DNA of 64,000 bases from an uncultured Verrucomicrobiota bacterium (lineage in GTDB: Bacteria > Verrucomicrobiota > Verrucomicrobiia > Opitutales > Seribacteraceae), in NCBI GenBank assembly GCA_902615835.1, contig CACMQL010000003.1, positions 1-64,000 of the forward strand, read 5' to 3'. The position numbers and the translations under genes were made by a program. Of the stretch, positions 1-64,000 are shown piece by piece. A model generated the notes under the pieces. It made no database searches. It was not told where the DNA came from and was given only the letters and a program-made list of their open reading frames with translations. The stretch's first letter is position 1. Each line of letters begins with the position of its first letter.

Positions 1-281
1 TTCGACAGACAAAAGAGAGATTTCTTGATTTGATCGAAGATGAATCCAGAGACAAAACTAAGGATGGTTATTCAGAACTAGAAGTAATTGCAGAAACTCT
101 TCCCATGAAAGACCCCGGCATAGGTGGAGTATCCCGGATCGAAATCGAATTTGAGTATCTTTGTGAAATCAAATCAAGAAAGGGAATGATGAAAGTTGAT
201 TTTGAATGCTTAAGACAATCAGAAAATCCAGACATTTGGGTGATCAATGAATCGGATGCCTATTTTAAAGAATTCAAATAA
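1..281 (+). CDS. Hypothetical protein, 5' end cut by window edge
   Basis: The reading frame is open from base 3 to the TAA at 279-281, so the gene begins to the left of the window. The TTG at 30 is only an internal candidate start. About 92 codons are visible. The product is acidic and charged with many Glu, Asp and Lys, and has no membrane segment or recognisable motif. I do not recognise the family. The 192 bases that follow, up to the convergent rhodanese gene, show nothing clear. Confidence 0.45.
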   Translation, partial: RQTKERFLDLIEDESRDKTKDGYSELEVIAETLPMKDPGIGGVSRIEIEFEYLCEIKSRKGMMKVDFECLRQSENPDIWVINESDAYFKEFK

Positions 282-473
282 TTATCCTCTTTCTGAGATT
301 GATCCAATCCTCTGGGTCTTTTCTTTCCCCTGACCAATCGTTGACCTCAAACATGGCTTACTCTTTGAGCTCTTAATAAAACTGGAGCAACCAAGAATTT
401 TTAACCTGAGACCGTTGAATCGTTTGACAATTCCCGCCGGAAAAGTGGGTTAAGGCAAAGGAATTGTCTTTGA

Positions 474-899
474 TTATTTCACCAGCCGTTTTTTCCAACC
501 AAGGATACCGTCGTCCATGTGTATAATATGCTTAAAGCCAAGTTTGCTAAAGGTATCCAATGCCAGTCCGCTCCTGCGTCCACTCCGGCAATGCATTAGA
601 TAGGTTGGGTTTCGGTCCAGTTTTTGAAGTTCTGATTCAAAGGTGTCAGCCTTGTAATCAATGTTTATGGCCTTGGCGATATGCCCTTCCTTGAACTCTT
701 CCGGTGTCCTGATATCCAAAACCACCAGTGCATGATTTGTTTCCAGCATACGACCCGCAACCGTTGCCTTAATATTTTCGATTTTGATTCCTTCCGCCGG
801 TTCTTTGACTTCTTCATTCACTTGATTGGATTCACAGGATGCCAAGACAAAGAAACAGGGTACCAAGAGGAAAACATAAGAAAGGGACATTACATTCAT
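474..899 (-). CDS. Rhodanese-like domain lipoprotein
   Basis: A 141-residue single-domain rhodanese. The N-terminus is a lipoprotein signal with lipobox LASC (Cys22), so the mature protein should be lipid-anchored in the cell envelope. The rhodanese fold runs from about residue 40 to 138, with the DIRTPEEF motif at 62-69, GHI at 72-74 and an active-site loop CRSGRR starting at Cys104. Such proteins carry sulfane sulfur on the loop cysteine and are used in sulfur transfer or thiol redox, but the substrate here is unknown. The gene is transcribed divergently from the large surface protein at 1015, with about 115 bases between them. Confidence 0.85.
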   Translation of the reverse strand: MNVMSLSYVFLLVPCFFVLASCESNQVNEEVKEPAEGIKIENIKATVAGRMLETNHALVVLDIRTPEEFKEGHIAKAINIDYKADTFESELQKLDRNPTYLMHCRSGRRSGLALDTFSKLGFKHIIHMDDGILGWKKRLVK

Positions 900-1014
900 T
901 CAAATTACCTAATCAAAAAGTATTTCAATACCAATCTTTATGTTTACAACAAGGGTCTCCCCTATCCTCTCTCATACATTGACAAAGTAGGATAATTGTT
1001 CAAAAGTGATATTT

Positions 1015-3849
1015 ATGACAAGAATAGTTGGATTTGTCACATACTTAGCTTTTGCTGTATTTACCTATGCGGTACCACCCGTCCTCAATTATGCGGGGCA
1101 GGTCGCGGTTAATGGCGAAGCCTTTGAAGGACAGGGATTATTCAAATTCGCCCTCGTCAATACGGATGGCAATGTAACTTATTGGAGTAATGACGGAATA
1201 AGTGTCAATGGTTCTGAACCTAAGGCATCCGTATCAGTTTCTGTCAACGGTGGTTTGTATTCTTTGCTTTTGGGCAACACTGCAATATCTGGCATGGGTG
1301 CGATTGACCCGCAGGTCTTCGCTAAGCATGGCAATGCGAAGTTACGGGTATGGTTCAGCGATGGGGTGAACGGGTTTCAGCAGTTGAGTCCGGACCGACC
1401 CTTTGCTTCTGTTCCTTATGCATTTTCCGCGGGAACTGCGGAAACAGCGGGTTCGGCAAAGATTGCGGAAGGCTCGATCAATAAGTCGATGCTTGGGAGT
1501 GATGTAATTGCTGAACTGAACAAATCAGTGACTATCACCCGTGCCATGCTACCTGCTAGCGTATTGAATGACCTGAACAAAACAGTAACCATCACCCGTG
1601 CCATGCTACCTCAGGATGTACGGGATGACTTAAACAAGACTGTAACGATTACCAGAAGTATGTTACCTGCCGATGTACTGAGTGACCTGAATCGCACCGT
1701 TTCAAAATCTATGTTAGGAAGTGATGTACTTGCCGACTTGAACAAGTCTTCTTCTACTGCTTCTCCCATTACCTTATCGATGCTTGCCCCAGAAGTGACG
1801 GAGAAGCTCGACCGAAATACCACCACTACCAATTACAATGCACCATCCGTGGGCAGCTTACTGGCAGTGCCTTATGGACAACCCGCACCTACGGGGTATT
1901 CGCTTTATCAGCGGGGAACGCCCAAGGAATTGGTTTGGGAGGAGAAAGGTTCTTTGAGTGTAGCTAGGTCAGTCTACGATGGTGTAGAAATTTTAAATAG
2001 CAAAATTTATATTATTGGTGGTAATACTTCTGGGAATCTTACAGAAAGATTCGATCCAATAAGCAATTCTATTGAAACTCTTACTTATATGTCTACTTCA
2101 AGAGTTGGTGTTGCAAGCACAGTTTTTAATCAAAAGATTTATGCAATCGGTGGACAAGGATTATCAAGCGTAGAAGTTTTTAATGATTTGACCGATCAAT
2201 GGACATCTGCCTCTGACTTACCTAATATCGTAGATAGAGGAACTGCTATCACGCATGATGAACAAATTTATTTAATTGGTGGAAGAAACTCAATTGGGCA
2301 AGATATAAATCAAACGATCCTTTTTAATTCTTCTTCAAATACTTGGCTAAATAGAGCGTCAATGCTTACAAAAAGACATAGTCACAAATTAGTTTCATTT
2401 GAGGGCAGAATTTGGGCGATTGGGGGATGGAATGAAAGTTCCGATAGTGCTTTAAATCAAGTTGAAAGTTATGATCCAGTAACAAATTCTTGGCGATTTG
2501 AAGAATCTTTAAATAGACTCAGGGCTTGGTCCGTTGCTTGGGTTGCGAATGGAGGAATTTATGTAGGTGGAGGTTATGATGGTAGCTATTTAAAATCTAT
2601 TGAGTTTTATGATTCCTCTAAAAAACAATGGCTAACAGTAGGAGAATTTCCGGAAAATAAATATGCTTCAGACTCTGCAGTTATAAATGATAAGATTTAT
2701 ATATTTGCTGGCGGACTAGCTCAGAATGTCTTCTCCAATAAAGTCTTCGCCGCCGACCTGAACGCATCCGTGGCGGATGTCTATGATTTGTACCGCAAGG
2801 ACGGCAATGCCTCCGCGGGTACGCCTCTCGTACAGGCGGAAGTGGCGGACGGATCGGTGACGGCGAGTAAGATGGCGGATGGAGCAATTACTGCAAATAA
2901 GCTCGCAAATAACACGATTACCACTTCTCAGCTCAACGAGCAGATTCTAAAATACCTTAAGCCTGAGATTACCGCACAACCGCAAGGAAAAATTGTTTAT
3001 GCGGACAGTAATGTTTCCTTTTCCGTGACCGCCGAAGGAAAATACCTGACTTACCAATGGAAAAAAGATGGTAGTGATCTGACTGGTGAGACCAACGCCA
3101 CCCTCAATATTACAGATGCCAATACCACGCTACATGATGGTAATTATTCGGTTGTGGTGAGCAATGATTTTGGAAGTGTGGAGTCGGGGTTGGTTATTGT
3201 TGATATCAATACAAGCTTGCATAATGGCTTGGTAGGTTGGTGGAAATTCGATGAGACAAATGGTACGGTGGCTTACGATTCAAGTGGTAATGGAAATGAT
3301 GGAAATTTAACGGGCGGTCCGACTTGGGTGGGCGGAAAAATAGGGGGAGCTTTGAGTTTTGATGGAGTGGATGATTTTGTTGATGTGAGAAATTTTCAAT
3401 GGGGAGGAGTTACATCAATTAGTTCTAGGGTCAAATACAAAGCCTTTCAGAAATATTCTAGGATAATCGATTTTGGAAATGGACAAGAATCTTACAATGT
3501 CATCATAGCTAACAAAGACAGCTCTAGCGATTTGCACTTTTCAGTGTATGATGTGCCATCAAAAAATAAGAGATTAGAAGTTTCAAACTTTTGGCCCTTA
3601 AATGAATGGGTGCATTTTGTTGCTACAATTGATGAAAACGGGGTAATGAAAGTATACAAAGATGCGATTCTTTCAGGTTCGAAAATAGATGCTTTTAAGC
3701 CAAGTACTATTTCAAGAACAAAACAGTACATTGGTAAAAGTAATTGGTCTGTCGATTCTTACTACAAAGGCCTAATCGACGACCTCCGCATTTACGACCG
3801 TGCTTTATCCGCCGCTGAAGTGCAGGCTCTGTACAACCTGGGGCAGTAA
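1015..3849 (+). CDS. Mosaic secreted surface protein: kelch propeller, Ig-like and LamG domains
   Basis: About 944 residues. I start it at the ATG at 1015 (a GTG at 1006 is also in frame) because a signal peptide (basic MTR, then a hydrophobic run ending near TYA) follows at once. The N-terminal part resembles the 'VAVNGEAFEGQGLFKFAL' heads of verrucomicrobial surface proteins. Next come LNKTVTITRAMLP-type repeats (bases 1516-1737) and six kelch blades with IYxIGG-type strands (about bases 1970-2740). After a second low-complexity stalk come an Ig-like domain (about 2970-3210, with YQWKKDG) and a LamG/ConA-like domain (about 3220-3840) ending in the usual DDLRIYDRALSAAEV signature. Binding to extracellular glycan is an inference. 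The kelch part and the middle of the LamG part are richer in A+T than their flanks, suggesting domain shuffling. Confidence 0.8.
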   Translation: MTRIVGFVTYLAFAVFTYAVPPVLNYAGQVAVNGEAFEGQGLFKFALVNTDGNVTYWSNDGISVNGSEPKASVSVSVNGGLYSLLLGNTAISGMGAIDPQVFAKHGNAKLRVWFSDGVNGFQQLSPDRPFASVPYAFSAGTAETAGSAKIAEGSINKSMLGSDVIAELNKSVTITRAMLPASVLNDLNKTVTITRAMLPQDVRDDLNKTVTITRSMLPADVLSDLNRTVSKSMLGSDVLADLNKSSSTASPITLSMLAPEVTEKLDRNTTTTNYNAPSVGSLLAVPYGQPAPTGYSLYQRGTPKELVWEEKGSLSVARSVYDGVEILNSKIYIIGGNTSGNLTERFDPISNSIETLTYMSTSRVGVASTVFNQKIYAIGGQGLSSVEVFNDLTDQWTSASDLPNIVDRGTAITHDEQIYLIGGRNSIGQDINQTILFNSSSNTWLNRASMLTKRHSHKLVSFEGRIWAIGGWNESSDSALNQVESYDPVTNSWRFEESLNRLRAWSVAWVANGGIYVGGGYDGSYLKSIEFYDSSKKQWLTVGEFPENKYASDSAVINDKIYIFAGGLAQNVFSNKVFAADLNASVADVYDLYRKDGNASAGTPLVQAEVADGSVTASKMADGAITANKLANNTITTSQLNEQILKYLKPEITAQPQGKIVYADSNVSFSVTAEGKYLTYQWKKDGSDLTGETNATLNITDANTTLHDGNYSVVVSNDFGSVESGLVIVDINTSLHNGLVGWWKFDETNGTVAYDSSGNGNDGNLTGGPTWVGGKIGGALSFDGVDDFVDVRNFQWGGVTSISSRVKYKAFQKYSRIIDFGNGQESYNVIIANKDSSSDLHFSVYDVPSKNKRLEVSNFWPLNEWVHFVATIDENGVMKVYKDAILSGSKIDAFKPSTISRTKQYIGKSNWSVDSYYKGLIDDLRIYDRALSAAEVQALYNLGQ
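1516..1737 (+). repeat. In-frame tandem repeats of 57 bases (19 residues)
   Basis: Three consecutive 57-base units start at 1516, 1573 and 1630, each coding for LNK[S/T]VTITR[A/S]MLP followed by a variable half. A fourth, shortened unit of 51 bases (1687-1737) keeps the SML..DVL.DLN frame. The units have diverged at the DNA level, so this is an old protein repeat, probably a stalk linking the signal region to the kelch propeller, not a recent slippage repeat. Confidence 0.8.
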
Positions 3850-4012
3850 TTGCTAAAATTCCCTACCCCACCATCCTCATCAACCTCTAAGAAAGTGTCG
3901 GTATGAATATAATAAAAACAAAGTTGGAAAAGTTTCGGTCCTGCTGTCATTTTGAAGAGATGAAATTCAAGATTGTAATACCTGAAAACATGTCTAGTGA
4001 GTCTCAGGATAT

Positions 4013-4882
4013 ATGAAAAATATTGTTATCACCGGTTCAAGTAGTGGATTTGGCGAAGATGCCGCCAAGGTTTTCTCGGATGCGGGCTATCGTGTTTGGG
4101 CTACCATGAGGGATACCACTGAAAGGAACGCTGCGGTTAAAAAAGCACTGGAATCTCACTCAAGTAAAATTTCCGTCGTCGAGATGGATGTCAAAGACGA
4201 TAACTCGGTGAAGGACGCATTTTGCGACATTTTCAAAGAAATTGATGAGGTGGATGTTTTGATCAACAACGCCGGTATCATGTACACAGGTATTACCGAG
4301 GGTTTCAGTATTGCACAGGCACATGAGCAAATGAACACCAATTACTATGGGGCGATTCGTACCACTCAGGCTGTTTTACCAAACATGCGAAAAGCAGGTA
4401 ATGGATTAATCATTAATGTAAGTTCGATTGCCGGTAGAATTGCAGTGCCCTATTTTGGCACTTACTGTGCCACGAAATTCGCCCTCGAGGCATATTCCCA
4501 AAGTTTGCGTTACGAATTGGCTCCCTGTGGAATTGACATTGCCTTGGTCGAACCCGGACCTTTTAGCACTGGTCTGTTTGGGGCGATCAAACAACCGGAA
4601 CGGGCGGAAGTCGTGAACAGTTATGGTGAATTGAAAAACATCCCAGATGCCTTATTTCAGGGATTTGGCGAGATGTTGAGCACTGGTGTATTCCCCGACC
4701 CGAAACTGGTAGTCGACGCCTATCTAAGCCTTGCCGAAGCTGAACCGGGGTCCCGCCCGATGCGTACCCAAGTTGGAGTATCGTGGGGTGTGGATGAATT
4801 AAACCGAATTAGCCAGCCCATTCAGGACAGTATACTTGAGGGATTGCAGCTCGAGACTCATCTTGGAGGTGTTTCTAGGTAA
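4013..4882 (+). CDS. Short-chain dehydrogenase/reductase (classical SDR)
   Basis: A 289-residue Rossmann oxidoreductase. The cofactor loop TGSSSGFG is at residues 7-14, NNAG at 85-88, and the catalytic set is Ser138, Tyr151 and Lys155 (YCATK). The ATM(R) stretch after the second strand suggests NADP(H), but this is uncertain. The C-terminal extension of about 100 residues is typical of SDRs acting on steroids, retinoids or other large alcohols; the substrate cannot be read from the sequence. It stands alone, 163 bases after the surface protein and 230 bases before the GH32-like gene. Confidence 0.85.
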   Translation: MKNIVITGSSSGFGEDAAKVFSDAGYRVWATMRDTTERNAAVKKALESHSSKISVVEMDVKDDNSVKDAFCDIFKEIDEVDVLINNAGIMYTGITEGFSIAQAHEQMNTNYYGAIRTTQAVLPNMRKAGNGLIINVSSIAGRIAVPYFGTYCATKFALEAYSQSLRYELAPCGIDIALVEPGPFSTGLFGAIKQPERAEVVNSYGELKNIPDALFQGFGEMLSTGVFPDPKLVVDAYLSLAEAEPGSRPMRTQVGVSWGVDELNRISQPIQDSILEGLQLETHLGGVSR

Positions 4883-5112
4883 AGTTTCAGATCTTCTAAA
4901 AAACCAGGAGACCTGAAAGGTTTCATGAGCTAAATCCAAAGAGCAAAAATCTCTGAATTCGATCAGATCAGTCCAAACAAAAGAAATAATGATTATCCCC
5001 GTCATAGGGCCATGGCGTATTTCTTTTCTAAGTTGTTTTCGTATGAACTTGACTGAAATGAAAGGGTGTCGATGCTTAAGGGTTTTATTCAATTCGATAG
5101 CTATGTAGTCTT

Positions 5113-7200
5113 ATGTCATTTGCCCTAAAAAAAATCATTGCTTGTGTAAGTTTTTTCATGACCCTTGGTTATCTCTTCGCTGAGTATGACAAGACCCTGG
5201 TTTCCTGGGTGATTTTGGATGACAAAAAAGTAAAAGCTGGATCCGTCCTTACCATTCAGGAAGGGTTCGAATTCGATGGTATTGTCTTTGCGGAAAAAAT
5301 GGACGGTAAATGGATGGCGGGTAGTCATAACTGGGCGAGAACGGAAAAAAACCAAAGCCAAAACCCAATCGAAAGCACGGATGATGATTCTCTGATTCAG
5401 TTGGCGATTGTATATCAGGAAAAACAAATTTCTATCTTTCGGGATGGAAATCTGTATTCCTCATACCCGGCCAAAAATATTGACCTGCTTACCAGTGATA
5501 ATAACTTCGTGGTCTTTGGTATAAGACACATTGGAGGGGGGGGTGGTATCTCGGGAATGATTGAAGATGCCCGAATCTATGACCGGGCATTGACCGTCCG
5601 TGAGATCAAGGAGTTGGTTCCAAATAAAGCATCGGAGATTAAACCGTATGCCTGGTGGGACTTTGAAGAAGATGCTTCAGAACAAACAGGTCGTTTCCCC
5701 CATCATAAATTAAAAATTGGAGCCAGGGTGGAAAAGGGCCGGCTCATGCTACACCGGGGTGCAACCCTGATTGCCGCAAGGACGGAGAAGCTAACCAGGA
5801 GAGGCAGTCAAGTTCCCCTGCTTGATGAACCATATGTGCCGGAAACTCCGGAGATGCCGGATGATATACCTGACAACTGGCCCATTTATCACCTATTTCA
5901 TCCCGCAAAAGATCTTGGTGCTCCCTACGATCCAAATTCCGCTATTTATTACAAGGGTAGATATCACCTACATTACATTTACAGGAACCGGGCCGGAATT
6001 TCCTATGCTCATGTTTCAAGCCAAGACATGGTCCGCTGGGAATGGCATCCGACCGTGCTGGTTCCTCAGGAAAATGGTCATGGAATGTTCAGCGGCACCG
6101 CTTTTCTTACCCGGGAGGGAACGCCTGCCCATGCCTACTGTGGTTGGGGTTCCAATCGGAACTGGATTCAGCATGCCCTGGACGATAACCTGAATAAGTG
6201 GAGTAAGCCAGAAGTCATGCTTCCCCGAGACAAGTCTGGTAAATTAATGGTGAATGAACCTTATTTCGACCCGGATGTCTGGATCATGGACGGGATTTAT
6301 TATGGTCTGAATGGGAGAAGCAGTCATCAACCGCCCTTGATCATGAAGTCGGAAAACCTCAGGGATTGGGTGCATATTGGCGAGCTTCTACACCCAGAAT
6401 TTGATGAGGATAAATTGGGCGTGAGCATGGACGAGGACATTTCCTGCCCAAACTTTTTCAAGCTGGGAGATAAATGGATACTTACCTGTATAAGCCATAA
6501 GTTGGGTTGTCGCTACTTCATCGGCGAATTCAAGAATGAACAATTTCTTCCCGAATATCATGCCGTGCTTGGAGGAAACAGTCGCCGGTACTTCGCCCCT
6601 GAATCCTTGCTCACACCCGACGGTCGTCGTGTCAACTGGAGTTGGTTCATCCAAGGAAATAATAATGACAACCGAGGAACCCAGTCTCTCCCCACGGAAA
6701 TGTCCCTCACCACGAAGGGTGAAATGCGCCTCAGGCCAATTAAGGAACTGGAGAAATTACGCTTTGGGGAAAAACAAAGGAAAAAAATTTTTATTAAGGA
6801 GAATTCCACAGTGATTCCGGATGATATGCAAGGCGATCACTGTGAGATCAAATTGGAAGTTGGGCAAAGTGGAAGTCAGAGTTTTGGAATCAATGTCCTT
6901 TGCGACGAGAAGGGTGAAAATGGACTCCGCATTAAAATAAATCGGGAGAAAAATCTGCTTGAAGTGGGGAATCAGAACGGGGATTTCACCCTGAATTCAA
7001 ATGAGCAATTATCGTTACGGATTTTTGTGGATGCATGCCTGGTGGAAGTTTTCGCAAATGAGAAACAAGTTGTGATGGCGGATAAGAAGAGACCGGCAGG
7101 TTCAAAAATTAATCCATATATTTCCCTTTTCAATGAGGGAGCGGATCTGCAGGTCGATCGTCTTTCTTTTTGGAACATGAAATCTGCTTATCAAGAATAG
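5113..7200 (+). CDS. Secreted GH32-like five-bladed propeller protein with N-terminal LamG-like domain
   Basis: A 695-residue protein with a signal peptide (residues 1-23). A short LamG-like part (about 25-220) carries EDARIYDRALTVREI at 151-165. A GH32-type beta-propeller spans about 255-560, and a C-terminal beta-sandwich follows. The GH32 nucleophile motif appears as APYDPNS (Asp273), FSGTA at 326-330 matches the FSG block, and FDPDVW at 385-390 matches the RDP block. The third block is EDISCPNFF (441-449): where canonical enzymes have Glu-Cys-Pro, there is Ser444-Cys-Pro, so the usual acid/base Glu is absent, with Glu441/Asp442 three and two residues upstream. GH32 enzymes cleave beta-fructosides; activity here may be altered or different. 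Confidence 0.8.
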   Translation: MSFALKKIIACVSFFMTLGYLFAEYDKTLVSWVILDDKKVKAGSVLTIQEGFEFDGIVFAEKMDGKWMAGSHNWARTEKNQSQNPIESTDDDSLIQLAIVYQEKQISIFRDGNLYSSYPAKNIDLLTSDNNFVVFGIRHIGGGGGISGMIEDARIYDRALTVREIKELVPNKASEIKPYAWWDFEEDASEQTGRFPHHKLKIGARVEKGRLMLHRGATLIAARTEKLTRRGSQVPLLDEPYVPETPEMPDDIPDNWPIYHLFHPAKDLGAPYDPNSAIYYKGRYHLHYIYRNRAGISYAHVSSQDMVRWEWHPTVLVPQENGHGMFSGTAFLTREGTPAHAYCGWGSNRNWIQHALDDNLNKWSKPEVMLPRDKSGKLMVNEPYFDPDVWIMDGIYYGLNGRSSHQPPLIMKSENLRDWVHIGELLHPEFDEDKLGVSMDEDISCPNFFKLGDKWILTCISHKLGCRYFIGEFKNEQFLPEYHAVLGGNSRRYFAPESLLTPDGRRVNWSWFIQGNNNDNRGTQSLPTEMSLTTKGEMRLRPIKELEKLRFGEKQRKKIFIKENSTVIPDDMQGDHCEIKLEVGQSGSQSFGINVLCDEKGENGLRIKINREKNLLEVGNQNGDFTLNSNEQLSLRIFVDACLVEVFANEKQVVMADKKRPAGSKINPYISLFNEGADLQVDRLSFWNMKSAYQE

Positions 7201-7341
7201 ATAACCGATTTTATATTTTAACATTGAAACTGGCACTATCAGTGAGTGCAATTTCGAGTCATGGGTTTAGGTTATAACACAGGCAGGTTGAATTTACACA
7301 TTTAATGTTCGTCATGCAAAGGGTCCTGCTTTGGGCCGTCA

Positions 7342-7368
7342 GGGCTTCTTTTTCCTAAAAAAGAACCC
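7342..7368. terminator. Possible bidirectional terminator in convergent gap
   Basis: The 321-base gap 7201-7521 lies between the convergent GH32-like and DUF1501 genes and holds no gene I can support. Within it an imperfect hairpin pairs GGG-TTCTTTTT (7342-7353, one bulged C) with AAAAAGAA-CCC (7358-7368) around a 4-base loop. The A/T arms would give a U-tract in either direction. The stem is weak in G+C, so this is a tentative call. Confidence 0.35.
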
Positions 7369-7521
7369 ACTGCATCCCTGTCAAGCTGCTGAACCGATGA
7401 TTGCGATCAGGTTTCGATTTGGGCCGCTGGATTGGAACTGACCCCAGAAATGAAAAGAAAAGAGGTAGCAGGATGTGAATCGTTGATATGGTCAGGATGA
7501 TCCTTGAGAGGGCTTGCAGGC

Positions 7522-8919
7522 TCACGCGATCAAGTCGTTGATCACTTCGCCACCAAACTGGGATAATTGTTTGTAACGGCCTGCGTGATAATAGGTCAGT
7601 TTATTATCGTCCAAACCGAGCAAATTTAGCCATGTACAATGAACATCCCGGATATGATGAACGCATTCAATCGCCTCGGCACCAATATCGTCGGTTGCTC
7701 CGATGGTATGTCCGGCTTTGGTTCCACCACCCGCAAACCACATGGTCATGGCTTTGGGGTTATGATCCCGTCCATAGCTCGTGCCTCCGCCTCTTATTCC
7801 ATTGTCCGGGGTACGACCGAATTCACCACACCAGACGACCAGGGTATCTTCAAGGAGACCGCGTGCCTTGAGATCACCCAGCAGAGCGGCAATCGGCTTG
7901 TCAACGGATCGGATAAGCGATCCGTGAGCCCGGGATATGTAATCATGGCTATCCCAGTTTCCGGCATATGCCTGCACAAAACGGACTCCTTTTTCTACAA
8001 GTCGACGGGCCAGTAGACATTTTCTTCCGAAAGCATCCGTCTTGAGGTCTCCGATGCCATAGGCTTCACGGGTCTTTTCCGTCTCGCCATCAATATCAAG
8101 AATCCCGGGTACTTCCATTTGCATACGGTAAGCCAGTTCGTAGGAAGACATCCGGGCCTTCAATTCATCCTGTTGCGGACGCTGTTGGAAGTGTTTTTTA
8201 TTGAGCTGAGCAAGCAGGTCGAGGTTACCTCGCTGATCCCCGCGGGTCATTCCGGTTGGCAGGTTGAGATCCAGGATCGGACTACCCTCTGGTCGAAGGG
8301 GGGTACCCTGATATTCTGCGGGGAGAAAACCGTTGGACCAGTTGCTGGCTCCTCCCTGGGGGTAACTGGCCCTTGGAAGAACCACAAATCCGGGCAGGTT
8401 TTCATTGAGTGTACCCAATCCATAGGTAATCCACGCACCCACCGCGGGGTCCCCGCCAAACCGGTTGCCCGTATTTACATGATAACAGGCAGTCGGATGG
8501 TTAACGGATTCCACCTGACATCCACGGTAAAAGCAGATGTCGTCCGCGTAATTTTTTAAATGATACCATTCGGATGAAAAATCCGCTCCGCATTTACCTG
8601 CTTTTTTAAAACCAAACGGACTTTTGACAAAATAGCGTTCACCTGAGGACATGGCACTTTCCCTTTCTCCATTTCGCTTAAATCTCTGGAGGTGCCTTTT
8701 GGCGAGTTCAGGCTTGGGGTCAAATGTATCGATATGAGAAGGCCCGCCTTCCATCATCAGGAAAATACAACGCTTGGCCTTGGCTGTAAGATGGGGACCG
8801 ATCGAATGAATATTTTCCGCTTGTGCAAGGGAGGAAAAGGCCAGCGATCCAATCCCCGTACCCAGTCCATAAAGGGCTTCCCGGCGGGAAAGGGTGGCGA
8901 CTAGATTTTGCGTTTTCAT
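7522..8919 (-). CDS. DUF1501 family (sulfatase-like fold) exported protein
   Basis: A 465-residue member of DUF1501, an alkaline-phosphatase/sulfatase-like family abundant in Planctomycetes and Verrucomicrobia. The N-terminus has a twin-arginine signal (SRREAL, Arg12-Arg13, then a glycine-rich hydrophobic stretch ending SLAQA). Visible family blocks include MMEGGPSHIDTFDPKP near residue 54, WDSHDYI, WCGEFGRTP and GRDHNP, whose Asp and His residues are the presumed metal ligands. Function is not established; these proteins nearly always sit beside a PSD1/DUF1549/DUF1553 cytochrome, as here (21 bases after it), and are thought to work with it at the cell envelope. Confidence 0.9.
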   Translation of the reverse strand: MKTQNLVATLSRREALYGLGTGIGSLAFSSLAQAENIHSIGPHLTAKAKRCIFLMMEGGPSHIDTFDPKPELAKRHLQRFKRNGERESAMSSGERYFVKSPFGFKKAGKCGADFSSEWYHLKNYADDICFYRGCQVESVNHPTACYHVNTGNRFGGDPAVGAWITYGLGTLNENLPGFVVLPRASYPQGGASNWSNGFLPAEYQGTPLRPEGSPILDLNLPTGMTRGDQRGNLDLLAQLNKKHFQQRPQQDELKARMSSYELAYRMQMEVPGILDIDGETEKTREAYGIGDLKTDAFGRKCLLARRLVEKGVRFVQAYAGNWDSHDYISRAHGSLIRSVDKPIAALLGDLKARGLLEDTLVVWCGEFGRTPDNGIRGGGTSYGRDHNPKAMTMWFAGGGTKAGHTIGATDDIGAEAIECVHHIRDVHCTWLNLLGLDDNKLTYYHAGRYKQLSQFGGEVINDLIA

Positions 8920-8940
8920 AAAGTTTATTGGCGTTATGGC

Positions 8941-11667
8941 CTAATCGAGGTAGGCGAATTCATTCGAGTTAAATAGAACCAGGCAGACATGAGCGAGGCC
9001 ACGGGTCCGAGCGTCCGTTTGGCTCCGTTGCAGGTCCGGTTGGTAGGATTTGGAAGCCGGAAGGAATTCCCAAAAATCATAGGGTTCCCCGGTCTTTTCC
9101 GCCATCACCGTTCTTTTAATTTTCTTGGGGAAGGACGGATGGACTGGCTTCTTTTTGTTTTCGGATTTTAGGGCACTCTTCCATCGCATAACGCAGGCGG
9201 CAACTTCCTCTCTGGTCGCTTTCCGCCCGAGTGAAAGCTCAAATGCCCGCTGAATTACGGCGGGGTCGCTTTTCCGTTCCCTTAAAAGACGGGCGGCAAA
9301 GGCAAGGGCCCGGTCTTGTACTTCCTCTGCATTCAAAAGAGTGAGTGCCTGGGGAGCAACCGTGGATGATTCACGAAGTTCACAGGATGCATCCGATCCG
9401 GGTTGGTTGAAGGCCTCCATAAATGGGTCACGCAAGCCGCGTAGTTTTTCGGCATAGAGGGTTCGCCTGTTTCTTTGTTGGGGAAGTGGGTCAGGTTCAT
9501 AGACCGAAGCCGTGCCCCCCATGATTTGACGGGGTTGGAAGGCAACTTCGGAATTGATGTCGGGCCGAACCGGAATTCCACCCACCATTGGATTCAATTC
9601 TCCACTCGCCCATAACATGGAATCCCGAATTTCCTCCGCAACCAAACGGCGTGGGATAAAACAGGCGTAGAATTGTCTCTTGGGGTCTTTCTCATCCAGT
9701 GATTTTGGGTCTGGATGGCGACTACTACGCCTGTAAGTATCGGAGGATAAAATCAAATAATTCAGTTTCTTGACCGACCATCCATTTTTCATGAACCAGT
9801 CGGCCAGGTAATCAAGCAAAGCGGGGTGGGTGGGTAACTCCCCGGTTCCGCCAAAATTATTTGGATTGCCCGCCAGTCCCCTGCCAAAATGCCAGGACCA
9901 GATACGATTGACCATGACCCGGGCAGTGAGTGGATTTTTCTTATCCACGATCCATTTGGCCAGAGCCAAACGTCTTTTCCCTTTACCAGCAGGGAAAGGA
10001 GTTGAGTCCATCTTTCCAAGAGATTCCGCGGCACTCAAGCCACCGGGTATGACAGTATCTCCCTCAGAGTAGACATCCCCACCGTCGTAGATAACATCTG
10101 AATCAAAATAACCTTTTTGCCAGGGACTGTTCGGCATATCCAGACGACCCTGTACATTGTTTCTGGTTATGGTCTTTCCAGTGTAAACAGCATGCGTGAA
10201 TGGTTGTACCCGGTCCAATTCAATTTGATGACGAATCAAATTTTTATAGATTCGTGACTGGGACGCTTCGTCCCCGGGATCCAATCCATTGTCTCCCACC
10301 TTGGCACTACCAGTTTCCTCTTTCCTAAGCCTATTTATTTTTTCGTGAAGATCCCTTTTTTGTTTTTCATAAGAAGTGATCTTGGACTGAACGAGTGCGG
10401 TGAATGAGTCAAAATTGTTCCTTGGTTCAGAGGGAAGAAAGGAAGCATTGCGCTCGGCAAACTGGGTCGTCGAAAAGACGGCCATCATGCCGTAATAATC
10501 TCGGGTCGGAACCGGGTCGAATTTGTGATCATGACATTTGGCACATTGCATGGCATGGGCGAGAAAAGCCTGGCCCACGGAATCAGTCACATCATCCAGC
10601 CAGAGCTGTCGGGTTTCCTTGAATACGCTCATCCCTGTCTGTTCCCAAGGCCCCATCCGCAGGAATCCGGTGGCGATCAGATTTTCGGTCTGGTTCGGGT
10701 TGATTTCGTCCCCAGCCAATTGTTCCTTCACGAATTGATCATACGGTTTATCCTGATTGAACGCCCTGACCACATAGTCCCGATAACGCCATGCATTGGG
10801 ACGGGAATAATCATTGGCAAAACCACCGGAGTCAGCATAGCGGGCCACATCCAACCAGTGGCGTGCGAAATGTTCTCCGTAATGAGGAGAATTCATTAAT
10901 TTCTTGGCATAGGTGGAGAGAGCTTTTTTCGACTGATTAAAATCTTTTTCGAACTTTCGAACTTCTTTGGGATGGGGAGGTAAACCGGTCAACCCGTAGG
11001 AAAGTCGGCGAACCAGTTCACGGGCCGAAGCATCGGGTGCATGTTTGAGCCCAACTCTTTTAAGTCTACGGTTAATAAACCAGTCGACCGGATGTTTACC
11101 GACGGGCATCTTTTCGACTTTAAGCGGCCGGTAAGCCCATAATTTTTCTTCCTTGTAGCGACGATTATGCCAGTCGTCTGAAAGTGCTTTGGAGGTGACC
11201 ACTTGAACACCTTCAGCATACTTATTCTGAATCTCAGTAATCCGCTGCTCACTCGGCCAAGGGGCTCCATGATCAATCCATTGACGAATCCATCCAGTTT
11301 CTTCATAAGTGAGCTTATCTGATTCCTTGGGAGGCATCTCCAAATCCTCCTCCACCCGCGTACTGAGAAGGTACAGATAACTTTTATTGCCCTGGCCGGA
11401 GATCAGGACTTCATCTTCAAAGATTTCTCCACCCCGTAAAATCGATTCCCGTGTTCGCATATCAAAATCACTCTTGATTTTTTCGGGATCGTCACCATGG
11501 CAAGCCATGCATTTCTCGGCAAACAGAGGCTTTACTTTCAATGAAAAGAGCTTTTCCCCCGCTGTGGGTTCCTTTGAGAATCCAGATATAAAAAAGATCA
11601 ACGAAAGAATATGTACACGAACAAACATCAGGATTAAATTCTTACGGGTTGTCTTACTGATCAGCAA
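8941..11667 (-). CDS. PSD1 and planctomycete cytochrome C domain protein (DUF1549/DUF1553)
   Basis: A 908-residue exported protein. After a signal/anchor (about residues 8-30) comes a cytochrome-like domain with one heme-attachment motif CMACH (Cys53, Cys56, His57). The DUF1549 part follows (about 170-400, including a second CAKCH motif within CAKCHDHKFDP), and the DUF1553 part lies near the C-terminus (about 560-840, with NPLTARVMVNRIW and RRLVAEEIRDSML). The protein pairs with the downstream DUF1501 gene in one transcription unit. The family is suspected of redox chemistry in degradation of complex carbohydrates, but no reaction is proven. The gene lies 44 bases downstream of an esterase on the same strand. 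Confidence 0.9.
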   Translation of the reverse strand: MLISKTTRKNLILMFVRVHILSLIFFISGFSKEPTAGEKLFSLKVKPLFAEKCMACHGDDPEKIKSDFDMRTRESILRGGEIFEDEVLISGQGNKSYLYLLSTRVEEDLEMPPKESDKLTYEETGWIRQWIDHGAPWPSEQRITEIQNKYAEGVQVVTSKALSDDWHNRRYKEEKLWAYRPLKVEKMPVGKHPVDWFINRRLKRVGLKHAPDASARELVRRLSYGLTGLPPHPKEVRKFEKDFNQSKKALSTYAKKLMNSPHYGEHFARHWLDVARYADSGGFANDYSRPNAWRYRDYVVRAFNQDKPYDQFVKEQLAGDEINPNQTENLIATGFLRMGPWEQTGMSVFKETRQLWLDDVTDSVGQAFLAHAMQCAKCHDHKFDPVPTRDYYGMMAVFSTTQFAERNASFLPSEPRNNFDSFTALVQSKITSYEKQKRDLHEKINRLRKEETGSAKVGDNGLDPGDEASQSRIYKNLIRHQIELDRVQPFTHAVYTGKTITRNNVQGRLDMPNSPWQKGYFDSDVIYDGGDVYSEGDTVIPGGLSAAESLGKMDSTPFPAGKGKRRLALAKWIVDKKNPLTARVMVNRIWSWHFGRGLAGNPNNFGGTGELPTHPALLDYLADWFMKNGWSVKKLNYLILSSDTYRRSSRHPDPKSLDEKDPKRQFYACFIPRRLVAEEIRDSMLWASGELNPMVGGIPVRPDINSEVAFQPRQIMGGTASVYEPDPLPQQRNRRTLYAEKLRGLRDPFMEAFNQPGSDASCELRESSTVAPQALTLLNAEEVQDRALAFAARLLRERKSDPAVIQRAFELSLGRKATREEVAACVMRWKSALKSENKKKPVHPSFPKKIKRTVMAEKTGEPYDFWEFLPASKSYQPDLQRSQTDARTRGLAHVCLVLFNSNEFAYLD

Positions 11668-11711
11668 TTTTCAAATGATGGTTGTAATGAAAAAAAGATG
11701 AAGGAATAAAG

Positions 11712-12572
11712 CTACCTTGAAGTTCTCTGCCCTGAGTTTTTGTCCTTTTTTCCAAGATGAGATTTTAAAAAATTATCGAGAGCATTAATCGCAATGACTC
11801 TGTGCTTGGAAGACTTGAGTAACCCATGGGGTGCCCCAGAAATTTCGGTTAACCCGGTAGGGACTCCCAATTGTGATGCTTTTTTTCGAAAAGCGTTCGC
11901 ACGAGTGGATGGCTTATCGTATTCTCCACAGATAATTGCAATGGGAGGATCGTCCTTTGTCAGATGGACAATCGGGGATTGTTTTAAGTAATTCTGAGGA
12001 ACTTCATGGTAAAACCCACCCATGAATTTTGACCAGTTCAGAACTGTTGAATGTTGAATATGGGGGGACAGTAGATCCGTTTGGGCACCCATCCCAACGG
12101 CTGCATTCGGACGGGTACTTTTGTCCCCGGAATCAAATACTGCTGCCATTACCGCAAGATATCCACCGGCTGAGGAACCTGTAACTCCAATCTTTTTTGG
12201 ATCAATCCCATAATCGGAGGAATTTTCACGAAGAAAACGAATTGCGGAAAATACATCATGCAACTGTGCGGGAGCCGGAGCCACATCTGTGAGGCGATAA
12301 TTTGAACACACCGCAACATATCCCTTTTCCACTAGAGCAAGGGCAAGCGGATGCATGAATTTCTTGGAACCCTTTGCCCAAAATCCTCCGTGAAGACAAA
12401 GAATTGCCGGTCTTAACTGCTTGTCGTCACTTCTGAATACATCGAGTAGCAGATCACCAGTTGAGTGTGATATGAATTTAATATCTTCCCATTTCTTAAG
12501 ATCCAGGTGAGAATTTCCATCTACAGGTAAGCAAAAAAGAAGGAACAAACTCCAATGTAATATTTGTTTCAT
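11712..12572 (-). CDS. Exported alpha/beta-hydrolase esterase
   Basis: A 286-residue alpha/beta hydrolase of the BD-FAE/hormone-sensitive-lipase-like type, with a signal peptide (residues 1-20). The oxyanion motif HGGFW is at 61-65, the nucleophile elbow GSSAG places Ser134, and the acid and base are Asp219 (GEYDKP) and His249 (APHGL). Family members remove acyl or acetyl groups, often from glycans; the substrate is not visible. It is the second gene of a same-strand run msrA, esterase, PSD1, DUF1501 with gaps of 21-44 bases, so co-transcription is likely. Confidence 0.85.
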   Translation of the reverse strand: MKQILHWSLFLLFCLPVDGNSHLDLKKWEDIKFISHSTGDLLLDVFRSDDKQLRPAILCLHGGFWAKGSKKFMHPLALALVEKGYVAVCSNYRLTDVAPAPAQLHDVFSAIRFLRENSSDYGIDPKKIGVTGSSAGGYLAVMAAVFDSGDKSTRPNAAVGMGAQTDLLSPHIQHSTVLNWSKFMGGFYHEVPQNYLKQSPIVHLTKDDPPIAIICGEYDKPSTRANAFRKKASQLGVPTGLTEISGAPHGLLKSSKHRVIAINALDNFLKSHLGKKDKNSGQRTSR

Positions 12573-12610
12573 AAAAATTTATTTCCAAAACACTTCACAA
12601 TTTGCATAGC

Positions 12611-13105
12611 TTAGGATTTATACTTATAGAGAGCTGAACGAGGAATGTGGCATTGATCATTTGGGTCACGAGTTAATCGATCTTGATGCTCATCGTCACT
12701 GCGGAGATAGTTCGTCAGGGGCAAGACTTCCAATGCGATGCGATCGCTGTCTTCTCGGGATTCAATCCATGTCTTTGCTTCTTGGAGATGTTTTTCTGAA
12801 TGACTGTAAATACCGGTACGGTATTTCTCTCCAATATCAGGACCCTGTTGATTGATGCTGTAAGGGTCGATAATTTCAAAGAGATATTCGAGAAATCGGC
12901 AAATGGTTAGTTGATTCGGGTCAAATACAGCACGCACGCATTCGGCATACCCATCATACTCCCCACGAATAGTCTGAGATGTACCATTCGCCCTACCCGC
13001 TTCCGTTTCGATAACTCCTGGTAAATGGCGGATAAATTCCTGTACACCCCAGAGGCAACCACCAGCCAGATAGATTTCTTCGGTATGTACTGGTTCGATT
13101 GGCAT
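12611..13105 (-). CDS. msrA: Peptide-methionine (S)-S-oxide reductase MsrA
   Basis: A 164-residue MsrA, which reduces methionine-S-sulfoxide in proteins. The catalytic cysteine is Cys17 within GGCLWG (the family usually has GCFWG, so Phe is replaced by Leu). The EYDGYAEC block and DIGEKYRTGIY, equivalent to the family DxGxQYRS block, support the assignment. No signal peptide is seen, so it should be cytoplasmic. The protein is slightly divergent and compact, without an MsrB fusion. It is the first gene of the minus-strand run, divergent from the TonB receptor across 118 bases. Confidence 0.88.
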   Translation of the reverse strand: MPIEPVHTEEIYLAGGCLWGVQEFIRHLPGVIETEAGRANGTSQTIRGEYDGYAECVRAVFDPNQLTICRFLEYLFEIIDPYSINQQGPDIGEKYRTGIYSHSEKHLQEAKTWIESREDSDRIALEVLPLTNYLRSDDEHQDRLTRDPNDQCHIPRSALYKYKS

Positions 13106-13152
13106 GGCGATATTGAAACTAAATTATTCCTGATTTACAAGAATAGGTAGTT

Positions 13153-13185
13153 TAGATTGTTAAATACAAGATTATAGATTGTTAA
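13153..13185. promoter_or_regulatory. Perfect 11-base direct repeat upstream of TonB receptor
   Basis: TAGATTGTTAA occurs at 13153-13163 and again, identically, at 13175-13185. The start-to-start distance is 22 bases, about two helical turns, so a regulator could bind both copies on one DNA face. The pair lies 39-71 bases upstream of the receptor ATG, in the divergent gap with msrA. A regulatory role is inference. Confidence 0.4.
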
Positions 13186-13223
13186 CCATTGAACGAGTTG
13201 TTTGGATATGATTTAAGAAACGA

Positions 13224-15071
13224 ATGTTAACCCGTTTAGCTCTTCTAGCTTACTTTTTCTATTTAACGACCTTGCTCACTTTTGCTCAAGAAGACGGAGG
13301 CACGAATCAATTGCCTACCCTTACGGTGATGGGGCAGGAAACGGCCAATCAGCGACCGGTGACCACTTATGAGACGCCTATATCCAACCTGGACTTTGAC
13401 CCTCGCGTTGATATGCAGTCCCGGAATATGGCTGAAGCTCAGGGAGATTTAAGTATCCGAGGCGGTACTTTTGAGAATACTGGAATTAGTGTTGGAAGTG
13501 CGGTGCTTCATGATGCACAAACTGGACATTACTATACTGAATTACCAATTGCACCTGAAATGCTTGGGGAATCAATAGTTCTAACTGGCGTGGATAATGC
13601 ACTTCGTGGGTTCAACAGTAATGTGGGTACCGTTTCCTATTCATGGAGTGAAATCACCAAGGGAGGAAGTTTGACGGTTGGGGGAGGAGATCATGACCTA
13701 AACTTTCAGCGAATTCACGATGCAATTAATGCACTGTATGGAGATTCAAAGGATTTATCATGGGGGGCGGAATTTGAAAGCTCTAGATCCGAGAGCGAAG
13801 GAACCATTGAAATGGGTGATCATGATTTTTCTCGCACTACCGGAAGACTTCAACTTTTAGGTCAAAATTCTCAAACGGACTTATTTGCCGGATACCATCA
13901 CAAGATATTCAGTTGGCCAAAACTTTATACTGCCCCTTTCGGCACTTATGAAACAGAGAACATTAAGGCCCGCTTATTTATTCTCAATCACAAGCTTAAG
14001 TATAACAATGCCAATTTCATAGAGGGTAATCTCTACAGCAGGCGGATTAGTGACAGATACATTTATCATGCTAGTCCGGCAGATCTTTATTTGAGTGAGT
14101 CTAAGGTTTACTCATTCGGATTAAGCGGCTTCCATCAGTTTAAAGATGGCCTAGGATTTAGTTATAAATCACAGGGCACAAAGGATAAAATGGATTCCAC
14201 CTCTTTGAGATTCGGAAAATTCACGGAAAGGGAATACTACAAAGCGACGATTCTCCCCGAGTACCGTGTGGACTTTAATTCAAACAAATCGATTACTTAT
14301 AAACTTGGTGCTTCGATTGATTATTCAAACAGAAACGGGTCGAAATTCTCACCTGTCGCAGAGATTGGTTTTTTACGGTCGGATAATGCGGTCGATTCAG
14401 AATTTTTATTCATCTCATTTGCCCAAACTACTCAACTCGCAAGTTACTCAGCAATTGCAAGTGATCCGGCAGGCTTTCTCTTCGGTGGAAACCAAGATTT
14501 AGGTCGCGAAGTTTCCAAAAATCTCGAAACTGGTCTTAAAATTAAGAGAATTAAGTGGAAAATAGACTCATCACTTTTTTATCGTTGGGATGATCATTTA
14601 ACAGATTGGACTTTTCAAGCGGATAATAGAAATCGAACAGCCAATCCTATAGATGTCGAAACTTTTGGTTTTGAGTTAATTGGATCTCACAAATTTGATT
14701 TCTTTGACACACTTGCAAGCTATACTTATCTTTCCAAAAATGAGAAATATGGCTCATCTAGTATCAAAGGAAGCTTCTATGCGTTAAATTTCCCAAAACA
14801 CCGAGCAACTTTTGGAATCATCTGGAATCCAAGCGATGTTCTTCAAGTAAGAATCGACAACGAATGGAGGGAACAGTACGAAAATACCATAAGATCTGGT
14901 CCAGATGATATGGTATACAGCCACTTGGCAGCTAGTTATTATCCTCAAAAGTTTGATGATCTCGAACTCTTTCTTGCATATGATAAACCATGGGAAGAAG
15001 ACTTTCAGGATATTCCCGGTACGCCCGGACGTGGAGATCAATTTTCCATCGGGGCGACTTACAGTTGGTAA
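13224..15071 (+). CDS. TonB-dependent outer-membrane receptor
   Basis: A 615-residue protein with a signal peptide ending near FAQ (residue 22), then LPTLTVMG, which resembles a TonB box. A short plug follows (about residues 45-165, including DLSIRGGTFENTGISVG and the LRGFNSNVGTV block). The remaining 450 residues alternate polar and hydrophobic residues with many aromatic girdle positions, as in a 22-stranded barrel. The last residue is Trp, fitting the outer-membrane C-terminal signal. It should import an energy-demanding substrate, unidentified here, using TonB-ExbB-ExbD. The EamA permease follows 22 bases later and is probably co-transcribed. Confidence 0.85.
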   Translation: MLTRLALLAYFFYLTTLLTFAQEDGGTNQLPTLTVMGQETANQRPVTTYETPISNLDFDPRVDMQSRNMAEAQGDLSIRGGTFENTGISVGSAVLHDAQTGHYYTELPIAPEMLGESIVLTGVDNALRGFNSNVGTVSYSWSEITKGGSLTVGGGDHDLNFQRIHDAINALYGDSKDLSWGAEFESSRSESEGTIEMGDHDFSRTTGRLQLLGQNSQTDLFAGYHHKIFSWPKLYTAPFGTYETENIKARLFILNHKLKYNNANFIEGNLYSRRISDRYIYHASPADLYLSESKVYSFGLSGFHQFKDGLGFSYKSQGTKDKMDSTSLRFGKFTEREYYKATILPEYRVDFNSNKSITYKLGASIDYSNRNGSKFSPVAEIGFLRSDNAVDSEFLFISFAQTTQLASYSAIASDPAGFLFGGNQDLGREVSKNLETGLKIKRIKWKIDSSLFYRWDDHLTDWTFQADNRNRTANPIDVETFGFELIGSHKFDFFDTLASYTYLSKNEKYGSSSIKGSFYALNFPKHRATFGIIWNPSDVLQVRIDNEWREQYENTIRSGPDDMVYSHLAASYYPQKFDDLELFLAYDKPWEEDFQDIPGTPGRGDQFSIGATYSW

Positions 15072-15093
15072 TCGTTCTAATCCGGAGGGATAG

Positions 15094-15963
15094 ATGATCT
15101 ATCTTGCGGTTGTTTCAATAATCTGGGCTTTTTCCTTTGGTCTGATTGGAAGTTCCTTGGCGGGGTTGGATTCTTTTTTGGTGGCAACCTTACGGTTGGG
15201 GATCGCATCGGTGGCCTTTCTTTTCATGCTACGAATAAAATCGATCGGATTAATAGATCACGCGAGGTTAGTTTTAATAGGGGCTATTCAGTTTGGAGTG
15301 ATGTATGGTTGCTATATGAAAGCTTTTCAATATTTGCCTTCTCATATCGTGGCCATTTTTTCCATCACCACCCCAGTCTATGTGGTCCTGATTCATAATG
15401 TAAGGCAAAAGAGCTTTTCGAAAAAATTTATATTGGTGGCTCTACTCTCGGTTGTCGGTGCCGGGATCATCAAGGCACAAAGTGTTCCTTCTGGAGATAT
15501 TTGGACTGGGTTTTCCCTGATGCAGGTAGCCGGTCTGTCCTTTGCCTTTGGTCAAGTTGCATATCGCGACTGGAAAAAGGCGAATCCACAGGTGGTGGAT
15601 CGTTCGGTCTTTGGCCTTCTCATTCTGGGAGGATTTGTAAGCGTTGGTTGTTTTAGTTTTTTTCTTACCGATTTCTCAGACCTGAATATCAGTCTGGAGC
15701 AATGGCAATCAATAGTTTACCTGGGCATCGTGGCGTCCGGCCTGGGATTTTTTCTTTGGAATAAAGGAGCCACAAAGGTAAACCCGGGTACCTTGGCTGC
15801 TTTTAATAATGCAGTCGTGCCCCTGGCTGTTCTCTGTTCCTTATTTGTTTTTAGAGAGGTTGAATCCCTGAGTTCAGAAGACTTACTTCGATTGATTCTG
15901 GGCAGCAGCTTCATTTTGGGTGCCGTCGTATTGTCAAAACCTTTATCTCACTCCTCGGACTGA
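15094..15963 (+). CDS. EamA/DMT-superfamily inner-membrane transporter
   Basis: A 289-residue protein with about ten hydrophobic segments in two repeats, the arrangement of EamA (drug/metabolite transporter) proteins. A GGAGGG ribosome-binding site stands a few bases before the ATG, one of the clearest in the window. The conserved second-repeat block around LGIVASGLGFFLWNKG (about residues 210-225) is present. EamA proteins move small metabolites across the inner membrane. Its position directly after a TonB receptor suggests the two carry the same compound across both membranes, but this is inference from context. Confidence 0.88.
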   Translation: MIYLAVVSIIWAFSFGLIGSSLAGLDSFLVATLRLGIASVAFLFMLRIKSIGLIDHARLVLIGAIQFGVMYGCYMKAFQYLPSHIVAIFSITTPVYVVLIHNVRQKSFSKKFILVALLSVVGAGIIKAQSVPSGDIWTGFSLMQVAGLSFAFGQVAYRDWKKANPQVVDRSVFGLLILGGFVSVGCFSFFLTDFSDLNISLEQWQSIVYLGIVASGLGFFLWNKGATKVNPGTLAAFNNAVVPLAVLCSLFVFREVESLSSEDLLRLILGSSFILGAVVLSKPLSHSSD

Positions 15964-16163
15964 TTGATCTTTGAGAATACTTGATTCAGGTAATTATCCT
16001 CATCAATAAAATAGGGAATATTCTTGGTGATGCAGCGAAGTTGACGGTGGAGAAGCACCTGTTTGTTGCAATTGATTCGTACTATATTCGAGCGTAAAAA
16101 GGAAAAACTCGTGGGTAGATAGCTTCGGACTGGTTCGCGGGATGATCAAATCTTGTCCGGTAA
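15948..16163 (-). other. Open frame past the LacI stop: possible detached C-terminal tail
   Basis: Beyond the stop of the LacI-type gene the same minus-strand frame has one more TGA (16146-16148), then 65 codons without a stop down to 15948. The bases just after the LacI stop, read in the +1 frame, give LITGQDLIIPR, which looks like the usual end of LacI regulators, and the original frame then continues as EPVRSYLPTSFSFLRSN. Two compensating indels within about 40 bases would join all three pieces. Otherwise this 200-base gap holds nothing else I recognise. Confidence 0.3.
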
Positions 16164-17210
16164 TCAAGCGGAATGCAGTTTTGTAAGATAAATATGTTCG
16201 AAATTGTCCACAGATGGTTTCTCGATCAAATGAATCAGTTTATCGGTCATCTCGTTCACTGGCACTTCGATGGTTGAGGTTGGAAACTTGAGAAATTTAA
16301 TCGAATCAATCTTATCAAAACCAAGAATTCGCAGGGCATCCGGAACCGCAATGCCCTGCTCATCCAAATAATGGGCAACACCTTGGGCAATTCCATCGGA
16401 AAAAGTAACCAAATAATCAAATTTCGAGCTTTTGATTTGCGGAAAAAGTTCATGAGCCAGTTTCCGACCTAATAAAAATGGGTTCTCTCTTAATTTCCCC
16501 CCTTGCGGGTTCGGGTAGGTCACCACTTTGTTAAGTTTTGATAACAAGTTTTGGGTCTTCGTACTTTTCTCAATAAAAGAATATATTTTTTCGTCGATTA
16601 ATAACCTTCCCTGTTCTGATAAAAGTAGGCGTTTAATAAATGGGACATAGGCATCGGGTCTGGAAAACCCAATTAAATGGCCTCCGCATTGCAAAAGATC
16701 ACGGGCAACATCTGGAGCGTGGACATCAAAGGGGAAATTGTAAAAAAAGTGTGGGACTGCACTGAGGAATGGGGTCAAGGAGTTTTCCCTCAAATCGTCT
16801 TCACCAAAATTGGGCAGCATTGGACTAAGGATAATAATTATACTGTTCACCCGGTGTCCCATCATTTCTTTCACGGCTTTGCATAGCTCGCCTTGATTGC
16901 TCATATGAATTTGCACTGACTTCTGTGAGTTGAGAAAATAATGATTTAGTTTTTCCAGTGCGGTAGAAGTGTGGGAATAAAGGGGGCCGTGACAGAGAAT
17001 TCCAATCCGGTCCTTTTTATTTTTTTTAAGGGAAATGGCTGTCCGGTTGGGCACAAAACCCATATCATGCATCTCCCTGGTTATACGGTCATAGGTGGCC
17101 TGAGAAATTCTTTTTTCTTTCCAGTTCTCATTAATAATCGCAGAAATGACCTGACGGGATGTACCCGTTTTTTTAGCCAAATCTGAAGTGGAATAATACC
17201 TGGCTTCCAT
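16164..17210 (-). CDS. LacI-family transcriptional regulator
   Basis: A regulator of about 348 residues. I choose the ATG at 17210 because it sits just before the helix-turn-helix (YYSTSDLAKKTGTSRQVISA), as in other LacI proteins; a TTG at 17255 would overlap the upstream gene. The DNA-binding domain is followed by a linker and a periplasmic-binding-protein-like sensor domain (RIGILCHGPLYS onward) that should bind a sugar or sugar acid. It is the last gene of the sugar-acid operon and most likely controls it and the divergent 21.3 kb unit. The C-terminus may be shortened by frameshifts (see 15948-16163). Confidence 0.85.
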   Translation of the reverse strand: MEARYYSTSDLAKKTGTSRQVISAIINENWKEKRISQATYDRITREMHDMGFVPNRTAISLKKNKKDRIGILCHGPLYSHTSTALEKLNHYFLNSQKSVQIHMSNQGELCKAVKEMMGHRVNSIIIILSPMLPNFGEDDLRENSLTPFLSAVPHFFYNFPFDVHAPDVARDLLQCGGHLIGFSRPDAYVPFIKRLLLSEQGRLLIDEKIYSFIEKSTKTQNLLSKLNKVVTYPNPQGGKLRENPFLLGRKLAHELFPQIKSSKFDYLVTFSDGIAQGVAHYLDEQGIAVPDALRILGFDKIDSIKFLKFPTSTIEVPVNEMTDKLIHLIEKPSVDNFEHIYLTKLHSA

Positions 17211-17242
17211 TCGCACCATCCAGTCTTTTAAGCAATAAGCAG

Positions 17243-18058
17243 TTAGACTCCACAAAAGCAGGAAAAGCCCCCATCCACTGCCAGTACCGTACCGGTTACA
17301 AAGGAGGATGCATCGGATAACAGATAGTGAATGGCTCCATAAACTTCTTCCTGTTTTCCGAATCGCTTAAAGGGAGTTTTATTGATTACCTGCTGACCGC
17401 GTTCGGTAAAGGTTCCGTCTTCATTGGTCAATAAGGCTTTATTTTGTTTGGAAATAAAGAAGCCGGGAGCCACGGCATTGACCCTGACTTGGTCACCATA
17501 TTTGATTGCCATCTCGGTGGCCATCCAACGGGTAAAGTTATCGATCGCTGCTTTTGCATTTGAATAGCCTAAGACCCGGGTAAGGGCTTGCGTTGAAGAC
17601 ATGGAGGAAAAATTGATCACACATCCTGTGCCCTGTTCCCTAAAGGCTTTTCCGAAAATAAGGGTTGGGATAACCGTACCCTTAAGATTAAGATCCATGA
17701 CTTTACTGTAATCCTCAAGATCAAGGTCGAAGATTTCTTTATCCGGTCCTATGGTGGCTCCTGGCATGTTTCCTCCCGCACCATTGATCAAGGCATCAAT
17801 TCTTCCAAACTGATCTATCACTGAAGAATATCCGGCTTTCATTCCCTGTTCATCAAGGACATCACAGGTCACGCTCATACAATCCGGAGAAATGGCTTTT
17901 GCTACGGACAGGGCTTTATCCACTCTTTCCTGATTTCTTCCAAGATATACCACTTTTGCTCCGTTCTTCTGGAGATATTGAGCCGCACCGCCGGCAAGGA
18001 TTCCGGTGGCTCCGGTCACTACAATTACTTTTCCGCTTAGATCAAATAATTCGTTCAT
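17243..18058 (-). CDS. SDR oxidoreductase, D-mannonate-oxidoreductase-like
   Basis: About 271 residues from the ATG at 18058, chosen because the upstream in-frame codons overlap the kinase gene and do not look like protein. The cofactor loop TGATGILAG is at 15-23, NGAG at 92-95, and the catalytic set is Ser152, Tyr165, Lys169. The NGAGGNMPGAT block and the FFISKQNKALL block resemble SDR-type fructuronate/mannonate oxidoreductases (UxuB-like, YjmF type), which reduce D-fructuronate to D-mannonate. Together with the KDG-kinase-like neighbour this suggests uronate catabolism. Exact substrate is inferred. Confidence 0.82.
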   Translation of the reverse strand: MNELFDLSGKVIVVTGATGILAGGAAQYLQKNGAKVVYLGRNQERVDKALSVAKAISPDCMSVTCDVLDEQGMKAGYSSVIDQFGRIDALINGAGGNMPGATIGPDKEIFDLDLEDYSKVMDLNLKGTVIPTLIFGKAFREQGTGCVINFSSMSSTQALTRVLGYSNAKAAIDNFTRWMATEMAIKYGDQVRVNAVAPGFFISKQNKALLTNEDGTFTERGQQVINKTPFKRFGKQEEVYGAIHYLLSDASSFVTGTVLAVDGGFSCFCGV

Positions 18059-18080
18059 ACTTATAAATAACTGGCATGAT

Positions 18081-19178
18081 TTACCGTACCACCCGTGCTC
18101 CCCCGCCACTCATGATCTTTTCCACATCACTAAGAGTGGCCATGGATGTGTCTCCAGGAGTGGTCATGGCCAAGGCTCCATGGGCTGCACCATAATTAAC
18201 GGCCTGATCTCCGTCGTACCCCTGGAGAAAACCATAAATGAGTCCGGAAGCAAAGCTGTCGCCCCCGCCCACCCGGTCAAGTATCTCAAGCTCTGGACGG
18301 TGAGTCGCTTCGTAAAAAGTACCATTTTCCCAGCAGATGGCACCCCAATCATTGATGGTTGCCGTTTTTACGCTTCTGAGGGTCGTAGCGGTTGCCTTGA
18401 AATTAGTGAATTCGGCCACGACTTGGTTGATCATGCTCTTGAACTTGTCGACTTCGATATTGGAAATATTTTCGTCCACCCCTTCCACTTCGAAGCCCAA
18501 GCAAGCGGTAAAATCTTCCTCGTTACCAATCATTACATCCACATTCCGGGCAATGGCCCGGTTTACCTCCTGTGCTTTTTCGATGCCACCGATTGATTTC
18601 CACAAGGATGGGCGGTAATTCAGGTCATAAGAGACCACCGTGCCGTATTTCTGAGCAGCCTGGACTGCTTCGGCCGTAACTTCTGCGGAAGATTCGGAAA
18701 GGGCCGCAAAAATACCTCCCGTGTGAAACCAGCGAACCCCCTGGTTGCCGAAAATATCATCCCAATCAAAATCGCCAGGTTTCAACTGGCTTGAAGCGGT
18801 AAGTCCCCGATCAGGGACTCCCACGGCTCCGCGAATACCAAAGCCACGCTCGGTAAAATTGAGACCGTTCCTTACTTCTCTCCCAAGCCCATCATAGGGA
18901 GTCCATTTAATAAGCGAAGTATCAACCCCTCCCTGCATTATGAAATCCTCAATTAATCGGCCAATCTCATTATCCGCAAAGGCCGTGGCTACTGCAGTCG
19001 TCAGACCGAAGCATCTTCGCAGCCCACGGGCCACATTGTATTCCCCTCCCCCTTCCCAGGCCTTAAATTCTCTGGTTGTACGAATGCGACCTTCCCCCGG
19101 GTCCAGGCGAAGCATAATTTCGCCTAGGGAGATCAGGTCATATTTACATTCAGATTTTGGACGAAGGATAAGGCTCAT
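18081..19178 (-). CDS. PfkB-family sugar kinase, 2-keto-3-deoxygluconate kinase-like
   Basis: A 365-residue ribokinase/PfkB kinase. The substrate-side GGGEYNVA block is at 43-50, and the C-terminal signature DRVGGGDSFASGL (301-313) provides the anion hole and catalytic base Asp307. Overall similarity is to KdgK, which phosphorylates 2-keto-3-deoxy-D-gluconate to KDPG, the input of the Entner-Doudoroff aldolase. No aldolase or dehydratase is encoded nearby, so those steps would be elsewhere. It is three bases from the end of the upstream Ldh_2 gene and 22 bases before the SDR start, indicating an operon. Confidence 0.85.
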   Translation of the reverse strand: MSLILRPKSECKYDLISLGEIMLRLDPGEGRIRTTREFKAWEGGGEYNVARGLRRCFGLTTAVATAFADNEIGRLIEDFIMQGGVDTSLIKWTPYDGLGREVRNGLNFTERGFGIRGAVGVPDRGLTASSQLKPGDFDWDDIFGNQGVRWFHTGGIFAALSESSAEVTAEAVQAAQKYGTVVSYDLNYRPSLWKSIGGIEKAQEVNRAIARNVDVMIGNEEDFTACLGFEVEGVDENISNIEVDKFKSMINQVVAEFTNFKATATTLRSVKTATINDWGAICWENGTFYEATHRPELEILDRVGGGDSFASGLIYGFLQGYDGDQAVNYGAAHGALAMTTPGDTSMATLSDVEKIMSGGGARVVR

Positions 19179-19181
19179 AAT

Positions 19182-20288
19182 TTAGCTTTGTTTGATTTCT
19201 TTCTTAAATTGTTTCAGATTCCAGATTGGGTGTCCGCATGCATTGGCGATTTTGTTAAATCCAACGATTTCATTTTCAGAGAAAAGGAGCCCTCCGGCCT
19301 TTTTTGTGCGCTTAGCGAATGCAGCTTCGAACTGTCCAGGGATGATACACTCACTGTTTCCTCCGGCGAGGATATCTTCCAGGATGACTTTGATATTTTC
19401 CTGCTGCGTACGACCAAAGGCAAAATTTTCGGAATTGATGGCATCCGGGTGGATCACCTGAAAGTAAAAGTTTGGTGTATGTTTATCCCCGTCGTCCAAA
19501 TGATTGCTCCTTATAGTGGGTTTGGATGCCCCGATAAATCCGGCCATAATTTCATTGATCAGTGAGAGTCCGTATCCTTTGTGGGCTCCAAATGGTTTGA
19601 GGGCAGAGACTTGATCAGGATCCAGGGTTTCCTTTCCGTCCTTATCAACTGCGGCACCGGGTGGAAGTAATTCACCTTCCCGCTTTAGTTGCTGTACACG
19701 ACCCATGGCGATAACGGAAGTAGCCCAATCAATCACCACTGGAAACCCAATGGCTTTGGTGGTTGGGAATCCCCAGGAATGTGGGTTGGTTCCAAGGGTA
19801 GGCTCACTTCCCATAAAGGGGACTACTTCAGTGATGGAAGCAGTACAATTTGTATAGGCAATGTATCCTCGTTTGGCGGCATCCATTACATACCCACCGC
19901 CCCAGAGGTAGTGAAAGGCTTGGTCGACTGATACCTGACCAATTCCGTATTGATCGGCCAGTTCAATACATCGGTCCATGGCTTCGAATGCCGTGGCTTG
20001 CCCCAACTTGTACTGGCAGTCCCATACCTCGGAGGATGCAAAACGGTTTTCCTTCTTGATGATTTTGGCCGAGGGTTTGCAACCCCCAGCCTTCGAACCA
20101 AATAAGTCATCGAGGTGCAGGGCTTTCAGGGCATTGTGCGTACGAATTCCATGGGTCGTGGCATAAGCAGAGAACTTAGCGGCAGCCAGACATTCGGAAG
20201 TGTTGAAACCACGATACTCATAAGCCTTTTCAACCAGCTCGTTGTGGGTCTTGGTGGGTACGATGTAAAATTGATCTTCTTGGGACAT
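19182..20288 (-). CDS. Malate/L-lactate dehydrogenase family (Ldh_2) oxidoreductase
   Basis: A 368-residue NAD(P)-dependent oxidoreductase of the Ldh_2 (YlbC/YiaK) family, not related to classical lactate dehydrogenase. Diagnostic blocks are THGIRTHNA near residue 50, GSEPTLGTNPHSWGFPT around 160, VIDWATSVIAMG around 187 and GAHKGYGLSLI around 233 (the Lys lies near the nicotinamide). The family includes malate, ureidoglycolate, sulfolactate and 2,3-diketogulonate enzymes. In this operon an oxidoreductase acting on a 2-keto or 2-hydroxy sugar acid is most likely. The start is 8 bases downstream of the preceding dehydrogenase. Confidence 0.87.
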   Translation of the reverse strand: MSQEDQFYIVPTKTHNELVEKAYEYRGFNTSECLAAAKFSAYATTHGIRTHNALKALHLDDLFGSKAGGCKPSAKIIKKENRFASSEVWDCQYKLGQATAFEAMDRCIELADQYGIGQVSVDQAFHYLWGGGYVMDAAKRGYIAYTNCTASITEVVPFMGSEPTLGTNPHSWGFPTTKAIGFPVVIDWATSVIAMGRVQQLKREGELLPPGAAVDKDGKETLDPDQVSALKPFGAHKGYGLSLINEIMAGFIGASKPTIRSNHLDDGDKHTPNFYFQVIHPDAINSENFAFGRTQQENIKVILEDILAGGNSECIIPGQFEAAFAKRTKKAGGLLFSENEIVGFNKIANACGHPIWNLKQFKKEIKQS

Positions 20289-20296
20289 TTTCTGTC

Positions 20297-21271
20297 TTAG
20301 CGATGGGATATCAGGGGAACATCGTTGGCCTGGGCCAAGGGTTTTTTCCCTTCCAGTGCTAAAATTAGATTTTTGGCAGCCATGGTTGCCTGTCTTTCCA
20401 CTGATTCGTAGGTTCTTGAACCAATATGCGGAGTTATCACCGTATTGGGTGCCTTGAGTAAGGGATGGTCCACAGGGGGAGGTTCAACATTGAGCACATC
20501 GGTGCCGTACCCACCCACCGATCCTGCATGAAGGGCATCCACCATATCGTTTGTATTCACAATCTCTCCCCTCGCACAATTAAGGACAACCACACCTTTT
20601 TTCATTTTGGCGATGCTTGACTGATTAATCATGTTCCGTGTCTCATTTGAAAGGTTGGTATGCAGGCTGACAATGTCGGCCTGAATCATGGCCGCTTCGG
20701 CGGACTCAGATCTCGCAATTTCATATTTTTGAGCAAATTCATTGTCCCAATACAGATCAAACCCCACCAGTTTCATCCCAAATGCATGGGCTCGGACGGC
20801 CACTTCCTTCCCTATCCTGCCCAGACCGATGATTGCCAAGGTTTTTCCCATGATTTCATTACCTGTAATCCGTACCCATTCACCACTGGCCACATGATTG
20901 GCTTCCGTGACGATTTTCCTAAAAAGAGCAAGCAGAAGAGCAAAAGTATGTTCCGCCACCGTGGTATGATTGACACCCGGGCAAAAAGTGAGGGGAATGC
21001 CCTTTTGAGCGACATAATCGGTATCGATTTTATCAAGACCGATCCCGTATTTTGAAATAACTTTTAATTTTGGTAAGGATTTATCGATGACTGCCCGGGT
21101 GATATCATCATCGCCGCAAAGAAAAGCATCGATATCGCCCACAAGCTCCAGCATCCTTTTTTCCGTAAGAGGACCACGTTCGCAAATGAGATCGAAGGCT
21201 GCATCTTTCAGTAACTGGTGGTGGGGTCCCGGGGTATCCTGGAAGGAAGTGGTGGTAAGAAGAACATTCAT
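20297..21271 (-). CDS. D-isomer-specific 2-hydroxyacid dehydrogenase
   Basis: About 324 residues from the ATG at 21271; the 16 codons before it have no relatives in the family. The Rossmann motif GLGRIG is at 149-154 and the catalytic triad is Arg234 (NCARGE), Glu263 (VEPPP) and His282 (TPHIGS). It resembles phosphoglycerate dehydrogenase-like and 2-ketogluconate or glyoxylate reductase enzymes without an ACT domain. In this operon it probably interconverts a 2-keto and a 2-hydroxy sugar acid. It is the first gene of the minus-strand operon, divergent from the Gfo/Idh gene across 74 bases. Confidence 0.87.
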   Translation of the reverse strand: MNVLLTTTSFQDTPGPHHQLLKDAAFDLICERGPLTEKRMLELVGDIDAFLCGDDDITRAVIDKSLPKLKVISKYGIGLDKIDTDYVAQKGIPLTFCPGVNHTTVAEHTFALLLALFRKIVTEANHVASGEWVRITGNEIMGKTLAIIGLGRIGKEVAVRAHAFGMKLVGFDLYWDNEFAQKYEIARSESAEAAMIQADIVSLHTNLSNETRNMINQSSIAKMKKGVVVLNCARGEIVNTNDMVDALHAGSVGGYGTDVLNVEPPPVDHPLLKAPNTVITPHIGSRTYESVERQATMAAKNLILALEGKKPLAQANDVPLISHR

Positions 21272-21302
21272 GGTTGGCAAATGGGCAATATGCTTTACAT
21301 GA

Positions 21303-21314
21303 GTTAAGCTCAAC
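21303..21314. promoter_or_regulatory. Candidate LacI-type operator in divergent promoter region
   Basis: GTTAAGCTCAAC is a near-perfect palindrome (10 of 12 positions symmetrical) around a central GC. It lies in the 74-base gap between the divergent dehydrogenase and Gfo/Idh genes, where a site for the operon's LacI regulator would be expected. The binding partner is inferred from position only. Confidence 0.4.
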
Positions 21315-21345
21315 GTCAATTTACAACCACTATGGTTCTATCTAG

Positions 21346-22410
21346 ATGACGGGAAATAAGTACAGAGTTGGAATTATTGGGGCGGGTGTGATCGCTGATT
21401 TCCATGCACAGGCTTTGCAGGCAATGGAGAATACAGAACTTGTGGCCGTTTATGCCCGCAATCAGGAGAAAGCTGAATTGTTTGCACAAAAGTACAGTTG
21501 TTTGGCCTACTCGGATCTGAATGAATTTATCAAGCACGAAGGCCTGGATGTGGTTACGATCGGTTCAGTAAGTGGTGTTCATCTTGATCATGTTTCTTTA
21601 GCCGCCCGAGCGGGTAAACATATAATTTGTGAAAAACCCCTCGAAATTACTCCGCAACGAGTGGATGAAATGATCAAAATTTGTGATGAAGCAGGCGTGA
21701 TGCTTTCAGGAATCTTTCCCCGCAGGTTTAATGATTCCACCCATATTTTTAAGCAAGCTTTGGCTGCTGGAAGGCTTGGGAAAGTAGTGCTTTGCGATAC
21801 TGCAATTAAATGGTGGAGGACCCAGGAATATTACGAAAGCGGGGCATGGCGTGGAACCTGGGACTTGGACGGCGGAGGTGCCCTGATGAACCAGTCCATT
21901 CATACGATCGATCTGATGCTTTATCTGATGGGGGATGTTCAATCGGTTTCTGCTTCCGGTGGTCTGGAAGCACACAGTGGGATTGAGGTGGAAGATGTGG
22001 CTGTGGCCATCATTGAATTTAAGTCCGGAGCAAGAGGAGTGATACAGGCATCAACCGCCTGCTATTCAAATACGGGACTGCCCGCTTCCATTCATATCTG
22101 TGGAGATCAGGGTTCAATTAGGATGGTGGACGATAAATTTAATATCTGGGATCTGAAGCACCCACTAGCGGGTGATGATGAGATCTTACAAAACCATGGT
22201 TTGCAATCCTCCCACTCTGGAGCTGGTGCTGCCGATCCCAAGGCAATTGATTTCCAATGGCATCAACGAAATTTCGAAAATGCATTGCTTGCCTTGGATA
22301 AAAATGAAACGCCTGCCGTCGACGGAAAGGAAGGCCGTCGGGCGGTCGAGCTAATCTGTGCGATTTATGAATCTATCAAAAACCATGGAGACAAGATAAC
22401 TTTAAAGTAA
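21346..22410 (+). CDS. Gfo/Idh/MocA family sugar oxidoreductase
   Basis: A 354-residue NAD(P)-dependent oxidoreductase. The dinucleotide loop is GAGVIA at 12-17, the EKP motif at 96-98 provides the catalytic lysine, and the GGGALMNQSIHTIDL block (176-190) carries the active-site His186. It has no Tat signal, so it is cytoplasmic. Members oxidise or reduce ring hydroxyls of sugars, inositols or glycosides. It is the first gene of a plus-strand unit with the TIM-barrel protein 12 bases downstream, a frequent pairing in 3-keto-sugar and inositol-type pathways. Confidence 0.9.
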   Translation: MTGNKYRVGIIGAGVIADFHAQALQAMENTELVAVYARNQEKAELFAQKYSCLAYSDLNEFIKHEGLDVVTIGSVSGVHLDHVSLAARAGKHIICEKPLEITPQRVDEMIKICDEAGVMLSGIFPRRFNDSTHIFKQALAAGRLGKVVLCDTAIKWWRTQEYYESGAWRGTWDLDGGGALMNQSIHTIDLMLYLMGDVQSVSASGGLEAHSGIEVEDVAVAIIEFKSGARGVIQASTACYSNTGLPASIHICGDQGSIRMVDDKFNIWDLKHPLAGDDEILQNHGLQSSHSGAGAADPKAIDFQWHQRNFENALLALDKNETPAVDGKEGRRAVELICAIYESIKNHGDKITLK

Positions 22411-22422
22411 AAAGAGTAAATT

Positions 22423-23313
22423 ATGTACCTTACCGGAATAGCAGACGAAGCTTCGCAGAATATAATCGAACAAATTTCGACCACAAGAGAATTGGGCTGG
22501 AATGCGATCGAGTCCCGTTTTGTAAATGGAAAAAACATTCATGATATCAGTGATCATGAGTTTGATCAGGTGGTGGAGGCATTGGAGGGTTCAGGGATAT
22601 ACATCAATGCATTCGGCTCCGCGATCGGGAACTGGGGTAAGGATGTTCGGGACGATTTTTCCATCACCGAAGCGGAAATAAGCCGGGCTATTCCTCGTAT
22701 GAAAATTCTGGGTGCGAAGTTCGTTCGCATTATGAGTTACAAGGTTCTGGACCAGGAGGATCAGTTGGTGGATGAAAGGATTCGAAGGCTCAGATTGATT
22801 GTTGAGGCTTTTTCAAACGAGGGGATTACTGCGGTTCATGAAAATTGCATGAATTACGGAGGGATGAGTTGGCGTCATACCTTGGATTTAGTGGAAGCCA
22901 TACCCGGAATGAAATTGGTTTTCGATACCGCGAACCCTGCCTTTAATCGTGACCGAAGTAAACCGGGCGAACCATGGCAGAACCCTATTGAGTTTTATAA
23001 AAAGGTAAGAGAGCATATTGTCTATGTTCACATCAAGGACTGTTTGAGTCCCTCCCCCGAGAACGAGAATAAGGAGATTTATACCTATCCGGGCGAAGGC
23101 CATGGTTGCGTACGGGAGATCTTGCAGGATTTAAAAGACAATGGATACGAAGGAGGGATATCGATTGAACCGCACCTGGCTGCAGTGTTTCATGATACGG
23201 ATTCCAAGAATCAAACGGATGAGGATCCCAGGGATATATATATTCGGTACGGTCGAGAGTTGATGAATATTTTGGAATCCATTGGGTTTGAGCCTACACC
23301 CTACAACCCCTAA
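22423..23313 (+). CDS. Sugar phosphate isomerase/epimerase family (xylose-isomerase-like TIM barrel)
   Basis: A 296-residue AP-endonuclease-2/xylose-isomerase-like TIM barrel. Metal ligands expected for the family are visible: Glu140 (VHEN), Asp168 (VFDTANP), His203 (VHIKD) and Glu249 (SIEPH). Family members epimerise, isomerise or, in 3-keto-glycoside pathways, eliminate at the position next to the keto group. It follows the Gfo/Idh gene by 12 bases, so it probably acts on that enzyme's product. The reaction itself cannot be read from the sequence. Confidence 0.88.
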   Translation: MYLTGIADEASQNIIEQISTTRELGWNAIESRFVNGKNIHDISDHEFDQVVEALEGSGIYINAFGSAIGNWGKDVRDDFSITEAEISRAIPRMKILGAKFVRIMSYKVLDQEDQLVDERIRRLRLIVEAFSNEGITAVHENCMNYGGMSWRHTLDLVEAIPGMKLVFDTANPAFNRDRSKPGEPWQNPIEFYKKVREHIVYVHIKDCLSPSPENENKEIYTYPGEGHGCVREILQDLKDNGYEGGISIEPHLAAVFHDTDSKNQTDEDPRDIYIRYGRELMNILESIGFEPTPYNP

Positions 23314-23353
23314 TTAATTCGACTTATTTTATTTTACGATTAAACCTAGTTCT

Positions 23354-23665
23354 ATGGCTAAAGTAACTTATATCACTCCAAGTGGAAACGAAGTCGTCGT
23401 CGAAGATGCAATCGGAAATATCATGGAGATTGCCCGTGAATACGATGTTGAGGGCATTGAAGGTGCATGTAGCGGTTGCTGTTCCTGTGCAACCTGTCAT
23501 GTTCGGGTAAAACCTGAGTGGCTGGACAAGACCGGCAGAGCTACGGAAGCTGAGCAGGACTTGATTGATCTTGAGAGTGACACCGACGAGCGTAGTCGTC
23601 TCAGTTGCCAAATCGAAATGACCGACGACTTGGACGGATTGGTAGTCGAGGTGGCACCCTTTTAA
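23354..23665 (+). CDS. [2Fe-2S] ferredoxin, adrenodoxin/ISC type
   Basis: A 103-residue plant/vertebrate-type ferredoxin of the adrenodoxin branch. The cluster ligands are Cys39, Cys45 and Cys48 (pattern C-x5-C-x2-C) and Cys85 (RLSCQI), with the conserved CATCHV sequence. Two extra cysteines (42 and 43) lie inside the loop, which is unusual. It should carry single electrons for an oxygenase, FeS assembly or a reductase. It lies 40 bases after the TIM-barrel gene and ends 29 bases from the convergent next gene; no reductase partner is adjacent. Confidence 0.92.
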   Translation: MAKVTYITPSGNEVVVEDAIGNIMEIAREYDVEGIEGACSGCCSCATCHVRVKPEWLDKTGRATEAEQDLIDLESDTDERSRLSCQIEMTDDLDGLVVEVAPF

Positions 23666-23694
23666 TTACTGGATATAATTGCCTTAATAATCTT

Positions 23695-24531
23695 TTATAA
23701 CCCCAGCAATTGATCCATAAGTTTGACGGTATTTTCAAGCCCACCGTCATTTCCCTCACGGGTTGCCCAACCGGCAAATTCTGTTTTTTCAAGTTCTTGA
23801 CGGACCTTTCTCCAATCCACATCCCCCTGCCCAAGGGGGCAAAATCCATTTTTTGAACCCCAGTCCTTAACATCTAGTTTGAGAGTACGCTTCCCGAGAA
23901 TACGAATCCACTCGTGACTGGGAGCAAACTTTTGCATATTCCCAATGTCGAAGTATGCCTGAACCCAAGGACTTTCAATTTCATCAATGTAATCGCGAAA
24001 CTGCTCAGGTTGGTAACAAAATCCGTTCCATACCGTTTCGATAAGAATATGAACCCGGAGTTCCTCGGCCAAGGGAATGAGTTTTCGGATTTGCCTGATT
24101 GAGCGGTCCCAGAGGTCCTGATGAGTTTCCTGATCGCCTTTTACGCGACCAGGAACAAGAAGCACGGAGGTCCCTCCAACTCCTTTTGATTCTTTCATGG
24201 CCTGTGCCAACCCCAATCTGCTTTCCCTCCTTACTTGGGGATCGGGGTCGGATAATCTGACTTTCCAGTGCTTGTTATATACCACTCCGTGCATGGGTAG
24301 ATTCATTTCTTGGCAGACTTTTTTCATCTCATGAACCTGTAAACCAGGGGCCGACCCCTCGATTCCATCAAAGCCCAGGCCTACAATCTTGTTCATGAGG
24401 ATTTCATCCGGCTTTTTCCCAAACTTAACTGCTTTTTTGATGCGACCATTAAAAGATAACTCTTCTGCGAAGAGCATATCACTAGACAATGCCAAGCTGG
24501 AACTACAGGCTAAGAAATTTCGACGATTCAT
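23695..24531 (-). CDS. Exported sugar phosphate isomerase/epimerase-like TIM barrel (Tat signal)
   Basis: A 278-residue xylose-isomerase-like TIM barrel. It begins MNRRNFL, a twin-arginine signal, so unlike the 22.4 kb paralogue it is probably exported. The family blocks GFDGIEG, IETVWNGF and YFDIGN (metal ligands Glu and Asp) and LDVKDWG are present. Exported members of this family are common in Planctomycetes and Verrucomicrobia, usually beside DUF1080 or oxidoreductase genes, as here: it is divergent from a DUF1080 gene across 144 bases. The exact reaction is unknown. Confidence 0.85.
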   Translation of the reverse strand: MNRRNFLACSSSLALSSDMLFAEELSFNGRIKKAVKFGKKPDEILMNKIVGLGFDGIEGSAPGLQVHEMKKVCQEMNLPMHGVVYNKHWKVRLSDPDPQVRRESRLGLAQAMKESKGVGGTSVLLVPGRVKGDQETHQDLWDRSIRQIRKLIPLAEELRVHILIETVWNGFCYQPEQFRDYIDEIESPWVQAYFDIGNMQKFAPSHEWIRILGKRTLKLDVKDWGSKNGFCPLGQGDVDWRKVRQELEKTEFAGWATREGNDGGLENTVKLMDQLLGL

Positions 24532-24675
24532 CCACTCACTTCATTTCGATTAAAAAAACGATGTTCATTTTAAACCCTTTAAATTTCTACGCTACAAAAT
24601 TAAATATGAATACAAAATGAAGTTGTGAGAAGTAAAATTTATGGACATTCCTAATTCAACAATCTTTTCCCAATT

Positions 24676-25308
24676 ATGAAATACAATTTTATTATAGTTA
24701 TAGCAATGCTCTGTTCAGTCCATGGAAAATCAGGGAATGCAATTGATTTATTTCCATCTGATAATTTTTCGCGATGGACTAAAGTTAACGGAAAGCCAGT
24801 CGGATCAGGCTGGATGATTAAGGATGGTGTAATCCATCGTAAAAGTCTAAGCGGTGATATTATTACCAAGGAAAAATTCAAAGATTTTGAATTAACTTTT
24901 GAATGGAAAATTTCGGAAGCTGGGAATAGTGGAATTAAATACCGAACACGCGGAAGTCTTGGTCTGGAATATCAGGTATTGGATGATCAAAAGCACCGGG
25001 ATAATAAAAACCCCACCCATCGGGCAGGATCTCTCTACGAATTGGTTGCCGCACCCGACTCAAAATCTCTGAATCCAGTGGGTGAATGGAATAGCGGAAA
25101 AATTATCGCCATGGGTGACCAGATCGAGCATTGGCTAAACGGAGAGAAAGTGGTTGAAATTCTCTGGGGAACGAATGACTGGAAAGAGCGTTTTCAAAAA
25201 AGTAAATATCGTAGAAATGAAGGCTTTGGCAGCTGGAAAGGGCCCATTCTTTTGCAAGATCACATGGATCCCGTTTGGTATAGAAATTTGAAGATTACAA
25301 GACTCTAG
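24676..25308 (+). CDS. DUF1080 / 3-keto-disaccharide hydrolase family secreted protein
   Basis: A 210-residue protein with a signal peptide (residues 1-17 or so) and one DUF1080 domain, a concanavalin-like jelly roll. Typical blocks are WMIKDGVIHRKS, KFKDFELTFEWKIS, NSGIKYRTRG, YQVLDD and NGEKVVEILW. Characterised relatives hydrolyse or hydrate 3-keto-glucosides produced by Gfo/Idh oxidoreductases. The nearby Gfo/Idh, TIM-barrel and second (tandem) DUF1080 protein at 39.1 kb fit such a route. The 3' end is 46 bases from the convergent glycosidase. Confidence 0.85.
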   Translation: MKYNFIIVIAMLCSVHGKSGNAIDLFPSDNFSRWTKVNGKPVGSGWMIKDGVIHRKSLSGDIITKEKFKDFELTFEWKISEAGNSGIKYRTRGSLGLEYQVLDDQKHRDNKNPTHRAGSLYELVAAPDSKSLNPVGEWNSGKIIAMGDQIEHWLNGEKVVEILWGTNDWKERFQKSKYRRNEGFGSWKGPILLQDHMDPVWYRNLKITRL

Positions 25309-25354
25309 CCACGATATATGGGGAGCTTCTGCAGAGTGCTTTGATTACGGATAA

Positions 25355-27078
25355 TTATTTAGCTCTGGTAAATTTAATTGTCGTAAACTTGCGAATCTTT
25401 CCAATTCTAACTTTCAATATATTGTCTCTGACCACTTGATTTCGACTACCTCCACTGGACACATTCTCGTCCTTACCTGTAGCATTATTGATATCTTTGG
25501 TTACGGTGCTTACATGATATCTTGATCCATTTTGAAAACCTTCTCCACGGAAATCAATTTTAGAAAATTCATTGTTGTAATATTTACCATTCTGGATGGT
25601 TGATGGAATTGATACCTCGAGCGATCCCGTACCTGCTGCACCGCTCGCATAGACCAGAACAGTGAAGGATTGCTTGTTTCGATTATAAGATGAAATCTTA
25701 TACTGTTCATTACCGGTCAGTCCGTTTCCGTTGGTGGTGATGTCATTTCCCCGTTCACCGGCCATGGCGTGACGGACCACTTCATCTGAACCTCCTGCAA
25801 TTTGGGCATACCATCTCCAAATATAGTAGTGTAAATGATTTGGGTCACCCGGGTTGATGTAATTTTTTTTGGTAAAGCGAAGCCCGCTTTCAGGAACTTC
25901 GTGGGGTTTGAGTTTCTCCTCCGGTCCATGAATACCTAGTTTGCGGATCACTACATCGGGACCACCCTCATTTGCAGGAATAACCCATTCGGGTTTCAGT
26001 TTCTTGATCTGGCCACTGTAATCAACCCGTTTGGTTAGACCCATGGACCAACGACTGGAGTTGTCACACCAAGGTAAGTTCACCGTGTTCAGTCCGCGCT
26101 CCAAAACTTTACCAAAGATGGTTATCGTTTTGTCAAATGCATCCCTCTCATCTTTTTTTCCATCCGCATTCACATCATGATTATTATCTGAAGCGTCCCA
26201 GCAAATCCAGGATTCCGAAGATAAGATTTTTTTGGAACGATAGTTTGCTGCATCCAATTTCTCTCGAGCCAAATCGTATTGTTTCCAGCAATTAGGAATA
26301 AGCTGGCCGTCCATCATTCCGTATCCATTGAAATGATCCGAGATATTGAGATTAAGAGCATCTATTTGTGACATTAATTCTTTATCAGCTACCAATTGAT
26401 CATAGTAATCATCCACGGCAACTGCACCTACTCCATTTAGTCCTGCCCGAGCTCCGCATGGCTGACATGGTGAAGTTCCCGAGGTTGATACGATTACATG
26501 CTTGCTTGGTTCTCCTTCATATACCCTGCGAATGGCCTTGGCTCCGTTTGTAAAGATTTCTTCCTTGATGAAGTTCATGTCAGCACCGTTCATCATTCCC
26601 TGCAGGTTGACTTCATGATAAAGTTGGTAAGCACCAACTCGCCTTTTAAAGTGTTGAGCGATCCGCGTAACGAATTTCGGGTATTCCCCCGTCCTCGGTT
26701 TCCATGCCCCCCCTTCCCCGTTTTCGGAGGCCCACGCCGGACAATGCCACATCACAAGCTCTACCTGAACTCCTCGCTCTGCACACAGATTTATCGCATG
26801 GTCGATCGCATGTAAGTAACCGGACATATTATTTTTGTAGTCCGTATTACCTGGATTGGGTTCCGCAGCATTCCAGTTAACCCAAAATTGTGCATAGCTG
26901 CTGTGTTTTTAATGAGCGGACGGTTGGCATCATAGATTTCACAATTCTTGAGACCAAATGGTTGCCAACGAACGCCAACCTGCACATGTTCGGTGGTCCA
27001 TTGGTATGACTGTTCCCCAAATATGTTATGGGCGAATCCTAGAAGAATCGAACAAATGAGAGTTGGGAGTTTATGCAT
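25355..27078 (-). pseudogene. Frameshifted secreted glycoside hydrolase (TIM-barrel, clan GH-A-like)
   Basis: Two minus-strand frames form one protein. The first (27078 down to about 26910) codes for a signal peptide and the start of the domain; the second (about 26910 to 25355) gives SYAQFWVNWNAAEP, then VELVMWHCPAWASENG, YQLYHEVN (possible acid/base Glu) and SSESWICWD (possible nucleophile Glu). One extra A in the A5 run (T5 at 26906-26910 on the plus strand) would join the frames. A Ca-binding-type loop DVNADGKKDERD follows SSESWICWD, and a beta-sandwich ends the protein. Substrate and GH family are not assigned. The frameshift could be real or a sequencing error. Confidence 0.72.
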
Positions 27079-27136
27079 AAACTTACTTGGGTTTATGGTG
27101 GGAGATGTGAGTTGAGAAATATCTAAAGGGACGATC

Positions 27137-28261
27137 CTAGTTCCCCAGAATTCTGACTACTTCCGCATGGGATAAATGATGCCCAACCAATGGTTGGGAT
27201 TCATTTTTTTGCGATTGTTGCCAGGTAGCAAAAATTGAACCGTCCGGAAGAGGAACAGCGGAGGCATAGCGACTGCAGCCGGTTCCATGTGGCGAGATAA
27301 ACATCGGAAAATCAATGGAAAGTTTATTCAGCTTGGGGAATTCAGCGTCCCAACCCCATGCCAACCCACCGAGTTCTTCACATGAATAACCGCGTGGTCT
27401 TTGAGCAGCTTTCGGGTTTTGATCAAGCGGGCGCAAGCACTCCGCACCATCGTAAAAAAAGAGAGAAAGATCAGGCAAATCTGCAAACTTTCCGATCTTG
27501 GGAACCGTCAGTTTTTCAGTGACTCGTGAACAGGCAACATCCCAGCTATTTCCCCGCTCCAAAATGTTTTCAGAGACAAGATTAAATGAATTCTTGCCTG
27601 AATGCCTTGTAAGTAATCCGCTGTTTGAACTGGACCACGAAAAAGGATGATGACAAAAAATCACCTGTGTTTGTCCATCGCCCTGATGAAATGCCACTGG
27701 GTCCTTGTAGTGAAGCGTCGAACCTTTTTCCGACCGGGCAATGGTTGTCATTTCCTTCAACTTAAAGGAACCCAAGCCGTTTTCTGATTCTAATAGGTCA
27801 ATAGACCACACGCCGGTTCCGGGTTTTTGAAAGTGGATCAGGTTTTTCGGATATGCTGTCTTTTTTTCCGTGGAGATAATAAACTCAAATGCACTTTTCG
27901 AGGTGCTACCAGGAATCAATGATACCCCTTCGATCGAGACCACTTCCTCCGTATGGGAAAGTTCTTCCTTTGAAAAAGACAATACTTTTTGAAAATCATC
28001 GGAGGGTGAACTGGCACTGAAAACAGCACACTCAAGTCCTCTTGCCCCTGCTCCTGTACCAGTCCGGGCATCACCTTCATTTCGGAACCTACCACTTACG
28101 AGAATATTCCCTTCTTTTTGCACATAAATATTCCCCCCCCCAAACCAAAAGCCCGAAGAGTTCCCTAGAGGTTCAATCAGAGTTCTGGCAGCATGTTGAT
28201 CAAGCAGTCTTCTTCCCAGTTCCAGAAGCCTTTTTTTCAGGCTTTCTTCTAACTCCATCAC
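27137..28261 (-). CDS. Beta-propeller (GH43/sialidase-like) protein coupled to cysN
   Basis: A 374-residue protein with repeated blocks such as SSGFWFGGGNIYV, GNILVSGRFRN, LHYKDPVAFHQGDG, FADLPDLSLFFYDGAE and SRYASAVPLPDGSIFATW, which suggest a five-bladed glycosidase-type propeller. No signal peptide is present, so it is cytoplasmic. I cannot name a family with certainty. Its ATG overlaps the cysN stop by four bases (ATGA), so it is translationally coupled to the sulfate-activation operon. That position suggests a role with sulfated or sulfatable sugars, which is inference. Confidence 0.7.
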   Translation of the reverse strand: MMELEESLKKRLLELGRRLLDQHAARTLIEPLGNSSGFWFGGGNIYVQKEGNILVSGRFRNEGDARTGTGAGARGLECAVFSASSPSDDFQKVLSFSKEELSHTEEVVSIEGVSLIPGSTSKSAFEFIISTEKKTAYPKNLIHFQKPGTGVWSIDLLESENGLGSFKLKEMTTIARSEKGSTLHYKDPVAFHQGDGQTQVIFCHHPFSWSSSNSGLLTRHSGKNSFNLVSENILERGNSWDVACSRVTEKLTVPKIGKFADLPDLSLFFYDGAECLRPLDQNPKAAQRPRGYSCEELGGLAWGWDAEFPKLNKLSIDFPMFISPHGTGCSRYASAVPLPDGSIFATWQQSQKNESQPLVGHHLSHAEVVRILGN

Positions 28262-29526
28262 CTAAGCATACCAGCAGCTAAAGTTTGATGAGTGAAAGGA
28301 TCGATCAAGATGAAACTACCCGTATTTCGGTTCCTCCGATAAGCATCGTAAAAGATTGGCTCGGAAGTTCTGAATTTGATTCGACCAATATCATTCATGT
28401 TAAACTCTTTATCCTGTTCATTTTTCCGCAGGCTATTGACATCCACCTTGTAGGTAATCTCTGAAATCATAGCCTGGGCGGTTTTGGTGGTATGCTTAAT
28501 CAAATATTTTCCACCCTGGGTTAGCTTTTTGGAGTTGGAAAACCAACAGATTCTTGCATCCAGATCCTGTGAAGATTTTGGCTGATTGTTTGGTTTTACC
28601 AACATATCGCCTCGGCTGATATCAATTTTGTCTTCTAATTGTATGGTTACGGATTGAGGGAAAAAAGCTTCCTCCATCTCTTCTTTCCCAAGCATAATTT
28701 TTGAAATTCTCGAAGTGAAGCCGGAGGGAAGTGCAGTTATTTCATCGCCTTTTTTAAATACGCCACCAGCGACCCTGCCGGCAAATCCTCGAAAATCATG
28801 ATGTTTGTCAGAATGCGGTCGGATCACCCATTGAACGGGAAAGCGAGAATCCACATGATTCGCATCCGAGCCAATGTAAACATTTTCCAAATGGTATAGT
28901 AAAGGGGCACCTTTGTACCAGGGCATATTTTCAGATCTTTCCACAATATTGTCCCCTTTGAGTGCGCTGAGGGGAATAAAAGTGAGTTCCGAAATATTTT
29001 CAAGACGGCTGGCAAAATCACTAAACTGGCGAAGCACCTTCTCGTAGGCTTCTTCTTCATATCCCACTAAATCCATTTTGTTGATGCAGACTGCGATATG
29101 TTTAATGCCTAGTAAATCAGCAATGAAACTATGCCTTCTCGTCTGCTCAACCACTCCAATTCGAGCATCGACAAGAATGAGTGCAAGGTTTGCCGTGGAA
29201 GCACCGGTCACCATATTGCGGGTGTATTGGATATGACCAGGAGTGTCTGCGATAATAAATTTTCGCTTGGGCGTGGCGAAATATCGGTAAGCCACATCAA
29301 TGGTTATTCCCTGTTCCCGTTCTGCCCGAAGACCGTCAGTTAATAAAGCCAAGTTAATATTTTCATCCCCACGCTTTTTACTGCTTTGTTCGATCGCTTC
29401 CAATTGATCTTCGAAAATGGATTTTGTGTCATGGAATAACCTTCCTATCAGGGTGCTTTTACCATCGTCGACGCTTCCTGCGGTGGTAAATCGTAGCATG
29501 TCCATTTCTATATAATCTTTATCCAT
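28258..29526 (-). CDS. cysN: Sulfate adenylyltransferase subunit 1, CysN
   Basis: A 422-residue EF-Tu-like GTPase that drives ATP sulfurylase. G1 is GSVDDGKST (17-25), G3 DTPGH (94-98) and G4 NKMD (149-152), followed by two beta-barrel domains (PVQWVIRPH onward). It is shorter than the E. coli enzyme and has no fused APS kinase domain, in keeping with a separate cysC. With CysD it makes adenosine 5'-phosphosulfate from ATP and sulfate. It starts 11 bases after cysD and its end overlaps the propeller gene by four bases. Confidence 0.95.
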   Translation of the reverse strand: MDKDYIEMDMLRFTTAGSVDDGKSTLIGRLFHDTKSIFEDQLEAIEQSSKKRGDENINLALLTDGLRAEREQGITIDVAYRYFATPKRKFIIADTPGHIQYTRNMVTGASTANLALILVDARIGVVEQTRRHSFIADLLGIKHIAVCINKMDLVGYEEEAYEKVLRQFSDFASRLENISELTFIPLSALKGDNIVERSENMPWYKGAPLLYHLENVYIGSDANHVDSRFPVQWVIRPHSDKHHDFRGFAGRVAGGVFKKGDEITALPSGFTSRISKIMLGKEEMEEAFFPQSVTIQLEDKIDISRGDMLVKPNNQPKSSQDLDARICWFSNSKKLTQGGKYLIKHTTKTAQAMISEITYKVDVNSLRKNEQDKEFNMNDIGRIKFRTSEPIFYDAYRRNRNTGSFILIDPFTHQTLAAGMLR

Positions 29527-29537
29527 ACCTATAAAAT

Positions 29538-30443
29538 TTAGAAATAACCTTGTTTTTTACGATCTTCCATGGCTGCTTCCGATCTCTTGTCATCCGCCCT
29601 TGAGCCCCGCTCAGTCACTCTGGACGCAGATACTTCAGCAATGACTTCCTCCAAATTGGATGCATCCGATATGACCGCTCCGGTACAAGTGGCATCACCA
29701 ATTGTACGAAAACGAACCTTCTCTTTGCTCACTTCCTCCTTCTCATGCGGGGAAACAAAATCACTGATGGCAAGGAGCATACCATTCCTTTCGATGACAT
29801 TTCTCTCATGGGCAAAGTACAGACTGGGCAGTTCGATTCCCTCGGTTTTGGCATATTGCCAAACATCCATTTCCGTCCAATTACTGAGGGGAAAAATACG
29901 AAAGTTTTCCCCCTGCCCCTTCCCTCCGTTGAAAAGATTCCATAGTTCAGGTCTTTGGTCCTTTGGATTCCATTGCCCGAACGAGTCACGATGAGAGAAA
30001 AACCGCTCTTTGGCCCGGGCTTTCTCCTCATCTCTGCGACCTCCACCGAGGCAGGCGTCAAAATTTTCTCGATCGATGGTTTCGAGTAAAGTTACTGATT
30101 GCAGGGCGTTCCTGCTTGCATTGAGGCCGGTTTCCTCAGCTGCCGTGCCTTGGTCAATCGAATCCTGCACCAAGCCTACTACTAAATCTACAGCGTACTC
30201 TTTGACGAATTTGTCTCTGAATTCAATGGTTTCCGGAAAATTGTGTCCCGTATCCACATGTACAAAGGGAAATGGGATTTTGGCTGGTGCGAAGGCTTTG
30301 GAAGCTAGATAAGCCATGATAATGGAATCTTTACCTCCAGAAAAAAGCAGTCCGGGTCGTTCAAACTGAGCGGCGGTCTCACGAAGCACAAAAATAGCTT
30401 CTGCTTCAAGTTGCTGTAAGTGATTTAAATTGTAATTGCGCAT
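29538..30443 (-). CDS. cysD: Sulfate adenylyltransferase subunit 2, CysD
   Basis: A 301-residue ATP sulfurylase small subunit of the adenine nucleotide alpha-hydrolase family. The PP-loop SGGKDS is at 35-40, and the GGGRRDEEKARAKERFFS block and C-terminal GDATCTGAV block match CysD. Length agrees with the family. It forms a heterodimer with CysN. Gene order cysC-cysD-cysN, with gaps of 11 bases, indicates one operon for making PAPS, either for sulfate assimilation or for sulfotransferases. No PAPS reductase or sulfotransferase gene lies in the window. Confidence 0.96.
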   Translation of the reverse strand: MRNYNLNHLQQLEAEAIFVLRETAAQFERPGLLFSGGKDSIIMAYLASKAFAPAKIPFPFVHVDTGHNFPETIEFRDKFVKEYAVDLVVGLVQDSIDQGTAAEETGLNASRNALQSVTLLETIDRENFDACLGGGRRDEEKARAKERFFSHRDSFGQWNPKDQRPELWNLFNGGKGQGENFRIFPLSNWTEMDVWQYAKTEGIELPSLYFAHERNVIERNGMLLAISDFVSPHEKEEVSKEKVRFRTIGDATCTGAVISDASNLEEVIAEVSASRVTERGSRADDKRSEAAMEDRKKQGYF

Positions 30444-30454
30444 GATTTGAAAGC

Positions 30455-31051
30455 TTAGGTGACTTCATCCATAACCGCGGTTGAAAGTTTAATCATAGAA
30501 CTGTCGAGAGATGTGTTTTCTGTGTCCAGCAAAAGCCAAGGAGTAAGGGGAGGCTCAAAGGTTGAATCCTTGCCAGTAAATGACTCAATTTCGCCATTGT
30601 CTAATTTCGCATAAAGACCTTTCACATCTCTTTGTTTGCACTTTTCAAAAGAACACTTCACAAAAATTTCAAAAAAATCATCTTCCCCAATAATTTCTTT
30701 GGCATCTCTTCTGATCGATTTCGTTGGAGAGATAAGGGAAACAATCACCACAAAACCGTTTCTGGACATTAGTTTTGCCATTTCACTTACCCGGCGGACA
30801 TTTTCCTTACGATGACCCATGCTAAAGCCCAAATCCTTGCACAGCCCATTTCTGACATCATCTCCATCGATAACTATATTTTGTATATTTTTTTTAAAAA
30901 GAAGCTTTTCCAATTCTAAGGCTAGGGTGCTTTTCCCGGAACCAGACAACCCGCACAACCAAAAGACACCACCTCGATGTTTGTTCGAGGATTCCCTCTC
31001 GCTTCTTTTAAGAATGCGATCTTCAATTGGATGAATATTATTTGGGCACAT
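30455..31051 (-). CDS. cysC: Adenylylsulfate kinase, CysC
   Basis: An APS kinase of about 198 residues from the ATG at 31051; a TTG ten codons upstream is less likely. The P-loop GLSGSGKST is near residue 34 of this form. DGDDVRNGL, the RRVSEMAKLM helix, SLISPTKSIRR and the KGLYAK block follow, as in the family. It phosphorylates APS at the 3' position to give PAPS. It opens the cysCDN operon, just downstream of the YceI terminator. A standalone CysC beside CysDN is the usual arrangement where PAPS is needed. Confidence 0.94.
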   Translation of the reverse strand: MCPNNIHPIEDRILKRSERESSNKHRGGVFWLCGLSGSGKSTLALELEKLLFKKNIQNIVIDGDDVRNGLCKDLGFSMGHRKENVRRVSEMAKLMSRNGFVVIVSLISPTKSIRRDAKEIIGEDDFFEIFVKCSFEKCKQRDVKGLYAKLDNGEIESFTGKDSTFEPPLTPWLLLDTENTSLDSSMIKLSTAVMDEVT

Positions 31052-31083
31052 AAATAAGAAAAGGTCAAAGAAGGGTACCAAAC

Positions 31084-31113
31084 CAAAAAGCGAGAACGCG
31101 TGAGCGTTCCCGC
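31084..31113 (-). terminator. Rho-independent terminator after the YceI gene
   Basis: On the minus strand GCGGGAACGC, loop TCAC and GCGTTCTCGC form a 10-base stem with one G-T mismatch (31090-31113), followed by TTTTT (31085-31089). This is a classic intrinsic terminator for transcripts from yceI, and it lies just before cysC, separating the two units. Confidence 0.8.
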
Positions 31114-31122
31114 TTAATGGGG

Positions 31123-31144
31123 TGGGAGAATGGGGGTTCTCCCA
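31123..31144. repeat. Perfect inverted repeat next to the yceI terminator
   Basis: TGGGAGAA and TTCTCCCA (31123-31130 and 31137-31144) form a perfect 8-base stem around a G-rich 6-base loop, immediately upstream of the main terminator in the direction of yceI transcription. It could be a second, weaker stem of a double terminator or an mRNA 3'-stabilising hairpin. Confidence 0.5.
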
Positions 31145-31164
31145 TGGGGTAAAATATTAAACTA

Positions 31165-31770
31165 CTAAAAAGGAGCAGCTCCTGCAACATTTAAAGAGAT
31201 TTCAATTTCGTTGGCTACCTTCTCTAAATTTTGACCGGCTTGAATATCGAAGTCGTCCCTTTTGACGGAAAACTTTGAACGAATAACAAGGAGATCTCCC
31301 TTTACACGATTACGTTTCTCCAGCATCCCTTTGAGGTAGGTTAACTTGACAGGTACTTTCATGTCCAAAGTGATGTTGCGAATGGTCATTTTTCCCTGAG
31401 CATCTGCGAGAACATCCATGCCGTCTTTTTTTATGTTGTGTAATTGATTTAGGGAAAATTGTATGGAGGGAAATTTCTCCACATTAAGCCAATCTTTGCC
31501 GTGCATGTGTTCTTTAAGTACAGGGTTGCCTACATGTAGGCTTTTGGCAGATAAGGAAATTTTCCCTTTGGTAAGTTCCGGTTTTTGTGGATCAAACTTC
31601 ACCTGTCCGCTAACCCCATCCCCGGAACCGTTGATGGATTCAAGGGGTGCATCCATTTGAAAGATTATATTATTAATATTTTTGGGGTCTTTGAAATCAA
31701 AGTGGGTCGAATCTCCATAGCTTAGACAAAAAGAGAAAAAGGATAAAAAGGACAAAAATATGAATTTCAT
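31165..31770 (-). CDS. YceI-family periplasmic protein
   Basis: A 201-residue protein with a signal peptide (residues 1-19) and a lipocalin-like YceI barrel. Blocks seen are SGQVKFDP, HMHGKDWLNVEKFPSIQF and the central MTIRNITLDMKVPVKL. YceI proteins bind isoprenoid or other lipid molecules in the periplasm; the ligand here is unknown. It has its own strong terminator, and the 96 bases between it and the Xer gene upstream show no clear promoter. Link to the neighbouring fatty-acyl operon is possible but unproven. Confidence 0.9.
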   Translation of the reverse strand: MKFIFLSFLSFFSFCLSYGDSTHFDFKDPKNINNIIFQMDAPLESINGSGDGVSGQVKFDPQKPELTKGKISLSAKSLHVGNPVLKEHMHGKDWLNVEKFPSIQFSLNQLHNIKKDGMDVLADAQGKMTIRNITLDMKVPVKLTYLKGMLEKRNRVKGDLLVIRSKFSVKRDDFDIQAGQNLEKVANEIEISLNVAGAAPF

Positions 31771-31866
31771 CTGATAAATTTAAAATACAAAAACCATAAA
31801 CTCAATCTGCAAGCAAAAAGATGATCATTCAGAAAATCACCAACAACCATACTTCCTGAAAATTCC

Positions 31867-32823
31867 TCAGGATCTTGGGTGAGCGGTTTTATGAGTCTCT
31901 TTAAGCTTGGCGACTGAAAGATGCGTGTAAATTTGAGTGGTGGAGAGGCTGGCGTGACCGAGCAAGTCCTGAACGGCCCGTAGGTCAGCCCCTCTGTCCA
32001 GTAAGTGAGTAGCATAGGAATGCCTTACTTTGTGTGGGGAAATGTCATCGGGTAAGCCGGCTTGCCTCAGCTTTTTTTTGAGAATTAACTGCACGGATCT
32101 TACGCTGAGACGTTTACCCGCACGATTGATTAGAATCGGTGAATTGCGAGAAGATATTTCGCATAAATTATCTCGAAAAAAAATAATATCCTGCATTACC
32201 GAGCTACCAATCGGGGCTATCCGCTCTTTTCCACCCTTGCCGCTCACGCGCAATGTGGCTTTGGTGAAATCGATATCTGAATAGTCGAGTGAAACCAGTT
32301 CACTCACCCGAAGTCCACCTGCATACAAAATTTTCAAGATTAACAGGTCTCTATACTGACAAAATTCAGTTTTCGAATGCGAGGCGGCATCAAAATTTGA
32401 GGACTGGAGTAAGGATTTCGTCTGTTTTTCAGAAAGAAATTTGGGGAGGCTTTTTTCAAGCTTCGGGAGTGTGAGATTGGCAAATGGATTGGAACCGCAA
32501 ATCTTTCTTTGTTGGGCGAAATGAAAAAGACCCTTCAGGGCGGAGAAATGATTACGAAGTGTGGTTCTGGCCAGTGATCTCTGAGCTTCCACCAAATAGG
32601 ATCGGGCTTCCATTCTGCCGATATTTTGGAATGTAATGTTTTGATTAATTCCGGACAACCATTTGAAAAACAAAATAATCGAATGGCGGTAATTTCGGGA
32701 TGTGTAGACCGAAAGTCTTCTTTCTTTGGAAATAAATTCTAAGTATTGAACTGCAATTTCCGGAAGATAAGCACTCTCGTCACTAGTCTTAACAAAGGAA
32801 TCTGCTACTTCAATCTTTCCCAT
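31867..32823 (-). CDS. XerC/XerD-type tyrosine recombinase
   Basis: A 318-residue site-specific recombinase. It has an N-terminal SAM-like core-binding domain (residues 20-110) and a catalytic domain with Arg172 (GLRVSEL), Lys196, His264 and Arg267 (HKVRHSY), His290 (LLGHASL) and nucleophile Tyr299. The length and RAVQDLLGHASLSTTQIYTH block match chromosomal XerC/XerD, which resolve chromosome dimers at dif, not phage integrases. No integrated element is visible around it. Its start overlaps the upstream small membrane gene by 19 bases, and it follows the fatty-acyl operon on the same strand. Confidence 0.9.
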   Translation of the reverse strand: MGKIEVADSFVKTSDESAYLPEIAVQYLEFISKERRLSVYTSRNYRHSIILFFKWLSGINQNITFQNIGRMEARSYLVEAQRSLARTTLRNHFSALKGLFHFAQQRKICGSNPFANLTLPKLEKSLPKFLSEKQTKSLLQSSNFDAASHSKTEFCQYRDLLILKILYAGGLRVSELVSLDYSDIDFTKATLRVSGKGGKERIAPIGSSVMQDIIFFRDNLCEISSRNSPILINRAGKRLSVRSVQLILKKKLRQAGLPDDISPHKVRHSYATHLLDRGADLRAVQDLLGHASLSTTQIYTHLSVAKLKETHKTAHPRS

Positions 32824-33029
32824 GTCTCCACTGCCATTTCATATATAAAAAAAATTAAAATAACCATAAACACCCAAACGGCCAAAGTAAGATAAAAGCC
32901 AAAACCAGTTTCGGCTCTTTTGGGCGTTTCTTTTCTGTAAGCACGAGAGGTGTTGTCATAAGCATCGATGGGAACGATATTACCTCCCCTTTCCTCACGG
33001 CTGCGAAGCCTGCCTTTTTTTGGTTCCAC
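32805..33029 (-). CDS. Small single-pass membrane protein (unrecognised)
   Basis: A 74-residue protein starting at GTG 33029. The N-terminal half is strongly basic (EPKKGRLRSREERGG); one hydrophobic segment (about residues 44-67) spans the membrane, and a short charged tail follows. The basic N-terminus suggests an inside-facing orientation. No family is recognised. A different frame at 32855-33064 is less plausible. It sits between the OleB-like gene (52 bases upstream) and the recombinase it overlaps, so it may belong to the same transcript. Confidence 0.5.
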   Translation of the reverse strand: MEPKKGRLRSREERGGNIVPIDAYDNTSRAYRKETPKRAETGFGFYLTLAVWVFMVILIFFIYEMAVETWERLK

Positions 33030-33081
33030 AGTTCTAACACATCATTGTAATGACAAAATTGCAAGTGTGCAGAGCGGATAA

Positions 33082-33963
33082 TTAACTAAGGAAAGCTTGG
33101 ATTTTACTGATGAAAAAATCAAAAGCATCCTCCAATAAGTAATGACCAGCATCGTCACTGGTGAGTGTTTGGATATGGGGGATTCGTTCCTTCCATTGAG
33201 CCAGGAAACCGGGATGAAAGCAAAAATCCTTCATTCCCCAGCAGGCGAGTACCGGAACAGAAGAAAGTTGGGAAAGTGCCAGTTCAGTTTCCTGGAGGAA
33301 TTTTTGGGTCGGATGATGGGTTTCGAGAGGAATGTCACGGACGAAACTCCAGATGGCCACCCTGCTTTTCCAGTCTTGGTAGGGGTAAAGAAATCCTTTT
33401 TTTGCTCCCGTAGACAAGCCTTTTTCAGTCGCCATCCAGGTTGCGGGCAAAGCGAATCCATTAAATTGCCTCACGAAAATTTCTCCAATCAATGGTATTC
33501 GGCATAATTGGATGCGCCGAGGAACATCATCACAAAGAAAGGCAGCCGTATTCAAAAGAATCAATTTATTAATTCTAGAAAAATCCTTGCGAAATGCGGA
33601 TAGACCGATAGCACCACCCCAGTCGTGAACCACGAGATTGAACTTCCTGAGACCCAGATGCTCAATCAATTCGAGCAGATTGAGACTGTGATTCTTTAGA
33701 TCGTAAATAAAGTTCTTCGACGAAGGCTTATCCGAGAAACCACACCCCAGATGATCTGGAGCAATGCACCTGAATTGATCTCTTAGAGATAAAATGAGGT
33801 TACGGTAAAAGAAGGACCAGGTTGGATTGCCGTGCAGGAAAATGGTAGGCGGATTTTCGGGGTTTCCTTCATCAAGATAATGAACTTTGAATCCATTTTT
33901 GAGGCCGTAGTAATTTCCATCAAAAGGATATTCCCTTCGAATTGAATCTGTGAGGTCCATCAA
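33082..33963 (-). CDS. OleB-like alpha/beta hydrolase (haloalkane-dehalogenase fold)
   Basis: A 293-residue alpha/beta hydrolase of the haloalkane dehalogenase/OleB type. HGNPTWSFFYR (44-54) supplies the oxyanion side; the nucleophile is Asp114 in HDWGG, with Asp246 and His274 completing a triad. OleB in bacterial olefin synthesis decarboxylates a beta-lactone to the alkene, using the same Asp nucleophile. The gene overlaps the OleA-like ketosynthase by four bases (ATGA), which strongly supports that role over haloalkane detoxification. OleC and OleD, the intervening enzymes, are not in the window. Confidence 0.8.
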   Translation of the reverse strand: MMDLTDSIRREYPFDGNYYGLKNGFKVHYLDEGNPENPPTIFLHGNPTWSFFYRNLILSLRDQFRCIAPDHLGCGFSDKPSSKNFIYDLKNHSLNLLELIEHLGLRKFNLVVHDWGGAIGLSAFRKDFSRINKLILLNTAAFLCDDVPRRIQLCRIPLIGEIFVRQFNGFALPATWMATEKGLSTGAKKGFLYPYQDWKSRVAIWSFVRDIPLETHHPTQKFLQETELALSQLSSVPVLACWGMKDFCFHPGFLAQWKERIPHIQTLTSDDAGHYLLEDAFDFFISKIQAFLS

Positions 33964-34994
33964 TTATTCAGAGCAAGCATGAGACTTGACAAACCACTGC
34001 CAATTCCAAGTAAGGCGGATTTCATCTGTGGGAAATCCTTATTTTGCTCACAGGCCAATGTGTAGGTGATTGGTAAAGAAACGGAGCCGCAATTTCCGAG
34101 TGATTTGTAGGTGTTGAAGCTGTTTCGTGAATCATAACCCAAAGCTTTTTCAATTTCCTGCTGATGGGCTTTCCCCACCTGGTGAGTCACGATTAGCTGG
34201 GGTGATTGCGGATTCCAGTTGGTGACTTGCAGGAATTTGTTCCATGCGTGGGTTGCCACCCTGATACCGGCATGCAGAAGTTCCTCAGAATCCGTTTGCA
34301 TAAGCATTCCACCCATGGACTGGTCTCCCTCGCATAGTTTATTATGGCTGGTGTCCGTCGAACTGGCGAATTGTGAGAGTCTGGGGAGGCATGAATTTGT
34401 CTTGTTTTCCCTACAAATCGACCATGCCACTGCACCCCCACCAATGGTCAGGTTGGCGAAGTATGGCTTTATTTGCTTACGATCAAATTTACTTTCATTG
34501 AGGAGTCGAACGGTCTCATCAACCAAAGGTTTACCGTTTTCTCCTGCCACGATGATGGCTCTGTCAATCATCCCCTGCTCGATCATGCTTCCCCCGAGAA
34601 TCAGGGCATTAAGAAATCCCAGACAAGCATTGGATACATCAAGAATCTGAGTATTTTGCCCTAAGCCCATTAAATTATGAACATAAGATGCGGTTGCAGG
34701 CTCCAGTCGGTCCCGGCAAACCGCTGAATGTATTAGCAGGTCAACTGCATTGGGATCAATCTCTCCTTCCTTTAATAATTTAATCCCGGCTTCGGCTGAG
34801 GATTGAGAGGCTTGCTGGTGGCTGTCCCAAAACCTTCTCTCCTCAATGCCAGTCATCAATTCTAGTCGACCTATTTGTAGGTTTAAGCGTTGATAAAGGG
34901 GGGCTAGAGTGCCCTCCAGTTCCTTTGAGGACACGATATGCGGAGGGAGTGAATAAGCCATTTTTTCAACAACGACTTGATTGAAATTCATCAT
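33960..34994 (-). CDS. OleA-like thiolase-fold acyl condensing enzyme
   Basis: A 344-residue ketosynthase III-fold protein. The active-site Cys124 (SNACLGFLN), His271 (THQVGKAH) and Asn301 (LGNCGS) form the usual triad. Glu98 in RLEPATAS lies 26 residues before the cysteine, the same spacing as the catalytic base glutamate of OleA, and TGIEERRFW (48-56) also matches OleA. OleA joins two fatty acyl-CoAs head to head to a beta-keto acid. A FabH-like role in initiation is the alternative but less likely given the Glu and the OleB neighbour. It overlaps both neighbours by four bases. Confidence 0.82.
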   Translation of the reverse strand: MMNFNQVVVEKMAYSLPPHIVSSKELEGTLAPLYQRLNLQIGRLELMTGIEERRFWDSHQQASQSSAEAGIKLLKEGEIDPNAVDLLIHSAVCRDRLEPATASYVHNLMGLGQNTQILDVSNACLGFLNALILGGSMIEQGMIDRAIIVAGENGKPLVDETVRLLNESKFDRKQIKPYFANLTIGGGAVAWSICRENKTNSCLPRLSQFASSTDTSHNKLCEGDQSMGGMLMQTDSEELLHAGIRVATHAWNKFLQVTNWNPQSPQLIVTHQVGKAHQQEIEKALGYDSRNSFNTYKSLGNCGSVSLPITYTLACEQNKDFPQMKSALLGIGSGLSSLMLALNN

Positions 34995-35800
34995 TTCATT
35001 TCCATAGCGGAATTCACCACATCCTTGTCAAAATAATTCAAGCCCATTCCCGCATCGACAACGATTCCCTGTCCGTTAATTCCAGAAGAAGCATTGCTGA
35101 GAAGAAAAACGGCAGTGTTAGCGACCTCTTCCGTTAGGAGTGCTTTTTTCCGGAAGGTTAATTTTTCAGCGAAAAGATAATTTTTCAAATACCCCGGAAT
35201 ACCGGCCGAAGCAGAGGTTTTGAGTGGCCCTGCATTTACGGAGTTAAATCGAACGGAACTAAAAGCTGAAAATGATTTTGCCAAGTAACGGACATTTGCT
35301 TCGAGGGAGGCTTTTATGGGAGCCATGAAACCGTAATTTTCCGCTGTTACTTCCGTGGATGAGATGCCAATGGTTACCACCGAACCATTTTGTGACAGGG
35401 CAGTCTTGCAAGCATTGGCTAGTTCAATCAGGGAAAAAGAAGATATATGTGTGGCTTGAAGATAATCCTTTAACTTAGTCTGATGGAAAGGTTGGACACC
35501 TTCGGAGTAGTTGGCGAAAGCGATAGAATGAAGAATTCCATGAATGGATTCAGAGTCGAACTGGGAAATCAACTGATATAGGGAGTCAACTTGATCCGAT
35601 TTCTCAAAATCACAAACCAGTATCTTAGCTTCTGGTTTTAGAATTAGCAGTTCCGCCTCTCTTTTTTGGCTCCGAACTATGTAGATGATTTTTGCTCCTT
35701 CCCTTTCAAGAATTTCTGCAGTGTTCCAGGCAACACTTTTCCGATTTGCAAACCCGGAAATTAGGAAAGTTTTTCCAGAAATTCCTAAAAAACCGGACAT
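34991..35800 (-). CDS. FabI-like enoyl-ACP reductase (divergent)
   Basis: A 269-residue SDR of the FabI type. GFANRKSVAW (16-25) matches the FabI GVANxxSIAW loop, and the Tyr156-x6-Lys163 pair stands at E. coli numbering, followed by ASLEANVRYLA. The first conserved FabI tyrosine (146) is Ile here, a deviation from canonical enoyl reductases. It would reduce trans-2-enoyl thioesters with NAD(P)H. Overlap with FabZ (one base) and OleA (four bases) places it within the acyl condensing operon, so it may act on a special acyl chain. Housekeeping FabI is an alternative. Confidence 0.82.
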   Translation of the reverse strand: MSGFLGISGKTFLISGFANRKSVAWNTAEILEREGAKIIYIVRSQKREAELLILKPEAKILVCDFEKSDQVDSLYQLISQFDSESIHGILHSIAFANYSEGVQPFHQTKLKDYLQATHISSFSLIELANACKTALSQNGSVVTIGISSTEVTAENYGFMAPIKASLEANVRYLAKSFSAFSSVRFNSVNAGPLKTSASAGIPGYLKNYLFAEKLTFRKKALLTEEVANTAVFLLSNASSGINGQGIVVDAGMGLNYFDKDVVNSAMEMK

Positions 35801-36243
35801 CAGGAATTTGGGGTTTCTTCAACAAGAGCAAGAGCGAATGAAACGGTGGTTGCAACCTTGTTTTTCAGGCGAATTTCTCCTCGAAGATTATAAAACTTTC
35901 CGATCTGCTCCTGAAGAAAGACTCTGATTTCAAGCAAGTCTCCCGGTTTAATCATCCTCTTGAAGCGAGCATCGCGTATGCGTGAAAGAACCGGAGTAAC
36001 TGATTCATTATTTAAGGCATCTTCTCCAATCTTTTTGGATAAAAAAATCGCTCCGGTTTGAAAAACGGACTCGCAGGAAAGGACACCCGGGAAAAGAGGA
36101 TTATTGGGATAGTGACCATCGAATATGTCAAGGTCCTCACGAACTTTTAATTCACAGGTGGCGTCTTCATCGTTAATTTCAACAATTCGATCGACGAATA
36201 GAAAGGGCGAGCGGTGAGGAATCCTTCTATGAATTTCTTCCAT
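35800..36243 (-). CDS. FabZ-like 3-hydroxyacyl-ACP dehydratase
   Basis: A 147-residue hot-dog-fold dehydratase. IPHRSPFLFVDRI (8-20) and GHYPNNPLFPGVLSCES (43-59) are FabZ signatures, with catalytic His44 and Glu58. It removes water from 3-hydroxyacyl thioesters, giving the substrate of the adjacent FabI-like enzyme. Its stop overlaps the FabI start by one base. It follows the FAD oxidoreductase by 83 bases. Whether this is the only FabZ of the cell or one dedicated to the cluster cannot be told from the window. Confidence 0.86.
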   Translation of the reverse strand: MEEIHRRIPHRSPFLFVDRIVEINDEDATCELKVREDLDIFDGHYPNNPLFPGVLSCESVFQTGAIFLSKKIGEDALNNESVTPVLSRIRDARFKRMIKPGDLLEIRVFLQEQIGKFYNLRGEIRLKNKVATTVSFALALVEETPNS

Positions 36244-36326
36244 TTGCTTAAGTGCTGTACTGTGATTGAGGATTTATTTAAGAAGCAAGAACTTTAAGCA
36301 AAGAGCTAACCCTTGTGAGGACAAGA

Positions 36327-37757
36327 TTATTTTCCCCGCAGAAATCGATCAATCTTGTTTGCCGTAATAACCCCATAGTTGATCGTACCCAACCATCCGG
36401 ACATAATAATTCCGACAGAACCCGCGTGGTAAAGCCCGGGAGCGTGATCAGGCAATTGTGAAGAAACATCGAGTCCTTCAAATTTGGTGCCGAATGAAGC
36501 ACCGGACGCATGACGTGTATAATGCTTAATGGTACGGGGAGTGGCTGCTTCCAAATGATCAATTTTTGTGCGAATTCCAGGTATTATTTTTTCAAGAGCA
36601 ACAACGGATTCTTCACAGAGTCTTTCTTTGGCTTTCGCATACTCATCATCTGATAAGTTTTGCCAGTCTTGCCATTTTGCGTTGATTGAGGCAACAATAC
36701 TATATCTTGGCTCCTTGCGTTCGGGTCTGGTGTCAGGATAATAGACGGAAAATGTTCTACTACTGGTGTTAAAGCTTGTGAGTTCATCGGTCGAAAAGGA
36801 CTTGGATTCAGAGGTAAAAATGAGATCTCCCACATCGGGTATGGAAACTCCTTTTTTCAAGCCGATGTAGACTTGACAGGAAGTCGAATTTAACCGAACA
36901 GATTTTGCCTGCTCCGCAAACTCCTTGGGCAATTTGGATAATCCAAATAATTTTTCAATCGTATTTTTCAGGTTAGCATTTGAAAGAACGGCTCCACAAT
37001 GAATCTTCTTCCCGTTTACCACGACTCCTTCCACTTTATGCTGTTCGCCTATTCGACTGGTTGTAACTTCTTCGACCAAGCACTGTCTTCGCAAGTCAGC
37101 CCCATTGTTCCGAAGTTCCTTAACCATTTTCTTTATGAGGGAGTCCGTTCCATCCTTGAATGTGTATATCCCTTTTTTCATGAAGTTTGAAAAGACAATG
37201 CCGTAGGCTATAGCAGGATCCAAAAGGGATGATCCGTTGGCGTATGAGATTGGTTCGAGAAGAAGTCGCTTGATTTCATTTCGCCCAGGGAAAAACTCTT
37301 CCAGAAGGTCGCCTATTGAGCGCTTATCATTGGCAAAATAATCCATGTTGGCCAGATGGTCATAAAATTCTTCCACCTTAAATTTAGCTATATTGAAACT
37401 GGACTGTAAAATTTTAGTGAAATCAGAGCGGTCGAAAGTTGTTTTGAGATCGTACTGGGGATTGATGAAACGAATGTTTTTAAGCTGCACGATTGAATCG
37501 GCGATTTCTTTTGTCCAATAACGTTTGCAGGATTTGATCATTCCCACAGGGAATCCATGCAGGGAAATATCAAATATGTGACCCCCCGCTCTTTTAAACC
37601 AAGTGGCCAAACCGCCGAATTGATAATGATGTTCGAGCAAGAGTACAGAATGACCTTGCTTGGCCAGGCAATTCGCTCCGGTAAGCCCACCCAGACCGCT
37701 TCCTATTACCACGACATCATAATAGTCTTTAAGATTAGCCAATGAATTTTTTGCCAC
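36327..37757 (-). CDS. CrtI/CrtISO/RetSat-type FAD-dependent oxidoreductase
   Basis: A 476-residue flavoprotein of the phytoene desaturase/carotenoid isomerase/retinol saturase family. The FAD-binding loop is GSGLGG (19-24) after DVVVIG, then [15 protein letters not shown] and, at the C-terminus, [22 protein letters not shown], the second nucleotide-binding block. Such enzymes desaturate, saturate or isomerise polyene chains. There are no carotenoid genes beside it; it precedes fabZ on the same strand, so it might act on a polyunsaturated acyl or hydrocarbon product of that operon. Substrate is not visible. Confidence 0.82.
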
Positions 37758-37810
37758 GAAAATATTCTATATTCTACAAGCATACAGGACAAGATTGGAA
37801 TCAAATTTGA

Positions 37811-38752
37811 TTATTCAAGGTCTGAAGGATTGGTGTGCTTGTAAAAAAATTCTTCCGCCGTTTGAGCGGGTGGATCACCCGGACCCCGGAGGAACTGGAT
37901 ATTAAGGTTTGCTAAAAACTCGTAATCTTCCTTCATCAACACTTCGGGTGAAATTGCAAGGGATTTGAGGGGCAAGGTTGATAAGCAATGTATGTCCTTT
38001 AAAGCGATCCCTATAATGTTCAATGTTTTTATGGGTAAGTAGGCCAAGCAATCTATTGATTTCACATGTGATCCGGGCAAGTGAAGTTCCTCAATAGGAC
38101 AGTTTGCTAAGGGGGATAAGTCATTGATGGGAGTCCCTCTAATTTCAACTTTTCGCAATTTATTTGCTTCCGTCAGGAATGAGATGTTGCTAATGGGTGA
38201 ACCGGAGAGCACGATTTCTTCCATTGATTCGCAGTTCAATTCATTCATCTCTTCAATCCGCGTTTTAAATAGATTTAAAATGGTAAGCTTGGCTTTTTTT
38301 AAGGGGTGAAATCGGCTGATTTGAGCACCTGCAAGATTGAGAATTCGTAAAGGCATTTTCTCACAAAAACGAATGTCCTGGAGCGACGAATTTGGGAGTT
38401 CAAGAATTTCCAAGGGATGTCCTGCCAATTTTTCAAAATCAGTGGATGCTGTTGCAAATGCTTTTAATCTCACCAGATTGAATGAACTTAATTCCGTGAA
38501 AGGTATTTTAGTTTTGTGGGGTAAAACAAGTGAAGAAATTTTTTCAGGATTTAGAGATTGTAGATCGAAATTTTCCAGTACAGAAAGATCGCATTCAATG
38601 ATCGGAAGTTCATATAAATCATGTAAATTTGGTGGAGGTTGTCCCGTGAATTTAATCCCCAGTCCCCCTGGAAGCAGATAGCTCTCAGCGGGAAAGCCCA
38701 TTTGTTGAAGTCTTCGATTACAAGATTCTTGTATGTCATAAAGAAGTTTCAT
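37811..38752 (-). CDS. Cytoplasmic leucine-rich-repeat protein
   Basis: About 313 residues from the ATG at 38752 (another ATG lies eight codons upstream). The protein has no signal peptide. From about residue 60 onward it is built of 21-24-residue leucine-rich repeats (LRILNLAGAQIS, LTILNLFKTRIEE, LRKVEIRGTPIND and IEELHLPGSHVKS), about nine units. Similar LRR arrays in Verrucomicrobia and Planctomycetes occur on serine/threonine kinases, but no kinase domain is present here. It probably binds a protein partner. It is 53 bases upstream of the FAD oxidoreductase on the same strand. Confidence 0.75.
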   Translation of the reverse strand: MKLLYDIQESCNRRLQQMGFPAESYLLPGGLGIKFTGQPPPNLHDLYELPIIECDLSVLENFDLQSLNPEKISSLVLPHKTKIPFTELSSFNLVRLKAFATASTDFEKLAGHPLEILELPNSSLQDIRFCEKMPLRILNLAGAQISRFHPLKKAKLTILNLFKTRIEEMNELNCESMEEIVLSGSPISNISFLTEANKLRKVEIRGTPINDLSPLANCPIEELHLPGSHVKSIDCLAYLPIKTLNIIGIALKDIHCLSTLPLKSLAISPEVLMKEDYEFLANLNIQFLRGPGDPPAQTAEEFFYKHTNPSDLE

Positions 38753-38794
38753 GCGGCCTTTTGAAGAACAGTTCATTGAATATATGCACTTTTT

Positions 38795-38818
38795 TCAATT
38801 CCTTGACAAAGGAATTGA
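38795..38818. promoter_or_regulatory. Perfect 10-base inverted repeat overlapping a TTGACA box
   Basis: TCAATTCCTT and AAGGAATTGA (38795-38804 and 38809-38818) are perfectly complementary around GACA. The centre creates TTGACA (38803-38808), a consensus -35 hexamer, on the plus strand. It lies 42 bases before the LRR gene and 66 bases before the small membrane gene, in a divergent gap. A protein operator covering a promoter is the simplest reading; a hairpin is possible. Confidence 0.45.
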
Positions 38819-38883
38819 GTTATAGATTAATTCTAACTCGAATTTTAAATGCCAAACAGCTCATCTGCGGAAAAGAAAGAATA

Positions 38884-39093
38884 ATGCCCTCTTGGCAATA
38901 TTACATCGGTTGGATTCTCGTAGCTTTAAATAGCCTATGCCTACTGAGATTAGGATTACTTCCGATGATTTTTTTTGGACGAAATTATAAATTATATGGC
39001 AAGATTTTTTGGGTATCCTGTTTGGTTACCATAATTTTTTTGGTTTGTGAAGTAATGCTTATTCGAATGTTACTGCATGCAGGCAACATGTAG
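38884..39093 (+). CDS. Small two-helix membrane protein (unrecognised)
   Basis: A 69-residue protein starting at ATG 38884, preceded by AAAGAAAGA. Two hydrophobic segments (about residues 6-28 and 37-60) span the membrane, joined by the basic loop GRNYKLYGK. No family is recognised. The frame is open further upstream to 38761, but the preceding codons do not look like protein and overlap the regulatory palindrome. It is convergent with the tandem DUF1080 gene, 36 bases apart. Confidence 0.45.
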   Translation: MPSWQYYIGWILVALNSLCLLRLGLLPMIFFGRNYKLYGKIFWVSCLVTIIFLVCEVMLIRMLLHAGNM

Positions 39094-39129
39094 TTGAACC
39101 GCTTTAACCCAGTGATAAAAAAGCGGAAA

Positions 39130-40437
39130 TCAATATAATTCCTTGATACGAATGTTCCGAAAGGCAACGGGATCGTTGTGACCAGCAAAACCAAAATGAC
39201 CCTCCTGTAAGGAAAGTCCCGGATGTTCTTTGTTTGCCATGAAACTATTCACCTTGGCAAGATCTGCATCCAGAATAATTTCATCATTTAGGAAAACCGT
39301 GATATGGGAATTGCGAACAATTACTTCCTGTTGGTTCCACTCTCCTGGTTTTTTAAGAAATCCTTTTTTAGCCGCCGCAATCCCATAAGCGGAACCATGG
39401 TACTGCCTTGGATCAAGCTTGGCATAGCGAGGATGTGTGTTGTCTAGAACCTGGAGCTCACACATGCCATGATAGGCAGCGTTACCATTACCTGGATAAC
39501 GAATCGCCAAACCGTTGTTTCCTCCCGCTGGAAGCTTAAACTCAAGTTTCACGGAGAAGTCCTTGAATTTTCTCTTCGTGTAAATGGTGCCCCCTTTACC
39601 CTTTAGGCAAGAAATAGCTCCGTCCTTGACTTCATAATTCGATAAGGGTCCCATCCAACCATCAAGATTCTTTCCATTGAAAACCGAAACATATCCAACT
39701 TCATCTCCCGGATCGCAACAACTGGCTTTGATTTCTTTGATGTATATATTTCTCCAACAGATCTCGCCACCATGTGTCTGCAATTGAATCGGACCTTTGT
39801 CACGAAGGGGCTTCCTTTGGTCAATAGGAGTTTTTCGATCCCAGTAATTGATGAGCGGAGCTTCATCCACCACCAGTTTGTCATTAAGTAAAACGGTGAC
39901 CTTGTTTCCTCGCATGGTTATGTGAAATTTATTCCATTCGCCAAATGGATTGTCCGCTTTAACCAATGGGTCTCTCCCTCGTGTTTCTGCAGGCCCATTA
40001 TTCCAAAGACCGCCCGAACCTTTTTCGGCCCCAAGTTTCCATTTGCCCCCTTCTTTGGTGGTATCCCAAATCTGGATCTGAGGAATTCCTCTCAAGTAGA
40101 TACCACTATCAGCCCCGGCCACCGTTTTATATTCAAGCAGGAGTTCAAAATCTGCGTAATTTTTCTCAGTCGTCAAAAAAAGTCCCTGACCGTCATTGAC
40201 CAGTTCGCCTTTCTGCACGGACCAATGTTTATGAATGTCGATCTGACTGGCTTCCCATTTTTTTTGAAAGTCATGGGTTGAAAGATTCATCCATATATCT
40301 GGATCCTCGGTTTTTGCTCCCCACCAACCATCCAGATTTTCACCATTAAAAAGAGAAACAAAACCAGCTGGTGGCTCTGCATTCACCGTTAGTTGGGCGA
40401 CTAGCCATACAATCAAAAAAGAGCAGGGTGTATTCAT
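39130..40437 (-). CDS. Secreted protein with two DUF1080 (3-keto-disaccharide hydrolase) domains
   Basis: A 435-residue protein with a signal peptide (residues 1-20, ending VNA). Two DUF1080 jelly-roll domains lie in tandem, about 23-235 and 245-435, each opening with FVSLFNGENLDGW or YVSVFNGKNLDGW and each ending in a FRNIRIKEL-type strand. The ADSGIYLRG and GNNGLAIRYPG blocks correspond to each other in the two copies, so the protein arose by duplication. Relatives act on 3-keto-glycosides. No oxidoreductase is adjacent; the likely partners are at 21-25 kb. Confidence 0.85.
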   Translation of the reverse strand: MNTPCSFLIVWLVAQLTVNAEPPAGFVSLFNGENLDGWWGAKTEDPDIWMNLSTHDFQKKWEASQIDIHKHWSVQKGELVNDGQGLFLTTEKNYADFELLLEYKTVAGADSGIYLRGIPQIQIWDTTKEGGKWKLGAEKGSGGLWNNGPAETRGRDPLVKADNPFGEWNKFHITMRGNKVTVLLNDKLVVDEAPLINYWDRKTPIDQRKPLRDKGPIQLQTHGGEICWRNIYIKEIKASCCDPGDEVGYVSVFNGKNLDGWMGPLSNYEVKDGAISCLKGKGGTIYTKRKFKDFSVKLEFKLPAGGNNGLAIRYPGNGNAAYHGMCELQVLDNTHPRYAKLDPRQYHGSAYGIAAAKKGFLKKPGEWNQQEVIVRNSHITVFLNDEIILDADLAKVNSFMANKEHPGLSLQEGHFGFAGHNDPVAFRNIRIKELY

Positions 40438-40497
40438 GTTACCATTTAGATGAGACCAAGATTTTCAAGCAAGCTGAAAAGTCCGATTCTCCTAATC

Positions 40498-41532
40498 CTA
40501 GCCAAGGAAGAGGAAGTCTTTTGCTATTTTTAAGTCTTTGTTCTCAAGAAATTTACGGATCTCATATTTCGCTGATCTTGGGCAGTAAAGTATAATTATA
40601 AATTCAGTACCAGAAGAATTAATTTCGTTGAAATGACAAATAGGGGAATCTTGGTAAGTAGAGCCTATTTTCTTCGGATTAACTTCGTAATATTTTTCTA
40701 TCTTTACCCCATGGTTGTTTAGCCAAAGAATCTGCTTTTTGGCCACTTTGCCTGTCCCCCAAGCACAAAGTTTTCTATTGCCCATAGATTTTTGCCTAAT
40801 CCAAATAGAAAAATATTCCGCCTTAATTTTTTGGAAGGCCATCTGGGAATATCTTTTATCCTGCCTTGATAAACGAGATGGTGAATCATACCAGTAAAGC
40901 AAAACGGAGTCAATTTTCGCCATCGTTATTCCCATGGATAACCATCTTAACCAAAGTTCATAATCTTCCGGAAAATCTCCTTCCCTGTAACCACCATTAA
41001 TTAGTACTATCGATTTCCGAAACGCAACTGAAGGATGAGCGAGCGGGCTTTCCTCAAACCGGTGGTTTTCAATCTCATTACTTGCCATCACTTGATTGAG
41101 CCATTTGACATAAAAAGCATACCCTCGGCCGTCAAAACTTTCTGCACTATCTGAAATATAAGACACCTTGGACGCGACCAGACCGGTTTTTGGGTTTGCC
41201 TCAAGGAAGCGAACCTGTTCACCAACCCTTTTCAAATTCATTGAGTCATCGGAATCCATACGAATAATGATTTCACCTCTTGCCTTCTCTAGTCCAAGAT
41301 TTAAGGCAGAAACAATGCCAGTTTCTTTGTTTTTAAGATTATAGATTCGATGATCGGATTTCATCTTTCTTAAAACGATTTCTTCCGAAGAATCTGTAGA
41401 GTGATCATTGATGGCCAAGAGTTCCCAGCAGGTAAAATTCTGTTTTAAAATCGAATTTAAACACCGTTCCAGCGTCTTTTCTGAATTTCGATAAGGAAGA
41501 ACAACTGAAGCAATTGGTTCCGCCAACATCAC
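40498..41532 (-). CDS. Family 2 glycosyltransferase with C-terminal Rossmann-like domain
   Basis: A 344-residue protein. The GT2 domain (about 8-230) has VVLPYRNSEKTLERCLNSIL at the start, the metal-binding RMDSDD motif and the acceptor-side FPEDYELWLRW block. The last 100 residues (KLCAWGTGKVAKKQILWL onward, then CHFNEI and FIIILYCPRSA) look like a nucleotide-binding Rossmann domain, as found on some capsule and LPS transferases. It is soluble. It follows trmL by six bases in a housekeeping operon, an unusual place for a glycosyltransferase. Confidence 0.82.
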   Translation of the reverse strand: MMLAEPIASVVLPYRNSEKTLERCLNSILKQNFTCWELLAINDHSTDSSEEIVLRKMKSDHRIYNLKNKETGIVSALNLGLEKARGEIIIRMDSDDSMNLKRVGEQVRFLEANPKTGLVASKVSYISDSAESFDGRGYAFYVKWLNQVMASNEIENHRFEESPLAHPSVAFRKSIVLINGGYREGDFPEDYELWLRWLSMGITMAKIDSVLLYWYDSPSRLSRQDKRYSQMAFQKIKAEYFSIWIRQKSMGNRKLCAWGTGKVAKKQILWLNNHGVKIEKYYEVNPKKIGSTYQDSPICHFNEINSSGTEFIIILYCPRSAKYEIRKFLENKDLKIAKDFLFLG

Positions 41533-41538
41533 CTTGCT

Positions 41539-41988
41539 TTAGTTTATTTGCCGCAGAGCTTCATAACTTGCTATGCCAACGGCAACGGCCAGGTTTAAGG
41601 ATCTTAACTTATCATTGTATTTGGGTATTTGAATTCTTGAATCAACCCATTGGTGGATAAAATCGGGAGCTCCATACCCTTCATTGCCAAATAAAAGTCC
41701 CTCCCCTTTTTTAAAATTTACCTCCCATATGGTTTGTTCTGCGTGGGTTGTTAAAAGATGTATTCTCTGGGGGCGTAAAGGGTGATTAAGAAATGCTTTC
41801 CATTCTTGATGTTCAATCACATCAAGATCAGCCCAGTAGTCCATGCCTGCTCGCCGGAGGTTACGGTCATTAATGGTGAACCCAAGTGGGTGAACCAAAT
41901 GAAGCCTGCATCCATTGAATGCGCAGAGACGACCAATATTTCCGGTGTTTTGAGGTATCTCAGGTTGGTATAAAATTATCTCAATCAT
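41539..41988 (-). CDS. trmL: tRNA (cytidine(34)-2'-O)-methyltransferase TrmL
   Basis: A 149-residue SPOUT methyltransferase. It starts with IILYQPEIPQNTGNIGRLC, has LLFGNEGYGAP near residue 100, and ends with the knot region LRSLNLAVAVGIASYEALRQ, the three SPOUT motifs. TrmL methylates the wobble base ribose of tRNA-Leu isoacceptors. The length equals that of the family (about 150). Its ATG overlaps the smpB stop by four bases. Confidence 0.94.
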   Translation of the reverse strand: MIEIILYQPEIPQNTGNIGRLCAFNGCRLHLVHPLGFTINDRNLRRAGMDYWADLDVIEHQEWKAFLNHPLRPQRIHLLTTHAEQTIWEVNFKKGEGLLFGNEGYGAPDFIHQWVDSRIQIPKYNDKLRSLNLAVAVGIASYEALRQIN

Positions 41989-42482
41989 CGACGGAGTGAC
42001 TTTTTGAGTGCTTGTTCGGCTTCACGAGCCGCAACCCTTTTCTTCAGATCCTGTCTTTTGTCTCGTTGGTTTTTTCCCATGCCGACGGCAATTTCACATT
42101 TGACTATAGCTTCCTTGAAATAAAGTCGTAGGGGCACGATTGCTTTACCGGCAGCCTCTATATCGATTTTTAATCTATCAATTTCTTTCCTCTTCAGGAG
42201 GAGTTTTCTGGGTCTTTGTGGCTCGTGATTTTGATCACCGCCATACTCGTACTCTGCAATGTGGGCATTATATAAATATAATTCTTCTTTGACAAAGCGG
42301 GCGAATGATTCGGATATTTGTGCATTGCCCAACCGTATTGATTTAACTTCGGTTCCCAAAAGCTGAATTCCGGCTTCGTGCTTATCACCAAGGGTAAATT
42401 TATGCCTTGCCTTGGTATTAGTAATGAGGGGCAATTGTTTGCCTGATTTTTTTTTGGCTGTCATTCCAGCCTTTCGTACCAA
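41985..42482 (-). CDS. smpB: SsrA-binding protein SmpB
   Basis: A 165-residue SmpB (or 159 from the second ATG at 42464). The KARHKFTLGDKHEAGIQLLG block, GTEVKSIRLGNAQISESFA and the ISxxYxxxxNH-type HIAEYEYGGDQNHEPQRPR block are all present, as is the basic C-terminal helix that enters the ribosome decoding site. With tmRNA it rescues stalled ribosomes. The tmRNA gene itself is not in the window. It lies 15 bases after rpoZ on the same strand. Confidence 0.95.
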   Translation of the reverse strand: MVRKAGMTAKKKSGKQLPLITNTKARHKFTLGDKHEAGIQLLGTEVKSIRLGNAQISESFARFVKEELYLYNAHIAEYEYGGDQNHEPQRPRKLLLKRKEIDRLKIDIEAAGKAIVPLRLYFKEAIVKCEIAVGMGKNQRDKRQDLKKRVAAREAEQALKKSLRR

Positions 42483-42497
42483 GGGACAGAAAAATGA

Positions 42498-42734
42498 CTA
42501 GCTAATATCTTCTTCCTGCCATTCCTGATAGGAAATCTTTCCTTCAATAATTTCTCTGAGTGCGATATCTTCTGGTTCAAGTTTTTCAAGAGATTCAACC
42601 AAAGGTTTACTTCCATGTTTAAGTTGCTTGGACCTTCTTGAGACCATATTGATTAAAGTATTTGGATCATGAACGATTTGTTGGGCTTCTTTTAGGTATT
42701 CGTCTCTCACGGTAATAGGAATGAATGGGTTCAA
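42498..42734 (-). CDS. rpoZ: RNA polymerase omega subunit-like protein RpoZ
   Basis: A 78-residue protein of omega-subunit size. The LINMVSRRSKQLKHG block (about 28-42) is the conserved omega core, and the following DIALREIIEGKISY fits the C-terminal helix. Omega binds the beta-prime subunit and helps polymerase assembly. The sequence is divergent from E. coli, as expected for this phylum. It opens the rpoZ-smpB-trmL-GT2 minus-strand unit and is divergent from cutA, 43 bases away. Confidence 0.85.
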   Translation of the reverse strand: MNPFIPITVRDEYLKEAQQIVHDPNTLINMVSRRSKQLKHGSKPLVESLEKLEPEDIALREIIEGKISYQEWQEEDIS

Positions 42735-42777
42735 TTAGGGATTTGATTAGGTAGGATCATATGAAAAATTAAGAAAA

Positions 42778-43092
42778 ATGAAAAAAGAAATCATGATCGC
42801 AAGTACAACATTTTCGAGCCAAGAAAAAGCTCAGGAATGTTGTCGGAAATTATTAAAGAAAAAGTTGATTGCTTGCGCACAAGTGATTGGTCCCATAACT
42901 TCATATTATCTTTGGGAAGATCAGCTTTGCGAAGAAAAGGAGTGGAAAGTAGAAATAAAAGCATCTGGGGATAAAGCTAAAGAAGTCGAAAATGCTGTAT
43001 TGCTGCTGCACGAATATGATCTGCCGCAGTGGATAACATGGAAAGCATCTGCCAGCACAGCGTATGGCAAATGGGTTGGGCAAGGGAATTAA
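42778..43092 (+). CDS. cutA: Divalent-cation tolerance protein CutA
   Basis: A 104-residue trimeric ferredoxin-like-fold protein. Family blocks are TTFSSQEKAQECCRKLL, LIACAQVIGPITSYYLWEDQL and the C-terminal LPQWITWKASASTAYGKWV. CutA is linked to copper tolerance in E. coli, though the true function is uncertain. It is flanked by convergent and divergent housekeeping genes; the stop overlaps the small basic protein gene by four bases on the opposite strand. Confidence 0.93.
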   Translation: MKKEIMIASTTFSSQEKAQECCRKLLKKKLIACAQVIGPITSYYLWEDQLCEEKEWKVEIKASGDKAKEVENAVLLLHEYDLPQWITWKASASTAYGKWVGQGN

Positions 43093-43244
43093 TCCGCTGG
43101 CTTGGTTTTAACTAAGGAAACTACTCGGTCTCCTACCTTCCACTGACCTCTTTTACGAAGTAGCTCAACGCGTTCGAAACGCTTGAGAACATTTCTTTTT
43201 TTGGTTAGTCCACCAGGGGGTTTGAAACTTGGATGCCTGCTCAT
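43089..43244 (-). CDS. Verrucomicrobia/Chlamydiae-type small basic protein
   Basis: A 51-residue, highly basic protein starting at ATG 43244 with MSRHPSFKPPGG, then KRNVLKRFERVELL and GDRVVSLVKTK. It matches the small basic protein family found in Chlamydiae, Verrucomicrobia and Planctomycetes, function unknown, possibly ribosome- or nucleic-acid-associated. A longer frame to 43388 is open but overlaps ftsH and its extra residues do not look conserved. It follows ftsH by 55 bases on the same strand. Confidence 0.85.
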   Translation of the reverse strand: MSRHPSFKPPGGLTKKRNVLKRFERVELLRKRGQWKVGDRVVSLVKTKPAD

Positions 43245-43299
43245 ATGGCAAGTGCTATAATGATTCAGATAGAAAATGACAAGAATTTTGTCAGCAGAC

Positions 43300-45342
43300 T
43301 TAGGCGGGGACACCAGCAGGTTGTACCCCTGGGTCCATGTCATCCTCCTTAGATTCGCTTTCCTTAGTTTCCTGATCAGGCTCCTCAACGCTATTTTCTT
43401 CGTTTTCCATGGCAGTATTTGCGGAGTTTATGATCGGGGAAATAATTTTGCCGTGATCCAGAATCTCGTGAATGTGTTTTCCCTCGATGGTCTCATGTTC
43501 AAGAAGAGCTTCAGCTGACATATGCAAAGCTTCAGCATTTTCCTCAAGGATTGTACGAGCACGGTTATATTGATCGTCGATGATCGTTTTGATTGCGATG
43601 TCAATTTTTTGGGCTGTTTCTTCGCTGTAATTTTGAGCACGGCTAAGTTCTTTCCCTAAGAAGACCTGATCTTGTTTATCGCCAAAGGAAATCATGCCCA
43701 AATCACTCATGCCCCAATCACATACCATGCTTCTGGCAATGTTGGTTGCCATGCGGATGTCACCGGCAGCACCACTGGTTATGTCGCCTATTTCGATTTC
43801 TTCAGCCGCCCTTCCGCCCATCGCACAGCAGACCTGGTTAAGAACCCTGCGTTTACTGTGATTTAAAATATCTTTCTTGGGTGTAAACATGGTACTTCCC
43901 AAACTTTGTCCTCGAGGGATGATAGTGACTTTATGAATGGGTAGAAGTCCGTCATCTATTTTTGCCTGAACAATCGCATGGCCGGCCTCATGATAAGCGA
44001 TGATTTTACGATCTTCATCATCCATGACTCGCCTTCTTTCACGACCAAAAGAAATTTTTTCACGAGCGTCGTCCAAATCAATACGCTCGACAACTTTTTT
44101 CCTGCGACGGGCAGCAATGAGAGCACCTTCGTTGAGCAGGTTGGCAAGGTCGGCACCGGAGAAACCTGCGGTTGCCCTAGCAAGAGAGGTAAGCTCCACA
44201 TCTTCAGAAAGTTTTATTTTCTTTGCATGAACCTTGAGAATTGCTTCCCGCCCTTCAAGGTCTGGCAAATCGATAACAACCTGGCGATCAAACCTCCCCG
44301 GTCTTAATAAAGCATTATCCAACACATCAGGTCTATTAGTTGCAGCAATAATGATGACACCTTCATGCCCATCAAAACCATCCATCTCCACCAAAAGCGA
44401 ATTGAGTGTTTGTTCACGCTCGTCATTTCCACCACCTAAACCTGCACCACGCTGACGCCCAACCGCGTCAATCTCATCAATGAAAATAAGACAGGGGGCA
44501 CTTTTTCGACCCTGTTCAAACATGTCCCGAACGCGGGCAGCACCCACACCGACAAACATTTCAACGAAGTCAGATCCACTGATGCTGAAAAAGGGGACTT
44601 CAGCTTCTCCAGCAACCGCTTTGGCAAGAAGTGTCTTTCCTGTACCTGGTGGTCCTACCATCAGCACTCCTTTGGGGATAGTCCCGCCAATCTTGCGAAA
44701 TCTTTTGGGGTCTTTGAGAAAGTCAACGATTTCGGATACCTCTTCCTTGGCTTCATCGCACCCCGCAACATCCTTGAAAACAACTTTTTCATTTTCCCGG
44801 GTAAGCATTTTTGCCTTACTTTTACCGAAATTTAGGGCACCTTTTCCAGCCATACGTAACTGCCTGACAAATAAAAAATATAACAAACCAATAATAAGTA
44901 AAAACGGTAGCAAGCTGAAGAGTAGATCCGTCCAAATAGTGCTGGAGGGTTCTTCGACTAATCGCCCACCAAGTAAAGATCTTAGATCTTTGTAATCAGA
45001 TTCAGTTATCCTTCCCTTTACTACAAATGGAAGCGTTTTGTATTGATTTTCGTCAATTTCAAATGCCGGGTTAAGTACCTTGCCGTTGACCACATACCAT
45101 TCCTCACCCCCTTTTGGATCGCTTTGTATGACTGCTTTTTCGATTCGGTCATCCTTCGCTGCGGATAGCAAATCGTCGACTGAACTAAGTGCACGCTGAC
45201 TGGGAGCAATTTCACCCGATTGTGCCAACACTAACCCTATGATTGCTGCAAGGATTGCGAGCCATATGAACAAGACTTTTGGATTAAAGCTTTTGGGCTG
45301 GGTTGATTGATTTTTGTTTTCGTTGTCACTCACGTTTATCAT
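43300..45342 (-). CDS. ftsH: ATP-dependent zinc metalloprotease FtsH
   Basis: A 680-residue membrane AAA+ protease. Two transmembrane segments (22-40 and 138-160) flank a small periplasmic domain. The AAA module has Walker A GPPGTGKT (230-237), Walker B IFIDE (286-290) and the second region of homology NRPDVLD. The zinc site is HEAGH (451-455). The C-terminal 50 residues are acidic and low-complexity (about 630-680). FtsH degrades membrane and short-lived regulatory proteins. It follows tilS by 11 bases, the common tilS-ftsH arrangement. Confidence 0.97.
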
Positions 45343-45353
45343 TCTGTTTGGGC

Positions 45354-46784
45354 TTACTCATAAGTCAAATGGATTACCTTATCTGTTGAGGCAATTATTT
45401 TGTACTTTTCTGAGGGAGGAAAACCGGGGATCCAGAGTATTTCCCCAAGTGTATTTACAATGAGCGGTGTTTCCTCTTTTCTTTGGTGTGTCCATTTCCT
45501 ATCGATCATTAGTTTGCTTACTTTGCTACTTCCATCTGATCCGAGGATGTGCAATTTGTCTCCTTCCCTTCTTGATCTAACGAGTAATTTTATCCTTTGG
45601 GCAGAAATGTAAGCTTCCTTCGATTCAGAAACTTTTTTCGCTACAGCATTCTTCACACTCTGGCAGTTTGCTGACAGCGGTAAAGCCTTTAGTCTTTTTC
45701 CATTTGGAAAGAATATTGAATGTTCTAAAGGTAAAGATGTTATTGGTATTCGTGATTTTTGATATATCGAACTACCAACTGAGAGTAATCCATCTTTGAT
45801 TGCAACCCTTAGGTTGTTTGGCAGGTCAGTTGTACTGATTTTTCCAACTTTGATCTGTTTTAAAATTTCGTTTTCATTTCCATCAAAAGAAAATCCAAAG
45901 GGGAGAGATTCTGTAAGCCAAAGACGAATAATTCTCCTTCTGATTGCAATTGGATGTGTATTGAAACAGTCGATTTTGATTAACTTGCCGTTTTTGCAAT
46001 CCCGATAAGCTTTATTTGCATAGGAATCCAAAGCATCTGCATCCTGCTCCAGAAGTTCCCTTGTTTTTGAAATACCTTGATGGAAGTCGCGTTCAAAGGA
46101 ATCTTTCCAAGGAGGAACGACATGACTGCGAATCCGATTCCTCAAATGCTTACCTTCCTTGTTACTTTGATCCTCGCGCCATGGTATCTTTGATTTTATG
46201 AGAAAATCTCTGATTTCCATTCGAGAGAAATTGAGTAAAGGTCGAATCAAAAGGAGGTTATCATGAATGGTGACTGGCTTTGGAGCATTAAGTCCAGATA
46301 CGGTGCTGGATCGGGGCAGTCTCCATAAAAATGTTTCAGCTACATCATCGGCATGATGACCCAAAAATATATGACATAGGGTCTTTTTCGTAGCCACATC
46401 CTTGAAAAATTCCATCCTTTTATCCCTGAGTGATGCCTCATCTTTTTTCATGTAAGAATTCTGAATCTCGGATGTAAAAGGAATCCCTAAATGATTTCCT
46501 ATATCATTAACAAATTTTTGATCTGATTCTGAATCCTGTCCGCGAAGTCTGTGATTAAAGTGACAAAGCACTAAACGATCTCTCAAGATTGGAAATTTAT
46601 AAAAAAGCAAAAATGTCAAAAAGGTTGAGTCTGCACCTCCCGAACAGGCAATCGCCCACTTTTGATCCTCTTTACAATCATCAAGAATTTCTAAAATTCC
46701 GTTCGGAATTCTGTCCTTTACCTGAATTTGAGCAAATAATGACTCTAAATCCAATGCTTTAGGAAATGCCCAAGATGAGGACAT
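45354..46784 (-). CDS. tilS: tRNA(Ile)-lysidine synthase TilS
   Basis: A 476-residue PP-loop ATPase. The SGGADS motif is at 48-53, with HHADDVAET (about 150) and [11 protein letters not shown] farther on, all TilS signatures; the C-terminal domain (about 390-476, [11 protein letters not shown]) matches the tRNA-binding part. It converts C34 of a tRNA-Ile to lysidine so that AUA is read as isoleucine. Its start overlaps the serS stop by one base. Confidence 0.95.
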
Positions 46785-48061
46785 TACGATACATTTTTAT
46801 TTCCGATATATTGATCCGGAAACCATTTATTAAGGCAATATGGTACTTTTACAGTACCATTTGGCTGCAAGTTATTTTCGAGAATAGCAGCCAAAACGCG
46901 AGGGATCGCCAATGCGGACCCATTGAGGGTATGTAATGGCTTTGGTTTTCCGTCCTCTCCACGAAATCGAATATTGGCACGCCTTGCTTGAAAATCAGTG
47001 AAATTACTGCAACTTGAAACTTCGAGCCATCTTTTTTGCCCTGCTGCCCATACTTCGAGGTCGTATTGCTTGGAGTGAGGAAACCCTATATCACCCGAAC
47101 AAATCAGCAGCACTCGGTATGGCAAACCGAGTTTTTGCAAAAGCCCTTCGGCATCAGTTTTTAATTTTTCAAGTTCTTCAAAACTTTCTTCCGGATGAGT
47201 CCATTTTACCAGTTCTACTTTGTCAAATTGATGCAACCGGTTAAGGCCTCGTACATCCTTGCCCCAACTTCCCGCCTCCCTGCGGAAGCAAGGAGTGTAT
47301 GCACATCTCTTGACTGGTAACTGCTCAGCGGAAAGAATTTCATCCCGGAAGAAATTAGTCACTGGAACTTCTGCAGTAGGTATAAGGTAAACCTCCTCGT
47401 TTTGATCAAGATACATCTGCCCTTCTTTGTCGGGGAGTTGGCCGGTAGCAGTTGCACTGGCTGCATTCACCAAGATTGGGGAATGCACCTCTTCATATCC
47501 ATTGTTTCCTGCTTCCTCCAAAAAGAAGTTGATCAAGGCACGAACCAGTTGGGACATCTCACCCATATAAAAAGGAAAGCCTGCTCCTGTAACTTTAACA
47601 CCACGAGGAAAATCAATCATTTGATCGAACCAGGGTATGTCGAAGTGAGGAATGGAATTCGGAAACTCACCCTCGATATCTCCCCAAGTAGATACAGTTT
47701 GATTATCCTGCTCCCCCTTGCCATCAGGTACGGATTCGTGGGGGAGATTTGGGACGGTCATGAGTGCCTCCTGGAAGGACTCGTCCGCCTTCCTGGAAAT
47801 GGCTTCCAATTCCTTAACCTTGGCAGCTAATTCTTTCATCTCTGCAACCTTGGCGAGAAACTCCGGTGAACCCTTGGATAACTGCGACATTTCACTGTTT
47901 ACCGCTTTCTGCCCTGCTCTTGCCTGCTCCGCGACCGAAATCGCTTCCCTGCGTTTTAGGTCTGCCTCAACAACTGCGTCCAAATTGCATTCAAATTTTT
48001 TACGTGAAATTGCAAATCGCAAACCATCTGGGTTATTTCTGAGTGAGGAAATATCAATCAT
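46784..48061 (-). CDS. serS: Seryl-tRNA synthetase SerS
   Basis: A 425-residue class II synthetase. The N-terminal coiled-coil arm (about residues 28-105) binds the tRNA long variable arm. Motif 2 is CFRREAGSWGKDVRGLNRLH, and motif 3 is LNGSALAIPRVLAAILEN near the C-terminus. Length and layout are standard. It charges tRNA-Ser and tRNA-Sec. It is the first gene of serS-tilS-ftsH-small basic protein on the minus strand. Confidence 0.97.
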   Translation of the reverse strand: MIDISSLRNNPDGLRFAISRKKFECNLDAVVEADLKRREAISVAEQARAGQKAVNSEMSQLSKGSPEFLAKVAEMKELAAKVKELEAISRKADESFQEALMTVPNLPHESVPDGKGEQDNQTVSTWGDIEGEFPNSIPHFDIPWFDQMIDFPRGVKVTGAGFPFYMGEMSQLVRALINFFLEEAGNNGYEEVHSPILVNAASATATGQLPDKEGQMYLDQNEEVYLIPTAEVPVTNFFRDEILSAEQLPVKRCAYTPCFRREAGSWGKDVRGLNRLHQFDKVELVKWTHPEESFEELEKLKTDAEGLLQKLGLPYRVLLICSGDIGFPHSKQYDLEVWAAGQKRWLEVSSCSNFTDFQARRANIRFRGEDGKPKPLHTLNGSALAIPRVLAAILENNLQPNGTVKVPYCLNKWFPDQYIGNKNVS

Positions 48062-48109
48062 GTTTAAAATTAAATAGAATCAGTCTTTGGCTGAACTGTA
48101 AAAATCAAT

Positions 48110-49045
48110 TTAATCTGTCGTATTAGTATTGTCGCTTAACAAGCATTTTATCGCACTTTTTACATCACCTATTTGAATTTCGTCAATTCTGCGGGTTGGG
48201 GAACGAATAATTATATTATTCTGATGGTCGATTGGGTATGGTCCATACTTAATTGGTTCAGTTGGTCCGAATAAAGCTATCATTTTTTTTCGCAATGCCG
48301 AGGCAATGTGTAAAGGAGCACTATCGTTGCAGATAATTAACGAAGCATTGCTAACAACTTCAGGAAGATTTCCAAGGGCTATGTTTCCGCGAAGATCTTG
48401 GCACGCAGAGAATCTATTATCTTTGTGATTCCCTGCAATAAATACATTGAAATTATATTCTTTTAGGATCCAGTTAGCTAATTCTTCAAAAAAAGGCCAA
48501 ATTTTCTCATTTCGCCTACTCTCAGGGAACAAAATGATGCTTGTTGCCTGAACAGTATTTTTTACCCTTGAATTGGCTTTGAGATCCAAAGGTAAACTTT
48601 CGTCAAATTTAATGATGCCAAGCTCAGATAAAAAAGGGGTCAGTCGGTCAATCGCATGAACTTCTAGATTTTTGAATTTCGATTCTACAGTCTTGTAAAA
48701 AAGCGTTGAGAATTCCCTCCCATCCGATCTGCCTAATTTCAACTTAGACTTGGAGGATTTAGTGATAATTGAGCTTCGCAATAAACCTTGCAAATCAAGG
48801 CAGTAATCATATTCGAACTTCCTAATTTCAGAAATTAAACTAAGGTAAGCTATTATGCCTTTACCTCTTTTAAAAATAAAATACCTGTCTATCCATTTAA
48901 CTGACTCTAATATGCCTTCCAGTCCACTCTTGATTACCCAGTGAATCTCACATTTTGGAAATTTTACTTTTATTTGCCGAACAACTCTTAAGGCGTGCAC
49001 GACATCTCCGAGCGAGGATGGCTTAACTATAAGTATTCTATTCAA
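48110..49045 (-). CDS. Family 9 (heptosyltransferase-type) glycosyltransferase
   Basis: A 311-residue GT9 enzyme. The N-terminal RILIVKPSSLGDVVHALRVV and the C-terminal ICNDSAPLHIASALRKKMIALFGPTEP blocks are those of ADP-heptose:LPS heptosyltransferases (WaaC/WaaF). It should add a heptose or related sugar to LPS core on the cytoplasmic face. It is divergent from the acyltransferase-GT9 fusion across 29 bases and marks the left border of the A+T-rich envelope cluster. Confidence 0.88.
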   Translation of the reverse strand: MNRILIVKPSSLGDVVHALRVVRQIKVKFPKCEIHWVIKSGLEGILESVKWIDRYFIFKRGKGIIAYLSLISEIRKFEYDYCLDLQGLLRSSIITKSSKSKLKLGRSDGREFSTLFYKTVESKFKNLEVHAIDRLTPFLSELGIIKFDESLPLDLKANSRVKNTVQATSIILFPESRRNEKIWPFFEELANWILKEYNFNVFIAGNHKDNRFSACQDLRGNIALGNLPEVVSNASLIICNDSAPLHIASALRKKMIALFGPTEPIKYGPYPIDHQNNIIIRSPTRRIDEIQIGDVKSAIKCLLSDNTNTTD

Positions 49046-49074
49046 TTAAGTACAAATTTTACTTATAATTCAGA

Positions 49075-50952
49075 ATGGTTTTTTTTATAAAAACATTTGG
49101 TTTCATTTTTGCTCATCTCAATACATCTACTTTGGAGCAGATTGTTTCACTGCTGGCAAAACTCTTCTCTATTTTACCTACTTCCAGGAAACAGACTTTA
49201 CTTTCAAACCTTAGGTATGCATTCCCACAATGGACCGATGATAAAATTCACAGAGTGGCTAGAATCTCTGTGGCCAGAATGTTAGAAATGGGTTTCTTTT
49301 CGCTTACATATCCTTTTATGTCAAAAAGCAGGTGGAGTAGTTCAGTCTTGTATTCTGAAAATACCGAAAAAAAATTATTTGAACTTAAGAAATTGAAAAC
49401 TCCGGTTCTTTTTTTACTTCCTCACTTTGCGCTATTTGAAACACTTGCAACCTCCCCAAACTTTCGTCCATTTGCTGGTAAAAGGCTTGGCGCAATCTTT
49501 AGACCGAATCGAAGCCCCAAACTTGACCAATGGATCGAATCCGCAAGGAACTCCACTGGACTCGTGACTTTTTCCAGGAAAGAGGGGTTGCTGAAGGCTA
49601 AATCTTTCTTGAAGGAAGGTAATTGGTTAGTTGTCCTTTTTGATCAAAATGCTGGTGATAGAGGAACTTTGGATCTTTTTTTGGACCGCCTTGTTTCTTA
49701 CACCACCCTGCCCGACTCTCTTGCTCGAAGTACCGGAGCCAAGCCAGTCTTTATTTTTCCAAGGCGAATTAAGTTCTTTCAATCTAAACTGGAGATTTTC
49801 GAAATCCCGCACGGGAATGAAACATCTATTGCTACCAATTCTCATAGATTGCTCGAAAGAATTCTGAAAACTGATACTGACGGATGCCCGGAATGGCTAT
49901 GGTCCCACGGGAAGTGGAAAATTCATGCAAGAGTTGAATCAAGGTATCAATTATTAAATAAGCGGAAGCAACTTATTGTAGGCAAGGCACTCTGCAGGAG
50001 AACAAACTTTTTCATCAGAATGCCCAATTGGCTTGGAGATGTGTTGATGACAATTCCCGTTCTCTTGGCTATCCGAAAAGGAAGACCCGATGTTAGATTT
50101 ACTCTTGTGGCAAAACCTCAATATATGTCTCTTCTAAGAAAATTTGAACTGGGAGATGATTATCTTCCATTACCAAAAGGAGGTTTTGGCTATTTCTTGA
50201 ATTTTCGTAAGCAACTTAAATGTAGACCAGAAAATTACTTACTTTTTACGAACTCTCTTAGAGGAGATATTGAAGCCTTCCTTTCAGGTTCCAGCCAAAG
50301 GTTTGGTCTTAATTTGCCCAATCGACTGCGACCATTGTTAACAAACGCTTTTGATACAGCAAAATTAGATCGAGATGGATTTCGTCAAATGCACCAGACT
50401 GAAGTATGGGAGCAAATGGCAAGGTATTTTGGTTTAAGGGAACCAATTTCAAAAGAACCTCTCCGTTTTACCAAGATTTTGCGAAATAAGTTCAAAATTG
50501 GGTTAGTTCCAGGTTCCTCAAATTCTCCCGAGAAAAGGTGGTCATCTTCTAATTGGATTTCGCTGATTGAAAAATTATCATCCTTCGACAATGGTTTTGA
50601 TTTTCATCTTTATGGCACCGTAAAAGATATAGGAATTACTAAGGATATTTCGACTTCCTTGTGTTCTGCTAATGTTTTTGATCATGCAGGAAAGACAGAT
50701 TTATCTGAACTTTCCGAAGAATTAGCTTCGTGCGGTTTAGTAATTGGAAATGATACTGGGGCAATGCATCTTGCCAACATGGTAGGTTCGCCTGTGGTCG
50801 TTCTATTTGGACCAACTGACTCAATGAAAACTAAACCATTTTTTGGTTGTGAATGTATTGCTCTACATTCACCAAATCCATTAAAAATAGATCATCTAAC
50901 TTCTGACGAGGTGTTCAGGGTGATGAAGAAAAAGTATGAAAATATTTCCTGA
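49075..50952 (+). CDS. Fused lipid A acyltransferase (LpxL-like) and GT9 glycosyltransferase
   Basis: A 625-residue two-domain protein. Residues 1-290 form an LPLAT domain: a hydrophobic N-terminus, the catalytic HFALFE (H-x4-E pattern, near residue 118) and the GNWLVVLFDQNAG block. Residues 310-620 form a GT9 domain beginning PNWLGDVLMTIPVLLAIRK and ending with GNDTGAMHLANMVGSPVVV and FGPTD. A late acyltransferase (lauroyl or myristoyl transfer to Kdo-lipid A) joined to a heptosyltransferase-type domain would couple acylation and core glycosylation. I see no frame change inside, so the fusion is genuine. The stop overlaps the next gene by 17 bases. Confidence 0.85.
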   Translation: MVFFIKTFGFIFAHLNTSTLEQIVSLLAKLFSILPTSRKQTLLSNLRYAFPQWTDDKIHRVARISVARMLEMGFFSLTYPFMSKSRWSSSVLYSENTEKKLFELKKLKTPVLFLLPHFALFETLATSPNFRPFAGKRLGAIFRPNRSPKLDQWIESARNSTGLVTFSRKEGLLKAKSFLKEGNWLVVLFDQNAGDRGTLDLFLDRLVSYTTLPDSLARSTGAKPVFIFPRRIKFFQSKLEIFEIPHGNETSIATNSHRLLERILKTDTDGCPEWLWSHGKWKIHARVESRYQLLNKRKQLIVGKALCRRTNFFIRMPNWLGDVLMTIPVLLAIRKGRPDVRFTLVAKPQYMSLLRKFELGDDYLPLPKGGFGYFLNFRKQLKCRPENYLLFTNSLRGDIEAFLSGSSQRFGLNLPNRLRPLLTNAFDTAKLDRDGFRQMHQTEVWEQMARYFGLREPISKEPLRFTKILRNKFKIGLVPGSSNSPEKRWSSSNWISLIEKLSSFDNGFDFHLYGTVKDIGITKDISTSLCSANVFDHAGKTDLSELSEELASCGLVIGNDTGAMHLANMVGSPVVVLFGPTDSMKTKPFFGCECIALHSPNPLKIDHLTSDEVFRVMKKKYENIS

Positions 50953-51766
50953 AACTACAAATGTAGTAAAGAAGCTATTGAATTTTAGCGTGACCAGAAC
51001 TCTTAATTATAAAAAATTGAAAATTCCCAGTATTCATGGCATTAAGGTCGGACTTAGTAATGAAAAATGGATGTCGGGATTGATTACAAAGCTTACTAAT
51101 ATTACGGAAGGTAAAATATTTTGGGATGTTGGGGCAAATCTTGGTCAAACCTTAGTGAAATTGAAAACGGTAAACGATTCATGGACATATGTGGGTTTTG
51201 AGCCAAATCCAACATGTGTTTACTATCTGCAGGAATTGATAAAGAAGAATCAATTATCCGATACAACAATATTACCCATTGGCTTATATGTAGAAGATAC
51301 ATTACTTGAACTAGAAACTTATGGAGATGATGCAGATCCTCTTGGCTCTATTGTCAGTAATTTTCGCGAAAGTCGTACAGAATCAAGAAAGAAATGGGTT
51401 TCACTGCTTACATATTCTGCACTACCTGAATCCATTAAATCTGAAAAAGTTGATGTCCTAAAAATCGATGCGGAAGGTGCTGAATTTGATGTTTTGTCCA
51501 CATTGGAACCGCTTATTCAAAAGTACAGACCTTACCTTGTAATAGAAATTCTTCCTGTTTACAGATTAGATAATTATCAAAGATTGCATCAGCAGAATAA
51601 AATTGAATCGTATTTCCAGAAGAACAAGTACTGCCTTTTTCGAATTAGCAAAAAAGGTGGTTATTATGATTGCTTAGATGCAATTGATTTCATTGGTGTT
51701 CACGACAACTTGGAGCATTGTGATTATTTGGTCTGCCCAAAGGAAAAAAGATCTCATTTCGACTAA
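50936..51766 (+). CDS. FkbM-family methyltransferase
   Basis: A 276-residue SAM-dependent methyltransferase. Motif I is FWDVGANLGQTL (about residue 62), and the FkbM hallmark VDVLKIDAEGAEFDVL lies at about 174-189, followed by YLVIEILP. FkbM enzymes O-methylate sugars or other hydroxyls, in keeping with the glycan cluster. The ATG overlaps the end of the acyltransferase-GT9 gene by 17 bases, so translation may be coupled. Confidence 0.87.
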   Translation: MKIFPETTNVVKKLLNFSVTRTLNYKKLKIPSIHGIKVGLSNEKWMSGLITKLTNITEGKIFWDVGANLGQTLVKLKTVNDSWTYVGFEPNPTCVYYLQELIKKNQLSDTTILPIGLYVEDTLLELETYGDDADPLGSIVSNFRESRTESRKKWVSLLTYSALPESIKSEKVDVLKIDAEGAEFDVLSTLEPLIQKYRPYLVIEILPVYRLDNYQRLHQQNKIESYFQKNKYCLFRISKKGGYYDCLDAIDFIGVHDNLEHCDYLVCPKEKRSHFD

Positions 51767-51786
51767 GTAATTTACCTACAGGCACA

Positions 51787-52842
51787 GTGCAAGTCATTCA
51801 AATTGTGAAGAAATTTGGTCCAGTTGGTGGAATGGAGGAATATGTTTTCCAACTTTCCATCGAACTATCCAAGTTAGGTATTGAGGTTATTGTGTTGTGT
51901 GAAAAATCGTTTTCCAGAGATTCTCCTTCAATTAAGGTTATTGAGCTAGGCGAGACTATTAAACCGCGGTGGTTTTCTCATTATCAATTTTCTCAAAAGG
52001 TCAGCAATTGGTTAGCTGAAAACCCACATAAAACTAGGATTATTCATAGTCACGAACGGCAGAGTAGTCACCATGTGTCTACCTTTCACACTATCCCGTT
52101 TGGTCATGGTCGAGGACGATTTTTCAGATTCTTAAGTTTGAGAAATTATTTTTACGAAGAGTTGGAAAGAAAGGAGTTGATGGGACGTCATGTAACAGCA
52201 ATTGTACCAGTAAGCAACAAGCTTGGTGATATAATATCAAACAAGCATATTGCGGTTAAAAAAAATTTACTGGATGCGATTCATCCAGGAGTTACAGCCC
52301 CTATTGTAAACTCACATGGAAGGAATGTTCCGCCAGACGGTGGAACCATTGGATTTATTGGGAAAGAATGGAAAAGAAAGGGGTTATCAAAAGTCCTTCA
52401 GATCTGGAGAGAATTAAAGAAAAGTAGACCAAATTTAAGGCTTGAAGTTGCTGGTCCTTGTCCAGCGGAAATTCAGTCTTTGTTTTCTTCCAGTGAAAAA
52501 AATTACGAACTGTTGGGATATGTAGTCGGCAAAGCCAAACTTTTTGAATCGATTGACATATTAATTCATCCAGCAAAACTTGAGGCATTCGGTATGGTAA
52601 TAACTGAAGCAATATCTTTTGGAGTTCCGGTACTTTGCTCGAGTGAGTGTGGTGCAGCAGAAATTATTAGTGATAGATACAAAAGTTCAGCTTTATCCTA
52701 CCAAAGTAAAAATAAATTTTGGTTGAATGAACTGGAGAGTATACTCTCTAATAAAAAATCAATGGAAGTGTATACAAGATCTTGGGAGCAAGTTGCTCGT
52801 GAATATCTCTCTATTTATGAGTCAATTACTTGCAGAATTTAA
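51787..52842 (+). CDS. Family 4 glycosyltransferase
   Basis: A 351-residue GT-B enzyme starting at GTG 51787. The glycine-rich acceptor loop KKFGPVGGMEEYV is at 8-20; the sugar-nucleotide domain has GFIGKEWKRKG and the EX7E-like block ILIHPAKLEAFGMVITEA, then SECGAAEI. It transfers a sugar from a nucleotide donor with retention. It converges with the next FkbM gene and overlaps it by 21 bases, tail to tail, which is tight even for this cluster. Confidence 0.86.
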   Translation: MQVIQIVKKFGPVGGMEEYVFQLSIELSKLGIEVIVLCEKSFSRDSPSIKVIELGETIKPRWFSHYQFSQKVSNWLAENPHKTRIIHSHERQSSHHVSTFHTIPFGHGRGRFFRFLSLRNYFYEELERKELMGRHVTAIVPVSNKLGDIISNKHIAVKKNLLDAIHPGVTAPIVNSHGRNVPPDGGTIGFIGKEWKRKGLSKVLQIWRELKKSRPNLRLEVAGPCPAEIQSLFSSSEKNYELLGYVVGKAKLFESIDILIHPAKLEAFGMVITEAISFGVPVLCSSECGAAEIISDRYKSSALSYQSKNKFWLNELESILSNKKSMEVYTRSWEQVAREYLSIYESITCRI

Positions 52843-53584
52843 GAGTCTCCGGTTGACAAAAACTAAATCCTGATCCTCTTTTTGGGATCGTTCTAAGCGT
52901 TTGTTTCTTTCAAATGCAAAACTGTGCAGAAAATCCACTATTTGATCTGCAGTACAAATCGGAGGATGCACTTCAATTAATAAAATTGAGATTTCATTTA
53001 GGAAATCAGTTGAACCTTTAAGGACATCAAGTTCACTTCCCTCTACATCGATTTTCAATATATCGGGGGAAGGTACACTGAATTCTTCAACAAACCAATT
53101 TAGTGAAATAACTTCAACGGGGTATTTTTTCCTTATAGTTCTCCGGGAAACCTTTTCCTTCGATAAAGAGGCTGAAATAGGCGACCTGTTTTCGTAGAAT
53201 GTTGAGATGCTATTTCTATCAGCAATAGCGAATTGATGAAGTGATATATTGTTTTGGAGGTTATTTGCTCTAATATTTTCCTTGAACTTGTTGTTTACTT
53301 TTACTTGAGGCTCGAATGCATGGATTTTTGCTTTTGGGAAAAAATCTAGAGTTCGTAGTGAGAAAAAACCACAATTTGCACCAAGATCAAAGAACACAGG
53401 TTCATTTTTCTTAATAAGTTTATCTATTGCCCGAAAATTAAAAAACATTTTCCACAAATATTTGCTGATATAACTGAAAATCAGATCGATTATGCAGCAA
53501 GACATCCAGTTTGCTCTCAGTTCGAAATTTTAGTGGAGACTTATTAATGAAGAAATCTCGTATATGAGAAAAAAACTTAGTCAT
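52822..53584 (-). pseudogene. FkbM-family methyltransferase gene with one frameshift
   Basis: The conserved part (53505 down to 52822) holds FFDLGANCGFFSLR, then ILKIDVEGSELDVLKG and ILLIEVHPP, an FkbM enzyme. The family's N-terminus appears in another frame: from ATG 53584 it reads MTKFFSHIRDFFINKSPLKF and later LLHNRSDFQLYQQIFVENVF, then hits a stop. Removing one base from the T6 run (A6 at 53440-53445 on the plus strand) joins the two. So the gene really starts at 53584, overlapping the stop of the decayed methyltransferase upstream (ATGA), and is now frameshifted or mis-sequenced. Confidence 0.72.
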
Positions 53585-54318
53585 AATTTTAATTGCATGA
53601 ATAACTTTCTTTTTAATGCCTTTCTCAATCGCTTAAAACTCCCAGTTACACTTTGTAGATTTTTTATTTCAATAATTTTTTTCTCATACAATTCAAAATG
53701 AATGTAGGAATTCGGAGTCTCAATAGGTTGAATTCCGTTGAGTGGGAATTTACTAAAGAGCAAAAGATTTTGCCTAAACCAATATGGTAGATTTTTATTT
53801 GAGAAAATGCTTTCACTAAATGGGTCGTAAGTGGCAAAACCATTTTTTTTGAAATGATAACTCTAATATGATAGGAACTGTTCATTAATATGGTGTATGC
53901 CACCTTGACTTTGTATTGCGGCCGGAAAAAAGAATTACATCCGAAGTTTTGATAACATCATTAACAAATCCACAGGCAGAATCTACGGAAATATGCTCAA
54001 CAACTTCGAGACAAATGCCTAAATCAAAAGTCCTTTTCAATTTGAACGAATTTTCAAAGTTAATGTGTTTGAAAAATTTTTTATCTATCTAAAGATCTTT
54101 GATTGGGGTCCATTTTCTATCAATGCCGAATATATCTTTAACCCCAAGTTCGCTTGCAACTTTAAGCCACCCCCCCCACACTCACAACCTAAATCCAAAA
54201 CAGAATTGATACTTTGCACCATATCAAACAGCATAGGTTAAATGATTCGTACAGATTTAACTGAAAGGTTGGTTTGTCCCTTTATATTATATGAGTCTGG
54301 ATTTTTGTGGTCACTCAT
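53581..54318 (-). pseudogene. Decayed class I SAM methyltransferase
   Basis: The 840-base gap around here is a broken gene. From ATG 54318 the minus strand reads MSDHKNPDSYNIKGQ. It then gives SVLDLGCECGGWLKVASELG (motif I), FDLGICLEVVEHIS, DVILFSAAIQSQGGIHHINE, FATYDPFSESIFSNK and LPYWFRQNLLLFSKFP, a typical small sugar- or lipid-type methyltransferase of about 245 residues. It needs three nonsense codons removed (TAA 54238-54240, TAG 54089-54091, TAG 53863-53865) and two frame corrections (C7 run at 54171-54177 and the CCGG region near 53920-53931). So much damage indicates real decay, not sequencing error. Confidence 0.85.
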
Positions 54319-54345
54319 GTAATTTAGTATTTATAACTCACTCCT

Positions 54346-55419
54346 GTGATTTATTCAATTGTACTATTTCTTTCTTGGCCAATTAGGTTTGCATTGAAGT
54401 TGTTTTCGCCTGCTTCTACAAGAAAGCTTGTCGTGCAAACGGCAAAAATAGGTGACTATATAAACTCAACCTGTGTGTTTGATGCTTTATACTCTAATGG
54501 TCATAAGTTTGATGTAGTTATCGACAAAACGAATGAAAGTCTCGCCAGATATGATGAAAGAATAGAATATGTTTACTTGCTAAATAATTTCCGAAAAAAC
54601 TTATTTAGGAAGGCAAAACTGGCACAATTATTATTTGCAAAACGATATTCTGAAGTAATTGTACTACTTCCCAATCAATTTAATCTTTTCTTGGGTGCTT
54701 TTTGCACTCCTAATTACAATGCAACAATTCGAACTTATGACTTTGGGTTATCTAGTAAAATTCTGTCTTTTTCTTATGACAGGTTAATAAGACACGAAAG
54801 GAATCACCTAACACTAGATTCTTATTCAAAATGCATTAAGCATTATGATGAAGTTTCTTACAAAAAATCCCTTAAATTAAGACATTTCAGTTGTTATGAG
54901 ATACAAAATGAAAAAAACTTAAAGATTGCAGGTGTCAGTTTGAGTGCAGGTGCAAAATGGAAAAACCTACCCATCGAAGAGTGGCAGTGGGTCTTTAGTC
55001 AGTTTGCCCAAAATAACTTTTTGATAGCAGTTATCGGTATTGGTGGTGATGAGATTAAATTAAAGAAGATTCTTGCCAAAAGAGATTTTCGTATCATGAA
55101 CTTAATTAATAAAGTTTCTCTGGAACAATTGCCTGAACTTATTAGTCGATTTTCATTATTTGTGTCCAGTGATAGCGGACCAGCTTACATTGCTGACGCG
55201 GTAGGAGTGCCAACCTTGGTTTATGCTGGTCCTTGCCACATGCGTGAACAAAGACCAACAGGGAATTGTATGATAGTTGAGCCTAAAAAAGTGGATGGCG
55301 GTGGTCGAAAATCATATATTTTTGATACCCTTAAGTCTGGGGATTTTACAAAACTTTATTGCACAGACCAGGAACAAAGAGATTTGATTGCTAAATACAT
55401 CAAAAACCTTTCATTATAG
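54346..55419 (+). CDS. Family 9 glycosyltransferase
   Basis: A 357-residue GT9 protein starting at GTG 54346. It has a hydrophobic N-terminal helix, then KLVVQTAKIGDYINSTCVFDAL (residues about 27-48), and at the C-terminal domain SSDSGPAYIADAVGVPTLVYAGP, the GT9 donor-site block. It likely transfers a heptose or other sugar onto the core or O-antigen. It is followed by the DUF6625-like gene after five bases. Confidence 0.85.
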   Translation: MIYSIVLFLSWPIRFALKLFSPASTRKLVVQTAKIGDYINSTCVFDALYSNGHKFDVVIDKTNESLARYDERIEYVYLLNNFRKNLFRKAKLAQLLFAKRYSEVIVLLPNQFNLFLGAFCTPNYNATIRTYDFGLSSKILSFSYDRLIRHERNHLTLDSYSKCIKHYDEVSYKKSLKLRHFSCYEIQNEKNLKIAGVSLSAGAKWKNLPIEEWQWVFSQFAQNNFLIAVIGIGGDEIKLKKILAKRDFRIMNLINKVSLEQLPELISRFSLFVSSDSGPAYIADAVGVPTLVYAGPCHMREQRPTGNCMIVEPKKVDGGGRKSYIFDTLKSGDFTKLYCTDQEQRDLIAKYIKNLSL

Positions 55420-55424
55420 TAACA

Positions 55425-56255
55425 TTGGGAAAACCAGAAATATTTGTGCTTTGGTTTGGTAAACCAACCCCTTTTTTTCCATTTTGGATTAAATCCATTG
55501 AGAAGAATCATGGTATTTTTAGGTGGAGTGTATTTTCCGATCAAAAATTTACCGATTCAAAGTATATAGATAGCAAAATAATATCTCGTAATGACCTTAA
55601 ACTAGCTGTCGATTCGCTTACTAACGGGAGAATAAGAATCGATGTTGATTCCCCACATTTTTCTAGAAAATGTTGTGATTATAGACTGCTCCTGCCTCTA
55701 ATTTTTGGGAACCCGTCATCATCTCATTGGGGGTGGTGTGATACAGACCTCATATTTGGTGACATGCATCAAACACTACCTAATAATTGGATGAATTTTA
55801 GTGCGGTTAGTACACATCCAGGTAGAATGTCTGGTCCGTTCTCTATGCTTAAACCTATTTTCTTTGAGAGTTTTCTGAATGAAAAGTACTCTAGTATAGC
55901 AAGTGCAGAACATTTAAGTCTTAATGAATCAGAGGAATGGTTTAATCTCATAAAAAACTCGGGTTCCAAAATTTTTAATGACGCTTCAATTTTACAACCC
56001 ACAAGAGGTCCTGATGCGTTGAAACTCAAAGAGGCATGTGCTGTTTGGAATAATGGTCAACTTAGCGTCAAAACAACCAAGGGTTTTGTTCCATCATTTA
56101 TGATGCACTTTGGAAAGTTGAAGGGGCACAGAAGGTTTTGGATAGATCAGGATTCTGTTACAACAAATACATGGTACTGTAACCGAAATGGAATTTATAA
56201 AACAAATAGCTTTTTAATAAATTTGGCTAAGAAACTCTTATATAATATGCTTTAA
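55425..56255 (+). CDS. DUF6625-like putative GT-A glycosyltransferase
   Basis: A 276-residue protein with probable TTG start at 55425. The start IFVLWFGKPTPFFPFWIKSI and the DTD motif (Asp106, Asp108) in WGWCDTDLIFGD resemble the DUF6625 putative glycosyltransferases, GT-A fold enzymes of polysaccharide loci. The Asp pair would hold the metal and nucleotide sugar. Family assignment is from memory of such blocks and is moderately sure. It is one base from the frameshifted FkbM gene. Confidence 0.68.
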   Translation: MGKPEIFVLWFGKPTPFFPFWIKSIEKNHGIFRWSVFSDQKFTDSKYIDSKIISRNDLKLAVDSLTNGRIRIDVDSPHFSRKCCDYRLLLPLIFGNPSSSHWGWCDTDLIFGDMHQTLPNNWMNFSAVSTHPGRMSGPFSMLKPIFFESFLNEKYSSIASAEHLSLNESEEWFNLIKNSGSKIFNDASILQPTRGPDALKLKEACAVWNNGQLSVKTTKGFVPSFMMHFGKLKGHRRFWIDQDSVTTNTWYCNRNGIYKTNSFLINLAKKLLYNML

Positions 56256-56256
56256 A

Positions 56257-57038
56257 ATGATTAGAAGATTGTCGCTTTATTTTAGAACAAAAAATCGTGT
56301 TAATCGACACAATCGCCATATACGCCTTGGAAGAAAAAAAGGAGTGATGTTAAAACTCTTCTACAACTATTGCATTAGTGACGGAATTAATACTGTACAC
56401 ACGCCATCGTATAATCATTGGATTTATTATCAGAATGGTATAAAAAACAGACGTAATGAACTTTATAAAATTACACTCAAGGTTTCATAAAAATTGAGAG
56501 TACTGATGTTGTAGTGGATGTAGGTGCTAACACAGGGGACTTCGCCTATAATATTTTACCTAGTGTTCACAAAGTTATATGCTTAGAACCCGATAGTAAA
56601 GTCTTTGATTCTTTGTCTAAGAACTTATCTCATTTCCCTAATGTTGAATTGCTAAATATAGCAATTGGTCCACAGAACATGTTTAAAACGCTATACAGTG
56701 CACCCGATACTAATGATTCTTCTTTTATAAAGTCTGATATCTTATCATATGAGATTGAAACTGTTGAGGTTAAAAGATTGGATTTGATTTTAAAGGACAT
56801 TGGGTGCGTCAAATTACTGAAATGTGATGCGGAGGGATTCGAACCTGAAGTAATCTCTAGTATCGAGGGTGTATCAGATAAAATCGATTTTGTCTCTGTC
56901 GACTGCAGTGAAGAGAGAAATGGTGAATCCACCATGAATGATGTCAGCAAATTGCTTACATCTTTCGGGTTTTCCATTATATGTGACTCATATTTAGGGC
57001 GAAAAATATTAATTGCCCAAAGAAATGACCTTACTTAA
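56257..57038 (+). pseudogene. FkbM-family methyltransferase gene with one frameshift
   Basis: The first frame (56257-56490) gives an N-terminal region ending NRRNELYK; the second continues NYTQGFIKIESTDVVVDVGA, then NTGDFAYNI (motif I), and later LLKCDAEGFEPEV (the FkbM block) to the stop at 57038. One extra A in the A4 run at 56467-56470 would join them. The whole would be about 260 residues, normal for the family. Either the gene is recently inactivated or the base run is mis-sequenced. Its 3' end overlaps the convergent GT4 gene by eight bases. Confidence 0.72.
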
Positions 57039-58113
57039 CAAATGAGTTGTACAAGTCCTCCAATTCTTTTGTCTTTTTAATTATATTAAATTTTTCCACT
57101 GATATACTTCTTGAGTTTTTCGACATCTTTTGGATGAGATTTAGATCAAGCATGCGATCCATGTTTTTTGATATTTGATTCAGTTCTCCTGCATTTACTA
57201 ACTTTCCATTATAATGATCAAAAACCAGTTCTTTGTTCCCGCCATTCTTACTAGCTAATATTGCTTTGCCCATAGAGAGACTCTCAAGTAAAATTCGCGA
57301 AAGTCCTTCCCAGTAACTTACTAATACAATGAAGTAGGCATTAGCAATAAATGGCCTTACATCCTCTTTCGGCCCCAAAATATGAATTTTATCCTGAAGA
57401 CCCAGTGTATTGATTAGTGATGTCATTTCGTTAAAATATTGTTTTGAAGGACTTCTGTCTTCGCCGATGATTAAAAAGTTATAAGATTTGCTAAGATTGC
57501 TTGTTGAGTATGCTTTAATTGAATCAATTATCCCTTTTCTTGCTTCGAAAGAAGAAATAGTAAGTATGTAAGGTTTGAGAGGTATACCTACGGGTAGTTT
57601 AAAGTCTTCATTTGAATTAAAATAATCTAAGTCTACTCCATTATGTATAGTTGTAATAAGTTCATTTTTTACATAATATAAATTTCTTCTAGTATCATGT
57701 GAGACAGTAATGACTTTTTCCGCAATTAGATTGATGAAAAACTTAAGCTTAACGCACCTTTTTTCAATTGGATTTTCTCGAACAAACCATATAACTTTTC
57801 TTTTCAATAAAAATGATGCAATAGCAGGATATTTATAGTAAGATGTTAGAGTATTAAGGTGAATTATTTTTATATCATTTTTATAAATATAAATAAGGAA
57901 TTTGAAAATCATTGGTATTCCCAAGAAAAGCTTAGAATGCCTGATGATAATTGTGTTTTTATTAAATTTTCTGACTCGCTCTAATATAGGACCGCTTTGC
58001 CCGAAACAAAAATGGTAATTAATTTCTTTATCTTGTTTGTGTTTGTAAATATTGAATAATGATATTGGACTTCCACCTAAGGCACTTCCGTGTGATATGA
58101 GCAATATGTTCAT
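57031..58113 (-). CDS. Family 4 glycosyltransferase
   Basis: A 360-residue GT-B retaining transferase. The acceptor loop GSALGGSPISLFNIY is near residue 9, ILTISSFEARKGI marks the donor domain, and the YWEGLSRILLESLSMGKAIL block supplies the EX7E-like pair, followed by NGGNKELV. The sequence is A+T-rich and Asn/Ile/Lys-heavy. It ends the minus-strand GT run and its start overlaps the upstream gene by one base. Confidence 0.86.
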   Translation of the reverse strand: MNILLISHGSALGGSPISLFNIYKHKQDKEINYHFCFGQSGPILERVRKFNKNTIIIRHSKLFLGIPMIFKFLIYIYKNDIKIIHLNTLTSYYKYPAIASFLLKRKVIWFVRENPIEKRCVKLKFFINLIAEKVITVSHDTRRNLYYVKNELITTIHNGVDLDYFNSNEDFKLPVGIPLKPYILTISSFEARKGIIDSIKAYSTSNLSKSYNFLIIGEDRSPSKQYFNEMTSLINTLGLQDKIHILGPKEDVRPFIANAYFIVLVSYWEGLSRILLESLSMGKAILASKNGGNKELVFDHYNGKLVNAGELNQISKNMDRMLDLNLIQKMSKNSRSISVEKFNIIKKTKELEDLYNSFVK

Positions 58114-59018
58114 TACTGACTCCTGTCACAGTCCTTTAAGTACCTAGATTTTCGGGTATATCCATCGTCTTTAAAATTAAGAAATGAGTCCTTATCTAAG
58201 TGATATCGATCCCATTCGGATAAAGGGAATCCTCCATGTGCACCAATAACTTCTTTTGGCATTTTTGCAGTTCGCCCTCCAATATTTTTTGATACAGGCC
58301 AGTTTACCCAATTTCCTGCGTCGAAAGTTTTGAGATTTAAGTGGTCGAGAGCACAGGTTAAAGGTAACTGATCAGTAGGAGGTTGGTTGTCTGGTAGTGC
58401 GGACCAAATATCACAGTAGTAATTTAGCCATTTCTCTCGAAGAGTACTCCAGACTTCTTTCTTTGCCGCCATAAATGCTCCATTTAGATGTTCCTTAATG
58501 TAGGGTCTATAAGTCTTTCGTAATGGAGACGGTAACTTTTTTTCTCCTGATTGATGAAATTTTGCTATCATAGAGCCTTTTCTGAAGCTACCCGTTACAC
58601 CATTATTAGACCAAAATAAGTATGGTGACTGCAATAGCATTAGGTCAGAGTCAATGACCAAAATTTTGTCGTGTGTAGCAAATTCAGAGGCGAAAATTTT
58701 GCATATACGACTATAATAAATTTTTCTATAATTATGATTACTGGGTAATTTAACTTTGATATCAAGTTGATGGTACCTAATAATTTGATTCGTAATTTTT
58801 ACATTTATTAAACTTGGACTTTGGTCTCCTATCAAAATTATTTCTTTTAAATTACTAACATTCTGGTAGGCAAAATTAGCACTTAACAAAGCCTCTGCTA
58901 TGAAGTCGGATCCATAAAAAGGAATTATGATAGAATCTGGTTGGCTGAATTCTTTAGTACCAACCAATTTATGCTTATTTAGAAGCCTGATTTTAGAATA
59001 AAAACTATAAAAGGACAT
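58113..59018 (-). CDS. Putative GT-A type glycosyltransferase
   Basis: A 301-residue protein. SIIIPFYGSDFIAEALLS opens it; KILVIDSDLMLLQSPYLFW carries a DxD-type motif (Asp123, Asp125), and HLNGAFMAAKKEVW and AHGGFPLSEW follow, resembling capsule and LPS GT-A enzymes. No established family could be named with confidence. It lies between two GT4 genes, sharing one base with the gene downstream and eight bases from the upstream gene, so it is part of the same operon. Confidence 0.65.
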   Translation of the reverse strand: MSFYSFYSKIRLLNKHKLVGTKEFSQPDSIIIPFYGSDFIAEALLSANFAYQNVSNLKEIILIGDQSPSLINVKITNQIIRYHQLDIKVKLPSNHNYRKIYYSRICKIFASEFATHDKILVIDSDLMLLQSPYLFWSNNGVTGSFRKGSMIAKFHQSGEKKLPSPLRKTYRPYIKEHLNGAFMAAKKEVWSTLREKWLNYYCDIWSALPDNQPPTDQLPLTCALDHLNLKTFDAGNWVNWPVSKNIGGRTAKMPKEVIGAHGGFPLSEWDRYHLDKDSFLNFKDDGYTRKSRYLKDCDRSQ

Positions 59019-59025
59019 TTAGCTT

Positions 59026-60135
59026 TTATCTCGAAAATACTTTAAGACACTTGTTGTACTGAATATCAGATGTTGCATTATTTAATACCCATGATTTGGC
59101 ATTTTGAATGATTTTTTTTCTTGTTTCTTCCGATGCCTCCAATTTTCTTATTGCATCAACAATACCTGTTACATCTTTAGATTCAAAATTGATACCATTT
59201 TGGTTGTCCAAAATAATTTCAGGAATACCACCTATATTCGATCCAATAAATGGAGTTTCTGCAAACATTGATCGGAGTCCGCATTGCGGTACACCTTCAT
59301 TTTTATAGCTAGCCAGTGCACAGACATCGATAGTCCTGTAATATTCCGTTGTGTTATCCTGATGACCAACCATTTTTATTTTCTCTTGATCTAATTTGCT
59401 ATTCTTAAGATATTTAACGAGGGAATTATATCCAGGTCCACCTCCAACGATAAGCAAAGTCGAAGGAAATATTGAGCTAATTTGTTCAAAGGCTTGAACA
59501 ATGTATCTATGTCCTTTCCATCCTCTAATTACAGAAATAATTCCTATGATAAAATCGTTTTCATGAATACTGTGTTTTTTGCAAACTAAAGCTCTTATTG
59601 ATTTTCTATCCGGCAGATTATCTTTAACAGAAATCCCAGTGAAAATATTGTGTAATCTATCGTTTCTTACTCCTAAATCTTGATTTATTTGTTTTTTGAT
59701 GCATTCAGCAGTGGTTATTATGCCATTTGCAAATATTTTATATTGCATCTTGTTGAGGAAATTTCCACTTACGGGTGCACTCACATGACGGTACCTAATG
59801 CGTTTTCTGATTTTCAGTAAATAAGCAGCAATCAATGCTGCCCAGCTATCGGTACTACTGTGCGTAGCGACTACATCGGGTTTTAAACGCCAGAGGACCC
59901 AAAGCATTTTTAGAATATTAAGAAATGTTCTTGGCTTCGTGAAATAAACTGAAATTACTTGAAAGCCTTCTTCTTTGCATCGTTTGAAAAGAGTGCCATC
60001 TTCCGGTGCAACGAGGATCATTTCATGACCTTGCTCGCGGAACCATTTCATCTCCTCAAAAATCCTAATCTCCTGCCCACCCCAATGAGGTGAAGCCTCT
60101 GTATGTATGATTTTCAATTTATTATCAGAAAGCAT
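59026..60135 (-). CDS. Family 4 glycosyltransferase
   Basis: A 369-residue GT-B enzyme. SPHWGGQEIRIFEEMKW (about 16-32) is the acceptor loop; IGIISVIRGWKGHRYIVQAF begins the donor domain; the YKNEGVPQCGLRSMFAETP block corresponds to the EX7E motif, then GSNIGGIPEI. It should add one sugar to the growing LPS or polysaccharide. Start and upstream GT2 stop share one base. Confidence 0.87.
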   Translation of the reverse strand: MLSDNKLKIIHTEASPHWGGQEIRIFEEMKWFREQGHEMILVAPEDGTLFKRCKEEGFQVISVYFTKPRTFLNILKMLWVLWRLKPDVVATHSSTDSWAALIAAYLLKIRKRIRYRHVSAPVSGNFLNKMQYKIFANGIITTAECIKKQINQDLGVRNDRLHNIFTGISVKDNLPDRKSIRALVCKKHSIHENDFIIGIISVIRGWKGHRYIVQAFEQISSIFPSTLLIVGGGPGYNSLVKYLKNSKLDQEKIKMVGHQDNTTEYYRTIDVCALASYKNEGVPQCGLRSMFAETPFIGSNIGGIPEIILDNQNGINFESKDVTGIVDAIRKLEASEETRKKIIQNAKSWVLNNATSDIQYNKCLKVFSR

Positions 60136-60896
60136 TACTGAGAATGTAATTGGTGGAGCCTCTTATATTTTAGATTAACTTCTTTGGCGATGGATATTGA
60201 TACTTTCAACCCAAGTATTCCGTCTAGAAAACCCAACTTGATAATGTAATTTCGAAAGAAACGCCAAATTGCACGCAAATCCCCCTCGAACATAAAGGTT
60301 TTTACTCCTTCTTTTAACTTCATCTGAGCCCAGAGTTCGGAATACTTTTCAATTCTTAAATTTCGATCGTTCCAATTGCGATAACTATGATGCTCCAGCA
60401 AACCTTTAAGCCGTTTTGTGGTTCCTTTTATGATAATATTCTCATGCACATCACGGCGTTCCATCTCCCAGCAATTAGAACGGAAAATCCGGAGATTCCA
60501 GTCTGGAAACCACTCACCATGAAGGACCCATTGGTTTTCAAAGAAAACCTTACGGTTTATTTCAAACCCTTCGCAGGCTGAACTTTCGAAATTTATTGCT
60601 CTGAGTTCCTTAGAAAGTTCAGCAGTGACCACTTCGTCTGCATCCAGCCAGAAAATCCATGATTGGGATGCTTGAGTAAATAACTTTTTGCGGGTCTCAG
60701 AAAAGCCAAGCCATTCTCCTTGAATGACTTTGGCATTATACTCTTTGCATATGTTAATGCTATCATCAGTACTGCAAGAGTCATAGATAAGGACTTCTTC
60801 GAAAATAGATAGTGGAGGCAGAGATTTGATCAATCGGTCCCCTTCGTTTTTTACTAAAATACAGACTGAAATGGGTATCTTTTGAGTTTCAATCAT
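60135..60896 (-). CDS. WaaE-like family 2 glycosyltransferase
   Basis: A 253-residue GT2 of the LPS-core beta-1,4-glucosyltransferase (WaaE/KdtX) type. CILVKNEGDRLIKSL (12-26) and YDSCSTDDS (38-46) open the fold, WLDADEVV (83-90) holds the metal-binding aspartates (Asp85, Asp87), and GEWFPDWNLRIFR followed by HENI matches the WaaE group. It has no N-terminal signal and probably acts at the inner membrane. It overlaps the upstream GT4 by eight bases. Confidence 0.86.
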   Translation of the reverse strand: MIETQKIPISVCILVKNEGDRLIKSLPPLSIFEEVLIYDSCSTDDSINICKEYNAKVIQGEWLGFSETRKKLFTQASQSWIFWLDADEVVTAELSKELRAINFESSACEGFEINRKVFFENQWVLHGEWFPDWNLRIFRSNCWEMERRDVHENIIIKGTTKRLKGLLEHHSYRNWNDRNLRIEKYSELWAQMKLKEGVKTFMFEGDLRAIWRFFRNYIIKLGFLDGILGLKVSISIAKEVNLKYKRLHQLHSQ

Positions 60897-61974
60897 TAGA
60901 TTTTAATAATTCCAAGTATACCTTGATCTCATTTTGTATAGTGAACTCAGAAACTGATTCTGAAATATAAGTTCTATCAAGGTTCTTAGCTGTTAAAGCC
61001 CATTGGACCGAAGGGTCAGTAAAAACTGCTTCGGGTGAATTTGCAACCAATCCATTTCGGGAGTTAATGCATTCCCCTGCTCCGTTAGAGGAGGTCGTAA
61101 TTACTGGGCATCCACAAGCTAGAGCCTCAAGGCAACTGTTCGAAAAGGGATCATAAGAAGTGGGTAATACAAAAATATCCGCCATCTGGTACCATTTTGA
61201 TACTTCCCTTTGAGATCCCCTGAAAAAAACTTTTTTTGCTATTCCTAATGCATCGCAAAGCTTGGAGTAAGGTTTTTGATCTCCCCGACCAATTACCCAA
61301 AGGCAGCACTTAGATTCTTGATTGATTCGTGAGACCAAACTGATTGCATGTGCTAATCCTTTCCTCTTCCACCCATTGGCACAGAAAAGCAGATGTAAAG
61401 CATTAGCATCTGCACCGAACTCCTCTTTTAGAGCCAATCTTCTCTTCTCGTTTACCGGAAAAAACGAATCTGGGGAAAAGCCATTATGAATAACTTTTAT
61501 CTTGTCCAGACTTTGTGGGTACTCTGAGGCAATTTCCTTCGAGACCATTTTCGAATTCGGTACAATCCATGTAGAATTTTCTATCGAGTATTTTTCTAAT
61601 TTAGGAGTGACAATGTGATTAGGGTTTAGAATTCGCTTTAAGAAGGTGGAATTGTTGCGAGAGAGCCAACAATTATGGACTCCATCACCCATCCGAAAAA
61701 CATGCCCAGCGATACCTCGAGTCATGCTAAAAGTAATTGAATTTTTTTTGGGATAAAAGAAACGATTGACCGAGCTTGAGAAAGACAATGATTTCCACCA
61801 ACCAGGACCTGCTCTCCCAGTAAATCGATAGCTTTCTAAATCTGCCCCGGCATAAACCAGTTGTGTGTTAAAGTTTTCGGAAAAATATTCCACATAATGT
61901 TTGGCAACATTTTCAGCTCCGCCAAGGCCATCAAACTCTTTTCTTACAATATAGAGCTTTTTTTTCTTTGGCAT
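60889..61974 (-). CDS. Family 4 glycosyltransferase, WaaG-like
   Basis: About 361 residues from the ATG at 61974; an ATG six codons upstream is also possible. The acceptor loop KEFDGLGGAENVAKHYV, the donor-domain HLLFCANGWKRKG, and the YDPFSNSCLEALACGCPVI block with NGAGE are typical of LPS core transferases such as WaaG. It starts the minus-strand run GT4, GT2, GT4, GT, GT4, which is tightly packed throughout. It is divergent from the HTH/MBL gene. Confidence 0.85.
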   Translation of the reverse strand: MPKKKKLYIVRKEFDGLGGAENVAKHYVEYFSENFNTQLVYAGADLESYRFTGRAGPGWWKSLSFSSSVNRFFYPKKNSITFSMTRGIAGHVFRMGDGVHNCWLSRNNSTFLKRILNPNHIVTPKLEKYSIENSTWIVPNSKMVSKEIASEYPQSLDKIKVIHNGFSPDSFFPVNEKRRLALKEEFGADANALHLLFCANGWKRKGLAHAISLVSRINQESKCCLWVIGRGDQKPYSKLCDALGIAKKVFFRGSQREVSKWYQMADIFVLPTSYDPFSNSCLEALACGCPVITTSSNGAGECINSRNGLVANSPEAVFTDPSVQWALTAKNLDRTYISESVSEFTIQNEIKVYLELLKSND

Positions 61975-62006
61975 ACAGTGAATATGAATCATTTAATAGT
62001 TGCACA

Positions 62007-62828
62007 ATGATTGTAAACTTAGAAGATTTTCACGAGGATATTCTTGGTAAGGCGATGCGTGGGATTGGGATTGGTAAAAATGAAATGGCGAGTCGTTTGC
62101 AGTGTGAGAAGTCTGAGGTGGAAACTATCCTTACTGGTGGAGTAGATGAATCTTTGATTTTAGGGATGGCTAAGGAGCTCAATCTTGATGCTGAAAAACT
62201 TTTGCGGGCAGCCAGAAAGGAGTGGTGCCCTAGCCTGTTAATTGTAGATTGCCTCTATCAGTTTAATCTGCCCTTTGGTGATATGCATGTGAATGTATAT
62301 GTAGTTTGGGATAAACAGTACAAAAATGCATGGATATTCGATAGTGGCCCTTTAGTTGAACCGATTTTAGGTTTTCTTAATGAGAAAAGTTTAACAGTAA
62401 ATGCTATATTCCTTACTCATACTCATCGCGATCATATTGCAAGCCTTGATGATTTAAGACAGCGATCAGGGAATCCCTCTGTGTATGTGCATGAATTGGA
62501 AGCCATTGATGGATGTACTTCTATTAGAGAAGGCTTCGAGCATAGGACCGATGGACTTTCGTTGAGCACACTACACACACATGGGCACGCATGGGGCGGG
62601 ATGAGCTATGTGATCGAAGGGCTCGAGAGACCGATTGCCGTCGTTGGCGATGCGATCTTTGCCGGATCGATGGGGGGTGCAATGATTTCCTATGAAGATG
62701 CCTTGCGAACCAACCGGGAGAAAATCATGACTTTGCCCGATGATACGGTACTTTGCCCAGGGCATGGGCCGATGACTACTGTTAGCGAGGAAAAAAAGAA
62801 CAACCCATTTTTCCCAGAATTTCGTTAA
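62007..62828 (+). CDS. MBL-fold hydrolase with N-terminal HTH-like domain
   Basis: About 273 residues from the ATG at 62007 (an earlier ATG at 61968 overlaps the divergent gene). Residues 8-65 (ILGKAMRGIGIGKNEMASRL then LGMAKELNLDAEKLL) look like an XRE-type helix-turn-helix. The rest is a metallo-beta-lactamase fold with THTHRDH (two His, Asp, His at about 138-143), then LHTHGHAW, VVGDAIFAG and CPGHGPM, the expected zinc ligands. Hydrolysis of a thioester such as an acylated thiol (glyoxalase II group) is a common role. Whether the HTH binds DNA is unknown. Confidence 0.82.
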   Translation: MIVNLEDFHEDILGKAMRGIGIGKNEMASRLQCEKSEVETILTGGVDESLILGMAKELNLDAEKLLRAARKEWCPSLLIVDCLYQFNLPFGDMHVNVYVVWDKQYKNAWIFDSGPLVEPILGFLNEKSLTVNAIFLTHTHRDHIASLDDLRQRSGNPSVYVHELEAIDGCTSIREGFEHRTDGLSLSTLHTHGHAWGGMSYVIEGLERPIAVVGDAIFAGSMGGAMISYEDALRTNREKIMTLPDDTVLCPGHGPMTTVSEEKKNNPFFPEFR

Positions 62829-62830
62829 GC

Positions 62831-63229
62831 CTACCTGGCTTGCAAGCGAAAATCTTCGAGATTATTTAGCCTACAAAGATCGACAACTTCTGTAACGAAT
62901 TTGAGTGGTACATTTTCGTCCGCTACTACTAAAACCATAGGCTTTTTTTTCAGACTAGCACTGGACTTGAGTACTTTTTCTAGATCATCTCGATCGGTTG
63001 GGTTTCCATTCACAAAGGTTTCACCCTCCGCTTTGATCGAAATAATGAGTTCATTGCGAACAATATTCGATCCCGCACTTTCGATTTTAGGCAACTTTAC
63101 ATTCAGTGCCCGCAAATCCTGAAACTGCATGGTGACCAAAAAAAAGATGATGAGAACCATGAGCACATCAATTAGGGGAACAACATCTATCTTTGGCTTT
63201 CTATGTCGACTAAATACTCTCTCACTCAT
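62831..63229 (-). CDS. exbD: ExbD/TolR biopolymer transport protein
   Basis: A 132-residue protein: short cytoplasmic N-terminus, one transmembrane helix (about 17-37) and a periplasmic domain. The conserved membrane aspartate is Asp21 in VPLIDVLMVLIIFF, which conducts protons. It pairs with the adjacent ExbB/TolQ protein (12 bases upstream) to energise TonB or the Tol-Pal system. The TonB-dependent receptor at 13.2 kb is a possible client. Confidence 0.9.
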   Translation of the reverse strand: MSERVFSRHRKPKIDVVPLIDVLMVLIIFFLVTMQFQDLRALNVKLPKIESAGSNIVRNELIISIKAEGETFVNGNPTDRDDLEKVLKSSASLKKKPMVLVVADENVPLKFVTEVVDLCRLNNLEDFRLQAR

Positions 63230-63241
63230 ACTTCCAAAGAC

Positions 63242-64000
63242 CTAGATGCTTTCATTTTTTGGATAAACGGCATCAACCAATTTTTCGGTAAGCCAGTCTA
63301 ATGAAGAGGCCCTTTTTTCAATTAATCTTACCAAATAAGCATGTGCAATTAAGGTAGGGATGGCTATGGCCAGTCCAACAATTGTCGTGAGAAGAGCCAT
63401 GGCAATTCCCTCGGAGAAAATAGAAGGATCCCCCGCCCCACCCCCAGATGGTATTTGAGAAAATACCTGAACCAAACCAGTGACCGTGCCTAACAAGCCA
63501 AGCAAAGGGGCCGCAGAGACAACGACCTCTAGCAAAAATAAACCGCGCTCCATCGAAGCAATTTCTAATCGAGAATAACTGCGTAAGGAGTCGATCGAGG
63601 GGTTTTCTCTGGTCGCAACCCAGACTATTCTTTCCGCAGCTGAGTGTTTTTTCCATTTTCGATCAGGAAATTCTCCATTATTCAAAGCCTTGGCAACCTT
63701 TCGGGGGAAAGTTAAGCCACTGCGTAAGGAATAAATCCGTTCAAAGGAAATAAAAACTGCCATCAGTAGGCAAATGCCTAAGGGATAGATAAATAGACCA
63801 AGTTGAGAAACTGATAAAGGTTGCTTTAATTTCTCAAGAATTGCGATGTATGGACGGGCATTCTGTCCAATGCCCAAAAGCATCAGGTTCTGATTTTTAA
63901 AAAAAGTTATAGACTCATTCTGATCATCAAAATCAGCCAGATTGACACCTCCCGGTAGGTCGAAAAGAGCAAACTTAAAATCATCTCCCTGATAAATGCC
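63242..64000 (-). CDS. exbB: MotA/TolQ/ExbB proton channel protein, N-terminus beyond the window
   Basis: Three transmembrane helices and the family core are visible: LGLFIYPLGICLLMAVFISFER, APLLGLLGTVTGLVQVFSQI (the conserved GLLGTVxG loop) and GIAMALLTTIVGLAIAIPTLIAHAYL. ATG 63883 is one possible start, but the frame stays open for 39 more codons up to the window edge (DDFKFALFDLPGGVNLADF), so the protein probably has a longer, perhaps exported, N-terminal domain as in large ExbB proteins. It forms the proton channel with ExbD. The right end is cut. Confidence 0.85.
   Translation of the reverse strand, partial: GIYQGDDFKFALFDLPGGVNLADFDDQNESITFFKNQNLMLLGIGQNARPYIAILEKLKQPLSVSQLGLFIYPLGICLLMAVFISFERIYSLRSGLTFPRKVAKALNNGEFPDRKWKKHSAAERIVWVATRENPSIDSLRSYSRLEIASMERGLFLLEVVVSAAPLLGLLGTVTGLVQVFSQIPSGGGAGDPSIFSEGIAMALLTTIVGLAIAIPTLIAHAYLVRLIEKRASSLDWLTEKLVDAVYPKNESI

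Follow-up and report, generated by a model that had tools for sequence, protein, structure and literature searches.

A gene in the stretch of DNA analyzed here (the window, 64,000 nucleotides from an uncultured Verrucomicrobiota bacterium) probably encodes a bifunctional inner-membrane LPS enzyme that combines late acylation with heptose transfer, the latter most likely as heptosyltransferase II (HepII); this activity is predicted from the sequence and a structure model. Both domains of the protein come from known families, and the more original part of the finding is the coupled decay of its sugar half with ADP-heptose synthesis across the order Opitutales.

The original prediction placed LPLAT features in the first 290 or so residues and GT9 features in residues 310 to 620 of one uninterrupted frame, and the sequence bore this out. 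The frame at 49075..50952 (plus strand) starts with ATG and encodes 625 aa with zero internal stops. Its N-terminal part contains HFALFE and GNWLVVLFDQNAG (aa 182 to 194), and its C-terminal part contains PNWLGDVLMTIP (aa 317 to 328) and GNDTGAMHLAN (aa 558 to 568). The fusion, its parts, and two neighboring genes are as follows.

48110..49045, minus strand: divergent WaaC-like GT9 gene, a HepI candidate of 311 aa with a TTG start as listed (TIGR02193; synteny)
49075..50952, plus strand: fusion gene, LpxL/M-type late acyltransferase plus GT9 heptosyltransferase, 625 aa (open frame, Pfam, AF2 model)
49081..49920, plus strand: LPLAT domain, aa 3 to 282 (PF03279; LpxM 5kn7 fold match)
49423..49440, plus strand: HFALFE, catalytic HX4E dyad, aa 117 to 122 (invariance in 55 fusions; family motif)
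49921..50001, plus strand: linker, aa 283 to 309 (modeled at pLDDT of about 79 to 88)
50002..50949, plus strand: GT9 (GT-B) heptosyltransferase domain, aa 310 to 625 (1psw WaaF fold match; profile E value, 1.3e-47)
50026..50040, plus strand: NWLGD, aa 318 to 322, with D322 aligned with the catalytic base D13 of WaaC (alignment; PMC5713226)
50533..50541, plus strand: KRW, aa 487 to 489, with K487 aligned with K192 of WaaC (alignment; PMC5713226)
50752..50769, plus strand: DTGAMH, aa 560 to 565, with D560 aligned with D261 of WaaC (alignment; PMC5713226)
51787..52842, plus strand: GT4 glycosyltransferase, also 3' of the fusion in the closest relatives (L004, L005, L023, L024, L025, and L052)

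The AF2 model of the fusion (mean pLDDT, 91.9; pTM, 0.89) contained both folds in complete form. It matched the LPLAT fold of LpxM 5kn7 (Z score, 25.1; rmsd, 2.4 Å; 245 aligned residues) and the GT-B fold of WaaF 1psw (Z score, 31.9; rmsd, 2.8 Å; 303 aligned residues), and the GT9 domain matched WaaC (2gt1/2h1h) with a Z score of about 29. Structure prediction of the linker, which had been proposed as a check, gave the pLDDT range listed above. When a profile of 38 fusions was compared with the PDB, the E values were 1.3e-47 for WaaF 1psw, 1.2e-25 for LpxM 5kn7, and 2.1e-19 for WaaC 2gt1. Chains of the plant chloroplast NDH-PSI supercomplex (9grx, 7wff, and 7f9o) also matched the GT9 domain with Z scores of 21 to 22; judging from these fold matches, such chains may be an example of a GT9-like fold that serves structurally.

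In Pfam, the LPLAT half scored 65.4 bits against Lip_A_acyltrans (PF03279) over aa 3 to 282, where the gathering threshold is 22.3. Its HFALFE follows HX4D/E, the motif of LpxL and LpxM (PMC3087551). H117 and E122 were invariant in all 55 full-length fusions aligned, and D190 and Q191 were each kept in 54 of the 55. As a single sequence, the fusion scored 38.5 bits against the NCBIfam subfamily model of LpxL/LpxP (TIGR02207; cutoff, 297.8 bits) and is therefore not filed as LpxL proper; several LpxL-type NCBIfam models aligned with aa 4 to 288, all under their cutoffs. In nearly all surveyed carriers the fusion is the sole PF03279 protein of the genome. The exceptions are G026 and G030, and the latter has a second LPLAT gene in a family f7 context. 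Three close kin of the window genome (G003, G007, and G011; loci L196, L197, and L198) carry a stand-alone LPLAT of about 300 aa, in which HX4D (HFCHAD) replaces HX4E.

The GT9 half matched Glyco_transf_9 (PF01075) in Pfam over aa 467 to 589 with 73.1 bits (gathering threshold, 22). Against the NCBIfam HepII equivalog model TIGR02195, the single sequence scored 81 bits over aa 315 to 591, below the cutoff of 134.6, and thus HepII is a functional proposal and not a filed membership. Because the sequence falls below both the HepII and the LpxL cutoffs, neither exact reaction is certified by these models. In the alignment, D322, K487, and D560 sit on D13, K192, and D261 of WaaC, whose replacement by alanine (D13A, K192A, and D261A) cut activity 4,688-, 926-, and 2,027-fold, respectively (PMC5713226). 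The same work assigned ADP-heptose binding to the C-terminal domain of WaaC (PMC5713226). D560 and H565 were kept in 55 of 55 full-length fusions, and D322 and K487 were kept in 54.

The order ftsH-tilS-serS-GT9, with the fusion running divergently, is syntenic in many relatives, and this conservation points to vertical inheritance. The divergent GT9 gene scored best with the HepI model TIGR02193 (121 bits, below the cutoff of 185.3). This WaaC-like neighbor was present at 30 loci with an intact GT9 half and absent at 46 intact loci; of the GT9-lost loci, only one weak case (G139) showed it. Given those 46 loci and the short flanks, we gave this pattern no weight. Downstream of the fusion lies a glycan cluster (window positions 50936 to 56255) that also contains an FkbM methyltransferase (50936 to 51766), a third GT9-like protein (54346 to 55419), a DUF6625 protein, and a second FkbM-like frame (52822 to 53505, minus strand), which was spotted by eye.

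The GT9 active site has been lost in 46 members of the order, often with the entire donor-binding half. The damage comprises proteins cut to about 440 to 540 aa, full-length proteins whose GT9 motifs are lost (L089 and much of family f15), and LPLAT-only versions (G003, G007, G011, and the G040 group). The shortened proteins (L020, L021, L022, L082 to L085, L098, L099, and others) extend only to the end of the N-terminal half of GT9 and lack NWLGD. Among 139 proteins in which the HX4D/E site could be read, 138 kept the motif; G068 did not. In family f7 (L019, L155, L156, and L158), full-length fusions have decaying GT9 motifs (NNLGN and NDCGG), and in some of them the LPLAT FDQ motif is altered too.

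The state of the GT9 site was compared with the presence of ADP-heptose synthesis. GmhA (TIGR00441) was tried as the heptose marker, and its matches over a broad score range were too ambiguous; therefore, HldE domains I and II were used. A genome counted as HldE positive if domain II matched with an E value below 1e-35 or domain I with one below 1e-40. Weak domain II matches (E values of 1e-14 to 1e-28) were treated as absence; this limit was drawn once the gap in the list of matches had become apparent. An intact GT9 required D322, D560, and H565 together, and apparent GT9 losses in proteins truncated by a contig end were excluded. GT9 was intact in 68 genomes with HldE and 1 without it, and lost in 6 with HldE and 40 without it (Fisher P = 2.5e-23, kinship not corrected for). 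On a 112-tip LPLAT gene tree used for the species tree, with thresholds chosen on the same data and many metagenome-assembled genomes, the GT9 state changed 15 times by parsimony, and the comparison of dependent with independent evolution gave a likelihood ratio statistic of 40.2 (P of about 4e-8). In the dependent model, GT9 loss is much faster without HldE. Of the 178 genomes surveyed in the order, 171 had LpxB, among them all 40 that lack both HldE and the GT9 site, which indicates that incomplete assembly is not the cause of the HldE absence. Since LpxB persists, lipid A is presumably still made in these 40 genomes.

In lineages that lack ADP-heptose synthesis, the sugar half decays and the acyltransferase half is retained. 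Because GT9 loss tracks HldE loss, the GT9 half is best read as a genuine ADP-heptose-using heptosyltransferase. The genome of the window itself encodes an HldE kinase domain (G000:C14:23081-24010; E value, 6.2e-98), consistent with ADP-heptose supply; HldE domain II was not found in this 61% complete assembly. Six genomes (G047, G125, G106, G025, G189, and G075) have lost the GT9 site and kept HldE, and one (G052) has all three scored residues without HldE. Those six genomes would fit an active glycosyltransferase with another nucleotide sugar or position (HepI, HepIII, or a non-heptose sugar), as would the score below the HepII equivalog cutoff, and HepII-like scores are in any case no proof of position. 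However, residue integrity tracks HldE, the profile puts WaaF far ahead of WaaC, and the HepI slot is plausibly taken by the WaaC-like neighbor; we consider this alternative unlikely. Repeated GT9 decay next to LPLAT residues kept in nearly all genomes, together with the LPLAT-only versions, could also mean that acylation is the sole function under strong selection and that GT9 is carried along as a dispensable part, also in proteins whose residues are intact. In genomes with HldE, however, about 18 families of the order retain D322, K487, D560, and H565, as do other orders of the class at 27 to 30% identity. A passenger would not be conserved in this way, which makes this explanation very improbable.

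The shortened proteins lack the C-terminal part of GT9, to which ADP-heptose binding is assigned in PMC5713226. The AF2 model of one of them, L098 (pLDDT, 89.7; pTM, 0.87), has a C-terminal part resembling the N-terminal half of GT9 (3tov, Z score of 15.1 over 143 residues; 1psw, Z score of 13.2 over 132 residues). Across 15 aligned short forms, R338 (corresponding to R337 of the window protein) was invariant and a D two places on was nearly so, despite the loss of catalysis. We tentatively suggest, as a possibility below an even chance, that lineages without ADP-heptose have kept the acceptor-side N-terminal half of GT9 as a noncatalytic half-GT-B module that serves the acyltransferase; it might, for instance, hold the lipid A acceptor by its Kdo/core portion or stabilize the LPLAT fold. 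If so, the fusion would on several independent occasions have converted one enzyme into an accessory domain of another.

Genome searches, of the kind proposed with the original prediction, placed the fusion in dozens of Opitutales species and in further orders of their class. Among named genomes, 43 loci (L023 to L065) were recovered from Opitutales, Opitutia, Puniceicoccales, and other Verrucomicrobiota, with identities to the window fusion of 72% down to about 31%. The closest, Opitutales bacterium AM_1811 (L023, 72% identity), has it in a single frame on a different contig. Of 178 genomes drawn evenly from the order, 120 matched the fusion at an E value of 1e-20 or better, mostly as single stop-free open frames of about 595 to 780 aa. 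Fusions in other orders of the class occupied open frames of 647 to 695 aa at 27 to 30% identity, and in the matches listed from outside the class, the GT9 part alone was covered. As a sign of an assembly join, the original prediction had named relatives with a stop and a start at residues 290 to 310; instead, single frames were seen in dozens of relatives, with identities as low as about 27%. Finding the same architecture in dozens of independent assemblies places the observation far beyond chance. The only apparent split within the order is L018 (G037), whose halves lie in different frames; a real two-gene state was rejected there, as the conserved homologous linker lies in the second frame and a frameshift is more likely. 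In L086 (G437), the missing C-terminal half of GT9 was found in an overlapping frame. Genuine separate neighbors, an LPLAT gene adjoining a GT9 gene, were seen only as far away as the Acidobacteria (UBA2990, L066). A wrong joining of two neighboring genes by assembly or annotation has negligible probability: although the window genome is fragmentary (60.8% complete, 91 contigs) and L018 has its halves in different frames, the full-length single-frame fusion is present in single-contig genomes such as G027, G055, G109, and G126 and in the cultured Cerasicoccus arenae (L064), synteny is conserved, and the junction between the domains is alignable.

Many genomes of the window's own family have no fusion despite the presence of HldE and LpxB. 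Eight members of the order (G143, G042, G060, G074, G095, G135, G159, and G178) have a stand-alone acyltransferase in open frames of 310 to 390 aa, with PF03279 E values of about 1e-60, far above the fusions' scores; this suggests that a conventional LpxL has replaced the fusion in them. A PF03279 acyltransferase was not found in 11 own-family genomes that are 87 to 96% complete (G004, G008, G009, G019, G065, G078, G090, G101, G121, G140, and G164), of which 10 have LpxB and all 11 have a strong HldE domain II match. Lipid A in these genomes may receive no late acylation, or an unrelated enzyme may carry out that step.

A membrane-tethered bifunctional enzyme is the simplest reading, and for it the following order of steps is proposed. 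On the cytoplasmic side of the membrane, the N-terminal LPLAT would add a secondary acyl chain to (Kdo-)lipid A; acyl-ACP is the acyl donor of LpxL and LpxM. The separately encoded WaaC-like neighbor would add HepI first. The C-terminal GT9, most likely acting as HepII (WaaF), would then use ADP-heptose to attach a heptose to the inner core of the same glycolipid. The LPLAT part would tether the heptosyltransferase to the membrane and the substrate, and the fusion would fix a 1:1 ratio of the two activities. We infer the actual acyl and sugar reactions, HepII over another heptose position, and any coupling or channeling. That the fusion links late acylation with core sugar addition is likewise our interpretation, and many lineages have lost the catalytic residues of the sugar half. 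In the E. coli pathway, the HepI step lies between LpxL and WaaF. The pathway adjacency claimed originally therefore holds in that the fused steps are close in the E. coli order but not in that they are consecutive, since the GT9 half resembles HepII (WaaF) and the adjacent gene is WaaC-like. Direct hand-over between the halves is thus not implied; colocalization on one glycolipid and fixed stoichiometry are.

With the fusion, lipid A maturation and core assembly on one polypeptide can be tested across a whole class, in a phylum with little-studied LPS. The sequence predicts which Opitutales make heptose-free LPS, and the recurrent loss of one catalytic half while its remnant persists offers a natural experiment on the reasons for which enzymes of the same pathway fuse. 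An LPLAT-GT9 fusion was not described, by title or abstract, in the non-subscription literature searched.

Among known systems, Acinetobacter baumannii LpxM (5kn7) and the LpxL/LpxM/LpxP family share the fold and the HX4E dyad with the fusion, for which the late lipid A acyltransferase role is predicted. In contrast to them, the fusion has an extra complete C-terminal GT9 domain and is usually the only such family member in its genome. WaaF (RfaF, 1psw) and WaaC share the fold and the residues matching D13, K192, and D261 of WaaC; they are free-standing enzymes, whereas the GT9 of the fusion sits behind a membrane acyltransferase. The Acidobacteria UBA2990 locus has both gene families neighboring in the same order as in the fusion, but as two genes with distant sequences (LPLAT, 22% identity; GT9, 30% identity). 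The LpxC/FabZ fusion, which occurs in Bacteroidetes, Chlorobi, and Verrucomicrobia, is an earlier example, from the same phylum, of fused enzymes in the lipid A pathway (PMC3087551). LpxC/FabZ joins an early deacetylase and a fatty-acid dehydratase, whereas the present fusion would join late acylation and core glycosylation.
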